The translations under genes and the position numbers were made by a program. From the NCBI GenBank assembly GCA_013215375.1, contig JABSRB010000018.1:1-64000 (forward strand): a stretch of DNA of 64,000 bases, given 5' to 3'. Each line of letters starts with the position of its first letter. Position 1 is the stretch's first letter. Source of the stretch: Oceanospirillaceae bacterium. Lineage in GTDB: Bacteria; Pseudomonadota; Gammaproteobacteria; Pseudomonadales; Balneatricaceae. Positions 1 to 64,000 of this stretch are shown piece after piece. The notes beneath the pieces were generated by a model. It saw nothing but the letters and a program-made list of their open reading frames with translations. It ran no database searches and was not told where the DNA came from.

Positions 1-126
1 ACTGCAGAAATTGAAGACACTGCAGAAATCGAAGACACTGCAGAAATCGAAGACACTGCAGAAATCGAAGACACTAAAGAAACCCAAGACACCATAGAAG
101 TCGAAGGCGCTACGCTAATCGAAGCC
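1..126 (+). repeat. 18-bp tandem repeat (ACTGCAGAAATCGAAGAC), 4 near-identical units then degenerate units
   Basis: Units at 1-18, 19-36, 37-54 and 55-72, decaying through 73-126. Encodes (TAEIED)n. The array continues off the left edge. Confidence 0.9.
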
Positions 127-642
127 TCCGCAGAGATTGAGAAGCCCCTAGAGGTTGTTGATACAGGAATAGATGGTAGTGAAGAAGTGATTACAGCCGA
201 GCCAAGTATTAATTGTATTCTGGTTGAGATGTACGGTTTGAAATTAGCCATTCCCTTTGAAGATATTGAGGGGCTGATCAAGCTCTCCAATGTTAGTTTG
301 TCTCTCGATAACGATAGAAACTGGATTTTAGGAGACTTTACTTCTGCAACAATGAGAACACATGTCGTAGATACCGCTCAAATTTTGTTTGGTGATAATT
401 ACGACCCACTGAAGTCGAATTACAATGAGATGTTAGTGCTCGCCGGAAAGCACTGGTCCATTGTGTTTGATAAAGTGATTAAGTCTATGAACATCAAGTT
501 AAGTGATGTTTCTGAGAATACTTCCCCGCAGTTTAGGCCTTGGCTTACAGGTACCTATATCGCTGAAAAATGTGCTTTAGTAAATGTGGCAGCTATGGTT
601 AAAATGTTTGATGATGAGCTGAACTCTCGGCCTGTTAACTAA
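1..642 (+). CDS. CheW-like-domain protein, ParP-like (5' truncated by window edge), with acidic TAEIED repeat linker
   Basis: Frame 1 is open from base 1 to the stop at 642. The C-terminal domain (CILVEMYGLKLAIPFEDIEGL...RPWLTGTYIAEKCALVNVAAM) resembles the CheW-like/AIF domain of the ParP/PA1463 type. It lies directly upstream of a DUF2802 gene. Confidence 0.7.
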   Translation, partial: TAEIEDTAEIEDTAEIEDTAEIEDTKETQDTIEVEGATLIEASAEIEKPLEVVDTGIDGSEEVITAEPSINCILVEMYGLKLAIPFEDIEGLIKLSNVSLSLDNDRNWILGDFTSATMRTHVVDTAQILFGDNYDPLKSNYNEMLVLAGKHWSIVFDKVIKSMNIKLSDVSENTSPQFRPWLTGTYIAEKCALVNVAAMVKMFDDELNSRPVN

Positions 643-823
643 GCTCTGCCTATCTTGAATGACTTTAAGCTGTGCCAGTTGATCAATAAAAATTTGATTA
701 AGCTGTAGTGCCCAGCTTAGTCGTTCTGTGTTAATATTTGTCAATAATAATACAGAGAAAATTTTCATCTGTTTTAAGTGTGCGTAACAGCTACCATTTT
801 ATTTATTTTACCGGGGTAACCAA

Positions 824-1231
824 TTGGCAGAAAGTATTGGGTTATTAAGTATCTTGCTAATAGTATTGATCTTAATGTTTGTTTTTATAATAATTCTTTA
901 TATAAAGCAAAAGCGTACGGATAAAAGTGCTCAATTATTGGCTGTTGCTTTGAGAAAAGAAATCCAATTGATGTCTTCAACAACCATTGGTATGGGTAAA
1001 AGAATAGTTGAAGTGGAAACTAAGCTCGAACAATCACTTGAACGACAGTTTGAGCTAGAGCAAAGGGATCCAGACGAAGTAGTATACTCTCAGGCCTCAA
1101 GATTGGTTGAGATGGGTGCAAACGTTGATGACCTGGTACAAAGCTGTGGAATCGGTAGGCCTGAAGCTGAGTTAATGGCGCTGATGCATAAAGAATTAAA
1201 CCCTAAGAAGTCTTTAAAAAATACTAGATAG
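824..1231 (+). CDS. DUF2802-family protein (chemotaxis-cluster associated), TTG start
   Basis: N-terminal TM segment, coiled region, then EVVYSQASRLVEMGANVDDLVQSCGIGRPEAELMALMHK, typical of DUF2802 (PA1465-like). Confidence 0.7.
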   Translation: MAESIGLLSILLIVLILMFVFIIILYIKQKRTDKSAQLLAVALRKEIQLMSSTTIGMGKRIVEVETKLEQSLERQFELEQRDPDEVVYSQASRLVEMGANVDDLVQSCGIGRPEAELMALMHKELNPKKSLKNTR

Positions 1232-1354
1232 TCCTCCTGCTGCTCAGAAAATCAGCAACATTACGTTCCTCCTCCCTTGTTTGTTTCAACTAAATGTATA
1301 GAGATTAGCCAATAATATTGCGAGATGGTAAATTTCTGCTAAAATGTCAAAAAA

Positions 1355-2830
1355 ATGACAGTGATTTTAGCTATGAGCACACTTGTACAGAATAAAGTTA
1401 TTTTGGTTGATGACAATGAAGAGCGAAGATTGTCGCTGGCAAATAACTTAGATTTTTTAAAAGTTAACTACGAAGCGCTAACTTTTGTAGAGTTGCTGCA
1501 AGGCAATATGACTCATAATCACTACAGCATCGCGCTGATAGGCGTTTGTAGCCTACCTCTATCCCTTAATAAATTGATAAAATTTATCCACGATAATTAT
1601 CAAAACACCCCTGTCTGTTTGCTAGAAAATTGGAATGAGACAGAAAAGTTAAACCAAGCCGCAAAGAAGCAGCTTTTGCGAGTGTTAACTCAAGATTTAG
1701 ATGACGATATATTGACGGATTTGTTGCACGAAGCACAAATCTATCAATCAGTGCGTAGACCCCCCAATAGTGAGTTGACTCATGATTTTCCTTTATTAAT
1801 AGGTGAGAGCGCTGAGCTGGGCCAGTTAAAACAATGCATGTCCAAAGTGGTTGATAGAGAAGTCAATGTACTCATTATTGGTGAGTCAGGTACCGGTAAA
1901 GAACTTGTGGCTCGATCATTACATAATTTGTCTGCAAGGGCTAAAGGACCGTTTGTGCCCATTAACTGTGGCGCTATTCCACCTGAATTGCTTGAAAGTG
2001 AACTGTTTGGTCATGAAAAAGGCGCGTTTACGGGTGCGGTATCAAGCCGAGCTGGACGTTTTGAAATGGCTGACAATGGCACCTTATTCTTGGATGAGAT
2101 AGGTGATATGCCTTTGCCTATGCAGGTTAAAATGCTCAGAGTGCTGCAAGATAGATGTTTTGAAAGAGTAGGGGGAACCAAAAGCATTAAAGTGGATGTG
2201 CGCATTGTAGCTGCGACCCACAGAAACCTTGAAGAAATGGTCGCTTCTGGAGACTTTAGAGAAGATTTGTTCTATCGGCTTAATGTCTATCCCATTGAAG
2301 TTCCCTCTTTACGAGAGCGTAAAAGCGATATTTCAATTTTACTCGGACATTTTACTGAACGTGCAAGATGTCAGGGTTTGGGTAGGTTGAAATTTCAGCT
2401 CTCTGCTATTGACTCCCTGGAGCGACATCCCTGGGATGGTAATGTTCGTGAATTACTAAATTTGATCGAGCGCTTGGCAATTATGTATCCGGATGGAGTG
2501 GTTGGAGTTAGTGAGCTGCCACAAAAATGCCGGCATGTTAATGAGCCTGATCCTTCAAGATACCAAGTACAAAGTGACATGACGTTGAATACAGATAATC
2601 ACTTTATCAGTGCGTTAGAGGAGAGGGAGCAAGAAAATAATAACCAGCTAATAGAATTGCCTGAGCGAGACTTTGATTTAAAAGCCTACATTGAGCAGGT
2701 AGAGACATCATTAATCAAACAAGCGCTATTTAAGAGTAATCAGATAGTGGCTAGAGCCGCGACATTGTTATCCATACGCAGAACAACTTTGGTTGAAAAA
2801 ATGCGCAAGTTCGGGATACAGCGACAATGA
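1355..2830 (+). CDS. fleQ: sigma-54-dependent flagellar master regulator FleQ/FlrA (start may be 1373)
   Basis: AAA+ motifs GESGTGKE, GAFTGA, GTLFLDEIGDMP; C-terminal HTH; followed by a PAS sensor kinase and a NtrC-type regulator. Confidence 0.9.
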   Translation: MTVILAMSTLVQNKVILVDDNEERRLSLANNLDFLKVNYEALTFVELLQGNMTHNHYSIALIGVCSLPLSLNKLIKFIHDNYQNTPVCLLENWNETEKLNQAAKKQLLRVLTQDLDDDILTDLLHEAQIYQSVRRPPNSELTHDFPLLIGESAELGQLKQCMSKVVDREVNVLIIGESGTGKELVARSLHNLSARAKGPFVPINCGAIPPELLESELFGHEKGAFTGAVSSRAGRFEMADNGTLFLDEIGDMPLPMQVKMLRVLQDRCFERVGGTKSIKVDVRIVAATHRNLEEMVASGDFREDLFYRLNVYPIEVPSLRERKSDISILLGHFTERARCQGLGRLKFQLSAIDSLERHPWDGNVRELLNLIERLAIMYPDGVVGVSELPQKCRHVNEPDPSRYQVQSDMTLNTDNHFISALEEREQENNNQLIELPERDFDLKAYIEQVETSLIKQALFKSNQIVARAATLLSIRRTTLVEKMRKFGIQRQ

Positions 2831-3888
2831 ATGAATTGAATATAGCGCAGTTGCAAGCCGAAAACCTAGCGTTAAGAACAGAGCTGAAATTAATGCGTGT
2901 ACCCACCGCGAAAATAGATGATAGGTTTGAAAAATTATTAGATATCTTGCCTGCAGGGGTTGTGGTGATTAATGACTTAGGGGAAGTAAGTTTATGTAAC
3001 CCCGCGGCACAGAGCTTGCTTTGCAATCCTCTTGTTGGTCTTAAGTGGCGCGATGTCGTTAGTTTATGCTTTGCACCCCAAGCGGATGATGGCCATGAGG
3101 TGTCCCTGAAAGATGGTCGTAGAGTCTCTATTGATACAAGGGCGCTGTTGGATAATCAAGGTCAGCTAGTTTTATTGAGTAATTTGACCGAAACACGCCG
3201 GTTGCAGGGGCGGTTAGCGCATATGCAGCGTTTAAGTGAAATGGGAAAAATGATGGCGTCTTTAGCGCATCAAATTCGTACACCCCTGTCTGCGGCATTA
3301 TTGTATTCAAGCCATCTGGTTCGCTCTGATTTGTCCCAAGCTCAGCGCATAAAATTCGCCAGTAAAGCCAAAACTAGGTTGCTGAATATAGAGCAGCAAA
3401 TTAGTGATATGCTGATTTTTGCACGCGGTGACAATACCTTGACGGATAAACTAACAGTGCCTTTGTTATTTCAATCGCTGGAGGATGCTTTAGACATCCC
3501 TCTAGCGCAGCACGATGCGGATTGTGACTTAAACTGTAATGTCGGTGATTTAGAGATATTGTGTAATAAAGATGTGTTAGTTGGTGCTATTGTTAATGTG
3601 GTGGTCAACGCCTTGCAGTCGGTTAAAAGTGGCGCTGAAATTAAAATCAATGCAAATGTTCATCAATCTTGGCTGGTGATTTCGGTGATTGATAATGGTC
3701 CGGGGATGAGTCCGCAGGCGCTAGCGCAAGCACAGCAGCCATTTTACACGACTAAGTCGCACGGTACGGGTTTGGGCTTAAGTGTCGCTCATGAGGTCGC
3801 TAAAGCGCATCAAGGGCGGTTTGAAATGGCTTCAGAGTTGGGTAAGGGAACGGTAGCGGGATTTTGGTTGCCTATCGATAAAGATTAA
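2827..3888 (+). CDS. fleS: flagellar two-component sensor kinase FleS/FlrB
   Basis: PAS region, H-box MASLAHQIRTPLSAAL, N/G boxes; ATGA overlap with fleQ. Confidence 0.9.
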   Translation: MNELNIAQLQAENLALRTELKLMRVPTAKIDDRFEKLLDILPAGVVVINDLGEVSLCNPAAQSLLCNPLVGLKWRDVVSLCFAPQADDGHEVSLKDGRRVSIDTRALLDNQGQLVLLSNLTETRRLQGRLAHMQRLSEMGKMMASLAHQIRTPLSAALLYSSHLVRSDLSQAQRIKFASKAKTRLLNIEQQISDMLIFARGDNTLTDKLTVPLLFQSLEDALDIPLAQHDADCDLNCNVGDLEILCNKDVLVGAIVNVVVNALQSVKSGAEIKINANVHQSWLVISVIDNGPGMSPQALAQAQQPFYTTKSHGTGLGLSVAHEVAKAHQGRFEMASELGKGTVAGFWLPIDKD

Positions 3889-4126
3889 TTTAATCGCGCC
3901 TAATTCTTCAAGGGTTGATTTTTGTCTGAGCCTGCTGTGCTTAAGGTGAATACAAATACCCTGTATCCATCAGTGAAATAGAACTATGCGAAGGGCTTGC
4001 TCCCGAGGATTGGTCAAAATTAAGTTTGGTTCGTAGTGTTTTAAGAAATTGAAAGTCATTGGTTGTTTTAAGCGCATCAGTCATGATGAAGTATGGTGTC
4101 ATGAGTGTCAGATATTAGAGGTGGGA

Positions 4127-5539
4127 ATGTCGAATAAAATATTATTAGTTGAAGATGATCCTGATTTACGTGAGGCGCTGATTGATACATTGGAGCTGGC
4201 AAATGTAACAGTAGCAAGTGCTGAGGATGGAGAGAGTGCCATCGTTATGCTCAAAGAAAATAGCTACGATTTGGTGGTGACTGATGTCAATATGCCCGGA
4301 ATTGATGGCCATGAATTGCTAGATTACATTAAAAAGCAACACGTTGCACTGCCGGTAATTTTAATGACGGCCTTCGCTGAAGTGAATAAAGCGGTGGACG
4401 CAATGCGCTGTGGAGCGGTTGATTATTTGATGAAGCCGTTTGAGCCCGAAATGTTAATAGCCGCTGTCAATAAATATACTGTTGTTGATCATGTTTCTGG
4501 TGAAGATAATACTGTGGCGGTCTCTGTCAGTAGTCATAGATTGTTACAGCTTGCAAGGCGCGTAGCATCAACAGATACAACAGTGCTAATAACGGGAGAG
4601 TCTGGAACGGGAAAAGAGGTGCTAGCTCGGTATATTCATAATAACTCTTCACGAGCGAACAAAGCCTTTGTCGCCATTAATTGTGCTGCTATTCCTGAGA
4701 ACATGCTCGAATCTATTTTGTTTGGTCATGAGAAAGGCGCTTTTACGGGTGCTGTGAGTTCCAGTATTGGGAAGTTTGAACAAGCTAATGGCGGTACTTT
4801 GCTCTTAGATGAAATTACAGAGATGCCATTGTCGTTGCAGGCGAAACTGTTGCGGGTGTTGCAGGAGCACGAAGTTGAGCGCATCGGTGGGAAAAGTGTG
4901 GTGGCTTTGGATGTGAGAGTACTGGCAACCACCAATAGAAGTTTACACGAATACGTGGCGGAGAAAAAATTTAGAGAAGACTTGTATTACCGACTCAATG
5001 TATTCCCTTTGGAGTGGTCGCCACTTCGAAAGCGCACCGAAGATATCTTGCCTTTGGCGCGACAGATGCTGGCTAAATATGTAAAAAAGATGAGACGTAA
5101 TCCGGTGTCATTTAGTACTGACGCGGAAGGTTTGTTGGTTTCGTATGCATGGCCTGGTAATGTCAGAGAGCTGGATAATGTGATCCAGAGAGCGCTAATT
5201 ATTCAGCAGGGAGAGCAGATAAAAGGGATTGACTTGCACCTTCAAGCAGGGCCTATAAGCTTGTCGGACTCTGATGAATTAGTCGAGGAAGTTGTTTTTA
5301 ATGACTCTGTAGGGGGGGCGGCTTCAGATAGTAATATCCTTGAGGAGAGCGGTAACTTGGGCAGTGATTTGAGGCAGCATGAATTTCAAATTATTGTTGA
5401 TGTGCTAAAGGCCACTAAGGGTAGTAGAAAAGAGGCTGCCCTAAAGTTGGATATAAGTCCGCGGACTTTGCGCTATAAGCTCGCGAAAATTCGTGAAGCT
5501 GGAATTGATCTTGATGGCCTGCTGAAGAAGGAAGTTTAA
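4127..5539 (+). CDS. fleR: NtrC-family flagellar response regulator FleR/FlrC
   Basis: REC domain MSNKILLVEDDPDLREAL, GESGTGKEVLARYIH, GAFTGAV, Fis-type HTH. ORF-track start 4049 trimmed to ATG 4127. Confidence 0.9.
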   Translation: MSNKILLVEDDPDLREALIDTLELANVTVASAEDGESAIVMLKENSYDLVVTDVNMPGIDGHELLDYIKKQHVALPVILMTAFAEVNKAVDAMRCGAVDYLMKPFEPEMLIAAVNKYTVVDHVSGEDNTVAVSVSSHRLLQLARRVASTDTTVLITGESGTGKEVLARYIHNNSSRANKAFVAINCAAIPENMLESILFGHEKGAFTGAVSSSIGKFEQANGGTLLLDEITEMPLSLQAKLLRVLQEHEVERIGGKSVVALDVRVLATTNRSLHEYVAEKKFREDLYYRLNVFPLEWSPLRKRTEDILPLARQMLAKYVKKMRRNPVSFSTDAEGLLVSYAWPGNVRELDNVIQRALIIQQGEQIKGIDLHLQAGPISLSDSDELVEEVVFNDSVGGAASDSNILEESGNLGSDLRQHEFQIIVDVLKATKGSRKEAALKLDISPRTLRYKLAKIREAGIDLDGLLKKEV

Positions 5540-5775
5540 AGGCGTTGTGGATTAACAGGCCATGGTTGGTTTGTCGCTAGACAGTGTTGTGAAAATGAGT
5601 GGTTCTATACAAAGGTCTAATTTATATACGCTAGCCCTTTAGCTATATTTATTTAAAGTAACAAATAGAATATAAACACAGAGTATTGTAGCTACCTAGT
5701 GCTGGCGGCCGTTAGAATCTTTTAACCCGCCATTGCTCGGTGAATAAACAGCTAATAACAATAAAAGGGCGTAAA

Positions 5776-7731
5776 ATGAGCACAAAAACTGTATATGAAG
5801 TGGATTCTGGATTTGCAGAGAAGGCCATTGTAAATAAAGAGAAGTTTCAAGCTATGTACCAGCAGTCTATCAGCGATCCCGATGCTTTCTGGGGCGAGCA
5901 GGGCAAGAGGATTGATTGGTTTAAAAAGTATAGTAAAGTCAAAAATTGTTCATTTGAGCTAGGTAACGTCAGTATTAACTGGTTTGAAGACGGTACTTTG
6001 AATGCTTCATACAATTGTCTAGATCGTCATCTGCAGGAACGCGGCGATCAAGTGGCTATCATTTGGGAGTCAGACGACCCTAGTAAGTCCGAGTCAATTA
6101 CCTATAAAGAGTTGCATCATCGTGTTTGCAAATTTGCCAATGTATTAAAAAACGAGGGTGTATCACAAGGTGATGTTGTTACTTTGTATATGCCAATGAT
6201 TCCTCAAGCTGCTGTTGCGATGTTGGCATGTGCTCGCATAGGCGCAGTACACTCCGTCGTTTTTGGAGGGTTCTCGCCAGATGCTTTAGCGTCTCGTATT
6301 GAGGGTGCCAAGTCTAAGCTGGTGGTGACTGCTAATTACTCGCTACGTGGTGCTAAAGCGATAGCATTAAAAGCAAACGTAGATGCAGCGATGCAAAATC
6401 CCGCAGCGCAAAAATACTGTAAGCGCGTTATCGTGGTTAATCATGTAGATAAAGAAGTCGCCTGGAATGAGGAGCTTGATAGAGATTACGATACTCTGGT
6501 TGCCGGGGTCTCTGCACAGTGTGAGCCGGTAGAGTTGTCCGCTGAGGCGCCGTTGTTTATTTTGTATACATCAGGATCAACGGGTGCTCCTAAAGGCCTT
6601 GAGCATACAACTGGTGGTTATATGGTGTATGCATCAATGACTCACGAGTATGTGTTCGATTATCGCCCGGGTGATATTTATTGGTGTACAGCCGACGTGG
6701 GTTGGATTACTGGGCACAGTTATATTATTTACGGACCTCTAGCCAATGGCGCGACTACCTTGATGTTTGAAGGAGTGCCTAGCTATCCTGATAACAGTCG
6801 TTTTGGTCGTGTGATTGAAAAGCATAAAGTGACCCAGTTCTACACCGCCCCAACGGCAATCAGGGCGCTAATGCAGCATGGAGATGATGTGTTGGGTGAT
6901 GCTGATCTCAGTAGTTTAAGGTTGTTAGGGTCAGTGGGTGAGCCTATAAATCCAGAGGCTTGGGAGTGGTACCACAGAGTGGTCGGTAAAGGTAATTGCC
7001 CTATAGTGGATACTTGGTGGCAAACGGAGACGGGTGGCATCATGATCGTTCCTCTAGCGGGAGTCAGTGATGCTAAGCCTGGAGCGGCAACTCAGCCATT
7101 TTTTGGTGTGCAAGTAGCGCTGGTAGACAACGATGGAGGCTTAATTGAAGGAGCGGGAGAAGGTAATTTGGTTATTACTGAATCTTGGCCGGCACAAGCT
7201 AGATCTATCTGGGGAGATCATGAGCGTTTTGAGCAGACCTACTTTGCTACCTTTAAGGGTGCCTATACCACAGGTGACGGTGCGCGTCGCGATGAGCAAG
7301 GGGATTACTGGATAACCGGTCGTGTTGATGATGTGTTAAATGTATCTGGTCACCGTATGGGTACCGCTGAAATTGAATCGGCATTGGTGTCTCATCCTGC
7401 GGTTGCAGAATCTGCAGTGGTTGGTTTTCCCCATGAGATTAAAGGACAAGGTATTTATATATATGTAGCATTGATGTCCGGCGTTGAGCCTGATGAAGAA
7501 CTAAGACTAGAGCTCAGAGCTTGGGTGCGTAAGCAAATTGGTCCAATTGCAACACCTGATTTTATTCAATTTACCTCTGGGATGCCAAAAACTCGCTCAG
7601 GGAAAATAATGCGTAGAATTTTGCGCAAAATAGCTGAAGATGATTTCGCGGCTCTAGGTGATACATCTACGCTAGCAGATCCAAGTGTCGTTGATGAGCT
7701 AATTGAATTGCGTTGCAACCGTAAGGGGTAG
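5776..7731 (+). CDS. acs: acetyl-CoA synthetase (AMP-forming)
   Basis: [49 protein letters not shown] and [11 protein letters not shown] motifs. Confidence 0.93.
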
Positions 7732-7749
7732 TGTCTTAAAATATTAGTC

Positions 7750-7785
7750 CGGCTAATCATTCCTAGAATGGTTAGCCGTTTTATT
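7750..7785 (+). terminator. Rho-independent terminator of acs
   Basis: CGGCTAATCATTC-CTA-GAATGGTTAGCCG (13 bp, one G.T) followed by TTTTATT. Confidence 0.9.
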
Positions 7786-7808
7786 GTTAGGTGTGTGAAA
7801 AAGCTTAT

Positions 7809-7871
7809 AAGTCCAAGTCCAAGTCCAAGTCCAAGTCCAAGTCCAAGTCCAAGTCCAAGTCCAAGTCCAAG
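7809..7871. repeat. Hexanucleotide microsatellite (AAGTCC)x10 plus partial unit
   Basis: Ten perfect AAGTCC units at 7809-7868, then partial AAG. Confidence 0.98.
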
Positions 7872-7928
7872 CCATCAGTGAATGAACTGTTTTTTATCGT
7901 CGAAAAATATATATGCTTAAATGAAAAC

Positions 7929-7945
7929 TTGGCTAGATAATTGCT
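7929..7945 (+). promoter_or_regulatory. sigma-54 (-24/-12) promoter for fliE operon
   Basis: TTGGCTAGATAATTGCT matches TTGGCAC-N5-TTGC with exact GG/GC spacing. Confidence 0.75.
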
Positions 7946-8000
7946 TTTGTTTTAAAGGACGGGTCAAAGATGATTTTTTGACGCATAATGCGCCATAAAA

Positions 8001-8028
8001 TTGACATTAATAGATAGAGTGCTAGAAT
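8001..8028 (+). promoter_or_regulatory. possible secondary sigma-70 promoter upstream of fliE
   Basis: TTGACA-16 bp-TAGAAT. Confidence 0.45.
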
Positions 8029-8085
8029 ATTTTGTAAGTAGCGGCTGTAGCGTCATTTTATTGTCGAAAAATTAACGGGGTAAGT

Positions 8086-8433
8086 ATGATAGAACGTACC
8101 GATATTAATAGTGTGCTAATGCAAATGCGGGAGTTAAAGGCTCAAGCGCAATTGCAAATCCCAAACGTCAATTTCTCGGCAAAAGAATCTGAAGTTCAAA
8201 ATGTGCAAAAATCAGATTTTGGAAAATTGTTGATGTCAGCGGTAGATAAAGTCAATGAAACACAAATGGCTTCTAAGAATCTTGCTACCGCCTATGAAAA
8301 AGGCGATCCCAATGTTGAACTTACCCAAGTGATGATTAGTTTACAGAAGTCCTCGGTGGCTTTTGAAGCGATGGCACAAGTACGTAATCGATTAGTTAGT
8401 GCCTATGAAGATGTCATGAAGATGCCTATTTAA
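8086..8433 (+). CDS. fliE: flagellar hook-basal body protein FliE
   Basis: Small protein with FliE C-terminus (ELTQVMISLQKSSVAFEAMAQVRNRLVSAYEDVMKMPI). Confidence 0.93.
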   Translation: MIERTDINSVLMQMRELKAQAQLQIPNVNFSAKESEVQNVQKSDFGKLLMSAVDKVNETQMASKNLATAYEKGDPNVELTQVMISLQKSSVAFEAMAQVRNRLVSAYEDVMKMPI

Positions 8434-8480
8434 GGATTGGCGTATTTAGGTTGTTGTTAAATAATAAGAGTTGAATAAAG

Positions 8481-10151
8481 ATGGCAGAAACTACTCAGGC
8501 ACAAGTCGCTAAGGGAAACATGATGGTAGGCTTTAATAAGCTATCATTGATGCGACAGCTTGGTTTAATGGTTGGCTTGGCTGCAAGTATTGCGATTGGT
8601 TTTGCGATAGTGCTGTGGTCAAAGACGCCAGATCAACGTGTGCTTTTCTCCAATTTGTCTTTTGCCGATGCCAATCAAGTCATAGAACAGCTAAAAGTTT
8701 ATAATATTCCCTATAGTTTTGAAGCAGACGGCAGAGCAATATTAGTGCCAGAAGCAAGTGTGAGCCAGGCGAGGTTACAACTTGCAGCTGATGGTATTAG
8801 TTTTGACAGGACCGTAGGATTTGAAATACTCGATAATACCGACAGTTTAGGCTCAAGTCAGTTTATGGAGAATGCTCGCTATCGCCGTGGTCTAGAAGGT
8901 GAGTTGGCGCGAACTATATCAAGTTTAGTGGCTGTCAGGCATGCCAGAGTCCACTTGGCTATCCCAAAGGAATCAGTGTTCGTTAGAGAGCGAAAAAAGC
9001 CTACCGCGTCAGTTTTTGTAGAGTTGTTTTCAGGTAGAAGACTTGAATCCGATCAGGTCAGTGCCATTGCTAACTTAGTTGCGTCCTCTATTAGCTCGCT
9101 CAGTGAAAAAGATGTAACGGTGGTGGATCAGCGCGGACGCATGCTTAATGGAAAGGAACGTAACTCTGATTTGTTACTTGCTGGAAAACAGCTAGAATAT
9201 AGCATGAAGATAGAGCAGAATTTGTTGGAAAGCGTCAATAATATTCTACTGCCTGTGGTCGGGCAAGGCCGCTTTAAAGCGCAAGTATCTGCAGAAATAG
9301 ATTTTACAGCAATAGAACAAACTGAAGAACTATATAATTCTGATCTTCCGGCCTTGCGTAGCGAGCAGACCTTAGATGAAAGTAGAGTGGGTAGTAAATT
9401 ACCACAGGGTGTACCTGGGGCTTTGTCTAATCAGCCTCCGGGGCCTAGTAGTGTTCCTGAAATTGCTAACGGTGCGGGTGGTTCTGGAGAAGGTGCTACA
9501 CCGGGCAGTTCGCGTAAACAAGCGACAAAAAACTACGAGCTGGATCGCAGTATTTCATATACAAAATCTCAAATGGGGCAAGTCAAACGCATCAGTGTGG
9601 CTGTGGTTATTGATGATTTGAAAGTGCCAGGTGCTGATGGCGCTGTAGTCACTAGGCCTTGGGCCGAAGCTGATATAGCCCGTTTGCGAATTTTGGTGCA
9701 AAGCGCGGTTGGTTACTCTGCGCAGCGTGGTGACCAAGTGAATGTTATCAACTCTCCCTTTGTTCCAGAAATTGCGATTGTTGATGAAGAGATCCCCCTA
9801 TATATGCAATCTTGGGTTTGGGATATCGCTAAACAAGTTGGAGCTGCGCTGTTCTTGTTGTTGATGGTTTTTGGTATATTACGACCTATATTAAAGAATT
9901 TGGTGACTACTGGTGTTCAGCCCGCTGCTATGGGTATGGGAGCTGCGGGTGAAGTTGCAGCTGAACTGGAGGGGCTGAATGCCGATGAGGTATCCGAGGA
10001 CTCGGTTACCTTTGGTGGGCGCGATGATGGCTTACTACCCACCCCTAATGAAAGTTTTGATTATCAAGTGAATTCGGTTAAAAGTATGATTGCCGAGGAT
10101 CCTGCTAAAGTTGCTCAAGCAGTGAAGCAGTGGGTAAAAGACGATGAGTGA
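8481..10151 (+). CDS. fliF: flagellar MS-ring protein FliF
   Basis: Typical FliF sequence (ARTISSLVAVRHARVHLAIPKESVFVRERKKPTASVFVEL). Confidence 0.96.
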   Translation: MAETTQAQVAKGNMMVGFNKLSLMRQLGLMVGLAASIAIGFAIVLWSKTPDQRVLFSNLSFADANQVIEQLKVYNIPYSFEADGRAILVPEASVSQARLQLAADGISFDRTVGFEILDNTDSLGSSQFMENARYRRGLEGELARTISSLVAVRHARVHLAIPKESVFVRERKKPTASVFVELFSGRRLESDQVSAIANLVASSISSLSEKDVTVVDQRGRMLNGKERNSDLLLAGKQLEYSMKIEQNLLESVNNILLPVVGQGRFKAQVSAEIDFTAIEQTEELYNSDLPALRSEQTLDESRVGSKLPQGVPGALSNQPPGPSSVPEIANGAGGSGEGATPGSSRKQATKNYELDRSISYTKSQMGQVKRISVAVVIDDLKVPGADGAVVTRPWAEADIARLRILVQSAVGYSAQRGDQVNVINSPFVPEIAIVDEEIPLYMQSWVWDIAKQVGAALFLLLMVFGILRPILKNLVTTGVQPAAMGMGAAGEVAAELEGLNADEVSEDSVTFGGRDDGLLPTPNESFDYQVNSVKSMIAEDPAKVAQAVKQWVKDDE

Positions 10152-11148
10152 TGTAGAAGTTGAATTAACGGATATAGAAAAAGCTGCTATCTTAATGATT
10201 AGTTTAGGGGAGGATGACGCCGCTGAAATTTTGCGTCATCTAGGGCCTAAAGAAGTACAAAAAATTGGCGTTGCGATGTCTAATTTAGACAATATAGCCC
10301 AGACCAGTGTTGAGTCTGTGGTTTCTGATTTTATGCATCTTGTGAGTGATCAGACCGGTATCGGTATCCATAACGATAAATATATCAGGCGTATGCTTAA
10401 TCAGGCGCTAGGTGATGAAAAAGCCAAAACCTTAATTGATCGCATTTTGATGAATACCAATACCTCAGGGTTGGATACTTTACGGTGGATGGAACCTCTT
10501 CAAGTCGCAGAATTAATCCGCTATGAGCATCCGCAAATCCAAGCAGTTGTTGTCTCTTACATTGATCCCGATCAAGCAGCGAGCGTGTTGAGTCACTTTG
10601 ATGATAAAGTGCGTCTAGATGTTATCTTACGTATTGCCTCGTTAGACCGTATACAACCCGCGGCACTGCAGGAACTAAATGATATGCTCGAGCAGCAATT
10701 CAGCGGTGGTAGTGGTCAGTCTTCCAGAACCTTGGGGGGTGTCAAGCAAACGTCTGATATCATGAACTACATTGACTCAGCACTTGAAGAAGAAGTCATG
10801 GTCGGTATTAAGGAAGTTGATGAGGGGCTTGCTGATCAGATTTCTGAAATGATGTTTGTGTTTGAGAATCTGATTGATGTAGATGATCGTGGAATTCAGG
10901 TGATGATGCGTGAAATCCAAACCGATCAATTGGTAATAGCGCTCAAAGGTGCTGATACCGCCATGCAGGAAAAAATCTTCAAGAATATGTCAAAACGTGC
11001 TGCTGACTTGCTCCGCGATGAGTTAGAGGCCAAAGGTCCAGTGCGCATGAGTGATGTAGAAGATGCACAAAAAGATATTTTGGCGATTGCCCGAAAACTA
11101 GCGGATGATGGTGAAATTATGTTAGGTGGTGGCGATGATATGGTCTAG
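10144..11148 (+). CDS. fliG: flagellar motor switch protein FliG
   Basis: TDIEKAAILMISLGEDDAAEILRHLGPKEVQKIG; C-terminal motor domain. Confidence 0.96.
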   Translation: MSDVEVELTDIEKAAILMISLGEDDAAEILRHLGPKEVQKIGVAMSNLDNIAQTSVESVVSDFMHLVSDQTGIGIHNDKYIRRMLNQALGDEKAKTLIDRILMNTNTSGLDTLRWMEPLQVAELIRYEHPQIQAVVVSYIDPDQAASVLSHFDDKVRLDVILRIASLDRIQPAALQELNDMLEQQFSGGSGQSSRTLGGVKQTSDIMNYIDSALEEEVMVGIKEVDEGLADQISEMMFVFENLIDVDDRGIQVMMREIQTDQLVIALKGADTAMQEKIFKNMSKRAADLLRDELEAKGPVRMSDVEDAQKDILAIARKLADDGEIMLGGGDDMV

Positions 11149-11442
11149 TTGTTGTATCCTACTTGGACCAATGGGTTCTCAGCGGTGATTAGTATGATTT
11201 CAGATCCTACAGCGATTTGAGAAATGCATGCTAAACCTAAGGTGCTGCTAAGGTTTTTCAGCTTTCCATAAAATCAATATCTTGGGGTCGTAATCCACTA
11301 TAAGGCCTCAGATTGTGACCCTCTTTAAAGAATGGCCCTGAAGTTTCTAATATTATAAATGGCTGATCAATATTGTTTATGATTATAAGTGTGAATCAGT
11401 CTGTAAGTATCTTTAGTGATACTGTTAAATTGAGAATTTTTT

Positions 11443-12222
11443 ATGTCTGAAAAGCCTTCAATTAGAATACGCGCTTCTGAATCTAGCAGAAATTTGCAGT
11501 TCAGTTCATGGGTATTGCCTGAAGTCGGTAGTAGTCATGTTATTGGTCTAGAAACCAAAGAGGTATTGCCTGAAATTGATGAATCTCAAGTCACAGTACT
11601 TGAGGATGAGGTGGATTCTAGTGCGCACATGACGCTCGCTGATATTGAAGTCATCAGAGAGCAGGCGTATGAAGAAGGTTTTGCGAAAGGGCGAGAAGAC
11701 GGTTATAAATTCGGTGAGAAAGAAGGTGATCAGCGTGGTTTACAACAAGGGCTAGAGCAAGGGCAAAAACTGATTGATGCTAGGTTGGCTCTGTTGGAAA
11801 GCGCATTGATCTCCCTGCAGGATCCTCTTGAAGAACAGCGCGATAAAGTGTCTGAAGTGCTCGTTGAAATGGTAGAGCATGTGGCTGCTGCCGTCATAGA
11901 TTTTGAAGTAAAAGTTAACCCTGAAATAGTCACTAAAGCATTTGCGAGTGCCCTTGAGTTGTTGCCAAAACAGGCCCAAGAAGTGGTTATCAATGTTAAT
12001 CCAGCCGATAGAGAGTTAATCGAAGATGCTATTCCACGAAGAAATTCTCACTGGCAAGTAATCAATGATGACGATATTTCCCAAGGTGGTTGTACTATTA
12101 AAACGGGTGCTAGTTTGATTGAATTTCAGCTAGATAGTCGCTTTCAAGATGTGGTAGAACAATTGTACGAAAGACTTTATGAAGATCCTATTGATCAGCT
12201 CAATGATGATTCAGACTCATAG
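11443..12222 (+). CDS. fliH: flagellar assembly protein FliH
   Basis: Glycine-repeat coiled region EEGFAKGREDGYKFGEKEG, FliH C-terminal domain; located before fliI. Confidence 0.92.
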   Translation: MSEKPSIRIRASESSRNLQFSSWVLPEVGSSHVIGLETKEVLPEIDESQVTVLEDEVDSSAHMTLADIEVIREQAYEEGFAKGREDGYKFGEKEGDQRGLQQGLEQGQKLIDARLALLESALISLQDPLEEQRDKVSEVLVEMVEHVAAAVIDFEVKVNPEIVTKAFASALELLPKQAQEVVINVNPADRELIEDAIPRRNSHWQVINDDDISQGGCTIKTGASLIEFQLDSRFQDVVEQLYERLYEDPIDQLNDDSDS

Positions 12223-12279
12223 TCTTGTTTCGTTTCTAAGTGCAGTAATGATATCAAAGGATTAAGCTTCCAATCAGTG

Positions 12280-12450
12280 TAGTTAGTTTTATCCTGAAAC
12301 GGGGCCGTAGCGAGGCTGATCCAATCGTTCGAGATGTGCAATACTAGATATGGACGTTTGGTTGTTCCAAATAACTGTATCTAGTGGTGTGCAGATCGAA
12401 TGGTTGGGGCAGTCGCAGTAGGCATCTGTTTTTTGATGGAAACTAGTTAG
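12280..12450 (+). repeat. Dispersed intergenic hairpin element, copy A (fliH-fliI)
   Basis: Core 12294-12420 aligns without gaps to 41547-41673 (107/127 identical by hand count). Nested stems GGCTG/CAGTC, CCAATCGTTCGA/TCGAATGGTTGG, ACTAGATA/TATCTAGT, TTTGG/CCAAA. Confidence 0.9.
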
Positions 12451-12476
12451 CTAATATAGATAAATGGATTAGTGTT

Positions 12477-13832
12477 TTGAGCCTCTTAGATAAAATAAAT
12501 AAACTCTCCTCTGCTCTTGTTAAACCGGTGCCTAAAATTGAAGGGCATATCGTGCGTTTAATAGGGATGACTATTGAGGCGCGAGGCCTTCAAGTTGCGA
12601 TTGGTGATAACTGCCAAATTATATTAGACGATCAAGAGAGTATTGAGGCCGAGGTCGTTGGTTTTTCGGGCGATAGTATCTTTTTGATGCCATTGCAGCC
12701 TGTAGAGGGCCTAGTGGCGGGTGCCAGAGTTATACCTATGGGTGCAAGTAGAGATGTGCCTGTCGGTAATGCGCTGTTAGGTAGGGTTATCAATGGCGTA
12801 GGTGAGCCGCTGGACTCTCTTGGTCCGATTAACGCTGAGCAGAGAGTGTCTCTTGCGGGCGAGACTATAAATCCCCTAGATAGATTTCCCATTAGCGAGC
12901 CTCTCAATGTGGGCATTCGCGCTATAAATGCACTGCTTACCGTAGGTAAAGGTCAGCGTATTGGTTTGTTTGCGGGGTCCGGAGTTGGAAAGTCAGTGCT
13001 GCTAGGGATGATGACTAGATCAACGGATGCTGATATTACGGTGGTAGGGCTCATTGGGGAGCGTGGCCGTGAAGTTAAAGAGTTTATCGATCATAATTTG
13101 GGTGCAGAGGGCTTGGCCAAAGCAGTGGTTGTGGCCTCTCCTGCGGATGATTCGCCACTAATGCGTTTAAGAGCGTCTCAATTATGTACCAGAATTGCTG
13201 AGTATTATCGAGCAGAAGGTAAAAGCGTACTACTATTGGTCGATTCTTTGACTCGATATGCCCAAGCTCAGCGTGAAATTGCGCTGGCTATTGGCGAACC
13301 ACCCGCCACGAAAGGGTATCCACCCTCTGTATTTTCAAAATTACCTAAATTAGTAGAGCGAGCTGGTAATGATGCGACAGGTAAGGGCTCTATTACCGCT
13401 TTTTATACGGTACTTACGGAAGGTGATGACCAGCAAGACCCAATCGCTGATGCGGCGCGTGCTATTTTGGATGGGCATATTGTTTTATCCCGATCTCTGG
13501 CTGAGCAGGGGCATTATCCTGCTATTGATGTCGAGGCATCTATCAGCAGGGCGATGCCGCAAATTGTTGATGAGACGCAGTTAAATGCTGCAATGCGCTT
13601 TAGGCAGCTGATGTCTAAATACACTCAAAATGAAGACTTAATCGCGATCGGGGCCTATGTGGCTGGCAGTGATCCTGATACAGATACTGCGATAAGTTCT
13701 ATGCCCACGATGAAAAAATTTTTGCAGCAGGGGTTGCGTGAATCGGTGAATATGCGCGAGTCTCAGCAGTGGCTACATGTGGCGTTACAGCCAGTGGAGC
13801 CTGTCGCTCAATCGACAGTGGCGCCTAAGTGA
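12477..13832 (+). CDS. fliI: flagellum-specific ATP synthase FliI (TTG start)
   Basis: GLFAGSGVGKSVLLGMM Walker A; VLLLVDSLTRYAQAQREIALAIGEPPATKGYPPSVF. Confidence 0.97.
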   Translation: MSLLDKINKLSSALVKPVPKIEGHIVRLIGMTIEARGLQVAIGDNCQIILDDQESIEAEVVGFSGDSIFLMPLQPVEGLVAGARVIPMGASRDVPVGNALLGRVINGVGEPLDSLGPINAEQRVSLAGETINPLDRFPISEPLNVGIRAINALLTVGKGQRIGLFAGSGVGKSVLLGMMTRSTDADITVVGLIGERGREVKEFIDHNLGAEGLAKAVVVASPADDSPLMRLRASQLCTRIAEYYRAEGKSVLLLVDSLTRYAQAQREIALAIGEPPATKGYPPSVFSKLPKLVERAGNDATGKGSITAFYTVLTEGDDQQDPIADAARAILDGHIVLSRSLAEQGHYPAIDVEASISRAMPQIVDETQLNAAMRFRQLMSKYTQNEDLIAIGAYVAGSDPDTDTAISSMPTMKKFLQQGLRESVNMRESQQWLHVALQPVEPVAQSTVAPK

Positions 13833-14287
13833 AGAAAAAAAGATCAGCCAGACTGGGGATAGTTGCCGATCTGGAAGAGCGTAAAAGAAAGCAGGCTGAT
13901 CAGTTTTTGGCGGAGCACGTTAAACGCGTAGAAAATGATAAGGTTCAACTGTTGCAGTTGGAGACCTATTTAGTCGAATATCAACAGCAGTACAAAGTTA
14001 CCTGTGCAAATGGAATTAGTGTACAAAGCTTGATGAGTTATCAGAATTTTATGGCGAAAGTTGGTAGGGTCATTGATCAGCATAAGGTTTCTATGAAAGT
14101 TAACCTAGAGCAGTTGCAGGGGGTGAAAGTTTATTGGAGTAAGGTGTGTGCTCGTCAAAATGCAGTAGACTCCCTGATTGTAAAGCTGAAGAATAAAGAA
14201 CAATATGCCGCTGATAAAGCTTTGCAGCAACTTATTGATGAGGCATCGCTGCAAAATTTTAATAAATCACCAAATAGTAGGGCGTGA
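13829..14287 (+). CDS. fliJ: flagellar export protein FliJ
   Basis: Coiled-coil 152 aa protein, overlapping start with fliI stop. Confidence 0.88.
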   Translation: MKKKRSARLGIVADLEERKRKQADQFLAEHVKRVENDKVQLLQLETYLVEYQQQYKVTCANGISVQSLMSYQNFMAKVGRVIDQHKVSMKVNLEQLQGVKVYWSKVCARQNAVDSLIVKLKNKEQYAADKALQQLIDEASLQNFNKSPNSRA

Positions 14288-14342
14288 TGTTAGCTTGATG
14301 AGTGAAGTGATTTTAAAATCTTTAAAGTATATTTATAAGTAG

Positions 14343-14359
14343 TTGGCATTAATGTTGCT
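14343..14359 (+). promoter_or_regulatory. sigma-54 promoter for fliK
   Basis: TTGGCATTAATGTTGCT, correct -24/-12 spacing, ~36 bp upstream of the fliK ATG. Confidence 0.75.
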
Positions 14360-14394
14360 TTAATTATGTATTCGTAAATTAATGGAATGTTATT

Positions 14395-16416
14395 ATGGCG
14401 ACACCAATACTATCTGTCTCTGCCCCTGTATCTGCAGAGCTAGTCTCTACACCTTCTGTCGTAGCCAATAGCTTCGCCAATGACTCTCATAATGCATTTA
14501 GATCAGAATTGAACCGTGCTGCTGATCAATCGAAAAAAATTCAATCATCTTCACAAAGTCATGATAAAGCCAGTTCAGAGGGTGGAAAAGCATCGTCTCA
14601 TGTTGCAAAAAATGCTGAAGATATAAAAACTCAGACTAAATCCAACAAAACCATCGCAACAGAAAAAACGTCGACACCAACAGTTAGTACCAGCGTTAAT
14701 GATTCTGACAACAGTGTTGAGCAGTCTGTTGTAGCGCAGCCCCAGCAAACCAATCAAACACCCTCGCAAGAGGTAGAAAACGGACAGATGTTGCCGTTTT
14801 CTGGCGAGGCTTTGCCGCAACAAGTAGTCTTGGATATTGCTGTTGAGCACTTAGATGGCAAAGATTTGGCTAAAATGCCTGTCACTCAAGCGCAGGCTCC
14901 TGTAGCGCCGATTACAGAGTTCGTTACACAGCTTGCGGGTGAGCAAGTGTTGCCTCTGGCTGAAGTGATGCAATCCGAAACAGTGAGCAAAGAAGGAAGT
15001 CGTACACCGAGTAATAGTCCTTTAAAAGAAGTGGCCGGTTTATCCCCTCAAGTGACAGCTACCACCGCTCAAACGATCCCTCCTGTTGTTGCTAATGGAG
15101 ATCCTGTAGCAAATAGAGGCTCTATAGCAAATAGTGTATTGAATAACGCACCAGAGATAGCTGCGATTGTTAGTGATAAACCGATTGATAGCTCTGTTAC
15201 TCAAACGATCCCAGCCCCCGTTGAAAAAACACCAGTAGTTGCTACTGGTAATAATCCGCCGAAGATCGCCGCTATTAACGCTGGAACTACAGAAAAGATA
15301 AACGACAGCGCTGCTAATACTCTGGTAACTGATAATGTGACAGTGGAAGTTGTAAAAGCAAGTGCAATCGTCACTAATGAAAACGTACAGCCCTCTGCTA
15401 CCGTAGAAGCAAACTCTTTAGTAACGGGAGCTGCTAAGACCGGTCTGTTGACTGCATCACCGGATCAGCAACTGGTAGGTGCTTCGGAGTCGCTCTTAAA
15501 AACTAATAAAGTGACGATTGATTTAACTGAGCGAGTTCAAACCACTGAGCTTGCAGATAACAGCGTTAAAGAGACGGTGAAAAGGTCAGAAACGATAGGG
15601 CCTATTACTAAACAAGCGAGTATTTCCCAGCAAGAAATTAACCCCAAGCAAAATGATGTTGTGGTGTCAGGGAAAACTGAGCAGTCAATTGTGGGTGATA
15701 AAGCAGTCGTTGAGGGGGGTGTAAGAACGACTTCTAATACGGTGCTGCAAGCAGTACAGAATAGTGCAACAGCGACGTTAGTACCAGCTATCGGCCAAAG
15801 TGAGCAAAGTGCCTCACTGAATCAGTATCTAGAGAAAATGCGTGCGGGCGTAGATCCGTTAACTGCCGAGAAAAATAGCGAAGACTTAGCGAATTCAAAG
15901 ATAGCGGTAACAAAACTTCCCGATTCATTAACACAGCTCAGTAATCTGCAAAATAGTTTACGTACCAATAGCCCAGTGCAAATGCAGATGCCAGTGGGTA
16001 CACCTCCTACTGCGGCTAATTGGAGTTCTTCCATTGCTGATAAGGTCTTTATAGCAGCGTCGCAAAATCTAAGGGTGGTCAATATCCAATTAGACCCCCC
16101 AGAGTTGGGTGCCTTGCAGGTAAGGTTGCAAATATCAGGCCCTGATCAGCAGCTAAGTGCAACTTTTAGCTCTCCAAATGGAGCGGTTAGGGATGTATTG
16201 GAGCAACAGTTACCAAGACTGAGGGAAATGTTGGCTGAGCAGGGGATTAACCTAGGTGAGGCTTCTGTGAGTGATCAGAGGGCCGACAACAGTCGGCGTT
16301 CAGATGTTGATGAGAGAGGCTCCTCTGGTGACTATGCTGATAGTGAGGAGGGCGCTGCTGAATTTAACCCTTTAAATAGCCAGGGCACATTGTCACTGGT
16401 TGATTTCTACGCTTGA
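14395..16416 (+). CDS. fliK: flagellar hook-length control protein FliK
   Basis: Long low-complexity N-terminus; C-terminal LRVVNIQLDPPELGALQVRLQI (Flg_hook domain). Confidence 0.93.
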   Translation: MATPILSVSAPVSAELVSTPSVVANSFANDSHNAFRSELNRAADQSKKIQSSSQSHDKASSEGGKASSHVAKNAEDIKTQTKSNKTIATEKTSTPTVSTSVNDSDNSVEQSVVAQPQQTNQTPSQEVENGQMLPFSGEALPQQVVLDIAVEHLDGKDLAKMPVTQAQAPVAPITEFVTQLAGEQVLPLAEVMQSETVSKEGSRTPSNSPLKEVAGLSPQVTATTAQTIPPVVANGDPVANRGSIANSVLNNAPEIAAIVSDKPIDSSVTQTIPAPVEKTPVVATGNNPPKIAAINAGTTEKINDSAANTLVTDNVTVEVVKASAIVTNENVQPSATVEANSLVTGAAKTGLLTASPDQQLVGASESLLKTNKVTIDLTERVQTTELADNSVKETVKRSETIGPITKQASISQQEINPKQNDVVVSGKTEQSIVGDKAVVEGGVRTTSNTVLQAVQNSATATLVPAIGQSEQSASLNQYLEKMRAGVDPLTAEKNSEDLANSKIAVTKLPDSLTQLSNLQNSLRTNSPVQMQMPVGTPPTAANWSSSIADKVFIAASQNLRVVNIQLDPPELGALQVRLQISGPDQQLSATFSSPNGAVRDVLEQQLPRLREMLAEQGINLGEASVSDQRADNSRRSDVDERGSSGDYADSEEGAAEFNPLNSQGTLSLVDFYA

Positions 16417-16437
16417 TACTTTCTCAAAGATTAAATC

Positions 16438-16485
16438 TGGCTACCTTTGTTTGATTTTAAGGTAGCCAAGGATTTTGTTTTTTCG
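16438..16485 (+). terminator. terminator after fliK
   Basis: TGGCTACCTT-11 nt-AAGGTAGCCA perfect 10-bp stem followed by a T-rich tract. Confidence 0.75.
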
Positions 16486-16774
16486 TTTAGTATAAAAATT
16501 GTTCAAACTTGGTAATTCCCTTAAAGCGCCCTTAAAATGGCTATCTGCAGCTAGTATTCGCTTTTTATTCAATAGTAATCTACATTATCAAAATATATTT
16601 AATATAAGATATCAGTGTCACTGGATATAGTTCACTATAATGAGCTATATTTACGTTTTATAAGGATTTATTGTTTTATTGAGGTGCTGGTAAGCTTTTT
16701 GAAAGGCTTATTGAGTATCGAGGCGATCGAAACCAAAAAACGCTCATTTAAAGTACATAGTTAAGGAATAAGCA

Positions 16775-17281
16775 ATGGCTGACAAAGATAAAGCAGACGA
16801 CGCACAAGAGGCGCCGCCAAAGTCCAAAAAAATGTTAATTATCATTATTGCAGCTGTGGTTGTGTTGTTAGGAGGAGGGGGGGCAGGATACTTCTTTTTA
16901 ATGGCAGGGGATGGAGAGGAAGAAATTGTCGAAGAGGTTCGGTTACCGGCAGTTTATACTAAAATACGCACCAAAAGTGGCCGTCCGATGTTTGTTTCAA
17001 CCTTGCTGTCTGATGATGATAAAACGCATTACTTGCAAGCTTATATCGTGGCTAAAAGTCGTGATCCAAAAGTAGCACCTGCGTTAGAAAAGCATATGCC
17101 ATTGATTGTATCCAAATTAAATACCATGTTTTCAACTCAGGAATTTGCTAAGCTAAGCACCCTTGAAGGGAAACAGAATTTACGCAGTGATGCCACCAAA
17201 TTGTTACAAAATATTATGCTGCAACGTATTGATATTAAGGGTGTTGAAGAAGTACTGTTTACCAATTTTGTTATGCAATAA
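16775..17281 (+). CDS. fliL: flagellar basal body-associated protein FliL
   Basis: Single TM after charged N-terminus, FliL C-terminus. Confidence 0.92.
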   Translation: MADKDKADDAQEAPPKSKKMLIIIIAAVVVLLGGGGAGYFFLMAGDGEEEIVEEVRLPAVYTKIRTKSGRPMFVSTLLSDDDKTHYLQAYIVAKSRDPKVAPALEKHMPLIVSKLNTMFSTQEFAKLSTLEGKQNLRSDATKLLQNIMLQRIDIKGVEEVLFTNFVMQ

Positions 17282-17340
17282 GAGCAGTAATCTAGAATGT
17301 TAAAAGTGATGATAAGTGGCCAAATAAGGCAGAAAACATA

Positions 17341-18321
17341 ATGTCGGTCAAAGATTTACTGTCTCAAGATGAAATCGACGCGTTATTGCATGGCGTGGAC
17401 GACGATGATGCTAGTAGTTCTGAAGAAGTTGCTGTCGAAGATGCTGATGGTGTTCGAGTATATGACCTAGCGAGTAACGAACGTGTCGTGCGCAGCAGAA
17501 TGCCGACACTGGAACTTATCAATGAACGGTTTGCGCGCAATGCAAGAAACAGTATTTACAGTTTGTTGCGCAGCGCCGCTGATGTAGCTGTCGAAGATGT
17601 ACAATTTCTAAAATATGGCGATTATGTACATACTTTGTATGTGCCTAGTAGCATGTGTGTCATGCGTGTTGAGCCATTGAAAGGCGCTGGTTTATTCATC
17701 ATGGACGCCAAGTTAGTCTTTAAGCTGGTGGACTGTTTTTATGGTGGCGATGGGCGCCATGCTAAGATCGAAGGGCGTGATTTTACCCCAACAGAAAATC
17801 GCCTAGTATTTAAGTTATTAGAGTCATTGTTTCATGATTTACGGGATGCTTGGGAACCTGTCATAGGCTTAAAGTTTAAGCGCATCGGCCACGAGGTTAA
17901 CCCTGGTATGGCCAATATGATTAATAGCTCGGATGTTGTTGTTGTCAGTACTTTTCAAGTAGATTTGGAAAGTGGTACTAGTGAATTTCATATTGTTTAT
18001 CCCTATGCCATGTTAGAGCCAATTAAAGATCAATTGGTTTCTGGCAGTCAAAAAGAAGAATCAAATGAAGATGAGCGCTGGCAGCATTCGTTACAGCGTG
18101 AAACGTTAAGAGCATCTATGCCACTTAATTTAACCCTGACAGAGAGGGTTGTTACCTTAGCTGATATTGTTGAGTTGCGTGCCGGAGATGTTATTCCTGT
18201 TGAAATACCTGAAGTACTGACTCTAAAAGCCAATAAAGTGCCGGTATTTACCTGTAAGCTCGGTACTTCAAGAGGGAATTTAGCCGTTAAGATTATCGAT
18301 AAAATAGATCACAACGAGTAA
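17341..18321 (+). CDS. fliM: flagellar motor switch protein FliM
   Basis: DLLSQDEIDALLHGVDD; LELINERFARNARNSIYSLLRSAADV. Confidence 0.97.
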   Translation: MSVKDLLSQDEIDALLHGVDDDDASSSEEVAVEDADGVRVYDLASNERVVRSRMPTLELINERFARNARNSIYSLLRSAADVAVEDVQFLKYGDYVHTLYVPSSMCVMRVEPLKGAGLFIMDAKLVFKLVDCFYGGDGRHAKIEGRDFTPTENRLVFKLLESLFHDLRDAWEPVIGLKFKRIGHEVNPGMANMINSSDVVVVSTFQVDLESGTSEFHIVYPYAMLEPIKDQLVSGSQKEESNEDERWQHSLQRETLRASMPLNLTLTERVVTLADIVELRAGDVIPVEIPEVLTLKANKVPVFTCKLGTSRGNLAVKIIDKIDHNE

Positions 18322-18531
18322 CAGTGTATCGCTTTTAAAAAGAATATTTAGGCAGAGCCTAAATGATCTTAGGAAATTTTTCTGCCTATATAGGGCACAA
18401 ATTTTTAGAACCAAAAGAAACTAGAACGACCTCACTTTACGAAGTGACAGCGAGCCTTTCTCAAGGGGCTTGCTCTAAAGGTGTATATCAATGATTAAAA
18501 CAAATCTAATTGCCTGTCGTATGGAGTCAGC

Positions 18532-18969
18532 ATGAGTGATGAAACAGAAGGTGCAGTAGACCAAGATGCGATGGCAGATGATTGGGCTGCGGCAATGGAA
18601 GAACAAACAGGCACTGAAGAGGGTGTTGACGTTGATATAGATAGTATCAATGAGGCAGCTAAACCTGTTGAGCTAGATGAACTATCTGATGATGGAATGC
18701 CGCTAGGAGATCCTAAATTAGATGTGATTTTGGATATCCCGGTAACCTTGTCTATGGAAGTGGGAAGTACTGATATTGCGATTCGCAATTTATTGCAATT
18801 GAGTCAAGGCTCTGTGGTAGAACTAGATCGAGTCGCTGGTGAACCTTTAGATGTAAAAGTTAACGGTACTTTGATTGCTCATGGAGAAGTGGTAGTGGTT
18901 AATGATAAATACGGTATTCGGTTGACGGATGTTATCAGTCCTCAGGAAAGAATAAAGCGCCTACGTTAA
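18532..18969 (+). CDS. fliN: flagellar motor switch protein FliN
   Basis: LDVILDIPVTLSMEVGSTDIAIRNLLQLSQGSVVELDR... Confidence 0.96.
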   Translation: MSDETEGAVDQDAMADDWAAAMEEQTGTEEGVDVDIDSINEAAKPVELDELSDDGMPLGDPKLDVILDIPVTLSMEVGSTDIAIRNLLQLSQGSVVELDRVAGEPLDVKVNGTLIAHGEVVVVNDKYGIRLTDVISPQERIKRLR

Positions 18970-19445
18970 TGAACTGTAAACAGAGTCTGCGGACAGCTTT
19001 TTTATTACTGATAGCATCGGTTAGTACACAGAATTTTGGTGTCGAACTCTCTGAAAAATTAACTGTTGGTGGTCTGCAATCTCAGTTGCTAGATACATCG
19101 TCTCTGGGGTCTTCTATCTGGCAAATGGCGCTTGGCTTAGCGCTGGTGTTATTAGTGATATTTGGTCTCTCCTGGTTAATGAGGAGAGTGACAGGTATTC
19201 AGGGCTCCAAGGCGCACATCAAAATCATATCGGCAGTCAATGTAGGGGCAAAAGAGCGCGCTGTATTAATTGAAGTGGGTGGCGAGCAACTTTTATTGGG
19301 AGTTGCCAGTGGGCAAGTTAGTTTGCTGCACAAGCTTCCTGTACCTATTAATATTCAAGCTGCTAAGTTCTCCGATAGTTTAAAAAAAGCGAGTGTTAAA
19401 TTGTCTCGGCAAAGCACTGCAGCTAAACCAGAAAACAGCGTCTAA
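18969..19445 (+). CDS. fliO: flagellar biosynthetic protein FliO
   Basis: Between fliN and fliP; GLSWLMRRVTGI; single TM. Confidence 0.9.
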   Translation: MNCKQSLRTAFLLLIASVSTQNFGVELSEKLTVGGLQSQLLDTSSLGSSIWQMALGLALVLLVIFGLSWLMRRVTGIQGSKAHIKIISAVNVGAKERAVLIEVGGEQLLLGVASGQVSLLHKLPVPINIQAAKFSDSLKKASVKLSRQSTAAKPENSV

Positions 19446-19489
19446 CGCATCCCTAATAAACGTGACTAGGTTAAAGGATTTCACCAATA

Positions 19490-20230
19490 ATGATTAAGCT
19501 GTTTACCCTCTTTTTGGTGTTAATTTCCCCGCAATATTTATTTGCTGCCGATTTAGGCATTCCCGCAGTAAGTTTGTCTATTGCAGAAGATGGCACACAG
19601 AACTATTCTGTGACCATTCAGATTCTTGCGCTGATGACTATGCTGACGTTTTTGCCAGCGATGGTCATGATGATGACATCATTCACCCGAATAATTGTGG
19701 TGTTTGCTATCTTGCGTCAGGCCATGGGTTTACAGTCAACACCTTCAAATCAAGTATTGGTCGGCTTGGCATTATTTTTATCCTTTTTTATCATGAGTCC
19801 CGTCTTAGATGAAGTGAATGCCGTCGCTGTGCAGCCTTATATTAATGAGCAATTAGCACCGCTTGAGGCACTTGATGCAGCACAGAAGCCTTTTCGAAAA
19901 TTTATGATGGCGCAGACACGTGAGTCGGATCTTAATTTGTTTTTGAAAATTGCCAATATTCCCGATGTTGAAAAACCTGAAGATGTCCCTTTCAATGTAT
20001 TAGTGCCCGCATTTGTCACTAGTGAGCTCAAAACAGCCTTTCAAATTGGCTTTATGTTATTTATCCCCTTCTTAGTTATCGATTTAGTGGTGGCTAGTGT
20101 ATTGATGGCGATGGGTATGATGATGTTATCCCCAGTTATTATATCGCTTCCCTTTAAAATTATGCTCTTTGTATTAGTGGACGGTTGGGCTATGATTGTC
20201 GGTACATTAGCCGCCAGTTTCAGAATGTAG
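19490..20230 (+). CDS. fliP: flagellar export protein FliP
   Basis: [38 protein letters not shown]. Confidence 0.97.
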
Positions 20231-20240
20231 AGGATGGAAT

Positions 20241-20513
20241 ATGACCCCCCAATTCGTATTAGATCTTTTTGGAGAAGCATTCTGGACCGTGGTTATGCTG
20301 GTCAGTATGATTGTATTACCTAGTCTTCTGATGGGCTTAGTGATAGCGACTTTCCAGGCAGCGACACAAATCAATGAGCAAACACTTAGCTTTCTACCGC
20401 GCCTATTGGTTATTATTTTTGTCATTATGATTATGGGCCCATGGATGGTGACTAAGCTTACTGATGTATTTAGATTGATTTTTGCCTCTATCCCTATTGT
20501 TATTGGATTATAA
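20241..20513 (+). CDS. fliQ: flagellar export protein FliQ
   Basis: 90 aa, two TM helices, downstream of fliP. Confidence 0.96.
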   Translation: MTPQFVLDLFGEAFWTVVMLVSMIVLPSLLMGLVIATFQAATQINEQTLSFLPRLLVIIFVIMIMGPWMVTKLTDVFRLIFASIPIVIGL

Positions 20514-20516
20514 GCG

Positions 20517-21296
20517 GTGTTAGATCTCAGCTTTCTGCAAATAGAGCAGATGGTCGGGGATTATTTGCTGCCTTTTTTTCGCATTGCCGCGTTTATGATG
20601 TCAATGCCGCTAATCAGTACTCAGTACGTCCCTAAAAATATACGGCTAATATTAGCCACTTCTTTTACGCTGGTAATAGTGCCAGTACTCCCCGCAATTC
20701 CAATCGTTGATGGTGTTTCATTATCTACCTATCTGTTAGTGATTGAGCAGATGTTAATAGGCATAGTGCTGGGCTTTACCTTGCATGTCATGTTTCAAAT
20801 ATTTGCTATTGGTGGGCAGATGATCGCCAACCAAATGGGCTTAGGTTTTGCATCGGTAAACGATCCGGCAAACGGCGTTTCTATCGTGGTCGTCGGTCAA
20901 TATTATATGATGCTGTCGATGATGTTATTCGTGACTATGAATGGACATTTGATAATGTTTGAAACGCTGGCGCAGAGTTTTACCGTATTACCTGTAGGTG
21001 TTTCTGCTTTGGATCATATTCGATTTATGGATGTGGTCAACTCTGGAACTTGGATGTTTCAATCAGCGGTCGTGATGGCGTTACCCGCCGTTACCTCGCT
21101 ATTAATTGTCAATGTATCCTTTGGTGTGATGAGTAAAGCAGCACCTCAATTAAACATAATTGCAGTGGGTTTTCCTTTTACCATGACATTAGGTATTTTT
21201 ATTACTTGGATGACCTTCTCTGGTTTCTTACATCAATTTGAAATATTTAGTGAGCACGCTTTAAGTTTCGCAAAACAAGTTTTAGTCTCACCTTGA
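20517..21296 (+). CDS. fliR: flagellar export protein FliR
   Basis: Multi-TM FliR; GQMIANQMGLGFASVNDP. Confidence 0.95.
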   Translation: MLDLSFLQIEQMVGDYLLPFFRIAAFMMSMPLISTQYVPKNIRLILATSFTLVIVPVLPAIPIVDGVSLSTYLLVIEQMLIGIVLGFTLHVMFQIFAIGGQMIANQMGLGFASVNDPANGVSIVVVGQYYMMLSMMLFVTMNGHLIMFETLAQSFTVLPVGVSALDHIRFMDVVNSGTWMFQSAVVMALPAVTSLLIVNVSFGVMSKAAPQLNIIAVGFPFTMTLGIFITWMTFSGFLHQFEIFSEHALSFAKQVLVSP

Positions 21297-21303
21297 GGTC
21301 GTA

Positions 21304-22443
21304 ATGGCAGAAGATAGCGGTCAAGAGAAAACGGAAGACCCCACCCCCAAGCGCCTGAAAGAGGCGCGAGAAAAAGGCGATATACCCCGCTCTAAAGAGC
21401 TTAATACTACTGTCTTGCTAATGGTATCAGCGGCGGCTGTGTTGGCCTTTGGCGCTAACGCAATTACTGATCTAGGGGTGATGATGGTTGATAATTTCTC
21501 TCTGTCAAGAGAGGAAATGTTTGATCCGAAATATATGATTGTCAATTTTGCCTCTTCCATTATTGAGGCTGTTTGGGCGGTATTGACTTTTATGGCTGTG
21601 GTTCTAGTGGCCGCGTTTGTCGGTCCGATTAGTTTAGGTGGGTGGAATTTTAGTGCGCAAGCGATCGCGCCTAAGGGCAGTCGAATGGATCCTATCGCTG
21701 GCCTCAAACGTATGTTTTCACTTAAGTCGTTGGTGGAACTTGCCAAGGCGATTGGTAAGTTCATGATAGTGACAGGACTGGCTTTGTTTTTCTTAAATAC
21801 AGTGCAGAATGATTTGTATTCACTGGGAAAAATGGATGTATTTGTCGCCATGTCAGAATCCATTAACTTGATTGGCTGGGCTTTTTTAATCATCAGTTTA
21901 AGTTTGATTCTTATCGCGCTCCTCGATGTGCCCTATGTATTGTATGAATCGGCTGAGAAGCTAAAAATGACTTTGCAGGAAGTCAAAGACGAGATGAAAA
22001 ATACAGAAGGTAAACCCGAAGTTAAAGGGCGTATCAGACAAATGCAACGTGAGATTTCACAGCGTCAGATGATGAAAGATGTGCCTCAAGCTGATGTTAT
22101 TATTACCAACCCTACTCATTACTCAGTCGCGCTAAAATACGAAGATAATCACCGTAATGCTCCGATTATTGTCGCTAAAGGAAGTGATTTTGTCGCACTT
22201 AAAATTCGAGAAATTGGCAAGGAACATGACGTACCTATATTGATGTCGCCTCCATTGGCTCGCGCATTATATTACAGTACTGAAATTGGTGATGAAGTGC
22301 CAAGTGGTTTGTTTAAGGCGGTTGCGCAAGTACTTGCTTATGTATTTCAACTGAAGCGTCACAAGCAGCAAACTGCTGAAAAACCAATTATGCCGAAAGA
22401 GCGAGATATTGAAATTCCAACAGAGTTTCAACACGACAAATAA
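21304..22443 (+). CDS. flhB: flagellar export switch protein FlhB
   Basis: EKTEDPTPKRLKEAREKGDIPRSKEL; autocleavage motif ITNPTHYSVALKY. Confidence 0.97.
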   Translation: MAEDSGQEKTEDPTPKRLKEAREKGDIPRSKELNTTVLLMVSAAAVLAFGANAITDLGVMMVDNFSLSREEMFDPKYMIVNFASSIIEAVWAVLTFMAVVLVAAFVGPISLGGWNFSAQAIAPKGSRMDPIAGLKRMFSLKSLVELAKAIGKFMIVTGLALFFLNTVQNDLYSLGKMDVFVAMSESINLIGWAFLIISLSLILIALLDVPYVLYESAEKLKMTLQEVKDEMKNTEGKPEVKGRIRQMQREISQRQMMKDVPQADVIITNPTHYSVALKYEDNHRNAPIIVAKGSDFVALKIREIGKEHDVPILMSPPLARALYYSTEIGDEVPSGLFKAVAQVLAYVFQLKRHKQQTAEKPIMPKERDIEIPTEFQHDK

Positions 22444-22682
22444 ATTAGAAAATAGGGACTGTTTCGCAACAAAGTACAGATTACGGGTTAGTTCTTATCG
22501 GTTTTAGATCTCTCTGTTAGTGTAGTTGCGTGTTCGTAGCTACAGTTAGAAAGTTAGTCTTAGATAAATTAATATTCACTCATTAATCTCAAATGAATCC
22601 AAACAAGTCTAAACTCAGTACAATGGTATACATGTGTTGGTAAATATCATCATCAAAATTGTACAAAAGGTAGGGATTACAT

Positions 22683-23123
22683 ATGAGAGTACTTGTTAGT
22701 TTCATCACATTTTTATGGGTTGGCAATGTTTTTGCCGCAGAGCCTGTTTATACCAGCTTTTTTAGTAACAAAGCGCTCGGTGGCTATGACAGCGTTGCAT
22801 ACTTTACGCAAGCCAAGCCCATACCTGGCAACAAGGCCATGTCGTTTCAATATAAAGGAGTTAAATGGTTATTTTCTTCTGCTGAAAACTTAGCTAAATT
22901 TAAAGCCAACCCGACAAAATATGCACCGCAGTACGGAGGTTATTGCGCTTGGGCAGTCGCTGCTAAAAGCGACCTAGTGGCTGGAGATCCACTGCGTTGG
23001 AATATAATTGAAAATAAGCTATATCTTAACTACGACAAAAACATTCAGACCAAGTGGCAAAAAGACATATCTGGCTTTATAAAGAAAGCCGATCAGACTT
23101 GGCCTAAATTAGTGATGCAGTAA
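22683..23123 (+). CDS. YHS-domain-containing secreted protein
   Basis: Signal peptide; GYDSVAYFTQAKPIPGNKAMSFQYKGVKWLFSSAENLAKFKANPTKYAPQYGGYCAWAVA. Confidence 0.85.
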   Translation: MRVLVSFITFLWVGNVFAAEPVYTSFFSNKALGGYDSVAYFTQAKPIPGNKAMSFQYKGVKWLFSSAENLAKFKANPTKYAPQYGGYCAWAVAAKSDLVAGDPLRWNIIENKLYLNYDKNIQTKWQKDISGFIKKADQTWPKLVMQ

Positions 23124-23179
23124 ATTAAAGAGACTCTGCGTACAGTTGTTATGGGGTATGCAGAGGCCTCTAATAATGA

Positions 23180-23791
23180 TCAAAGCTTGACGCTAGGTCT
23201 TTGTTGAACGCTCTCGAACCAGCGAGCTAGGTGAGTGAGCTCAGCAGGGATGTCAATTTTTAGGTTTTTGGCAAATGTGATCAATATATAGCCACTAATG
23301 TCGACGATTGAAAATTGTTCACCTGCAATATAAGTGTGTTTAGATAGTTGCTTGTCTAAGCAAGGTAAAAAGTTAATCAAACGCAGCTTAGATTCTTCCC
23401 CCCAACTGGCAATACAGGTCTCGCGATCAGCGTAGACACCGGATATATTTCTAAAGGCTTGAAAAGCTGGGATTAAACCTTGTAACTCAACCATCCGATG
23501 CCACATTTCGATTTGCGCCTGCTCTAGTGCAGTATTACCAAATAATGAACTAACGGGGTTGGTGGTGCTCTCTAAATAACGACAAATGGCCACTGATTCG
23601 CTTAAGAAAACGCCATCATCGAGCTCTAATAATGGAATTCTACCGTTGGCTGATTTATCGAGAAATTCTTGTGTTAAATTTTCCCCCGCTCTGATGTCAA
23701 CAGATACAGTAGGTATAACCAAGCCGATTTCATTTAAAAAAATTCGCACACGCTTGGCACTCGGAGATGCGGCTAGTTCATATATCTTCAT
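23180..23791 (-). CDS. glutathione S-transferase family protein
   Basis: MKIYELAASPSAKRVRIFLNEIGL; ESVAICRYLE; GST C-terminal domain. Confidence 0.88.
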   Translation of the reverse strand: MKIYELAASPSAKRVRIFLNEIGLVIPTVSVDIRAGENLTQEFLDKSANGRIPLLELDDGVFLSESVAICRYLESTTNPVSSLFGNTALEQAQIEMWHRMVELQGLIPAFQAFRNISGVYADRETCIASWGEESKLRLINFLPCLDKQLSKHTYIAGEQFSIVDISGYILITFAKNLKIDIPAELTHLARWFESVQQRPSVKL

Positions 23792-24031
23792 TAAAACAAT
23801 TCCTGACTGATTGGTTAGTAATTAATGTATTACGTTTTACGTTTGCATTCAATAGGTCTGTCGACGAAATAATAGCAGTGTCGATTATCAAGCGTAGTAA
23901 GCGCGGGTAAGTGAGCTCATCTTCTTCGCTTTTAAGGAGCCATATTCAGCTATAACACTTGAGTTTTTTATCGTTTGAAGATTAAATTAACCAGACTTAC
24001 TCAAGTTCAATCAAAAAAATTAGAGGATGGT

Positions 24032-24616
24032 ATGGCTAGGAAGAAAAATTTTGACCCTGAACATGTGTTGCAGCTTGCTGTGAATATATTTTGGGAAAAA
24101 GGTTATGCTGATACATCTCTTACCGATTTAACTACCCATTTAGGGATTAATAAATTCAGCTTGTATAGTACTTTTGGCGATAAGAAAACCTTATATCTAA
24201 AGGCGCTAGCATATTATATAGATAATCAATCAATCCCGGCGTTGGCGCGTTTGAATGAGCCAGATGCTGGCTTAATAGAATTAGAGATATACATTAATAA
24301 TTTTATAGAATTACAGAGTCATCAGACCAGCGGCTGCTTCGTGCAAAATGCCATATTGGAGCTATCCTTAAGTGATGAGAAAGTAAGAACAGAAGGTAGC
24401 CGATTGTATTCATATATTCTTGATTCGTTTCAAAAGGTATTAACAAACGCGCAACGGCAAGGGCAAATTAGGAATAAAGAGGATGTTGAAGTGATTAGTC
24501 ATTTCTTATTATTACAGTTGCAAGGGATAAGAGTCTTAGGTAAAGCTAAGCAGTACGCTGTTATACGAAGTTCAGCTTTAGTTATTTTTGAATACTTATC
24601 TAAGTTAAGGTATTAA
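24032..24616 (+). CDS. TetR/AcrR family transcriptional regulator
   Basis: N-terminal TetR HTH (VLQLAVNIFWEKGYADTSLTDLTTHLGINKFSLYSTFGDKKTLY), divergent from the GST gene. Confidence 0.88.
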   Translation: MARKKNFDPEHVLQLAVNIFWEKGYADTSLTDLTTHLGINKFSLYSTFGDKKTLYLKALAYYIDNQSIPALARLNEPDAGLIELEIYINNFIELQSHQTSGCFVQNAILELSLSDEKVRTEGSRLYSYILDSFQKVLTNAQRQGQIRNKEDVEVISHFLLLQLQGIRVLGKAKQYAVIRSSALVIFEYLSKLRY

Positions 24617-24984
24617 CGCCTCCCTCAATGTTCATTTATCATTCATTAACACGAAATTAACTGTTTGATATGGCGGTTGTTTTTTTAACAAATCACCCTT
24701 ATGCCGTTTCTAAATGGTATTATAAATCTTCGATGTTAATGACTGTGATTGGTTACACTTAATTTTAGTGGTCTCGTTTGGAAATAAGCAGTCTAAAAGC
24801 AATAAATAAAATTTTTTGCAAATAATCAGGCTCGAATTTTAGGGTATTAGGATTTTGGATTGTTGTGCATATCTAAATTAACGACGATTAGGTGTGTCAG
24901 TATTTATAATAAAAAGTAATTTAACACCTAGCATTTGTTGATTAATTATTGGCTAGAGTGACACATAAAAAGTAGAGGTGACGT

Positions 24985-27900
24985 ATGAGTCTAGTACTTG
25001 GGAAACTAAAGATTGGGCAAAAGTTCGTTCTCAGTTTTATTGCACTGGGAGTTATACCAGCAACCATTATTGGTTTGGTTAGTTTAAATCAGGCAAATAA
25101 GGGGATGGAGTCTCTTGCTTTTAATTCGTTGGAGTCAGTTCGCGAAATTAAGAAGGCTCAGTTAGAGCAGTATTTTAAAGATAGACGTAATGATATGAAT
25201 GTACTAGTGGCAGTGGCTGGTACATTGAGGTTACAAGCACTAGAAAAACTGAAAGCGGTTAGAGAAATAAAAAAAACAGCCATAGAAAATTATTTTCATC
25301 AAACTGGATTGCAAGTACAGTCTTTTACTGAAAATGCCTCAACCAAAAGTTCCCTAGTTGAGTTCAGAGATAACTTTGGTTTAATCAAATTTGTGAATAA
25401 GCTTGATGAGGCTGCTATCACTAAAATGCGCTCAGAGTTAGAAACCTTTTATGCAAAAGATGTGACTCAATACTTTAGTGATAAAACAGGTGAGGCTGCT
25501 GGGAGTGAAATACAAAAATACATAGCGGTATTGGACGATGAGGCGGTGGTTTCCCAATATTATTATCTGGTTAAAAATAAAGCGCCTATGGGGAGTAAAT
25601 CAAAACTCAATCGCGGCTCAGATAAATCCAAATATTCTAAAGCGCATTATAAATCTCATCCGGGGATACGCAACTTTCAAGAAAAATTTGGCTATGAAGA
25701 TATCTTGATGATCGAGTCGCGTAAACATCGCGTCATCTACTCGGTTAAAAAGAACATTGATTATGGAACGGACTTAACCAAAGGGCCATTGGCTGACTCT
25801 CCTCTGGCAAAAATATATCAAAAAGCATTAAAAGCGGGTCGTAAGGAGTCATATTTAAGCTCAGATTTTGAAATATATTACCCCTCTGTGAATTCTCCGC
25901 AAATGTTTATCGCAGCTCCTATGCGGCACTATGGTGGGGTGATAGGAGTGGTAGTCTTTCAAATTAATATTGATCAAATCAATATAGTAATGAATCAGCG
26001 AGCAGGACTGGGAGATACCGGCGAGACTTACCTTGTTGGCAACGATCATAAAATGCGCTCAGATTCAGCGACAAGTGAAGCTAAAACGGTTCAATTATCC
26101 TTATTAAATGGTGATAATTCAGGGGCAGTCTCAGAGGGAATTGATAAGGCTTTGGCAGGGGAGACTGGCACTGGAATCATCACCAATTATCTTGATAAAC
26201 CGGTGCTGTCTGCTTGGGTGCCGATTAAATCGGCAGGTTTACAGTGGGTATTAATGGCTGAGATAGACGTGGCAGAAGCGCTTAGTCCGGTTGACGAATT
26301 TGATACAGCCTTTTATCAAAATTACGCTGAGCAATATGGATATCCAGATTTATATCTGATCAACCCTGATGGGTACATTTTTTACTCTGTGTCTGAAGGT
26401 AACGATCTAAAAACTAATATCATTAACGGTAAATTCAATAATAGTAGCTTAGGTCGACTGGTTAAGAAAGTGAGCCGCAGTAAAGTGTTTGGCTTTGCGG
26501 ACTTTTCAATCTATGCGGCTGATGGAAATAAAGCCAGTGCGTTTATGGCGCAGCCTTTGATTTCGGGTGATGGCAATACTGAGTTAATTATCGCTCTGAA
26601 GCTACCGCTAAAAGGTATCAATGATATAACCGGTATTAGAGATGGTATGGGGGAAAGTGGCGAGTCCTATCTGGTCGGGCCTGATTTTAAGATGCGTTCT
26701 GACTCATACCTTGATCCAGATAATAGATCTGTGGCTGCTTCTTTTTCTGGTAGTGTCGAAAACAACGGTATTAATACTCAGGCGGTTGTCGCTGCTCTAG
26801 CGGGCGAGTCTGGTACTAAAATTATTAACAATGCCTTGGGAGACAAGGTGCTTTCAGCTTACGCTCCTATTGATGTTAGTGGTGTCACTTGGGCGCTGAT
26901 GGCTGAAATTAAAGAGTCGGAGGCATTTGCAGCATCGACTCGTTTGAAGTGGCTAACAGTTGCTATTTTATTAGTCTCTGTCGTGCTCATTATTATCTTT
27001 GGGGTAGTAATGGCAGGAAGAATAAGCAGACCGCTAGTCAGTGCTGCTAAGCTCGCTCATAAGGTGGCATCGGGCGATTTGTCTTCAAAAATAGTGGTTG
27101 AACGCAGTGATGAAATAGGCGACTTGCAAGGTGCGCTAAAGGAAATGAATGACGGACTGACCGTGATGGTGTCAAGGATAAGCCTATCTGCGGAGCAGCA
27201 GGCCGCTGCGGCAGAGGAGCTTTCACTGATTACAGAGCAAACCCGTATTCACGTTCGTGAACAAAATGAAGGCACTGAGCATGTAGAGAAAGCAATACTC
27301 GATATGACAAATACCTTTCAAGAGGTAAGCGCAGGTACCCAGGAAGCGCTCAGTGCGGCTCAGCAGGCAAATAAAGAAGCGGCTTTAGGATCGTTGGAGG
27401 TAGAAAATACTATCGCTTCTATCCATAGTTTCTCTGCGGAAGTTGATCATATGGCCGAGACATTAACAGAAGTCGAAAAAGGCGCTAATGATATTGGTGG
27501 TATTGTCGGTGTTATCAACGGTATAGCAGATCAGACCAATTTGTTGGCGCTTAATGCGTCCATAGAAGCGGCGAGAGCGGGGGATCAAGGAAGGGGTTTT
27601 GCGGTTGTTGCAGACGAAGTGCGCTCTCTCGCTCAAAGTACTCAGGGCTCTACCTTGCAAATTGAGAAGATGGTTGCTCAATTGCAAAAAGGAGCAGAGG
27701 CCTCAGCAAAAGCGATGAACCGGGGTAAAGAGCAAATGTCCCAGGTAGTCAAACAAGCTGAGAATACAGGGGCGGCTCTGGTACGCATAACTGATGCCAT
27801 CAGCCAGATTCAAATAATTACCGAAAAAATAGCGCAAGCTAATGATCATCAATCAAAAATCACCGAAGATGTGAATAAAAATATCCAGCATATTAGTGGT

Positions 27901-28008
27901 TTATCTAAGCAAACGGGTACTGCTTCTGAACAAATTTTAGAGGCTAGCGAAGAGCTGGCAAGGTTGGCTGCTAGTCTGCAAGAGGAGACTCACAGATTTA
28001 AAGTTTAG
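24985..28008 (+). CDS. methyl-accepting chemotaxis protein with duplicated Cache-like sensor modules
   Basis: HAMP plus MCP signalling core ([39 protein letters not shown]); paired [19 protein letters not shown] / [19 protein letters not shown] blocks. Confidence 0.92.
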
Positions 28009-28024
28009 ATTAAAAGTTTAGATT

Positions 28025-28049
28025 AAAACGCGCTTCAGGCGCGTTTTTT
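28025..28049. terminator. bidirectional terminator between convergent MCP and rsuA-like genes
   Basis: AAAACGCGC-TTCAG-GCGCGTTTTTT. Confidence 0.9.
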
Positions 28050-28054
28050 ATGGC

Positions 28055-28777
28055 TCACCTAAACAAGGCAAGCTCTGCTATTGTCAATTCGCGATATTGG
28101 CCAGGGGCAAGATTGTTGCATAACACTAGATCGCCTATAGAAACCCTGTGTAAAGATGTTACTGGGTTTCTAAATCGACCAAACATACGTTTAATTTGAT
28201 GATAGCGCCCTTGTGTTAATTCGACCTGGGCTACTCTCTCGCTAATAATGGTTAAATGAACCGGTTTGGTGGTGATGTCTTCATATGAAAAGTACATACC
28301 GTTGGCGAAAGCGCTGATGTAATCGCTACAAAGGGGGTTCTCTAACTCTACTAGATAAGTCTTTTTAATCTCGCTGTCAGGGTTGCTCAAGGCTCGAGAC
28401 CACTTTCCGTCATTGGTCAAAAGCAGTAAGCCTGAAGTGTTTAGATCTAATCTTCCCGCAATGTGTAAATTAGCGTACGCGTCTGTGTTAATAAGATCTA
28501 ATGCCGTTTGATGAATATCGTCTTTCGTCGCGCTAACAACCCCTACAGGCTTGTGGAGCATAATGTAGTGAGCAGATTGCTGTTGTACTATCTGATTGTC
28601 TAATGTGACTGTATTAAAAGGCCCTATAAGCTGCTTCGGATCGCTGGCAATGATGGAATCAACTTGTATGCGTTTTTGAGCTAGCAGCATACGTACATTT
28701 CCGCGTTTAATGTTTTGTTTTTTGCTGATGAATCGATCGAGCCGATCGTACTTTGATTGCATATTAAATGGCTTCAT
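28055..28777 (-). CDS. RsuA-family 16S rRNA pseudouridine synthase
   Basis: GRLDLNTSGLLLLTNDGKW; EGRYHQIKRMFG-like motif (TQGRYHQIKRMFGRF). Confidence 0.85.
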   Translation of the reverse strand: MKPFNMQSKYDRLDRFISKKQNIKRGNVRMLLAQKRIQVDSIIASDPKQLIGPFNTVTLDNQIVQQQSAHYIMLHKPVGVVSATKDDIHQTALDLINTDAYANLHIAGRLDLNTSGLLLLTNDGKWSRALSNPDSEIKKTYLVELENPLCSDYISAFANGMYFSYEDITTKPVHLTIISERVAQVELTQGRYHQIKRMFGRFRNPVTSLHRVSIGDLVLCNNLAPGQYRELTIAELALFR

Positions 28778-29239
28778 TAGGGCTGGTTGAATTTAGCCGT
28801 TGCAGCTTAATCAGAAATGGTCAAATTATCAAAAATATTTTGGAATAATCACGCTGTAATTTTATTTCTTAATTATACGAAAAATATAACTAAGGCTTAA
28901 GTTCGTACCATAAGCCAATCAGTTCCCTTGGCTTAAAAGTCCTCATTCAATTTTAATGGCTAAATGGTCAATGAAACTGAATTCCTACTAGTAAGCCATA
29001 AAAGTTAATGGTAAATATGCCATGTCCTAGATTGTAGAGGTGCTTGAGAGTGGGGCAGAAAGTAATTGTTTAGGTGTAGTGTTGCAGAGACAATTCTTTT
29101 GATTGCAGGAGGATATTATTAGGTTAAAACTGATGGTTATAGGAAAAATATATAGGGAATTAATTGTTATTCATCTACAGAGGGTGTTCTAAAAGATATT
29201 TGTTAGTGCTAGAAGAGGGTAGTGGGTATTGTAAATAAG

Positions 29240-29316
29240 TGGTGGGCCCAGAAGGACTCGAACCTTCGACAAACGGATTATGAGTCCGCTACTCTAACCA
29301 ACTGAGTTATGGGCCC
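29240..29316 (-). tRNA. tRNA with CAU anticodon (tRNA-Ile2/ileX-type or tRNA-Met), encoded CCA
   Basis: Reverse complement GGGCCCATAACTCAGTTGGTTAGAGTAGCGGACTCATAATCCGTTTGTCGAAGGTTCGAGTCCTTCTGGGCCCACCA folds as a cloverleaf. Adjacent to rpoD, as ileX is in E. coli. Confidence 0.95.
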
Positions 29317-29459
29317 TGAACTGTTTCTTGCAATAAGAATTCAGAGGTTTGCTTAGAAAATCTTTAACCAAAAGAGTAGTTTGGGTGATCCTCTAATCAA
29401 GAGGCGCCATCATACATAGCAATGCGTGATGGCGCAATAGTGTTTTTAGTTTTTTTTGA

Positions 29460-31292
29460 TTACTCGTCTAAAAAGCTACGCAAATGGTCTGAGCGGCTTG
29501 GGTGGCGTAGCTTGCGCAGTGCCTTGGCTTCGATCTGTCGAATACGTTCACGTGTAACATCAAACTGTTTACCCACTTCTTCTAGTGTGTGGTCAGTGTT
29601 CATGTTTATACCAAAGCGCATCCGTAAGACTTTTGCTTCACGAGCCGTAAGGCCTGCTAGAACTTCTTTGGTTGCCTCGCATAAACCTTCTCCGGTTGCC
29701 GCATCGACTGGGGAGGAGTGGTTTACATCTTCAATGAAATCGCCAAGGCTAGAATCTTCGTCATCGCCAATAGGGGTTTCCATTGAAATCGGTTCTTTGG
29801 CAATTTTGAGTACCTTGCGAATCTTGTCTTCGGGAATCTCCATTCTTTCAGAGAGTTCTTCAGGGGTTGGCTCGCGGCCCATTTCTTGTAACATCTGACG
29901 AGAGATGCGGTTTAATTTATTGATGGTCTCAATCATGTGTACTGGTATGCGAATAGTACGTGCTTGGTCGGCAATTGAGCGAGTTATCGCCTGTCTAATC
30001 CACCAAGTGGCATAAGTTGAGAACTTGTAGCCGCGGCGGTATTCAAATTTATCAACAGCCTTCATGAGGCCGATGTTGCCTTCTTGGATTAGATCTAAGA
30101 ACTGTAGCCCGCGATTGGTGTACTTCTTGGCAATAGAAATAACTAGGCGTAAATTCGCCTCAACCATTTCTTTTTTGGCTCTGCGTGCTCTTGCTTCGCC
30201 AATGGACATGCGGCGGTTAATGTCTTTCAGTTCAGCAAGGGCGATGCCTGTTTCCTGCTGAAGTTGTTTAAGGCGTCGCTGTGCTCTATGTAAGTCCGGT
30301 AAATGGCTTGCTAATGCATCTGAGTATTGTGTTTTAGCGTCGATTAATTCCTGGAACCAAGCTTGGTTTATCTCGTTACCAGGAAATGTTTTAATGAATT
30401 CCTTGCGCGGGATCTTACATTTCTGCGTACAAATTCGCATTATGTTGCGCTCTTGAGTACGAATTCTGCTGATGTAAGCTCTGACGCGGCTAACCAGTCT
30501 TTCATAGAAACGCGGCGATAGTTTTACCGGTGAAAATACGAGGCTGAGTTCTATTTGAGCTTTCTCAGCTTGTAAGCTATTAATGCCGTGCTTTTCTACG
30601 GCATTGTAATATTCATCAAGGCCGTTTTGGATTTTTGTAAAACGTAACTTGGCTTCTTCTGGATCAGGTCCGCGCTCTTTTTCATCTTCATCATCATCAC
30701 CCTCTTTCTTTGCTTGGGCGTTGTTTTGATTATTTTGATTGTTTTGATTGATAGGAGTCGCTGGAACAGGGTCTGGACCATCAGGGTCTATGTAGCCACT
30801 GAAAATATCACTGAGTCGGCCCTCTTCCTCTGTCACCTTGTTATAAGCTTCGAGTATTATTTCGACGGAGCTCGGAAATGCAGAAAGTGCTGACATTACT
30901 TCGCGAATTCCCGCTTCGATTCGCTTGGCGATGATGATTTCGCCTTCTCGAGAGAGTAACTCAACAGTACCCATTTCACGCATATACATGCGAACGGGGT
31001 CTGTAGTGCGACCTGCGTCAGATTCTACAGCGGCAAGTGCGGCAACATCATCATCATCCGTTTCCTGCGTTGAGTCGCCCTCTTTCATAAGCAAGGTTTC
31101 AGCGTCAGGTGCTACTTCTGATACGGTAATTCCCATATCGTTAATCATGCGGATGATATCTTCGATCTGTTCTGGATCGGCGATGTCTTCAGGCAGGTGG
31201 TCGTTGACCTCGGCGAAAGTTAAATAGCCCTGCTCTTTACCTCTGGCGATTAATTCCTTAAGGCGAGATTGCTGCTGCGAAGTATTTGACAT
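29460..31292 (-). CDS. rpoD: RNA polymerase sigma factor RpoD (sigma-70)
   Basis: Region 2 [39 protein letters not shown]; region 4 [42 protein letters not shown]. Confidence 0.98.
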
Positions 31293-31698
31293 ATTAGCCC
31301 TGCGATCCATAAAACGGTTATAAAAAATTAGCGCGCAATTATAACGCTGCAAGTTCAACATTGCCAGCGGTATATGCGGGCTTTGCTCTAAGTCTTAGTC
31401 TGGTTTAGCGCTTTGGTTTAGCGCTTGGTTTAACTTATAAGTATATGTAGTTTAACGGTGAGTAAAGACACGATTTTCTGTGCTCAAGTCAATGCTGCAA
31501 ATGTTTAAATAAAGATAGCTTAAGTGTTGCTTTACAGCAATTGCGCTGAAAGGTTTAGTCTTTGGGCTATAGGTTGGTCTTTATTGGTTTGCTGGTAGAT
31601 TGTATATAGGTACTGCTTTGTGATTTTCAAGTATAGAGAGGTAAATGGATGAGGATTCAGGTGTTTTATTGCAGAAATGTGGCAAAGCCAGAAAACTA

Positions 31699-33576
31699 TT
31701 ATTGCATTTTTTTGTGTTGCTCGGCAATTTTTTCCACAAACAGGCGTGCCTGGGCTTTGGCCTCACTTGATAGATTGCTTTTAAGTGAGGTTTTTTGGCG
31801 TTTTAGCTCGGCGTAGATTAAATCGTTCTGACGCTCTTTTAGCTTTTCCCAGCTATCGAAAAATATTTTATTGTAATTGTTATCAGGGCAGGGGTTTAGG
31901 CGCGAGACCTCGCTAATGATCAGTAGTTTGCTCGCGTGTTCGGGGCTTTCTTGCCAGTCGATGAGCATTTGTCCCAGGCTGGCTTGCGGGTGTTTCTGCC
32001 AGTAGTTGACCAATAGTGCTAATACGTCGGTATTATCTTCATTAATCAGGGCGATGTCGGTGATCTCTTCTGCTTCGATGATGAGTTGCGGATTATGTAA
32101 GATCAAGGAGATCAGTCGATTGACCAGTGAAATGTTGGCTGTTCGCTTTTTGTTCGAAGAGTAGGTGGGGCGGGTTCTTTGTTGTGGGCGTTCTTGGGTG
32201 TTGTTGTACTGTGTCGGGCCTTGGTATTGCGTAGGCTCGGGATTGTATTGGCTCTGGTAGCTATTGTCATAGCTCTCGTGTAGTTGGTTGCTACTAGTGA
32301 GCTGCGCAATAGAGAGGCCGGTAAGTTCGCTTATTCGGTCTCTCATCATTTGCTGGAGGAGGCTTGGTTGCATCTCTTGAATAAGGGGGAGTGCCTTGCT
32401 GCTGAAGATGGCTCTCCCGTCAATGGACTCCATGTCGATATTTTCGGATAACGAGTTGAAAAAGTAGGTAGACATGGGTGTGGCGCTGTTGATCATCTCT
32501 TCAAAGTGCTGTTTGCCTTTCTCTCGCACTAGCGTGTCTGGGTCTTCTCCCTCTGGCAGGAATAAAAATTTTGCTTGTTGGCCGTCTTTGATAGTGGGCA
32601 TAACTGTTTCAAGGGCGCGTTTAGCCGCTTTAAGGCCTGCTTGGTCACCGTCAAAGCAAAAAATAATTTCCGGGACTATTTTATAGAGTCTCTCCAGATG
32701 TTGCAGGCTTGTTGAAGTGCCCAGAGTGGCCACGCTATAGTTGATGTCAAATTGAGCTAGGCTGACAACATCCATGTAGCCTTCGACAATTAAAATCTTG
32801 TCGAGTTTGCGGTTGTGTTTTCTGGCTTCAAAGAGGCCGTACAGCTCTCTGCCTTTATGGAATGTATCGGTTTCAGGTGAGTTTAAGTATTTGGGTTTTC
32901 CGTCGCCTAAAATTCGTCCGCCAAAAGCGATTACTCTGCCGCGCATGTCTCGAATAGGGAACATGATTCTATCGCGGAATCTGTCGTAGAGACTGTCTTT
33001 CTCTTCATGGCGTATTAACATGCCGCTGCGCTCAAGGTGTGCTTGATCGGTGTCGGTAATGCCTAGGGCTTTTATTAAATTGTCCCAGCCTGGAGGAGCA
33101 AAGCCTATGCCAAAGCGTTTGGCGGTCTCACCATCTAGCCCTCGGCCTTTTAAATAATTTATTGCCGTGTGTTTGGCGCTGCTGTTTTTTAGTTGGGATT
33201 GGAAAAACGCAGCGGCTAAATCAAGTGCTTTGAACTGGGCTTGGTAGAGTTGCTCGTTTTTTCTCTGCGGCGAGTTATCTTTGGGTATGTCGAGGCCGGC
33301 GAGTTTTGCAAGGTCTTCAACTGCTTGTGGAAAAGGAAGGTTTTCGAATTCGGTGATAAAACTGATGGCATTGCCGCCTGCTCCACAGCCAAAGCAGTAA
33401 TAAAATTGTTTGTCGGGGCTGACTGAGAATGAAGGCGATTTTTCTTTGTGAAAAGGACAGAGGCCGCTGTAGTTTTTTCCGGTCTTTTTTAGGTTTACTC
33501 TATTTTCAATGATATCAACTATATCAGTGCGAGCGAGTAAATCGTCTATGAAAGATTGGGGTATTTTGCTGGCCAT
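31699..33576 (-). CDS. dnaG: DNA primase
   Basis: Zinc finger CPFHKEKSPSFSVSPDKQFYYCFGCGAGGNAI; TOPRIM EGYMDVVSLAQ. Confidence 0.98.
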   Translation of the reverse strand: MASKIPQSFIDDLLARTDIVDIIENRVNLKKTGKNYSGLCPFHKEKSPSFSVSPDKQFYYCFGCGAGGNAISFITEFENLPFPQAVEDLAKLAGLDIPKDNSPQRKNEQLYQAQFKALDLAAAFFQSQLKNSSAKHTAINYLKGRGLDGETAKRFGIGFAPPGWDNLIKALGITDTDQAHLERSGMLIRHEEKDSLYDRFRDRIMFPIRDMRGRVIAFGGRILGDGKPKYLNSPETDTFHKGRELYGLFEARKHNRKLDKILIVEGYMDVVSLAQFDINYSVATLGTSTSLQHLERLYKIVPEIIFCFDGDQAGLKAAKRALETVMPTIKDGQQAKFLFLPEGEDPDTLVREKGKQHFEEMINSATPMSTYFFNSLSENIDMESIDGRAIFSSKALPLIQEMQPSLLQQMMRDRISELTGLSIAQLTSSNQLHESYDNSYQSQYNPEPTQYQGPTQYNNTQERPQQRTRPTYSSNKKRTANISLVNRLISLILHNPQLIIEAEEITDIALINEDNTDVLALLVNYWQKHPQASLGQMLIDWQESPEHASKLLIISEVSRLNPCPDNNYNKIFFDSWEKLKERQNDLIYAELKRQKTSLKSNLSSEAKAQARLFVEKIAEQHKKMQ

Positions 33577-33688
33577 AAGTCGTCCAATAAAGCACAGAGC
33601 TACTACTTAGATATTGTCTCTAAGGTTGGTTGCTATGGCTAAAAGTAAGTAAAAAGCGTGGTGTTCTTAAGTTGCTATTAGCTGTACT

Positions 33689-34180
33689 TTAGCTGCTCAG
33701 CTGTTGCTTTACTAGCTTTGATATAATCCCCATGTCAGCTCTGCCTTGTACTTGGGGTTTAATCAGTGCCATGACTTTACCCATATCAGCCATGCTACTA
33801 ACTTGGCTCTGGGTAATGGCTGAAGTAATTATTGCAGTTATTTCATTGGTGCTAAGCGGTTGCGGCAAGTAGTTTTTAATCACCTCCAGTTCTTGCTGCT
33901 CAATGTCCGCCAGATCAGTGCGGTTCGCTTCTTTGAATTGCGTTAGAGAATCTTTTCGTTGTTTGGACATTTTGTCCAGTACGATAAGTGCTCTTGTGTC
34001 ATCCAGCTCTATACGTTCGTCTACTTCAATGCGCTTAAATTCTGCCAAAATCATACGAATGATGGACAATAGCGGTTTATCTTTAGCCCGCATGGCATCT
34101 TTCATTTCGGCTCTTATGCGCTTTTGTATCGCAGACATGTTGTGACCTATCGCTGGCGTCGTAATACCATTACTTGACAC
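33689..34180 (-). CDS. GatB/YqeY domain protein (likely start 34138)
   Basis: IQKRIRAEMKDAMRAKDKPLLSIIRMILAEFKRIEVDER; between rpsU and dnaG. Confidence 0.9.
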   Translation of the reverse strand: MSSNGITTPAIGHNMSAIQKRIRAEMKDAMRAKDKPLLSIIRMILAEFKRIEVDERIELDDTRALIVLDKMSKQRKDSLTQFKEANRTDLADIEQQELEVIKNYLPQPLSTNEITAIITSAITQSQVSSMADMGKVMALIKPQVQGRADMGIISKLVKQQLSS

Positions 34181-34282
34181 GACGCTGCTAAGAAATGGAA
34201 ATAAATCAAATCTTAAGCATTTTTATAATATCTGAATGTTAATGACAGATTATTAATAAAGAGAGTGTTCTTTAATAAGTGT

Positions 34283-34498
34283 TTAGTAAAGACGAACTCT
34301 GCGAGAAATTTCACGAGATACTTTTTTAGCGTGACGTTTAACGGCAGCAGCTGCTTGACGCTTACGTACAGAAGTAGGCTTCTCGTAGAATTCACGACGA
34401 CGAACTTCAGCTAGAACACCAGCTTTTTCGCATGAACGCTTGAAACGACGAAGTGCTACGTCAAATGGCTCGTTATCTTTTACTCTTACTGCAGGCAT
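34283..34498 (-). CDS. rpsU: 30S ribosomal protein S21
   Basis: [42 protein letters not shown]. Confidence 0.98.
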
Positions 34499-34526
34499 AT
34501 TATTGAGACCTAATTAATTAAATTTA

Positions 34527-34576
34527 CTCAACCTTGTCTTTTTTGGTTAAAAAACCAACAAGCAAAAAAGGTTGAG
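34527..34576 (-). other. leader hairpin at predicted 5' end of rpsU mRNA
   Basis: CTCAACCTT ... AAGGTTGAG outer stem enclosing TTGGTT-TTTT-AACCAA (minus strand); starts just after the predicted -10. Confidence 0.7.
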
Positions 34577-34581
34577 GCCAA

Positions 34582-34620
34582 ATATTACAGCTAGTGACTG
34601 TTTTTGTCAAAATCTTAAGA
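34582..34620 (-). promoter_or_regulatory. sigma-70 promoter of rpsU operon
   Basis: Minus strand TTGACA-17 bp-TAATAT. Confidence 0.85.
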
Positions 34621-34800
34621 GGGTAATTAACGGTATTTAGCAATTATTATCGGTGAGGATTTGTTTTGTTTTAGGATTGGTTGTTTTCTATGCTCAAAGC
34701 TTAATTGTTGCCTAAATATATGCGATCAAAAGATGTATCTGTCAGCAATTTGATAGATAATGTGCGGCTATTTACTCAACGATATAATTGGAATAATGCT

Positions 34801-35826
34801 ATGCGCGTTTTAGGTATTGAAACTTCTTGTGATGAGACAGGAGTAGCTATTTATGATACTGAAAAGGGCCTTTTGGGCGATACCTTGTATAGTCAGGTCG
34901 CTATGCATGCAGAGTATGGTGGAATTGTCCCAGAACTTGCTTCGCGAGATCATATCAAGCGGTTGATTCCCCTGATTAAAGAGGTGCTAGTGCTTGCTAA
35001 TACCAGTAAGCAGGAGATAGATGCGATCGCTTATACTGCAGGTCCTGGATTAATAGGGGCGTTAATGGTCGGTGCGTCAACAGCTCGAGCTATTGCTTTT
35101 GCCTGGGGGGTTCCCGCTATGACGGTGCATCATATGGAGGGGCATCTACTCGCGCCTATGTTAGAGGATTCTCCTCCAGAATTTCCTTTCGTTGCCCTGT
35201 TGGTCAGCGGTGGCCATACCCAATTAGTTGAAGTCAAGGCGATCGGTGAGTATCAACTGTTAGGTGAGTCCCTTGACGATGCTGCGGGTGAGGCTTTTGA
35301 TAAGGCTGCCAAAATGTTGGGTATGGATTATCCCGGTGGGCCTTTGATTGCAAAGCTGGCGCAAAGTGGGGATCGAACTCGATTCAAGTTTCCAAGGCCA
35401 ATGGTTGATCGGCCGGGGATGGACATGAGTTTTTCAGGCCTTAAAACCTTTACCTTAAATACTGTTAATAAATTTAAAAATGCCGATGGCTTAGATGACC
35501 AGACTAAAGCTGATATCGCGGCTGCCTTTGAAGAGGCTGTGGTTGATACCTTGGCGATTAAATGCCGAAGAGCGTTACAGCACACTAAATATAAGAAGTT
35601 GATTATAGCCGGAGGCGTAAGTGCCAACAGTCGTCTGCGAGAAAAATTACAGGCAATGGTTGAGAAGGAGCGTGCTTCATTGTTTTATGCGCGCCCAGAA
35701 TTCTGCACGGATAATGGCGCAATGATTGCCTATGCCGGTGCGCAGCGTTTAGCCGCTGGGCAAAGTAGCGATTTGACCATTCTTGCTAGGCCTAGATGGC
35801 CGATGGATGAGCTTGAAGGTTTGTAG
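34801..35826 (+). CDS. tsaD: tRNA N6-threonylcarbamoyladenosine modification protein TsaD
   Basis: [31 protein letters not shown]; start trimmed from 34705. Confidence 0.97.
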
Positions 35827-35874
35827 TAGATTTGTCTGTAAGTTTATAAGTAGAGTAATGACAGGAAGCACTGC

Positions 35875-36252
35875 ATGGATATTGTGTACATACGCCAATT
35901 AAAAATCGAAACGGTGATTGGTATTTTCGATTGGGAAAGAAAAATAAAACAGACCGTGTGTTTGGATTTAGACATGGCGGTTGATATTGCTAAGGCTGCT
36001 GCCGGCGAAGATATCGACAGTACCATTAGTTACAAGACTGTCTCTGACCGGTTACTAGAGTACATTGGTAAAAGTGAGTTTTTGCTGGTAGAAACGATGG
36101 CGCAAGAGGTTGCAAATTTAGTGCGTGAAGAATTTTCCATAAGCTGGGTAAGATTAAGGGTGGGGAAGCCTGACGCTATTGCTCAAGCCAGTGATGTTGG
36201 TGTGCTTATTGAACGTGGTCTGAGGCCTACCATTGCTAATTACTCTGGGTGA
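35875..36252 (+). CDS. folB: dihydroneopterin aldolase
   Basis: MDIVYIRQLKIETVIGIFDWERKIKQTVCLDLDM. Confidence 0.93.
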   Translation: MDIVYIRQLKIETVIGIFDWERKIKQTVCLDLDMAVDIAKAAAGEDIDSTISYKTVSDRLLEYIGKSEFLLVETMAQEVANLVREEFSISWVRLRVGKPDAIAQASDVGVLIERGLRPTIANYSG

Positions 36253-36290
36253 ATTAATCTTATCAAAACTGCGTTAGGGAAGTTTTTTTG

Positions 36291-36767
36291 ATGGCGAAAG
36301 TCTACCTTTCTATTTCGAGTAATTTTCGTGCACAACTCAATATAAACTCTGCGCTAACAGCGTTGCGGGTAACTTTTGGGGAGCTTGAAGTTTCGAATGT
36401 TTATCGTAATTTGCCGCTGCACAAAGTTGGCTGTCACTACTTAAATTTGGTGGTATGTTTTGATACGCACTTCGATATACATAAGTTGGTGGCTGAACTT
36501 AAAAATATCGAAAATAGTTTGGGTCGAGTCAGAGGAGTTATGAAAATTCCTCAGGTGAGTATTGATCTGGATCTGCTGAAATATGTAACGGTTGATGAAA
36601 GTATCGATGTTTGCACGGAGATTACTCGACGAAGTTTCCTTTTATCGCCGATTTCTGAGATAGCAGGGCATGAAATAGATAAAAACAGCGGTCTAAACTA
36701 TGCCGCTTTGTGGCAGAAGTTTGACAAAAGTATTCACCCCCTAGAAAAGGTAACGCTAGATCTTTAG
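36291..36767 (+). CDS. folK: HPPK-like (FolK) protein
   Basis: Follows folB; VYLSISSNFRAQLNINSALTALRVTFGELEVSNVYRN. Confidence 0.8.
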   Translation: MAKVYLSISSNFRAQLNINSALTALRVTFGELEVSNVYRNLPLHKVGCHYLNLVVCFDTHFDIHKLVAELKNIENSLGRVRGVMKIPQVSIDLDLLKYVTVDESIDVCTEITRRSFLLSPISEIAGHEIDKNSGLNYAALWQKFDKSIHPLEKVTLDL

Positions 36768-36822
36768 GGATTTCTCTGAGGGTTTTGTCTTCCTTGGCTG
36801 TTTTTCTAGCTCTTAGCAGTGG

Positions 36823-37968
36823 CTAGCTTTCGGCGCAATATTGGAGCTGTATTCTCTTTATTTCAGCGCCTAATTGAGCGCCTTTAAAGCCTTCTAGGAT
36901 CAGTGTTTTGTGGTCAATGGCGCGCAGCTTTTGCAGTAGCGTTTGCAGTTTCTCAAAATAATTTAATTCAGAGCAAGTTCCCAGGTAATCAAGTGCTTGG
37001 AAAACAGCTAATAGTGGTGCTGTTTTATCTGGGCTGCGCAACAAATCCGCAGTTTGGATGAATGCCAGTTTATCTACAGCGTCTGAGTTGGGCCAGTTGC
37101 TGATAATAGGTAAGCCTAAAACGCTGTGTTGAATAAGGTTGCGTACTTGATTGGGGCAGCGTAGTTGCTGACAAAAAGAATCTGCATTAGTCTTGATGTC
37201 GTCGAAATTATTGTCAGTTTGAGCGACATTAAACAGCCAGGCAAGGCGCTCCTGTGCAGAGGCAAGTTGATTTAACTGGGCGCTGAAGTCACTGCCTAGT
37301 TTGGCGGATATCTTGGCTATGTTATCTAGCACTTGCTCTAAGGCTGGAAATAGAATGTCTTGCGCTTGTGCGTCGTTAAGTATTTGAAAAAATACCAGAG
37401 GGCTCTGCTCCGTCAATGCGCGCTCTAATTCTTGCCATACTCGCTCTCTAGTGAGGTGTTCTAACTCTCCCGAAAGACTGATAGTTTGCATTAGCGAAAT
37501 GGTTTGCGCGGCGACACTAAAACCTAAATGCGCGTACCTTGCTCCGAAGCGTGCTACTCGTAATACTCTTAATGGATCTTCACTAAAGGCGGGTGATACA
37601 TGGCGCAATATCTTGCGTTGCAGGTCTTGCTGACCGTTGAATGGATCGGTCAGTTGCCCTGAAGCATCCTCTGCAATAGCATTAATGGTTAAATCTCTGC
37701 GAGAGAGGTCCTGTTCTAAAGTGACATCTTTGTCGGCATAAAAAGAAAACCCTTTGTAACCCTTGCCATTTTTACGCTCAGTACGTGCGAGGGCATATTC
37801 TTCTTTGGTTTTGGGGTGGAGAAATACGGGAAAATCCGAGCCTACAGGGGTATAACCTAGTGCTAGCATATGCTTTGCGTCAGCGCCTACCACCACCCAG
37901 TCTCTATCTATTACCGGATAATTGAGCAGCTTGTCGCGTACCGCCCCACCTACTAGGTATGTTTTCAT
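36823..37968 (-). CDS. cca: CCA-adding tRNA nucleotidyltransferase
   Basis: [38 protein letters not shown]. Confidence 0.95.
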
Positions 37969-38288
37969 TGAGTGCTAATGATGTCTTGTGGGTAAAGATT
38001 CTGCCAAGCTTCAAAGCCGCCATTGATGCTAGATACCAGGCTAAAGCCTTGAGAGCCAATAAATTCGGCCGCGCCTTTGCTGCTAATGCCGTGATAACAA
38101 AGTACTAAAATAGCCTGGTCTTTGGCAACAGGGGAAAGTAGTTGCTGTAGGTTATCATTGTTTAAGTTTACTGCCAGTTTAGGGTGAGCTTGGTCAAAGC
38201 TCTGGCTGTCGCGGATGTCCAGTAATATGGCGCCCTCGTCGAGTAATTGTTTAGCGTGATCACACTCGATACATTGAAAATCTGCCAT
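37965..38288 (-). CDS. glpE: rhodanese-like thiosulfate sulfurtransferase (GlpE-type)
   Basis: Single rhodanese domain with active-site CYHGISS. Confidence 0.85.
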
Positions 38289-38336
38289 GTTGCCTCCGCA
38301 GTGATGGGTTAGATAGATAGATATAAATAATTGTAA

Positions 38337-39164
38337 CTAATTTTTTAAACTTGGGGTGCTGTAAAATTGTTGTGTTTCAAGACACATAGCCGTTAATCTC
38401 TCGCCCCATACACAGCCGGTGTCTAGTGCAATGATATTGCTATGATCGGTCTGTCCCATAAGGGCAGCCCAGTGACCAAATAAAATCATTGGCAGTGCTG
38501 GTGTTGAGTTGTTGGGCCCTTTATCATAAAACTCAAACCAGGGGGTTAGTCCTTTGGGTTGTTGGCCTATTTCGCCCTTAAAATTTAAATCCAACTGTAG
38601 CTCGCTGTTACAAAAACGCATTCTAGTTAATGTATTGGTAATGCAGCGCAGTCTATCTAGGCCTGTTAGATATTCATGCCACTGGCTGGGGGTGTTACCG
38701 TACATCTGGTTAAAGTACTGGGTGTAGAAATCGCTTTGTAGTACAGCTTCTACTTCTCTGGCTCTGGCAATAGTCTGGTTTACAGACCAGTCTACGGGAA
38801 TGCCTGCATGTGTCATGATGATATTAAGTTGAGGGTCAAACTGTACTAAAGGTTGTGCTTTTAGCCAGTGCATAAGTTCATCGCAGTCGCTCGCTTGCAG
38901 AAGCGAGGCGAGTGTGTCTGATTTCTTAAGCGTTGCCGAGCTGTAATAAATAGCGAGCAAGTGCAGATCGTGATTGCCCAATACCACTTTGGCTCTATCA
39001 CCAAGTTGCTTGATAAATCTGAGTGTTTCTAAAGATTTAGGGCCGCGATTAACTAAGTCGCCAGCAAGCCAAAGCTGATCTTGATCGCTAAAGTTGATCT
39101 TTTGCAATAGGGCTTGAAATTCATCAAAACACCCTTGGATATCGCCTATTGCATAAGTCGCCAT
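38337..39164 (-). CDS. apaH: diadenosine tetraphosphatase
   Basis: MATYAIGDIQGCFDEFQALL; LAGDLVNRGPKSLETLRF; VLGNHDLHLL. Confidence 0.97.
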   Translation of the reverse strand: MATYAIGDIQGCFDEFQALLQKINFSDQDQLWLAGDLVNRGPKSLETLRFIKQLGDRAKVVLGNHDLHLLAIYYSSATLKKSDTLASLLQASDCDELMHWLKAQPLVQFDPQLNIIMTHAGIPVDWSVNQTIARAREVEAVLQSDFYTQYFNQMYGNTPSQWHEYLTGLDRLRCITNTLTRMRFCNSELQLDLNFKGEIGQQPKGLTPWFEFYDKGPNNSTPALPMILFGHWAALMGQTDHSNIIALDTGCVWGERLTAMCLETQQFYSTPSLKN

Positions 39165-39179
39165 CTCAAATCCTAAGGG

Positions 39180-39587
39180 TCAGTGAAGGGTGTTTGGTTT
39201 GGCTAACGTAAAGGCTGCTATTTGTGCGACAAACTCTGATCCTTCCTCTGTGATCATGTTGTAGTGACCAAACATGCTGCCTACATCAGTTTCTAAAATA
39301 GCCCCAGAGCTATATTGGTAGCTGCTGTTTGCGCCGATAATAGGCTGGACACCTATGACGCCTTCTCCTTCTATCTCCTGCTGCTTTTGGTTGCCATCAG
39401 TGACTACCCAGCGTCTAGAAAGAAGCTGGATATCAAAGTCTGCACTGTTTTTGATAGTGATTGAGTAGGTGAAGACAAAGCGCTTCGCCTCCGCATCTGA
39501 CTGCGCGGCCTCAAACTTTGACTCAACGGCAATCTCTATATTTTTTTCGAGACTGTTAGGTTGTTTTTGGTTCGGTTTGTATTGCAT
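39180..39587 (-). CDS. apaG: ApaG protein
   Basis: DUF525 motifs LLSRRWVVTDGNQKQQEIEGEGVIGVQP. Confidence 0.95.
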   Translation of the reverse strand: MQYKPNQKQPNSLEKNIEIAVESKFEAAQSDAEAKRFVFTYSITIKNSADFDIQLLSRRWVVTDGNQKQQEIEGEGVIGVQPIIGANSSYQYSSGAILETDVGSMFGHYNMITEEGSEFVAQIAAFTLAKPNTLH

Positions 39588-39588
39588 C

Positions 39589-40428
39589 TTAAGCTACCGT
39601 ATCCGCTGTATCTGTGGTTTTGTTTTCGTAGACAAAGTCAGAGATTTTAATGAATTCAACAAGAGAGAGGGTTTCAGGCCTACGAATAGGATCTATATCA
39701 AGTGCTTGTAATTGCTCTGCTGTCATTATGCCTTTCAGGTTGTTACGCAGTGTTTTGCGACGCATGCTGAAGGATGTTTTTACAATTTTTTCCAAGGTGC
39801 TTAGGGATTTAGCAGTATGTGGCTTCTGCTTATAAGGCATTAATCTCACAATTGCAGAGTCAACCTTTGGAATGGGGTCGAAAGCTTCAGGTGGAACAAT
39901 AAACAGTGGTTCTATTTCGCAGTAGTACTGCGCCATAATACCGAGGCGCCCATAGAGTTTGTCTCCAGGTTTTGCTGCTAGGCGATCAACTACTTCCTTT
40001 TGTAACATGAAGTGCATGTCTTGAACGCAGGTGGTGTGTTGCAGCAAATGGAAAATTAACTGGGTCGAAATGTTGTATGGCAAGTTGCCTATTATACGCA
40101 GCGGTCGCTCATCTTGTTGCAGAGAGCTGAAATCAAATTTCATAGCATCTGCTTCAAAGATACGAAACTTATCTTCGTAGCTAAAAAATTTGGTTCTTAA
40201 AATGGGTATCAAATCGCGATCTAGCTCAACGGCATCTAAAGCGCCGGCTTCATCGAGAATGACTTCTGTCAATGCGCCTAGTCCAGGGCCTATCTCAACC
40301 ATATGATCACTAGGTCTTGGGCTTACGCCTCGAATAATACGGCGAATGACGCCTTGGTCTTGTAAAAAATTCTGACCAAAACGTTTGCGCGCTTTATGTC
40401 CGGCGTTATTGCTGCTCTGACGACTCAT
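39589..40428 (-). CDS. rsmA: 16S rRNA dimethyladenosine transferase RsmA/KsgA
   Basis: RKRFGQNFLQDQGVI; EIGPGLGALTE; GNLPYNIST. Confidence 0.97.
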   Translation of the reverse strand: MSRQSSNNAGHKARKRFGQNFLQDQGVIRRIIRGVSPRPSDHMVEIGPGLGALTEVILDEAGALDAVELDRDLIPILRTKFFSYEDKFRIFEADAMKFDFSSLQQDERPLRIIGNLPYNISTQLIFHLLQHTTCVQDMHFMLQKEVVDRLAAKPGDKLYGRLGIMAQYYCEIEPLFIVPPEAFDPIPKVDSAIVRLMPYKQKPHTAKSLSTLEKIVKTSFSMRRKTLRNNLKGIMTAEQLQALDIDPIRRPETLSLVEFIKISDFVYENKTTDTADTVA

Positions 40429-41432
40429 GATAAAAATTGACCTTTTGTTTGACTCGAGCTCTGGTGAGCTAGTTGTGATGCATAATTAATAGCGATCTTT
40501 AAACTGCCTGTATCAGCGACGCCAAGACCTGCAATATTGAGTGCAGTGCCGTGATCGACGGAGGTTCTGATGATAGGTAGACCTAAGGTGATATTGACGG
40601 CTTCGCCAAAACCTGAATATTTTAACACAGGTAATCCCTGATCGTGATACATAGCGAGTACAGCATCACAATCTTTTAAGTATTTCTTGGTGAATAGACT
40701 GTCAGCGGGAAGTGGTCCTACTAAATCAATTCCCTGCGCGGTGTATTCTTTAAGTACTGGAGAAATAATATCTATTTCCTCAGTGCCCATGTGTCCGTCT
40801 TCACCTGCGTGAGGGTTGAGACCACAGATTAAAATTCTGGGTTTGTCGATGGCGAATTTAGTGTGTAAATCGTCGATTAAAATGTCGAGTATTTGCCGTA
40901 ACTTGTGTTTGGTAATGGCGTTGCTAATGTCTTTTAATGGTAAATGAGTGGTTACTAGCGCCACCCTTAATTTAGCCGTTGCTAGCATCATCACAACTTC
41001 GCTGACGCCGGTTTGCTGTTGTAGGTATTCTGTATGCCCGCTAAATTTTATTCCAGCTTCATTGATGACTCCCTTATGCACAGGAGGCGTTACCATTGCA
41101 TCGTACTGCCCCTGCAAACAGCCTTGGCATGCCTGTTCTAATGTGGCGATTACATAGCTTGAGTTTGCTATATCTAAGTGTCCAGGGAGTGCTGCTGCGT
41201 TCAATTTGATGGGGCTGACAAAGAGCTGTCCGCTACGCGAGGCTTGCTGAACACTAGGATCAAATATTAATACCTCCAGCGTTAGTCCCAAGGCTTTGGC
41301 CGTTGCAGCAAAAAGCTCTGGGTCGCCTATCGCTACCAGTTGGTCGGTATAGTCCTGCTGGGATATTTTGACAAGAAGTTCTGGTCCAATACCTGCGGGT
41401 TCGCCACTGGTGATGGCAATTCTTTTAATCAT
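40425..41432 (-). CDS. pdxA: 4-hydroxythreonine-4-phosphate dehydrogenase
   Basis: RIAITSGEPAGIGPELL; MYHDQGLPVLKYSGFGEAVNITLGLPIIRTSVDHGTA. Confidence 0.97.
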   Translation of the reverse strand: MIKRIAITSGEPAGIGPELLVKISQQDYTDQLVAIGDPELFAATAKALGLTLEVLIFDPSVQQASRSGQLFVSPIKLNAAALPGHLDIANSSYVIATLEQACQGCLQGQYDAMVTPPVHKGVINEAGIKFSGHTEYLQQQTGVSEVVMMLATAKLRVALVTTHLPLKDISNAITKHKLRQILDILIDDLHTKFAIDKPRILICGLNPHAGEDGHMGTEEIDIISPVLKEYTAQGIDLVGPLPADSLFTKKYLKDCDAVLAMYHDQGLPVLKYSGFGEAVNITLGLPIIRTSVDHGTALNIAGLGVADTGSLKIAINYASQLAHQSSSQTKGQFLS

Positions 41433-41532
41433 GAGAGACTCAAGTGATGCTGTTTGTTGATCGCGGATTATATATGATCAGGGCTGTGCTGTTCTACCGC
41501 CAACGTCAATATTGGTATTAAAAGAGCAAGCC

Positions 41533-41700
41533 CGCTAGTGTCCATGCTGAAACAGGGGCGTAGCGAGGCTGATCCAATAGTTCAAGATGAGTGACCCTAG
41601 ATAGGGGCGTTTGGTTGTTCCAAATAACTCTATCTAGTGGTGATCAGATTGAAATAGTGGGGCAGCCGCAGTAGCTCATGGTTTCAGCTTGGGTACTAGG
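41533..41700 (+). repeat. Dispersed intergenic hairpin element, copy B (pdxA-surA), right end split by MITE
   Basis: 127-bp ungapped match to copy A; terminal inverted repeat GCTGAAAC (41546-41553)/GTTTCAGC (41681-41688). Confidence 0.9.
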
Positions 41701-41862
41701 AGCCTGTCCGAGAGCAGACTAATCGGCAGCGACCAATCCTCTTTGGTTATAATTAACGCTAATTTTCGTTAAATAGCACGCTATTCGCCTTAAATCACCG
41801 CTAATTCTTCCTCAGATAGCTTTGTTCTCGCTTCGATCGCAGTGCTCGGACAGACTCCTAGT
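41695..41862. mobile_element. MITE-like non-autonomous element, TIR ACTAGGAG(C/T)CTGTCCGAG, putative CTAG target duplication
   Basis: 41695-41712 ACTAGGAGCCTGTCCGAG versus 41845-41862 CTCGGACAGACTCCTAGT (17/18 inverted match); 168 bp; no ORF; empty-site comparison with copy A. Confidence 0.85.
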
Positions 41863-41889
41863 TAGATTAGCTGGCTTATTGTGATAGGA

Positions 41890-43224
41890 CTATTTGAATT
41901 CTACATAGGCATTGGCGCGTATTTCTCGTAACCAGTTGTCTTTCTCTTCGCTGAATTTTCGTTTTCCAATGATGTTACGGGCTTGGTTTTCCTGGGCTAG
42001 ATTATCAGTATTTTCTGACTTCCTGTCTAAAACTTCGACAATGTGCCAGCCAAATCTGCTTTCAAAAGGCAGGCTAATTTGGCCTACTTTGGTACGTTGA
42101 ACAACTTGTTCAAATTCAGGAACCATCTGGCCGCTTTCTGTCCAGCCCAAATCACCACCTTGTGAGCTGCTACCTGGGTCATTACTATGCTCTTCGGCAA
42201 GGGAGGCAAAGTCCTTGTCGTTTTTTAACAGCTGTTGGTAAATTTGTGAAGCGAGTCGCTTGGCTTGGCTTTTGGAAGTGACTTCGCTAGGAGAGATTAG
42301 GATATGGCGTACTTTGGTTTTGTCGACAGTCTGTGCTTTAACGCCGTTTCGAGTGTCGCGTAATTGTAATATATGAAAGCCAGTAGGAGTTCTAGTCGGC
42401 TTGCTAAATTGCTTGGGGCTCAATGGCGAGATAGCATCGATCATAGAGCTTGGTAACTCGGCTATTTTACGCCAGCCCATGTCGCCGCCGTTTAGAGCGT
42501 GCGCTGCATTAGAATTACTGATAGCCATGTTGGAAAATTTAGCACCTGAGAGTAGCTTTTGGTACACATCGTTCGCTTTGTTTCTTGCGAGGTTGATGTT
42601 TTTTGGAGTCATTGGGCTGTTGATGGTAATCAATATATCGCTAATTAATACCTCTGCATTACTTTTGCTAGATTGAGAGCGTAAGAAGTTTTGCACTTCT
42701 CTGTCTGATATTTGAATACGTTTACTAATATTGCTCTCTTGCAGTTGGCGGATCAAAATGTCGTCCTTGATTTGCTCTCTTGTAACGATGTAATCTTGGC
42801 CTTGCGCAATCAGCGCGTCGCGGAATTTGGCCAAACTCATGCCGTTGTTTTTGGCGATTTGAGTAATAGTGGCATTGAGCTGTCTATCCGTTACTTTAAT
42901 GCCTTGCTCTGCAGCCATTTTGAGCATGATGGTTCTAGAAATCATCTGCTCCATAACTTGGTTTTGCAAGATGCTTTTGTTGGGAACTTTTGCCCCTTGT
43001 TGTCTGATTTGAGCAGCTGCGCGGGTGATGCTCGATGTGAACTCTGACTCTAGTATTACCTCGTCATTGACGATTGCAATAATCTTGTCTAACGGAGCTC
43101 CCTGGCCAATCAAGGGGAAGAAAGTGAGGCTGGCGAATATAAGGGCCTTACTTATTATTTTTTTGTTCAATTTAGTTGTTCGCATTGTAATACTCACGTT
43201 TTTGATAGCCTTTAATTTTGTCAC
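41890..43224 (-). CDS. surA: periplasmic chaperone/PPIase SurA (start probably 43185)
   Basis: Two parvulin domains; downstream of lptD. Confidence 0.96.
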   Translation of the reverse strand: MTKLKAIKNVSITMRTTKLNKKIISKALIFASLTFFPLIGQGAPLDKIIAIVNDEVILESEFTSSITRAAAQIRQQGAKVPNKSILQNQVMEQMISRTIMLKMAAEQGIKVTDRQLNATITQIAKNNGMSLAKFRDALIAQGQDYIVTREQIKDDILIRQLQESNISKRIQISDREVQNFLRSQSSKSNAEVLISDILITINSPMTPKNINLARNKANDVYQKLLSGAKFSNMAISNSNAAHALNGGDMGWRKIAELPSSMIDAISPLSPKQFSKPTRTPTGFHILQLRDTRNGVKAQTVDKTKVRHILISPSEVTSKSQAKRLASQIYQQLLKNDKDFASLAEEHSNDPGSSSQGGDLGWTESGQMVPEFEQVVQRTKVGQISLPFESRFGWHIVEVLDRKSENTDNLAQENQARNIIGKRKFSEEKDNWLREIRANAYVEFK

Positions 43225-45748
43225 TTAATTCTGAAGTAATGCTTTTGCCAATACCACCTAAACCTTTAAGTACAAACTGTAGTGCAATAGAGTTTTCTCT
43301 ATTAGTGCCAGAGTTCTGTGATCTAGCTACAATTCGCGTCTTCCAGCAACAGCTTGCATATTCGAGTCCAGATGCAGCGTCTAGAGGTTTTCGGGTAAGC
43401 CAATCGTATTGTAATAGCCCTAAGCTTGACCAGTTGTTTGATATTGGCCAAAGATAGGAAAGGGTGGTTTGTTTACGGGTATCTCTGGTGAATCGGTGTC
43501 TAATTCCGATTACGTGATTGGGATCTTCCTCGTATTTTAAATCCAGTGTCAGTTCAGAGTTTTGTAAGGTCTTAGCATCAAAAGTGGCGTCAAATAGCGC
43601 TCTTACTCTTGAGTTTGGGCGCCATATTATAGAGCTTGCAAAATCAGAAGTATCATTATCAATAGGCTCTGCATTGGCATCAACACGTACCTTCCTGTCA
43701 TCAAAGTAAATTGCGTGGCCGATACTTGCCGAGACGATTTCTCGCCCCTCATCAGAGATAACTCTGGAGGTTAGTCCTAAGGAGAGCTGTTTGGCATCGC
43801 CAAATCGATCATCGCCACTAAACCTGTTATCTCTGAATAGAGAGTTATAGGTGAAAGTAAGCTCTGAAGTGTCAAAGTCCGGTAGTGTTGATTGGTCCTG
43901 GTAAGGTACATAGAGTGCATATAAACGAGGTTCTAATGTCTGCGTATAGGCTTTACTTTGAAACTCGAAATCGCGGTCAAAATAAAGTCCTGAGTCCACT
44001 TCGAGTATAGGGAGCGTAGTGGATTGGTGAGAGCCAATGCTGCTGTCTTGATCGTTGAGGCTATAGCTGGAATGCCAGAGCTTAAATGAAGGTTTTAAAT
44101 AACCCCATGTTCTATTAATTTCAATATTGACACTTGGGTTAATTATCAAGCGATCGCCGTTGACTTTCTGTGAGTCACTGAGTCCGGTTTGATCCCTGTC
44201 AAAGCGGGTGAATACCGTACGATAATTAAAACTTATATTATCCCAGGGATCTGGTGCGGTCCCTGTTAGTCTGATTTCAGGTAGGCGCTGATAAGGCTTT
44301 GTTTGGCTGCTGTCGATTGTTTGGTATTTTTGAATCAATATAGAGCTGTTCCAGTTATCTGCTTGGAAACTGATTTTAGCGGTTTGATTCAAATGGCTGT
44401 TATCGCCATCATCAACATCTAGGTTAGTGCCAAAATCTGAAAAATAGTCATTATCGCTAACTTTAGTGTAGTTGATAGCAGTATTAAAGCGTCCGTACTC
44501 ACCGCTGTGATTGGCGCCTAGTACCCATCTGTTTCTCTTATCTGCACTGTCAACGACATTAAGAGAAGTGCTCAACCTATTGCTGCTGTTTTTATCTAAG
44601 TATCTCACCTCATTTTCAACCAGCAAACTTTTATTGGAATTGAAAGTGGCGGTTAATGTATCGTCGATGTTAGGAGCTATATTAAAGTAGTAGGGAATCG
44701 ATATCTTGCTGACGTCGTCACTTATTTTTAGCGACGGATAGAGAAAACCGCTATGTCTTCTATCGTCAATGGGAAAATAGAAGTAGGGCAGGTATAAAAC
44801 GGGAGTGCCCATGATGACGAGTTTGGCGTTATCTGCTCTGCCAAAACCAGATTCAATGTCTAAGTTGATATTACTGGCGGAAATTTTCCAGTCATCAGTA
44901 CCGGGAGGGCAAAAAGTCAGGCTACCGTTTTTAATATCTAAAACATTTTTTGTCTTGCGCACAATAGTTTGTGCATCGCCTCTTAAATCTTTATCGTGAA
45001 TGACATATTGCGCATTGTGCATGGTTGTTTCATCATTGTTGATGTTCCCCTGTGCACTGTCAGCCGTGATTAACATCCCCGTTTGGCGGTAGATGACGCC
45101 GCCCTCTAAGCTGAGTGCGCCAGTCTCTTGATTCAATCTGACTAGTGGGCTATTTAAACTTCTGTTTCCCTGGCGGATATCAACATTTCCTTTTAATACA
45201 GAACTTTGGCCTAATTCAGTGGCGCTCTGATCCGCACTTATAAACACAGTACTTAGATCTACAGAGTTGCTTTCTGGATCGGTGTTGGCACTAATTACAG
45301 GGGAAATGTAGCGGCCTTTGCAGACCCCGTGATTATTATCACTAGTGTAAGGGTACCAATCCATTTTTTTGAAATCGATCTGAGACTGAGTATTACTCGT
45401 AGTATTGGTAGGGGGGGCTATTGGCTGAGTTTGTGTCGTTACTTTTTTTCGGGTAATACGTTTTCTTAGGCGTGATGACTTATTGTTTCGCGTAGCCTTA
45501 CTTACTAACAAAGGTTTTGTTGGTAATGGCTGTATAGGTTCGTCTTTTAAGGGTATAAATGTTGCACCCAAGGGTTGGCGAAAATTTGCAAGAGTTGCTG
45601 CCGTGGTGGCAGCGCTACAGTCCCATTGCCCGGCATATTGCTTGCAGTTCCATGCAGGTACGGCGACAGCACTGGTATGTGTGCCTCCCAAAATGGCGAC
45701 TAATATCGCTAGACTAAGTGGCGAAGTAGGGTGGAGATTAAATTGCAT
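43172..45748 (-). CDS. lptD: LPS-assembly protein LptD
   Basis: OstA domain, DDRRHSGFLYPSL-type motif, C-terminal barrel. Confidence 0.95.
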   Translation of the reverse strand: MQFNLHPTSPLSLAILVAILGGTHTSAVAVPAWNCKQYAGQWDCSAATTAATLANFRQPLGATFIPLKDEPIQPLPTKPLLVSKATRNNKSSRLRKRITRKKVTTQTQPIAPPTNTTSNTQSQIDFKKMDWYPYTSDNNHGVCKGRYISPVISANTDPESNSVDLSTVFISADQSATELGQSSVLKGNVDIRQGNRSLNSPLVRLNQETGALSLEGGVIYRQTGMLITADSAQGNINNDETTMHNAQYVIHDKDLRGDAQTIVRKTKNVLDIKNGSLTFCPPGTDDWKISASNINLDIESGFGRADNAKLVIMGTPVLYLPYFYFPIDDRRHSGFLYPSLKISDDVSKISIPYYFNIAPNIDDTLTATFNSNKSLLVENEVRYLDKNSSNRLSTSLNVVDSADKRNRWVLGANHSGEYGRFNTAINYTKVSDNDYFSDFGTNLDVDDGDNSHLNQTAKISFQADNWNSSILIQKYQTIDSSQTKPYQRLPEIRLTGTAPDPWDNISFNYRTVFTRFDRDQTGLSDSQKVNGDRLIINPSVNIEINRTWGYLKPSFKLWHSSYSLNDQDSSIGSHQSTTLPILEVDSGLYFDRDFEFQSKAYTQTLEPRLYALYVPYQDQSTLPDFDTSELTFTYNSLFRDNRFSGDDRFGDAKQLSLGLTSRVISDEGREIVSASIGHAIYFDDRKVRVDANAEPIDNDTSDFASSIIWRPNSRVRALFDATFDAKTLQNSELTLDLKYEEDPNHVIGIRHRFTRDTRKQTTLSYLWPISNNWSSLGLLQYDWLTRKPLDAASGLEYASCCWKTRIVARSQNSGTNRENSIALQFVLKGLGGIGKSITSELSDKIKGYQKREYYNANN

Positions 45749-45983
45749 CTATATAAATCCGGCCAGTAAAAAGTAATTATTTGTCGTTGATGAATTGAAT
45801 ATTAGCTAATCTGCTGAAATAATAGTGTTAATTGACTGTCATTGACCAAATACATTCATCTTTTTTTACACCAGAAGTAATAAAATTGTCAGACTAATAA
45901 CTGTTTGGTTATATTACAGATTAGTAGACGGATAATAGAACATATAACTAATGAATTACAGTACTAGTGGAAAACAATAGAAA

Positions 45984-46988
45984 ATGCAGCATATTTCTGA
46001 GTTAAGTGGTTGGGTAGAAACTCTTATAGATGATGGACAATTATCATTGGGTGCTAAGTGGGAAATACTTCCTCTGCAAGGGGATGCAAGCTGTCGGCGT
46101 TATTACAGATTAATAGGCGGCTCTATAAGTTATATCTTGGTGGCAAGTCCGTCGCAGCGTATTGATAATAATATATTTGTTACAATAGCTAGGGATTGGC
46201 TAGCACATGGGATAAATGTACCTGAAGTCATCGCAATAAATGAGTCGCAAGGTTTTATGCTGCTTGAGGATTTAGGCACAGTGCACCTCTACGATATCTC
46301 TTACCAGCAAGCAAATATCGGCTATTATCGCCAGGCAATAACACAATTACACAAGATACAGTCGGTACCTGCAGTGACAATGCCGAGCTTTGATCGTGAT
46401 TTTTTACTCAGAGAATTAAATATATTTGATACTTGGATGATCCAGAGTGTATTAGAGCTGCCGAGACCTGAATTATTAGACGACTTGTTTGAAATGTTAG
46501 TTGAAAATGCGTTAGCTCAACCGCAAGTGATGATGCATAGAGATTTTCATTCGCGTAATTTGTTGATCTTCCATAATGAAATTAAAATCATTGATTTTCA
46601 GGATGCTGTGTGTGGGCCTTTAGCCTATGATTTGGCCTCGCTGTTAAAAGATTGTTATCTCACTTTAAGTGATGCTGAATTAGACGCGCTTGTTGATGAA
46701 TATTTAGTAACGCTGAATAGCTCTGAGCTGCTCGAGGACCCAATAGAGAAAAGTGTGTTCAGGCGTTGGTTTGATTTAATTGGACTGCAGCGACATTTAA
46801 AAGTGTTGGGGTTATTTGTTAGGCTGGCCAAAGAAGAGCAAAAGAGCGGATATCTTAGTGATATTTCCAGAGTGTTTAATTATGTATTGAACGTGACTAA
46901 TCGCTATGACGAGCTGGGTGGGTTTGATCTTTGGCTGCGAAAAACAGTCAAACCTGAGTTGTTAAAGCAATCATGGTATGTTTCATGA
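45984..46988 (+). CDS. amgK: aminoglycoside phosphotransferase family / anomeric sugar kinase AmgK
   Basis: GDASCRRYYRL; MMHRDFHSRNLLIFHNEIKIIDFQDAVCGPLAYDLASLLKD; followed by murU, divergent from lptD. Confidence 0.88.
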   Translation: MQHISELSGWVETLIDDGQLSLGAKWEILPLQGDASCRRYYRLIGGSISYILVASPSQRIDNNIFVTIARDWLAHGINVPEVIAINESQGFMLLEDLGTVHLYDISYQQANIGYYRQAITQLHKIQSVPAVTMPSFDRDFLLRELNIFDTWMIQSVLELPRPELLDDLFEMLVENALAQPQVMMHRDFHSRNLLIFHNEIKIIDFQDAVCGPLAYDLASLLKDCYLTLSDAELDALVDEYLVTLNSSELLEDPIEKSVFRRWFDLIGLQRHLKVLGLFVRLAKEEQKSGYLSDISRVFNYVLNVTNRYDELGGFDLWLRKTVKPELLKQSWYVS

Positions 46989-47671
46989 AAGCGATGATAT
47001 TAGCAGCTGGAAGAGGCAGTAGAATGGCGGCATTAACCCATTCGACACCCAAACCACTGGTTAAGGTATTAGATAAGCCATTAATTGAATATCACTTAGA
47101 CAAGCTACAGTCAGCAGGATTTAGCACAGTGGTGATAAATGTTTCCTGGTTGGCGGAACAGTTAGAAAATTATTTTAATAATCTGTATAAAGGCTCTTTA
47201 GATATAAAGCTTTACAGCGAGCCGCAAGCTTTAGAAACAGGTGGGGGAGTTTTTTCTGCACTGGAGGACCTCAGTGATGATGGTACACCTTTCTTAGTTA
47301 TAAATGCAGATGTGATGAGTGATTTTGATTTCGCTAGTGTTCCCACGACAATGAAATCATTAGCACACCTTTACATGGTGGATAATCCTTTGCACAACCC
47401 TCTGGGAGATTTTTATCTCGACAATCAAGGTGGATTGAGGTTAGATTCTTCGAAAAACACTCAAGCCAAGCTCACTTTTTCAGGCATAAGCCTATTGTCG
47501 CCGCAGCTTTTTAGCGGATGTGAAATTGCAAAATTTAGCTTGGTTAATCTGTTTAGGAAGTACATGGCGCAAGGCTTAGTTAGCGGAGAAAAAATCCATA
47601 ATACTTGGATTGATGTAGGGACGGTTGAGCGTTTAGAGCAGGCGAGCGAATGGCAGCGAACGCTTAGATAA
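46985..47671 (+). CDS. murU: N-acetylmuramate-1-phosphate uridylyltransferase MurU
   Basis: MKAMILAAGRGSRMAALTHSTPKPLVKV. Confidence 0.9.
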   Translation: MKAMILAAGRGSRMAALTHSTPKPLVKVLDKPLIEYHLDKLQSAGFSTVVINVSWLAEQLENYFNNLYKGSLDIKLYSEPQALETGGGVFSALEDLSDDGTPFLVINADVMSDFDFASVPTTMKSLAHLYMVDNPLHNPLGDFYLDNQGGLRLDSSKNTQAKLTFSGISLLSPQLFSGCEIAKFSLVNLFRKYMAQGLVSGEKIHNTWIDVGTVERLEQASEWQRTLR

Positions 47672-47804
47672 TAAGAGGTTTCGGGCAAACTGTTTGGTTC
47701 TGCTGGTATCTGCCTACCTGTAAATGCGAGGAGTGTCCAGCGATGATTTAGTTTGGATTTTAATCATCACTATTAAAACTATATGACATATTATTCTTAG
47801 AAAA

Positions 47805-48605
47805 GTGAAAAAAATGACAGAGCAAATAATACAAAACATCAAGCGTTATAGAACCGGTTTAATTGTTGGTGGCGTTATTGGTTTTTGGACTGGTAATCTC
47901 GTTGGGCTATTTTTTGGGGCGGGGGTTGGATTTTTTATAAACCGTTGGTTGTTTAATCTACTGCTTGGCGAAAAGTCTCCGCAGGCATTGTTTTTTAAAG
48001 CGACCTTTGCTGTGATGGGAAAAGTTGCAAAAGCTGATGGTAGAGTGACGGAGCACGAAATTCAATTTGCCCGTGATGTGATGGCTAGAATGCGCTTAGA
48101 CGAAGATAAAAAACGTCAGGCTATGGGTTATTTCTCCGAGGGGAAAGAGGCCGGTTTTGATTTGAGCTCGGTGTTAAAACCATTGAGTCTGCTTATTCAA
48201 AGGCGTAGTGCGGTTAAAATCATGTTTTTGGAAATTCAGTTACAAGCGGCCATGGCTGACGGCGATATATCCCCTAACGAACTTAAAGTGATTCAGCAAG
48301 TCTGTGCTTTTTTGAAAATGTCGCAGCAGGAAATGAACCAGCTGCTTTCAAGAATGCAGGCTCAGCAATCATTTCAAGGAGCGCAGAGCTCGCAGGTGAG
48401 TATTGAAGAAGCTTATAAGGTATTAGGGGTGGATCCAAAGGTCGCTGATCCCGAGCTGAAAAAGGCTTATCGACGATTAATGAGTCAGCACCATCCGGAC
48501 AAACTGGTTGCCAAAGGTTTGCCGCCGGAGATGATGCAGCTTGCTAAGGAGAAAACCCAGGAAATACAAGCTGCTTACGATATAGTCAAAACAGCGCGTA
48601 AGTAA
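47805..48605 (+). CDS. djlA: co-chaperone DjlA (TerB-like + J domain)
   Basis: N-terminal membrane segment, TerB-like domain, YKVLGVDPKVADPELKKAYRRLMSQHHPDKL. Confidence 0.92.
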   Translation: MKKMTEQIIQNIKRYRTGLIVGGVIGFWTGNLVGLFFGAGVGFFINRWLFNLLLGEKSPQALFFKATFAVMGKVAKADGRVTEHEIQFARDVMARMRLDEDKKRQAMGYFSEGKEAGFDLSSVLKPLSLLIQRRSAVKIMFLEIQLQAAMADGDISPNELKVIQQVCAFLKMSQQEMNQLLSRMQAQQSFQGAQSSQVSIEEAYKVLGVDPKVADPELKKAYRRLMSQHHPDKLVAKGLPPEMMQLAKEKTQEIQAAYDIVKTARK

Positions 48606-48650
48606 CCATTTAACAATGCTGCGGGCTAAAGCTGCTCGCAGCTATTGTCC

Positions 48651-49790
48651 CTATGTGCTGGCGCTGCCTGGCATTTGGTTAGTTTTCTGTTTTATTACTG
48701 GCATCGCTTTCTTTTCTTGCAGCGCTTTAAATTCTGTTTCAATGTTAGTTTTGATCACACCACGCACTTTTCTGAATAACCACTGATTACCTCTTATTGT
48801 CCAAGCGCTAGCGGGAGCTTGAATTTGTTGGTACTTTTCTATATCAGACAAATTAGCAGCGCGTTTACGTTGGTAGGCGAGGTCTTGCCCGTTAATAAAC
48901 CTGTTCTTCATCGGTGTGTAAATGTCAAAAGTGTCTAGTTTTAGCTGCTTAATCAGAGGGATTAGCTGAGGAGCGCTGATGTCTGTGGATTGTTGAGGAT
49001 TGATCAAGATTAGCCTTGATTTCTCTAACTCTGAAGCTCCAAAAGTACTGGCATAGGCAGCCGCCCATGTTGCGCCCTGACCAATGCCAATAATGATAAT
49101 GGCATCGCTCTCTTTATTAAGGAAATCCCTAGTAGCAACCGCTCTAGCGTGCACAATTTCTGCCATGCTTTTTGTGTCTTCGTTGTCTTGCGCTGGAGCA
49201 GTATCCGTCTCGTTTTCTGTCGCAACAGCGGGGCTTTGGGCGGGATCACTTTGAGTATCTTGTTCTGCTGGTGGTTGCGTTTCTGTATTGGTGTCAGGGT
49301 CCGTTTGCGTAGCGCTAGTTTCGGTTTCGGACTCGCTTGGGTACTGGCCGCGTTCGGGGATGGCTTGGCTTTTTGTGCTAGGTAAAGTGATCACCGCTGT
49401 TTGCCACTGGTGTTTTGCTAAGCCGGTGCGTAGTGGGTTTAGACTAATAGTCCAATTAGCGTGGTTTCTTTCATCGGGAAAAATAAGCAGGCTGCCAATG
49501 GGCTCTTTTTCATCCGCGGCCAGGAAATACGCATCGAAATTTTCTTCTAAAGCGGTGAGTTTAAGTACTTCGCTGGCGGTTACTTTCAATAGTTCGGCTA
49601 TTTCTTTTTCGGTGTTGCGGTGTGCGTTAGGCATGACTCTTTCGCTCACAGCCTCTGCTTTACCAGCGGCGTTGTCTTCTGTAACTTCCGTTTGCGTTGC
49701 GTTGGTATCTGCTTCATCTGTTGCTGCTGCGTACAGAGGGTTAGATAACATTAATAAACTAAAAGTACTTACCAATAAACTAGTTTTCAT
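48651..49790 (-). CDS. DUF3530-like alpha/beta-hydrolase-fold exported protein
   Basis: Signal peptide, GIGQGATWAAAYAST nucleophile-elbow-like motif, low-complexity acidic/QT-rich insert. Confidence 0.65.
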   Translation of the reverse strand: MKTSLLVSTFSLLMLSNPLYAAATDEADTNATQTEVTEDNAAGKAEAVSERVMPNAHRNTEKEIAELLKVTASEVLKLTALEENFDAYFLAADEKEPIGSLLIFPDERNHANWTISLNPLRTGLAKHQWQTAVITLPSTKSQAIPERGQYPSESETETSATQTDPDTNTETQPPAEQDTQSDPAQSPAVATENETDTAPAQDNEDTKSMAEIVHARAVATRDFLNKESDAIIIIGIGQGATWAAAYASTFGASELEKSRLILINPQQSTDISAPQLIPLIKQLKLDTFDIYTPMKNRFINGQDLAYQRKRAANLSDIEKYQQIQAPASAWTIRGNQWLFRKVRGVIKTNIETEFKALQEKKAMPVIKQKTNQMPGSAST

Positions 49791-49921
49791 AAAGACATTA
49801 TTTTCACGATAATTTTAAAAGTCTAAGGATATTAATACGCCAGCCATTTAGATACAATGTAGCGCAAGAAAGTAGCGAAAATACTAACCTAGCATTAATA
49901 GCTGAGAAATAAGGTCAATTT

Positions 49922-50590
49922 ATGAAAAGTTTTAAAATAGCGCCGTCGATACTGGCTGCTAATTTTGCCTGTCTCGGTGAAGAAGTAGAAAATGTTTTAG
50001 CCGCAGGTGCTGACATTGTGCACTTTGATGTGATGGATAATCACTATGTTCCCAATCTTTCTGTGGGGCCAATGGTCTGTAGCGCACTGCGCAAACACGG
50101 TATTAGTGCACCGATTGATGTGCATTTAATGGTGAAACCTGTCGATTCTATGATTGAGCAGTTTTTAGAGGCAGGGGCTAGTTACATAACTTTTCATCCA
50201 GAGGCATCTGATCATATTGATCGATCGCTACAGATAATTAAGGATGGAGGTGCTAAAGCGGGTTTGGTTTTTAACCCGGCGACACCATTACATTTTCTAG
50301 ATCATGTTATGGATCGATTGGACATGATTTTGCTGATGTCAGTTAACCCAGGCTTTGGTGGGCAAAAGTTTATACCTTCTACTCTGACAAAGCTGGCGAA
50401 AGTACGCCGTATTATTGATGAGTCCGGGTTAGATATTCGCCTTGAGGTTGATGGCGGTGTCACTTTAGATAATATTAGAGAAATAGCGCTTGCCGGTGCC
50501 GATACCTTTGTCGCAGGTTCTGCTATCTTTAATACCAGTAACTACCAGCAGACAATCGAGGCAATGCGCAGGCAACTTGAGGGAGTTTAG
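49922..50590 (+). CDS. rpe: ribulose-phosphate 3-epimerase
   Basis: [37 protein letters not shown]. Confidence 0.97.
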
Positions 50591-50655
50591 GTTGTCTATT
50601 GGCTTGCGAATAATGATGAAAAGTTGTCACTATTATAGGAATAGTTAAAAATTAG

Positions 50656-51996
50656 ATGTTGAGTCAAATCAAGTTATACAGCTCAAGCCTACAAAAGCTG
50701 TACTATGTGTTGCCAGTACTGCATCGAAATATCGTTAAAGTGCTGCTGGCTTTCTGTCTGTTATTGCTGTTGGTCCCCTTTATAGCTAAGACAAATGATC
50801 GGATGCTGGTAATACCTGTGTTAGATGATCCTCTTTATATAGCAAGTAAAGAACAGCCCTTTGAAAACCTTAATTTGCCTGATTATGAATGGGTGGTTGA
50901 TAGAGGCGATACTTTGGGTAATATTTTTTCAAAATTCAATTTATCTTCGACTTTGTCAAAAATTCAAGAAGCAGATAAAAATGTTCTGACCTTGGATGTT
51001 ATCAACAAGGGAGATAAGTATTTATTTTGGATGAGTGGTAATGATGACGATTTTGATGGTAAAGACATTGTCCTGACAAAAATGGAGCAAGTGTTAGGTG
51101 TCGAGCACCAAGTGGCTTTTGTCCGTAACGGAGAGGGCTATGAATATAAAGAAACGTTATTAGAAGGCGTGTGGCGCCAGCAGACAATCATTGGTGAGAT
51201 AAAGAAAAATAGCAGTTTTTCCAGATCAGCGGTGGCGCAGGGGCTTCCTGTAAATGATGTGGCTGTAATAGGCCGTCTACTAAAAAGTAAAATAGATTTT
51301 GCCCGCAGCACGGTCCCTGGCGATAAATTCCAGATTGTATTATTAACTCAGTATGTTGGTGATGTAGCCACGGGAAATACCAAAATAGAAGGGGTGAGAT
51401 TTTTTAACCGTAAACATGTCTACTCTGCTTTTTCCTATAAAGGTAATTTTTTTGACAGTAAAGGAGAGGGATTGGAGAGAGCGTTTAGTCGCTACCCGAT
51501 AAAAGGTAAATATCGAATATCTTCCAATTTTAACCCGCGCAGAAGACACCCTATTACTAAATTGATACGTCCGCACAATGGGACAGACTTTGCCGTGCCG
51601 ACAGGTACATCGATTTACGCCCCTGGAGATGGTGTGGTGAGGCGTGTTGTCAGGCATAAATACGCGGGTCTCTATATTGAATTAGAGCACAGTTATAAAT
51701 ACCGGTCCCGTTTTTTGCATTTAAGTAAATCCCTAGTGCGCAAAGGGCAGAGAGTAAAACGTGGTCAAAAGATAGCGCTCAGTGGCAACACTGGCGCCTC
51801 TACGGGTGCACATTTACACTATGAGTTTCACGTCAATAAAAAGCCTATCAATGCGATGGGTAATAAAGTACCAGTGGCTATTGGCGTCGATAGAAAATCA
51901 ATGTTTGCCTACAAGAAAAAGGTGTCTGGTTTAATTGAATTAATGGAAAGCAAAAATATAACCGATATTAAAACAGCAGGCTCGAATAGCGGTTAA
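50656..51996 (+). CDS. M23-family peptidoglycan endopeptidase (MepM/OapA-like)
   Basis: RPHNGTDFAVPTGTSIYAPGDGVV; GNTGASTGAHLHYEFHVN. Confidence 0.92.
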   Translation: MLSQIKLYSSSLQKLYYVLPVLHRNIVKVLLAFCLLLLLVPFIAKTNDRMLVIPVLDDPLYIASKEQPFENLNLPDYEWVVDRGDTLGNIFSKFNLSSTLSKIQEADKNVLTLDVINKGDKYLFWMSGNDDDFDGKDIVLTKMEQVLGVEHQVAFVRNGEGYEYKETLLEGVWRQQTIIGEIKKNSSFSRSAVAQGLPVNDVAVIGRLLKSKIDFARSTVPGDKFQIVLLTQYVGDVATGNTKIEGVRFFNRKHVYSAFSYKGNFFDSKGEGLERAFSRYPIKGKYRISSNFNPRRRHPITKLIRPHNGTDFAVPTGTSIYAPGDGVVRRVVRHKYAGLYIELEHSYKYRSRFLHLSKSLVRKGQRVKRGQKIALSGNTGASTGAHLHYEFHVNKKPINAMGNKVPVAIGVDRKSMFAYKKKVSGLIELMESKNITDIKTAGSNSG

Positions 51997-52016
51997 ATTA
52001 ACAAAGGGACAATGTT

Positions 52017-53048
52017 TTGGAATTATTACAGCGTATTTGGTTTGGTTTTTGGGATCGCCTAGTGAGCGTGCTTCAGCTGGGAACAATATTCAAGGCGACA
52101 TTCAGTGCTATTGTGCTGTATGTAGTCATTAGCACAGGCTTCGCTGTGTATTGGAGTGTCACTCCGGATATTCATCAGCTGGCGAACTCGACAGTCGTTA
52201 AGGGTAAGGCTATTACTGGGGTGGCAACCACAGATGCACTGATCCATATATCACAGACATTATTGACTAAGCCTGGTGGATATCTCAGTAACGATAAAAC
52301 ACTGCCGGGTATTTGGATGGATAACGTGCCTCGCTGGGAATTCGGTGTATTAGTGCAGGCGAGGGATATGGCGAGGTCGATGCGCAAAGATTTCAGTCGA
52401 TCTCAGTCCCAGTCTACTGAAGATCTGGATTTAACCAATGCGGAGCCAAGACTGCATTTCAACAATGATAGTTGGATGTTCCCGGCAACGGAGAGCGAGT
52501 ACCGTAAGGCGATTGATTATTTGAAAAATTATCAGCGCCGTTTATCAGACCCAAGTATTCAAGATGCCCAGTTCTATGCGCGTGCAGATAATCTCAATCA
52601 ATGGCTAGCTGATGTTAGCACTCGTTTAGGAAGCTTATCACAGCGTCTTAGTGCCAGTGTTGGGCAGCGCAGAATAAATACTGATCTTGCCGGTGATGCT
52701 CAGGCCGAGCAGTCTACAGCGACGGCAAAGGTGCTTGAAGTGAAGACTTCTTGGAACAAAATTGACGATGTTTTTTACGAGGCGAGAGGAACAGCTTGGG
52801 CGCTGATTTATTTGCTGAGAGCAATAGATCAAGATTTTTCGGCAGTACTGGAAAAAAAGAATGCCAGGATTAGTTTGTTGCAAATAATTCGTGAGTTAGA
52901 AGCTACCCAAGGGTTTGTTTGGAGCCCAATGATATTAAACGGTTCTGAGTTCGGATTGTGGGCTAACCACTCACTGGTAATGTCTTCGTATATAACTAGG
53001 GCAAATGCTGCCATTATCGATTTACGGGACTTACTAACCAAGGGTTAA
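52017..53048 (+). CDS. DUF2333 family protein
   Basis: TM segment and ~340 aa DUF2333-like sequence. Confidence 0.7.
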   Translation: MELLQRIWFGFWDRLVSVLQLGTIFKATFSAIVLYVVISTGFAVYWSVTPDIHQLANSTVVKGKAITGVATTDALIHISQTLLTKPGGYLSNDKTLPGIWMDNVPRWEFGVLVQARDMARSMRKDFSRSQSQSTEDLDLTNAEPRLHFNNDSWMFPATESEYRKAIDYLKNYQRRLSDPSIQDAQFYARADNLNQWLADVSTRLGSLSQRLSASVGQRRINTDLAGDAQAEQSTATAKVLEVKTSWNKIDDVFYEARGTAWALIYLLRAIDQDFSAVLEKKNARISLLQIIRELEATQGFVWSPMILNGSEFGLWANHSLVMSSYITRANAAIIDLRDLLTKG

Positions 53049-53105
53049 GAATACCAACTGCTGAGCATGCATAGCTACCGGCATAACGAAAAAGTGAGAG
53101 AATCT

Positions 53106-53732
53106 ATGAGCGTACATGAAATAAAACATCCTTTAATACAGCATAAAATTGGTTTAATGCGTTCTGCGACTGTCAGTACAAGAGCGTTTAGACAGTTGGC
53201 AGGTGAAGTTGGCTGTTTGCTTACCTATGAGGCAACCAAAGATCTAGAGCTTGAGGAGTACCAATTAGAGGGATGGTGTGGCGAGATAACGGCCGAGCGG
53301 ATCAAAGGTAAAAAAATTACTGCTGTGCCTATTTTAAGAGCGGGTTTGGGGATGTTGGATGGTGTGCTTGAGCTAGTGCCGAGCGCTAAAATTTCTGTGG
53401 TCGGGCTCTATCGGGATGAAGAGACTCTAGAGCCTGTGCCTTATTTTGAAAAACTAGCACATGACATCGATGAGCGTTTAGCGTTGGTGATTGATCCTAT
53501 GCTGGCAACAGGTGGTACCATGATTGCCACCATCGATATGCTTAAAAAAGCCGGTTGTAAGAGCATTAGAGCGCTTGTGCTGGTGGCTGCTCCCGAGGGG
53601 ATTGCAAAAATGCAGGCGGCTCATCCTGACGTCGATTTATTTACCGCGGCGATTGATAGCCATTTAAATGATAAGGGCTATATAATTCCCGGTTTAGGTG
53701 ATGCTGGCGATAAAATTTTCGGTACTAAATAA
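53106..53732 (+). CDS. upp: uracil phosphoribosyltransferase
   Basis: [34 protein letters not shown]. Confidence 0.97.
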
Positions 53733-53753
53733 ACGAAAATAAAATATAAGTAT

Positions 53754-53800
53754 AGGCTTTAGTGTTTAACGTAAAGGGAGTTACGTTAAAGCTTAAGCCT
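53754..53800. other. long hairpin downstream of upp
   Basis: AGGCTT..TTTAACGTAA-AGGGAG-TTACGTTAAA..AAGCCT; no U-tract on either side. Confidence 0.7.
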
Positions 53801-53848
53801 TGTGAAAAATTAAGCTCAGGTCATTTATCTGTATAAAGTAGCGATATT

Positions 53849-54667
53849 ATGATTTTAAAAAGCAAAGCAAAACCAGGCCGTCCGGTCGGTGTTAAAAAAT
53901 CCCCACCCCCAGTACAGTCTCTTTACCGAGGACTGGCGCTGCTAGAAAAAATTTCAGAAGCCAGCTCTGGCGTATTATTAAGTGATCTAGCAGAGCAAGT
54001 TAAATTACCTGCATCTACTGCTCATCGATTATTAAATACTTTAGAGGGGCAAGGTTTTGTGCGTCGAGAGCAAGGGAGTGAGCTGTGGTTTGTCGGTACA
54101 ACAGGCTTTAAAGTGGGCAATGGGTTTTTGGCCAGTCGTGATTTTGTACGCCAGGCAAAACCTTTTATGCAGCAGTTAGTAGAGCAAGTAGGGGAAACTT
54201 GTAATTTATCTGTGCTGCAAGGCGGTAAAGCTGTACTCATCGCGCAAGAGCAGTGCAGTGAAATGATGCGCATGATGGTGCCGCTAGGTAGTGGTTCACC
54301 ATTACATGCCTCGGGGGTAGGAAAAGCTATTCTTGCAGGGTTACCTGAGGAAGAGAGGGAGTTGCAAATAGAGAGTCTTGTGCTCAGTGAAATAACCCCT
54401 TGGACTATTGTTTCAAAACAACAGTTTAAAGAATCCATTCAGTGCTCTGCGCAGCAGGGCTGGGCGCTCGATGATCAAGAGCATGCTATTGGTTTGCGCT
54501 GCATAGCGGCCTGTTTGTTTGATGAGGAGGCTAGGCCGTTAGCGGCAATTTCTGTTTCAGGGCCGCTGGCGCGTATTGATGATGAAAGGGTAATATGGTT
54601 GGGAGAGCAAGTGAAGTTAAGTGCTCAAGCTATTACTGAATTTATCGGTGGGCGTTGGAAAGGCTGA
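53849..54667 (+). CDS. IclR-family transcriptional regulator
   Basis: N-terminal wHTH (SLYRGLALLEKISEASSGVLLSDLAEQVKLPASTAHRLLNTLEGQGFV), IclR effector domain. Confidence 0.92.
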   Translation: MILKSKAKPGRPVGVKKSPPPVQSLYRGLALLEKISEASSGVLLSDLAEQVKLPASTAHRLLNTLEGQGFVRREQGSELWFVGTTGFKVGNGFLASRDFVRQAKPFMQQLVEQVGETCNLSVLQGGKAVLIAQEQCSEMMRMMVPLGSGSPLHASGVGKAILAGLPEEERELQIESLVLSEITPWTIVSKQQFKESIQCSAQQGWALDDQEHAIGLRCIAACLFDEEARPLAAISVSGPLARIDDERVIWLGEQVKLSAQAITEFIGGRWKG

Positions 54668-54672
54668 AAAAA

Positions 54673-54710
54673 AGGCAAAAAAATCCGGCAATTAAAATAA
54701 TTGCCGGTTC
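54673..54710 (-). terminator. Rho-independent terminator of zwf-pgl-eda operon
   Basis: CCGGCAATTA-AAA-TAATTGCCGG with T-tract on the minus strand. Confidence 0.85.
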
Positions 54711-54826
54711 GCTTCAAGTAGAGTTTATATCAGAAGCCATGCCAGTAGCGAAAGGCGTTCTCATAGAATCTCTGGTAAGTGCAATACAGGATCTGTTCTC
54801 TATGTTAGAGAAAATTCATGGAGCTA

Positions 54827-55519
54827 TTATGCCTGGCACTGAGCTAGGCTAGACTTGGCAATTTGGCTGATAGCAGCCCAGTCTTTGTTTTCAATTAGAT
54901 CTTTAGGTGAAAGCCATGATCCGCCCACGCACATTACATTGCTTAAACTTAAAAAATTCTGAGCATTTTCCAGCGTAATGCCGCCAGTTGGGCAGAACTT
55001 CACTTGGCTAAAAGGGCCGCTAAGTGCTTTTAGCATGGCAATTGATCCAGCGGCTTCAGCAGGGAAGAACTTCGATCTAGCGTAACCCATTTCGATAATC
55101 TGCATTAACTCTGATGCGCTGCTTATGCCGGGTAAAAATGGCACTTTGTTATCTTGGCCTTTTTCTAGCAAGCTCTGAGTAACGCCTGGGCTAATGACAA
55201 AAGTAGCGCCTGCGTCAATACACTGCTGGTATTGCTCAGGGTTAATCACGGTACCGGCAGCTATGTTCATTTGCGGTAATTCTTTAGCGATTAGCTCCAT
55301 TGATTTAAGCGCGGCATCTGTTCTTAAAGTGATTTCAATAACATTAATTCCGCCTTCAATTAACGCGTGAGCCAAAGGTACTGCATCAGCGGATGATTGA
55401 ATAGCAACCACCGGGATAATGGGGGATTGTGCGCAGAAATCATCAATTAAAGATAGATTTTGTCGGTCAGTCCACATGGTGTTCATACTCCTAAGGGCAC
55501 CAAAGTACCGTAATGTCAT
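54827..55519 (-). CDS. eda: KDPG aldolase (start likely 55486 or 55477)
   Basis: PVVAIQSSADAVPLAHALIEGGINVIEITLRTDAAL; KFFPAEAAGSIAMLKAL; CPTGGI. Confidence 0.95.
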   Translation of the reverse strand: MTLRYFGALRSMNTMWTDRQNLSLIDDFCAQSPIIPVVAIQSSADAVPLAHALIEGGINVIEITLRTDAALKSMELIAKELPQMNIAAGTVINPEQYQQCIDAGATFVISPGVTQSLLEKGQDNKVPFLPGISSASELMQIIEMGYARSKFFPAEAAGSIAMLKALSGPFSQVKFCPTGGITLENAQNFLSLSNVMCVGGSWLSPKDLIENKDWAAISQIAKSSLAQCQA

Positions 55520-56201
55520 TAGTTAAAAAACGCCTTATCGGCATTTTTTGTTGATCGTCGCCGCTGAGGGCTTTATTTAAAGTTGCCTGTTTATCAGCGC
55601 CTTTAAGTTGTAAAAATAGGTGTTTAGCGTTGTCTATCGCATTGGCGCTCAAACTCATTCTATGATGAGGAGCACTAGTAGGCGCTGTTGCCAAATAGGT
55701 GTTGCTGGTGGTTAGGCCTTCAGTGATTTGTTCGCTGCAGGGGAACAGTGATGCGGTGTGCCCGTCATTGCCCATGCCTAGCAGTACTACATCAAAGGGA
55801 AGGGCCACTTCACTAAAAATAGCGTTTACTTTGTCGCTTGCATCAAAGGCGCTGAGGCCGGTTTGGTACAAGGGAATAAAGTTGGCTTTTGCCGCGTAGT
55901 TTTGCAGTAAGTTCTTTTCAAGCAGTTTTTGATTGCTGTCGTCGTGATCTTTCGGTAACCAGCGATCATCTACTAAAGTGATGGTGACGTGTTGCCATTG
56001 CAGATCGATTTTACTCAATAATTCAAAAAGCCTTTTGGGGGTACTCCCCCCAGATACGGCAAGAGTGGCACGATTTGATTGAGTTAATTGCTGTTGCAGG
56101 ATTTGTGCAACAGCATCTGCTAAATGTTGACTCTGCTGCTCTAAATCATCAAATTTGTGTAGATTAGTTTGTTCTGAAAAACTCATATTAATGATCTCCA
56201 A
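55491..56201 (-). CDS. pgl: 6-phosphogluconolactonase
   Basis: LAVSGGSTPKRLFELLS; LLGMGNDGHTASLFP. Confidence 0.96.
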   Translation of the reverse strand: MEIINMSFSEQTNLHKFDDLEQQSQHLADAVAQILQQQLTQSNRATLAVSGGSTPKRLFELLSKIDLQWQHVTITLVDDRWLPKDHDDSNQKLLEKNLLQNYAAKANFIPLYQTGLSAFDASDKVNAIFSEVALPFDVVLLGMGNDGHTASLFPCSEQITEGLTTSNTYLATAPTSAPHHRMSLSANAIDNAKHLFLQLKGADKQATLNKALSGDDQQKMPIRRFLTNDITVLWCP

Positions 56202-57660
56202 ACCATTTTCTTTTATCGTTGCGGATAATTATTTGTGATTCAGTTGGGCCCCAACTGCCCGCAGGATACTTATGTAATATGTGCTCGGGTTTGTCCCAGT
56301 GCTGCATAATATTGTCGCACCAAGTCCAAGCGTGCTCGATTTCATCGCGACGGACAAATAGGTACTGGTTGCCTTTGATCACTTCAAATAAAAGCCGCTC
56401 ATAGGCATGTGGAGTGCGAGTGCCTTTGAATTCTTTATTGAAATTTAGATCGAGGATAGTCGGTTGAATCTGAATATCATTATTGATGCCAGGCGACTTA
56501 GTTTGCACTTGCAGTGATACGCCTTCATTAGGCTGTAAACTGAGAATCAGTTTGTTACTGGCGATATCACGCTGTTCTGGATCAAAGATAAAGTGCGGTT
56601 GCTGTTTGAAATGAACTACAATTTGCGTAAGTTTTTCGGTCATTCTTTTACCGGTTCTTAGGTAAAAAGGAACGCCTGCCCAGCGCCAGTTTTGTATTTC
56701 AGCGCGAATAGCGACAAAAGTCTCGGTGCTGCTGGTTCCCTGAGCGCCTTCCTCGTTGTTGTAGCCAGGTAAAAGCTCAACATCGTTGTTACCACTGTCG
56801 TACTGACCGCATACCACAGATTGTTTTTGGTCATTAAAAGCAATAGGTTTTAACTGCTTAAGTACTTTTACTTTTTGATCGCGAATGCTATCTGCGGATA
56901 AGTCATCGGGAGGGTCCATAGCCACAAGCGCCAGTAACTGTAACAAGTGATTTTGTACCATGTCACGCATTTGGCCAGCTTTATCAAAATAGCTCCAGCG
57001 TCCTTCAATGCCTACTGATTCGGCGATAGTGATTTCAACATGAGAGATGTGACTCTGGTTCCACTGAGAGCCAAAGATTGGATTGGCGAAACGCAGTGCA
57101 AGCAGGTTTTGCACTGTCTCTTTACCTAGGTAATGATCGATGCGATAAATCTGTTGTTCTTGGAAGTGCAAACCAACTTGATCGTTGATAGTGCTTGAGG
57201 ATTCACGGTCAAATCCCAGTGGTTTCTCAAGAACGACTCTACATTGTTTGGTGATGCAATTAAATTCAGCGAGCTTTTGGCTGATGGTGCCAAAGAAGAC
57301 TGCGGCAGTGGCGTAGTAAAATAACCGTTGTTGGTCTTTTTTCTCGTTGAGCATTTTTGCGAGATCTTGATAGTGCTCAGCGGTATTAAAATCTAATTTA
57401 ATGTAGGTGATTCTGGCGAGAAGCCTGTTCAAGGTCTCTTGCTCGTATCTATCATCTTCTACATGGAGCTGTAAATTTATGCTGGCAGTATTGCAATACT
57501 TTGCTGTGTCGATAGCTTCTCTTGCGAGGCAGATTACACGGCTGCCTTCGGGCAGTAGGTGGTCTTTTTCAAGGTCGTAAAGAGAGGGAAGAAGCTTGCG
57601 CTGAGATAAATCACCTTGGGCGCCAAAAATAATGATGTCTGTAGCTGTTGGTTTATTCAT
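56188..57660 (-). CDS. zwf: glucose-6-phosphate 1-dehydrogenase
   Basis: IFGAQGDLSQRKLLPSLY; RIDHYLGKETVQNLLALRFAN. Confidence 0.97.
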   Translation of the reverse strand: MNKPTATDIIIFGAQGDLSQRKLLPSLYDLEKDHLLPEGSRVICLAREAIDTAKYCNTASINLQLHVEDDRYEQETLNRLLARITYIKLDFNTAEHYQDLAKMLNEKKDQQRLFYYATAAVFFGTISQKLAEFNCITKQCRVVLEKPLGFDRESSSTINDQVGLHFQEQQIYRIDHYLGKETVQNLLALRFANPIFGSQWNQSHISHVEITIAESVGIEGRWSYFDKAGQMRDMVQNHLLQLLALVAMDPPDDLSADSIRDQKVKVLKQLKPIAFNDQKQSVVCGQYDSGNNDVELLPGYNNEEGAQGTSSTETFVAIRAEIQNWRWAGVPFYLRTGKRMTEKLTQIVVHFKQQPHFIFDPEQRDIASNKLILSLQPNEGVSLQVQTKSPGINNDIQIQPTILDLNFNKEFKGTRTPHAYERLLFEVIKGNQYLFVRRDEIEHAWTWCDNIMQHWDKPEHILHKYPAGSWGPTESQIIIRNDKRKWFGDH

Positions 57661-57736
57661 CGCTGACCCCTTTTCTTGTAATTAAACTAGATTTTGGATT
57701 GATTTTAAGTGTTTTTGTCATAATCGTCAAATAATT

Positions 57737-57750
57737 GTGTAATATTACTA
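57737..57750. promoter_or_regulatory. putative HexR operator between zwf and hexR
   Basis: GTGTAATATTACTA, 11/14 match to the perfect palindrome at 61465. Confidence 0.6.
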
Positions 57751-57982
57751 AAATAAGTTAAAAATGTGGGTTAAGTGTAGCCTATTCAATACCATAAATA
57801 TTGCCTTTGTTGTGCACTGTGAATAAATAGGTTTTTATTGTCTTGATCGCTGATCATTATTGAATTTGTTTGCTTTAGAGGTGTGTTGCATTGAGCCGTG
57901 AATAGCGTTGTTTAAATGTTCGCCTGGGCTATAATAGGTGGTAAAATAACTACTAAACAGTGTTTCAGCATGGGAGATCGAA

Positions 57983-58828
57983 GTGTTAACTAAGATTAGG
58001 CAAAAACGAGATGAGTTAAACAAGTCTGAGCGTAAAGTAGCAGATACGATTTTGCAGAATCCATCGGTCGTCACGCAGTTGAGTATAGCGGCGCTTGCAA
58101 AATCAGCGGGGGTGAGTGAGCCAACGGTTAACCGTTTTTGCCGTAGCTTTTTATCGAAAGGTTTTCCTGATTTTAAAATTCAGCTGGCAAAAAGTCTTGT
58201 TAGTGGTGCCATGTTTGTTACTAGAAGCGTTGAGCAGGATGATGTCGCTGAGCAATATACGGACAAAATTTTTACCTCGACTATTGCCACTTTAGATGCG
58301 GCGCGCAAGCATATTGATATCAAGGCGGTAGAATTAGCGGTGGATCATTTGACCCAAGCTAAGCAGATTTCCTTCTTTGGTTTGGGGGCTTCGGGCTCTG
58401 TTGCGCAAGATGCGCAGCATAAATTCTTTCGCTTTAATCTGCCGGTAGTGGCTTATGATGATGTATTGATGCAGCGTATGGTTGCCTCGGTATCGCATGT
58501 CGGTGATGTGATATTTATTATCTCATACACGGGTCGAACCAAGGATATGGTGGAAATTGCGCAGCTGGCAAACGAGGCGGGTGCCACTGTGATTGCTTTG
58601 ACCATCGAGAATTCACCGTTGGCTAAGGTATGCCCTGTTGTATTAGGTATGCCCCATATGGAAAATACCGATGTATATATGCCAATGATTTCTAGGTTGA
58701 CGCAGTTAACGATATTGGATGTATTGGCAACCGGTGTCACGCTGCGTCGCGGTGTTGGGTTTCACCAGCATCTGGACAAAATAAAGCAGAGTTTGCGTTC
58801 AACTAGGTATTCTATAGAGGAAGATTAA
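57983..58828 (+). CDS. hexR: HexR-type RpiR/SIS-domain transcriptional regulator
   Basis: [41 protein letters not shown] domain; divergent from zwf. Confidence 0.93.
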
Positions 58829-58878
58829 ATTTTTTGTGTGTGAGCTAGACCGATAAAAGGGGGCTTTACAGAAATAAT

Positions 58879-58906
58879 AACACTAGGCGCTGTTGCGCCC
58901 AGTGTT
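58879..58906. terminator. terminator-like hairpin between convergent hexR and pyk
   Basis: AACACTAGGCGC-TGTT-GCGCCCAGTGTT. Confidence 0.65.
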
Positions 58907-58919
58907 GGAGTGGCAAAGT

Positions 58920-60368
58920 TTATTGGATTTTTTCGCCGATACGTACGATCTTCAACGTGTTAGTGCCGCCTTGTGCATTAACGTAGTCTCCCTTAGTGAT
59001 TACCACTAGGTCTCCTTCGCTGGCACAGCCAGTTTTAACCACTTCATCAATAGCGCGCTGATTGATTTCATCGGTGTTCATCGTCGATGGGCTAAAGGCA
59101 ATAGTGTGTACATTGCGGTACATGGCAACTTTTGTCTGGGTAGATGGATTGTCAGATAGAGCAAATACCGGTAGAGAGGTACGCAGTCTAGTTGCTTGTT
59201 TTGGCGTTGCGCCTGACTCTGTCATACAAACAATCGCTTTAACACCATCCAAGTGGTTGGCGGTGTATATAGCGGCCAGTGCAATGGTTTCGTCAATGTG
59301 GTCAAACTGCTCGTTCAGGCGGTGGCCTGATTTTGCAAGGTTGCGGCTAGATTCTGCACCGCGACAAATACGATCCATCGCTTCAACAGCTTGTACTGGG
59401 TAGTCGCCAGCGGCGGTTTCAGCAGAGAGCATGACAGCGTCGGTGTGATCAAATACAGCGTTGGCAACGTCAGAGACTTCTGCTCTGGTTGGCATCGGGC
59501 TAGTAATCATTGACTCCATCATTTGTGTGGCGGTAATGACTACTTTGTTTAGGCTGCGAGCGCGCTTGATAATATGTTTTTGCACGCCAACCAATGCAGC
59601 ATCGCCGATTTCTACGGCTAAATCACCGCGGGCAACCATTACAACTTCAGAGGCGCGAATGATATTGTCGAGAACTTCGTCATCAGCAATCGTTTCAGCA
59701 CGCTCAATTTTAGCGACTAAACCTGCTTTTGAGCCTGCGGCAGTCACTAAAGCACGAGCCTCGTGCATGTCGTGTTCGTCTCTTGGGAAAGAGACCGCGA
59801 TATAATCGGCATTGATCTCAGCGGCAATAATAATATCCGCTTTATCTTTGTCGGTGAGTGCTTTGGCTGAAAGTCCACCGCCTAAACGGTTGATCCCTTT
59901 GTTGTTGGATAGCGGTCCGCCAGTCGTTACCACTGTGCTAATTTTGTCTTTATCGACGGCAGTTACTTCAAGAACAACGCGACCATCATCCAGTAATAAG
60001 ATATCGCCAGGCTTGGAGTCAGTGATTAGAGCAGGGTAGTCGATGCCGACTTGCTCGCTATCACCATCTTCATAGCCAAGTTTTGAGTTGAGGGTAAATA
60101 CGTCGCCATTTTTTACTTCTATCTTGTTGTCTTTGAAGCGAGCAATACGAATTTTTGGCCCCTGAAGATCGGCCAGTATTGCGACAAACAAGTTGTGCTT
60201 TGCCGCTACTTCTCTAATGATGCGTGCGCGATCGCGATGATCGTCAGCTTCGCCGTGAGAAAAGTTGAGTCTAAGTACGTTAGCGCCAGCAACAATAACT
60301 GCTTCGATTTCTTCAAAGCTGCTAGTGGCAGGACCTAGGGTCGCGACTATTTTAGTGTGTCTTAACAT
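58920..60368 (-). CDS. pyk: pyruvate kinase
   Basis: MLRHTKIVATLGPATSSFEEIEAVI; MVARGDLAVEIG; ATQMMESMITSPMPTRAEVSDVANAV. Confidence 0.97.
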   Translation of the reverse strand: MLRHTKIVATLGPATSSFEEIEAVIVAGANVLRLNFSHGEADDHRDRARIIREVAAKHNLFVAILADLQGPKIRIARFKDNKIEVKNGDVFTLNSKLGYEDGDSEQVGIDYPALITDSKPGDILLLDDGRVVLEVTAVDKDKISTVVTTGGPLSNNKGINRLGGGLSAKALTDKDKADIIIAAEINADYIAVSFPRDEHDMHEARALVTAAGSKAGLVAKIERAETIADDEVLDNIIRASEVVMVARGDLAVEIGDAALVGVQKHIIKRARSLNKVVITATQMMESMITSPMPTRAEVSDVANAVFDHTDAVMLSAETAAGDYPVQAVEAMDRICRGAESSRNLAKSGHRLNEQFDHIDETIALAAIYTANHLDGVKAIVCMTESGATPKQATRLRTSLPVFALSDNPSTQTKVAMYRNVHTIAFSPSTMNTDEINQRAIDEVVKTGCASEGDLVVITKGDYVNAQGGTNTLKIVRIGEKIQ

Positions 60369-60379
60369 GTTTGGCTCTC

Positions 60380-61384
60380 TTAGGCTGGTGCATTCATTAG
60401 GGCTAATGTGTTGTCTAGCATTCTGTTTGAAAAGCCCCACTCATTGTCATACCACGACATAACTTTAACTTGACGACCAGAAACTTTAGTCTGAGTCGAG
60501 TCAAAGATTGATGATAGTGGGTTGTGATTGAAATCAATTGAAACTAATGGACGGGTATTATAGCCCAATACTGGTGAGGCGTTGCTTGCTTCTAGTAGTA
60601 GTGCATTGATTTCTTCAACGCTGGTTTCGCGCTTTGAAATGAAAGTAAAATCGACTACCGATACGTTGATAGTAGGTACACGAATTGCCATGCCATCAAT
60701 CAGGCCTTTTAATTCAGGTAGTACTAAACCTACCGCTGCAGCAGCTCCAGTACCGGTTGGGATCATTGATTGTGTTGCTGATCTGGCACGGTACGGGTCT
60801 GTGTGATAAACATCAGATAAGTTTTGATCATTGGTGTAAGCGTGGATAGTGGTCATTAATCCAGACTCGATGCCTACTGAGTTGTTTAGCGCTTGAGCAA
60901 CAGGTGCTAGGCAGTTGGTAGTGCATGATGCGTTAGAGATAATCTGATGGCTTGCTTTTAGCTCTTGGTCGTTAACACCGAAGACAACAGTAGCGTCAAC
61001 ATCTTTGCCTGGTGCAGAGATGATAACTTTCTTGGCGCCGGCATCTATATGCAATTGCGCTTTATCACGCTGAGTGAAAAAGCCTGTGCACTCATAAACA
61101 ACATCGATGTTGAGTGCTTTCCAAGGAAGGTTGGCAGGGTTGCGTTCTGCGCTTATAGAGATTTGATCGCCATTGACGGTGAAGCTTTCGGCATCATGGC
61201 TTACTTCGCCCTTAAAAGGACCGTGTACTGAATCGAATTGAAAAAGGTGAGCGTTCATCTCTGCTGCGCCTAGATCATTGATAGCAACAACTTGAATGTT
61301 ATCTCTATGATTACCTTCATAAAGCGCTCTTAATACATTGCGGCCGATTCTTCCAAAACCGTTGATGGCAACACGAATAGTCAT
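60380..61384 (-). CDS. gap: glyceraldehyde-3-phosphate dehydrogenase
   Basis: [30 protein letters not shown]. Confidence 0.97.
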
Positions 61385-61464
61385 AGCAAACTTCCTCTAA
61401 AAATTTAAATTTGGTTAATATTACTCCTTTTTAGGGATTATGATAGCTATTTATTGCTATAATC

Positions 61465-61478
61465 TTGTAATATTACAA
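61465..61478. promoter_or_regulatory. putative HexR operator in gap-edd divergent promoter region
   Basis: TTGTAATATTACAA, perfect 14-bp palindrome. Confidence 0.75.
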
Positions 61479-61630
61479 CAAATGAAAGCGCTATCTTTCC
61501 ACCTGTTTGTTCGGCCTCAACGTTTGGAGGTTTAACTCAAATATAGACATAGTGGTATAATGGTGGATGAATATTATCCCTTTTAAAGGGAGATATGCGC
61601 AAAACTAGAGCGACAAGTAAGGTGAAAAAA

Positions 61631-63451
61631 ATGCACAGTGAAATAACACGAGTAACCCAGCGAATTATCGAACGCAGCAAAGACTGTCGCGATGATTACC
61701 TTGCCAGAATGAAGCAAGCCGAAGAGAGAACGGTTCACCGGGCGACATTAGCTTGCGGTAATTTAGCCCATGGTTTCGCCGCTTGTAATCCCACTGATAA
61801 ATCTGCCTTAAAAATGACCAATGCAGTCAATGTGGGAATCATTACAGCTTATAACGATATGTTGTCTGCTCACCAACCGTTCCAGTTTTATCCTGAAATT
61901 TTTAAGAAAACAGCTCAAGATATGGGTTCCGTTGCTCAAGTGGCCGGTGGTGTACCCGCGATGTGTGATGGTGTTACTCAGGGACAGCCAGGTATGGAGC
62001 TAAGTTTATTTAGCCGCGATACTATTGCCATGTCTAGTGCTATTGGTTTATCTCACAACATGTTTGATGCCGCCGCCTACTTAGGAGTGTGCGATAAAAT
62101 TGTGCCAGGGCTATTAATAGGTGCTTTAAGCTTTGGTCATTTACCCACTATTTTTGTACCGGCAGGTCCCATGCCAAGTGGCCTACCCAATAAAGAGAAA
62201 GCACATATCAGACAGATGTATGCCGAGGGCAAGGTTGATCGCGACGCACTTTTGAAATGTGAATCTGACTCTTACCATAGTGCGGGCACTTGTACTTTCT
62301 ACGGAACAGCCAACAGTAATCAGTTGGTGGTTGAATTGATGGGGCTGCATTTACCGGGTTCATCCTTTATCAACCCAGGTAGTGAAATGCGTGATGCTTT
62401 GACTAGCGAAGCCTGCAAACGAGCGATTAAAATTACGCCGCAAAATGGTTATTTCACACCCCTGTATGAAATCGTCACTGAGTATTCTATGGTCAATGCA
62501 ATAGTCGCATTATTGGCGACAGGCGGCTCAACAAACCACACAATGCACTTGATCGCTATTGCGCGCGCAGCAGGTATCATTATTAACTGGGATGATTTTT
62601 CTGATCTGTCTGCAGCAGTGCCATTATTAACCCGTATTTATCCTAACGGCCAAGCCGATATTAACCATTTCCATGCGGCGGGAGGAACTTCTTATCTGGT
62701 GAAGACTTTATTAGATGGTGGTTTAATGCATGAGAATGTTAAAACCGTGATGGGCGAGGGGTTGTCTCATTATACTAAGGAGCCTTTCTTAGAAAATGGC
62801 AAGATCGTATGGCGCGAAGGGCCGCAGCATAGCTTAGACACAACAGTATTAACCAGTTTTGATAAGCCATTCTCACCTGAAGGTGGCGTTAAGCTACTCA
62901 AAGGGAATTTGGGTCGCGCGGTGATTAAAGTATCAGCAGTTGCTACTGAGCATCAGATAGTCTGTGCGCCTGCCGTGGTTTTTGATGACCAAAATCAAAT
63001 CGAAGGGCGCTTTAAAAGTGGTGATTTAGATAGGGATTTTGTCGCCGTGGTTAGATTTCAGGGGCCGAAAGTCAATGGGATGCCGGAGCTGCATAAATTA
63101 ACGCCATTTTTGGGCTCACTACAAGATCGCGGTTTTAAAGTGGCGCTAGTCACAGATGGAAGAATGTCTGGTGCTTCGGGTAAGGTGCCTGCCGCTATTC
63201 ATTTATGGCCTGAAGCGCTCGATGGTGGTGTGATTGGTAAGATAGAAAACGGTGACATGATTAGTCTCAATGCTATCACTGGTGAATTACGGGTAGAAGT
63301 GCCAGATGATGTGTTGGCGGCTAGAGAGCAAGCTACTTGCGATTTAAAGAGAAGCGCGACTGGTATGGGTCGAGAATTGTTTGCACCGATGCGAGCTCAA
63401 GTAAATTGTGCAGAATTAGGTGCAAGTGTTTTCAATGATGGCTTTAGTTAA
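61631..63451 (+). CDS. edd: phosphogluconate dehydratase
   Basis: Long IlvD/Edd protein; [38 protein letters not shown]. Confidence 0.97.
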
Positions 63452-63548
63452 GGTATTATGCGCCTCGAAATTTAAGCGAAAATAGCCTATGAGGCTTTTA
63501 CACAAAAGGTAATTGCGTAAAAGTCTTTCTTTAGTTGGGGATAAAAAT

Positions 63549-64000
63549 TTGAGTTATTATGCACTAGTTGGTGATATCGGCGGTACTAATGCTAGATTCG
63601 CGCTAGTTAAAGAAAACAGCGTCGAGCTTTCACATGTTGAAGTATTAAGCTGTGAAGACTTTGTTAATTTTGATCAGGCAGTCGCCTGCTATTACGATAA
63701 AGTCGGCGTTTCCCCCGTTGCTAGAGCCTGCATTTCGTTTGCCTGCCCGATAGGCGATGATATTAAAATGACCAATAATCACTGGGCATTCAATGTTGCT
63801 GCAATGCAGCAGCAGCTTGGTTTAAAGCAGTTTGCTTTACTGAATGACTTTACCGCGATGGCCTACGGTATGTTGTTTATTGAAAATGACGAGAAGCTAT
63901 TACTCCAAGCGGGTAGTGATAAGCACCTTGATAACCCAAGGTTAGTTTTAGGCCCAGGCACGGGCTTAGGTGTCTCTTGTTTAGTGCCGCAAACTCAAGT
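63549..64000 (+). CDS. glk: glucokinase (3' truncated by window; TTG start)
   Basis: LSYYALVGDIGGTNARFALVKE; LNDFTAMAYG; LGPGTGLGVSCL. Confidence 0.93.
   Translation, partial: MSYYALVGDIGGTNARFALVKENSVELSHVEVLSCEDFVNFDQAVACYYDKVGVSPVARACISFACPIGDDIKMTNNHWAFNVAAMQQQLGLKQFALLNDFTAMAYGMLFIENDEKLLLQAGSDKHLDNPRLVLGPGTGLGVSCLVPQTQ

Follow-up and report, generated by a model that had tools for sequence, protein, structure and literature searches.

The gap between the flagellar genes fliH and fliI of an Oceanospirillaceae bacterium (assembly GCA_013215375.1) holds a long hairpin-forming sequence without a gene, which raises the question of what kind of element it is and how it came to lie there. The window analyzed here, the whole 64,000-nucleotide stretch at positions 1 to 64,000 of contig JABSRB010000018.1, contains a related sequence between pdxA and surA. 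The original prediction paired a 127-bp core at 12294-12420 with 41547-41673 and wavered between a MITE/REPIN-like element and a repeated structured RNA. Both sequences belong to a MITE family that, judging from sequence comparisons, was very probably (we would put it at about 0.9) moved in trans by a transposase of the ISNCY family, landing at TANNTA.

Two complete copies in the window

A recount reproduced exactly the ungapped identity of the two cores (107 of 127 positions) and their common apical sequence TTTGGTTGTTCCAAATAACT, which starts at 12357 in copy A and at 41610 in copy B; neither copy harbors a gene-sized reading frame. Within the 64-kb window, no further pair of such length and identity was found. 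The two stretches are indeed related, but the 127 bp proved to be the core only, with boundaries that were too narrow. Alignment of the copies with their flanks revealed a sharply bounded conserved unit of 159 bp, with GTTYYCATCCAGAAAC at its start, the inverted form of this sequence at its end, and TANNTA directly outside on either side. The full unit measures 158 bp in copy A, which carries a 1-bp deletion in its left terminal repeat, and 159 bp in copy B, both with terminal inverted repeats:

12280-12285, + strand: left target-site duplication of copy A, TAGTTA, identical to 12444-12449 and in line with the TANNTA statistics of 65 copies
12286-12443, + strand: copy A, complete 158-bp MITE between fliH and fliI, aligned with full copies from several congeneric genomes
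12286-12300, + strand: left terminal inverted repeat of copy A, GTTTTATCCTGAAAC (consensus GTTYYCATCCAGAAAC)
12314-12416, + strand: long interrupted hairpin of copy A with the apical loop TTGTT, from the fold, its stem backed by covariation
12428-12443, - strand: right terminal inverted repeat of copy A, GTTTCCATCAAAAAAC read inward, from the alignment of copies
12444-12449, + strand: right target-site duplication of copy A, TAGTTA, a perfect 6-bp match to the left hexamer
41532-41537, + strand: left flank of copy B, CCGCTA, a degenerate duplication in which only the last TA fits TANNTA
41538-41696, + strand: copy B, complete 159-bp MITE in the pdxA-surA gap, antisense to both genes
41697-41698, + strand: TA, the first bases of the right duplication TAGTTA of copy B, which, as judged from the joined flanks, resumes at 41861

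The right hexamer of copy B is interrupted by a second, unrelated inverted-repeat element, and joining the flanks restores TAGTTA. This second MITE-like element (41699-41858) has the arms GGAGCCTGTCCGAG and CTCGGACAGACTCC and a TA on both sides, having inserted into a TA; one end of another copy of it lies in L065 (3400-3413). Tandem repeats are also present in the window: an 18-bp one (ACTGCAGAAATCGAAGAC) at the window start (1-144) and an AAGTCC repeat at 7797-7874, just 3' of the 5740-7731 reading frame among the clustered flagellar genes.

Copy number, target duplications, and absence from the orthologous site

The family is not limited to two copies without homologs. With copy A as the query, BLAST against the full assembly to which the window belongs (5.0 Mb in 96 contigs) returned 45 places, mostly 76-94% identical over 130-181 bp, and the end motif matched 89 times in this genome, compared with 4 times for the reversed control; about 40 copies are present in the genome. 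The Osedax symbiont Rs1 (Oceanospirillales), a congener, carries more than 20 copies. With copy B as the query, 19 places were found in the Rs1 genome, a few places in each of three further congeners, and at most a marginal match in other genera of the family. Plasmid and phage collections contained no copy of the hairpin MITE, and viral contigs yielded only two end-motif matches and no relative of the ISNCY transposase.

Duplication statistics were obtained for 65 two-ended copies in the genus, all with terminal repeats of 16-18 bp, and compared with 5000 rounds of shuffled pairs; copy A enters this set one base out of register, owing to the 1-bp deletion at its left end. Identical left and right hexamers flank 30 of the 65 copies, compared with 7.4 on average and never more than 16 after shuffling; for the two free middle bases, 45 copies show agreement, compared with 12.5 (at most 24) after shuffling. 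Outside the hexamer, agreement falls to approximately chance level (1.77 of 6 bases). The duplication has the consensus TANNTA and is usually TARYTA. Four congeners have kept the fliH-fliI gene pair, and in all four the gap lacks the element; the intergenic sequence there is too diverged for a base-by-base reading of the empty site.

Some copies are arranged head to tail with one hexamer common to both neighbors, as expected for insertion into a preserved target. One contig of Rs1 (L097, G003:C134, 1108-1599) carries three near-alike head-to-tail copies and a partial fourth, with common TARYTA duplications. Shorter forms (54-112 bp) have retained both ends and, in most cases, the hexamers, a pattern that internal deletions in a palindrome would produce. 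Eleven loci (L072, L073, L074, L062, L064, L067, L103, L104, L114, L115, and L120) hold forms of ∼54-81 bp with both ends, most of them with matching hexamers; these could be internal palindrome deletions or a separately mobile short form.

Relationship to ISNCY insertion sequences

When 85,000 species genomes were scanned for exact occurrences of TANNTAGTTYYCATCCAGAAAC, at least 102 stretches were retrieved, mostly from Proteobacteria (drafts from the gamma, beta, and delta classes, with a few from elsewhere). Many of the matches listed represent complete elements: 141-187 bp long, they have matching hexamers and a long hairpin but unrelated interiors. An autonomous element was identified in one Nitrosomonadales contig (L143/L272): it consists of TAGTTA, the end GTTCCCATCCAGAAACAT, a gene for a 441-aa transposase, and the right end GTTCTCATCCATAAAC, which has one mismatch to the MITE end. 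The transposase is assigned to NF033593 (ISNCY family) with 430 bits against a cut-off of 325 and to the Pfam family DDE_Tnp_1. In L143, the contig end cuts the right duplication short, leaving TAA, compared with TAGTTA on the left. In another genome that is rich in similar MITEs (L273), an ISNCY transposase gene lies behind TAGTTA and the end GTGTCCATCCAGAAGCAC. Three other ISNCY elements have different ends and the duplications TACTTA, TAGTTA, and TAGTCTA; the last of these is a Sinorhizobium element with the ends GTGCCCGTCCATAAACG, a relative of ISRm17.

ISNCY elements of several classes share with the MITE a near-identity over 16 end bases and the TANNTA target, and the MITE has the GT...AC ends and the TANNTA-type duplication of 6-7 bp seen in ISNCY elements. 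The same ends and target on hairpin elements and on ISNCY insertion sequences indicate that the MITE was moved in trans, with an ISNCY transposase as the probable mover. No homology between the MITE and the autonomous element was found beyond the ends, and the MITE has no coding capacity; it is a derivative or parasite of the ISNCY family, not an autonomous member.

The window's own genome yielded neither an ISNCY transposase nor a pair of MITE ends enclosing a gene. Unpaired end-motif matches were considered as candidates for an autonomous partner, both there and in the congeners, and turned out to be truncated or short MITEs. The congeners contained only decayed ISNCY pieces (in Rs1 and in G001), with other or unrecognizable ends. 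In the absence of an ISNCY transposase from the window's genome, the MITE there is probably orphaned, its mover having probably been lost, left unassembled, or supplied from outside. A transposase scoring above the cut-off was detected in only 3 of 20 genomes with the end motif, many of which are drafts that break at repeats. Several CAINBI contigs (L138, L140, L155, L159, L173, L179, and others) end ∼120-140 bp inside an identical end sequence, and a multicopy autonomous element that disrupts the assembly is the probable cause of these breaks.

Insertion at stop codons

Stop codons were examined at copies whose insertion point is reached by a long open frame. At 21 of the 65 copies, accounting for 23 gene ends, the stop codon either lies precisely within the duplicated hexamer (TAR) or straddles its edge, with TA from the hexamer followed by the first G of the element. 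The joined flanks give the same stop codon in the empty site, so these genes end at their native, undamaged stop, and no long frame reaching an element is shortened by it. Of the TARYTA sites in the window, 3 are on stop codons, 25 elsewhere between genes, and 45 inside genes; relative to this small reference (3 versus 25 sites), the 21 copies among 65 represent a roughly threefold enrichment (p of ∼2e-6). This enrichment can be attributed to the target itself, which provides TAA/TAG on both strands, combined with the loss of harmful insertions.

The following sequence of events is proposed. A DDE transposase of the ISNCY family (of the NF033593/ISRm17 kind), made elsewhere or in the past, would recognize the GTTYYCATCCAGAAAC ends and cut the element out or copy it. 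Joining of the element to a TANNTA target (usually TARYTA) cut with a 6-bp stagger would then generate the flanking duplication. With TAA/TAG on both strands of the target and the initial G of the element completing TAG, insertions at gene ends would keep the stop codon; together with the loss of harmful insertions, this would confine the family to stop codons and intergenic DNA. Within a transcript, the MITE body is predicted to fold into one long hairpin, which may have made insertions tolerable or aided the spread of the element.

The hairpin and the alternative explanations

The long hairpin described in the original prediction was borne out by single-strand folding of the + strand (z = -6.9 for copy A and -5.4 for copy B; 0 of 200 shuffles as good). 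Over 49 full copies, 96% of the consensus stem cells are paired, compared with 90.8% after shuffling, and 170 are double-change cells, compared with 56; most of the signal is gone when the stem is slid by one column. Counted in a strand-neutral register, G.U cells number 499 and A.C cells 109, and among variants found in at least 3 copies, the ratio is 30 to 5. These counts are inflated by the choice of the stem on the + strand and by the relatedness of the copies. In every copy, the better fold is that of the + strand and not the - strand. Private mutations, however, convert Watson-Crick pairs to G.U and to A.C equally often (14 and 14). In the MITE family of genome JAHJAA, which has the same ends, the G.U excess over A.C is weak (42 versus 33), and the same strand folds better in every copy.

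The even split of private mutations, along with the occurrence of copies in either orientation to genes, suggests that settled copies are neutral. That any constraint on the fold acted on multiplying lineages and not on settled copies is a lead, not a conclusion. A tentative and rather doubtful extension is that the one-strand hairpin was needed for spread, with compensatory and G.U changes preserving the fold (as RNA or single-stranded DNA) in the multiplying lineages and mutations accumulating freely in settled copies. If so, selection on the fold would operate on the mobile lineage, for instance through shielding of host transcripts or a part in transposition, and would go together with stop-codon landing as a low-damage mode of insertion.

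The same fold and covariation, as well as the start of about one-third of the copies at a stop codon, could be expected if the repeat served the host as a dispersed structured RNA or as a hairpin in 3' UTRs (an mRNA stabilizer or attenuator), spread by transposition and retained for its useful transcript. The copies show no orientation bias relative to the neighboring genes (++, 13; +-, 13; --, 12; -+, 7), copy B is antisense to both of its neighbors, private mutations break and keep pairs alike, and the fliH-fliI site lacks the element in the four congeners, all of which makes such a role improbable. At Rfam gathering thresholds, only tRNA passed in the window; the best subthreshold match of copy A was RUF6-5 (29.1 bits versus 70), and matches at a permissive threshold were only chance-like eukaryotic hairpins. 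A promoter and terminator scan over copy A detected nothing. The structured RNA of the original prediction, taken as a dedicated regulatory RNA, is accordingly not supported.

REP and REPIN sequences are palindromic units of 20-40 bp, usually paired and without a target duplication. The MITE resembles them in being palindromic and intergenic and in having a GTAG-like tetramer (CGTAGCGAGG) near one end, but it is a single 159-bp unit, not a set of paired REPs, with terminal repeats of 16-18 bp, a duplicated 6-bp TANNTA, and ends common to ISNCY elements. Movement by a RAYT (TnpA-REP) transposase is therefore hardly credible, the duplications largely refuting it. There is also a slim chance that the ends resemble those of ISNCY elements by convergence only and that the mover belongs to another transposase family, as the lack of an ISNCY transposase in the host genome and the scarcity of transposases in drafts holding the end motif might suggest; against this stands the near-identity over 16 end bases with the same TANNTA in ISNCY elements from several classes. 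What endures of the original prediction is the MITE: a short noncoding element with inverted termini, a 6-bp TANNTA duplication, ∼40 dispersed copies, absence from the orthologous site in four congeners, and ends common to an autonomous ISNCY element.

Comparison with known mobile elements

The MITE family is real and undescribed in the literature searched; it belongs to an already known type of mobile DNA and is no novel RNA. No exact match to a known IS, MITE, or Rfam family was found, nor was an ISNCY-derived MITE with such an end and target in the literature searched (mostly freely accessible papers). An undescribed repeat of the Oceanospirillales lineage that includes relatives of the Osedax symbiont Rs1 thereby acquires a concrete identity, and MITEs with one end sequence and one target in several proteobacterial classes are tied to ISNCY transposases; TANNTAGTTYYCATCCAGAAAC is a ready probe for annotating them. 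How small transposons avoid doing harm can be tested on two points: their precise use of stop codons as sites of insertion, and the difference between hairpin mutations that copies share and those private to one copy.

YPAL/RU-2 of Yersinia (168 bp) is similar in size, palindromic, intergenic, and tied to the transcripts of upstream genes. Unlike the MITE, with its terminal repeats and fixed 6-bp TANNTA, YPAL is described as having no terminal TA, internal inverted repeats, and duplications of 3-26 bp (PMC2229807). ERIC/RU-1, Correia/NEMIS, and RUP likewise are short noncoding mobile elements with stem-loop transcripts, and RUP has been linked to IS630-Spn1 and a TA target (PMC2229807), whereas the ends and target of the MITE are of the ISNCY kind. 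As far as it is described in a review, the Chunjie MITE of Geobacter uraniireducens (38 copies of 178-235 bp) is comparable in its conserved ends, repeats, and mostly intergenic location (PMC10969869) and could fall inside or outside the same ISNCY group.

Among the closest counterparts are the hairpin MITEs of 141-187 bp (such as L141, L160, L164, L203, L222, and L239), which have the same ends, the same TANNTA, and a long internal hairpin (z of -2.7 to -11.6 for the strand read); their interiors are unrelated to that of the MITE, and their hosts belong to other groups, several of them to other classes. The ISNCY elements of the NF033593/ISRm17 kind (also ISMlo5 and ISRtr6) resemble the MITE in terminal repeats that begin with GT(T/G)YCC(A/G)TCCA.AAAC, in the TANNTA duplication (6 bp, or 7 bp, TAGTCTA, in the Sinorhizobium copy), and in back-to-back copies with a common duplication. 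These elements are ∼1.7 kb long and encode a DDE transposase, whereas the MITE is a noncoding element of 159 bp that has only the ends in common with them.

Follow-up and report, generated by a model that had tools for sequence, protein, structure and literature searches.

The gap between the two genes that we take, from knowledge of their families, to be surA and pdxA contains a short hairpin element that is real and mobile, and that is best explained as a whole as a miniature inverted-repeat transposable element (MITE) that a transposase from a subclade of the IS1182 family moves in trans, with a YTAR target and a preference for hairpin feet (probability roughly 0.8). It was studied within a window of 64,000 nucleotides, the whole stretch analyzed, from the genome of an Oceanospirillaceae bacterium, hereafter the host. 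Comparison of genome sequences gave the number of copies, the ends they have in common, their absence from relatives, the motif at the target, the hairpin-foot excess and the paired stem changes that are detailed below. The transposase of one IS1182-family subclade would recognize the ends GGAGNCTGTCCGAGAA and move the non-autonomous hairpin in trans, insertion would occur at YTAR sites (mostly CTAG) with probable duplication of the TA, and the preferred landing site would be the foot of an existing hairpin. At the locus described here, the element would have entered a CTAG at the very end of an older hairpin, termed copy B, in the surA-pdxA gap.

A first-pass annotation of the window had described a MITE-like element of 168 bp with 18-nt inverted ends at 41695-41712 and 41845-41862, and both the complementarity of these ends (17 of 18 positions) and the presence of CTAG at both element edges were verified. 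The borders were refined to GGAG...CTCC enclosed by two TA dinucleotides (Table 1), which fit all copies and give an element of 164 bp from TA to TA. Searching the window for the terminus with up to three mismatches returned two matches, both of them the ends of the element (chance expectation 0.02), and no open reading frame of at least 100 amino acids overlaps it. The classification as MITE-like is therefore retained for an element that is small, ORF-less, bounded by inverted ends and present in dispersed copies.

Table 1. Positions of the hairpin elements, their parts and the neighboring genes in the window
Feature	Position	Strand	Description and basis
M-family non-autonomous hairpin element	41699..41858	+	GGAGCCTGTCCGAG...CTCGGACAGACTCC, 160 bp excluding TA; covariance model match 41697-41860, 142.7 bits
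Left copy, probable TA target duplication	41697..41698	.	Outer base C, giving CTAG; the T doubles as the final base of copy B; sequence and terminus statistics
Right copy, probable TA target duplication	41859..41860	.	Outer base G; sequence and terminus statistics
Left terminal inverted repeat	41699..41714	+	Common to the sister-genus 1.75-kb IS1182-family element
Right terminal inverted repeat	41843..41858	-	Terminus comparison
Internal core, most conserved part	41764..41793	+	Around TTTTCGTTAAATAG..CTATTCGCCTTAAA; apical hairpin and internal loop; borders approximate; alignment; helix 6 has 97% of cells paired
Copy B, B-family hairpin	41537..41697	-	161 bp, older, different ends; distantly related to the element; model match E=1.3e-9
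Copy A, B-family copy	12285..12444	-	Own 4-bp duplication AGTT; model match E=5.6e-10
pdxA	40425..41432	-	Presumed downstream gene of the gap holding both elements; ORF and relatives
surA	41890..43224	-	Presumed upstream gene of the surA-pdxA gap; ORF and relatives

Searching the host genome with the 168-bp sequence yielded 46 matches, three of which were reverse-strand duplicates of places already listed, leaving 43 places with 70-100% identity to the element, many more than chance would produce. The search with a covariance model extended this to 120 matches at about 71 distinct places. Most copies measure 164 bp from TA to TA, with further size classes of 28, 43-60, 100-142, 230 and 278 bp. 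The copies of 230 bp (L316, L319, L322 and others) carry about 65 bp of extra sequence in the apical loop, including a GC-rich hairpin CACCCCTTCGGGGCTGGCATG, and the minimal 28-bp form (L069:2100-2140) consists only of the two ends placed back to back, TAGGAGCCTGTCCGAGAACAGGCTCCTA. Neither the element nor copy B is found between surA and pdxA in any of the six congeners (G001-G006), contrary to the possibility raised in the first-pass annotation that relatives carry the region as one continuous conserved unit; in the nearest congener, whose PdxA is 77% identical, the gap spans about 117 bp. At the sister-genus loci, targets are single-copy. Insertions often lie exactly on a stop codon (L114:880-1090, and several copies with the neighboring stop at -3). 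As the first element base after the TA is G, a TAA or TAG codon that receives an insertion always remains a stop, in the form of TAG.

The target site was analyzed across 106 termini, where the outer base is C in 82 and T in 16 cases (C or T in 98), followed by T in 98 and A in 98. The next four bases, GGAG, belong to the element and are 94-97% conserved, and there is little preference beyond the outer base. This bears out the earlier proposal of a YTAR target, mostly CTAG. The accompanying proposal that all four bases of CTAG are duplicated found no support: among 110 well-preserved pairs of edges, deviations affected 13 outer and 3 inner bases of 220 each (p=0.019 under a strict count; an earlier, looser count gave p=0.13), and at non-CTAG targets the left and right 4-mers shared a deviation in 0 cases. 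Unshared deviations and more variable outer bases fit a duplication of TA, with the G or C being part of the element. One informative case is L114, where four sister genomes have TTAA with a stop codon at the site and the occupied site has CTAG as its left edge and CTAA as its right edge, as would be expected if TA was duplicated and the G belonged to the element. At L109, a composite of a MITE and an insertion sequence (IS), the unoccupied counterpart is 95% identical and has a single CTAA, but this counterpart may be paralogous because the site lies within a repeat. Overall, a 2-bp duplication of TA is favored as likelier than a 4-bp duplication of CTAG, with CTAG targets being ambiguous in themselves.

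Copy B and a second hairpin, copy A, belong to a separate B family that is also present at high copy number in the host genome (39 matches at about 38 places). Its elements measure 155-162 bp, exactly 161 bp in 24 of 28, and 18 of these 28 are flanked by an identical 4-bp duplication, mostly ANNT. Copy A is a 19th case, as AGTT is found at 12281-12284 and again at 12445-12448. Even though the distance of 21 nt from CGCAGTA and the comparison of ACTAGTTAG in copy A with ACTAG...TTAG in copy B are as originally noted, copy A had been read as the pre-insertion allele of copy B, and its own duplication identifies it instead as a separate insertion, a paralogue that serves as a family-level control only. 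That AGTTAG follows both copies is due to a target preference they share. Copy B lacks a matching duplication, with CGCT as its left flank and AGTT as its right flank when the element is set aside. The initial description of the element as nested in copy B stands insofar as the insertion adjoins a pre-existing copy B, but not in the sense of interrupting it, since copy B stops at 41697 and the element abuts it. The last T of copy B also serves as the first base of the TA target, and the left flank of copy B does not repeat the element start, so that the simplest order would be copy B first and the element later. When an autonomous partner of the B family was sought in the host by the family's own ends, only short pairs were obtained.

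Unexpectedly, copies A and B are distantly related to the element. A model derived from the M-family element alone matches both of them end to end (Table 1) and reaches E values down to 5e-19 on other B-family copies. As a hairpin model may favor any long hairpin, two additional checks were performed: a sequence-only model still matched several B-family copies (E about 1e-4 to 6e-3), and of 5000 hairpin-preserving shuffles just 1 aligned equally well. The same core is found in a third group with the ends CTGTCGGACTTAA. Being common to families with different ends, the core outlives end changes.

The surroundings of the insertion sites were analyzed for secondary structure. The plain folding energy of the flanks gave a weak signal (p=0.002 versus YTAR sites, 0.04 versus CTAG sites), and the analysis turned to counting hairpins with their feet at the site. 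Perfect or near-perfect stems scoring at least 6 bp with a foot within 3 nt of the TA were found at 11 of 52 host insertions compared to 72 of 1555 YTAR control sites in the vicinity (p=4e-5), with tandem cases set aside and the stem threshold picked after inspection. Unrelated genomes gave stems of at least 7 bp at 6 of 76 insertions and at 16 of 1038 controls (p=0.003), and a small sister-genus set gave no excess (2 of 19); the hairpin-foot excess is modest. The hairpins beside the insertion sites are intact and TA is present on both sides. The copy in the window fits the hairpin-foot preference because the site it occupies is the end of copy B, which folds at -80 kcal/mol (z -8.6). Tandem copies that share one CTAG account for 10 of 62 in the host, where 4.3% would be expected using intergenic CTAG sites only (p=3e-4), and for 30 of 106 in other genomes.

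A full-length IS with the ends of the element, sought as a candidate mobilizer, was found in a sister genus and in Desulfosediminicola. Two genomes of the sister genus contain a 1750-bp IS with the ends GGAGGCTGTCCGAGAA (L109, about 982-2731, and L110), which encodes a transposase of 504 amino acids with the domains PF13751, DUF772 and DDE_Tnp_1. Both of these IS copies adjoin a short-element terminus across one shared CTAG. The composite at L109 (genome G063) is embedded in another repeat, which is about 230 bp long and occurs dozens of times in that genus. In Desulfosediminicola flagellatus, IS copies of 1845 bp carry the same ends, their transposase is 61% identical to that of the sister genus, and four IS copies among those read adjoin a short element in the same way. 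While the terminus (at most one mismatch) is present in 13 of 116 genomes of the host's family, the cognate transposase at a strict threshold is present in fewer, 2 of 116. The gene was not found in the host assembly (95% complete, 96 contigs), and pairing termini over long range revealed no autonomous copy of 1-2.5 kb in the host genome among the 100 of 129 matches listed. Mobilization would thus be historical, or due to a lost or unassembled IS. IS1182-type pieces at host contig ends (L137 at the end of contig C6 and L138 at the end of C60), which probably represent one multi-copy IS collapsed in the assembly, were discarded as mobilizer as they have different ends, GAGGCTGTAGAAAAACC.

The transposases of L109 and L110 score 370.9 and 387.1 bits against the IS1182 model NCBIfam NF033551, well above its equivalog cut-off of 270, whereas on the transposases of the autonomous elements IS5 models reach 20-53 bits, with cut-offs of 110-275. 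IS1182 transposases are related to IS5 but separate. The first-pass annotation had suggested an IS5-type mobilizer, and that such an enzyme moves the element and duplicates all four bases of CTAG would agree with the CTAG at most edges, the YTAR preference and the weak matches of IS5 models to what are distant relatives; 4-bp duplications have also been reported for other IS1182-type elements (PMC11578231, PMC3281130, PMC3852290). We nevertheless regard this as very unlikely, given that all autonomous elements found with these ends encode a transposase of the IS1182 family, that IS5 models stay far below their cut-offs and that the edges lack matched deviations at non-CTAG targets and vary more at the outer bases. 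Full hairpin structure, variants as short as 28 bp and tandem arrays would likewise be compatible with a REP-like element moved as a single-stranded hairpin by a HUH transposase of the RAYT or IS200-IS605 type. The autonomous elements with the same ends, however, encode DDE-type transposases, and neither matching terminal inverted repeats nor a duplicated TA is typical of HUH elements, which makes such a mechanism barely credible. The mobilizer is accordingly best assigned, on transposase sequence models, to the IS1182 family, not IS5, and an IS1182-type transposase would have moved the element.

To survey the distribution of the element, 84,980 species genomes were scanned for the terminus, which resulted in at least 107 stretches. 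The matches listed include Neptunomonas, Nitrincola, Methylococcaceae, Thiotrichaceae, Ca. Venteria, Nitrosomonas and several Desulfobacterota; some of these sequences come from metagenome bins (labeled Bacteroidetes, Actinomycetes and Shewanella) and may be misassigned. Copies from gammaproteobacteria and Nitrosomonas are mostly 164-166 bp long, nearly gap-free and 56-74% identical to the window copy, and those from Desulfobacterota often measure about 145 bp. A structure obtained from averaged single-sequence folds was then tested against shuffles. The 55 sequences support a full-length hairpin of 64 pairs with 85.9% of cells paired compared to 75.9 in shuffles, 330 cells changed on both sides compared to 114+-8, and a covariation score of 0.250 compared to 0.103. 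Two-sided changes affect 26 of the 29 pairs of the central helix. RNAalifold retained only nine terminal pairs from the 55-sequence alignment, probably because the long imperfect stem is penalized. As the structure was drawn from the same sequences and the shuffles ignore their relatedness, the covariation is strong but not final, and it suggests that paired changes maintain the full-length hairpin of the element. Two internal loops (CTACTGCG/TCGCTACG and TCGTTA/CGCCTC) and the apex are conserved in sequence though partly unpaired or mismatched. Comparison with Rfam 15 gave no match for the window copy, and a clean copy hit only miRNA models, all below threshold.

The reason for this conservation can be read in several ways. 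Between co-directional genes, called by a simple ORF rule, the element points against transcription in 20 of 25 cases in the host (p=0.004), in 15 of 22 elsewhere (p=0.13) and in 3 of 8 in the small sister-genus set, a bias that is suggestive only. The element could primarily be a functional structured nucleic acid, either a transcript RNA or a protein-bound folded DNA, with its loops under selection and mobility serving only its spread. The near absence of indels across orders, the two-sided changes, the conserved loops, the core common to families with different ends and the orientation in the host and elsewhere all speak for this, but Rfam contains no matching family, the sister-genus orientation runs the other way, and many copies are degenerate and sit at many unrelated loci, so that we consider it rather unlikely. 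The paired changes might instead be mutational. Any long inverted repeat is open to quasi-palindrome correction, in which replication copies one arm onto the other, and the shuffles model neither such copying nor the relatedness of copies. Correction would erase the internal loops too, yet their mismatched columns are among the most conserved, and the fixed length across orders is left unaccounted for; purely mutational pairing is consequently doubtful. We tentatively entertain, at less than even odds, that the interior is an ancient, selected, folded nucleic acid of about 160 nt with two conserved loops and an apex, which was combined with, or kept pace with, different transposase-recognized ends and spread as a mobile structural module, and not as a decaying IS derivative, among the orders of proteobacteria. 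It may act as a landing pad or RNA element.

MITEs linked to IS1182 have been described before, namely the ISMac2-related MITEs of 160 and 169 bp in Methanosarcina acetivorans (PMC3852290) and MITEPye1 in Paracoccus yeei, which has a long stem-loop and 4-bp flanking repeats (PMC11578231). Like the element, they are small, ORF-less, similar in size and equipped with ends that match an IS1182-family IS. They were reported from single species, whereas the length-fixed hairpin core of the element spans many orders; the ends differ between the subfamilies, and TA is better supported here than the 4 bp, with target duplications of 0 or 4 bp having been reported for IS1182-family MITEs. Within the same transposase family, insertion of IS1272 and TnSha1 is also tied to hairpins, and IS1272 is reported to replace or partly delete the hairpin without target duplication (PMC4923244, PMC5678879). 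In contrast to IS1272, insertion of the element takes place at the foot of the hairpin, which is kept, with TA (CTAG) on both sides. IS5-family YTAR elements share the target motif and are distant DDE relatives, but the candidate transposase of the element falls below IS5 cut-offs and a full 4-bp duplication is unsupported. REP/BIME, ERIC and Correia/NEMIS-type repeats are abundant short intergenic palindromes, sometimes TA-edged, that differ from the element in ends and partners; the sequence comparison with these families covered Rfam. Subscription papers aside, the literature searched yielded no report that prints the termini in this context or describes CTAG bacterial MITEs of this kind. 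IS1182-linked MITEs as such are already known, and the new aspects are the breadth, the fixed length and the constrained core.

The usual view of MITEs is that they arise by deletion from a single IS, are short-lived and stay at the species level. The presence of a length-fixed, structure-conserved hairpin in Gammaproteobacteria and Nitrosomonas, with related families that use other ends, would be an exception among them. This raises the testable question of whether the folded form itself is selected, be it for transposition, targeting or as RNA. For the IS1182 family, the element would add a second system after IS1272, one in which hairpin feet are combined with a fixed sequence target.
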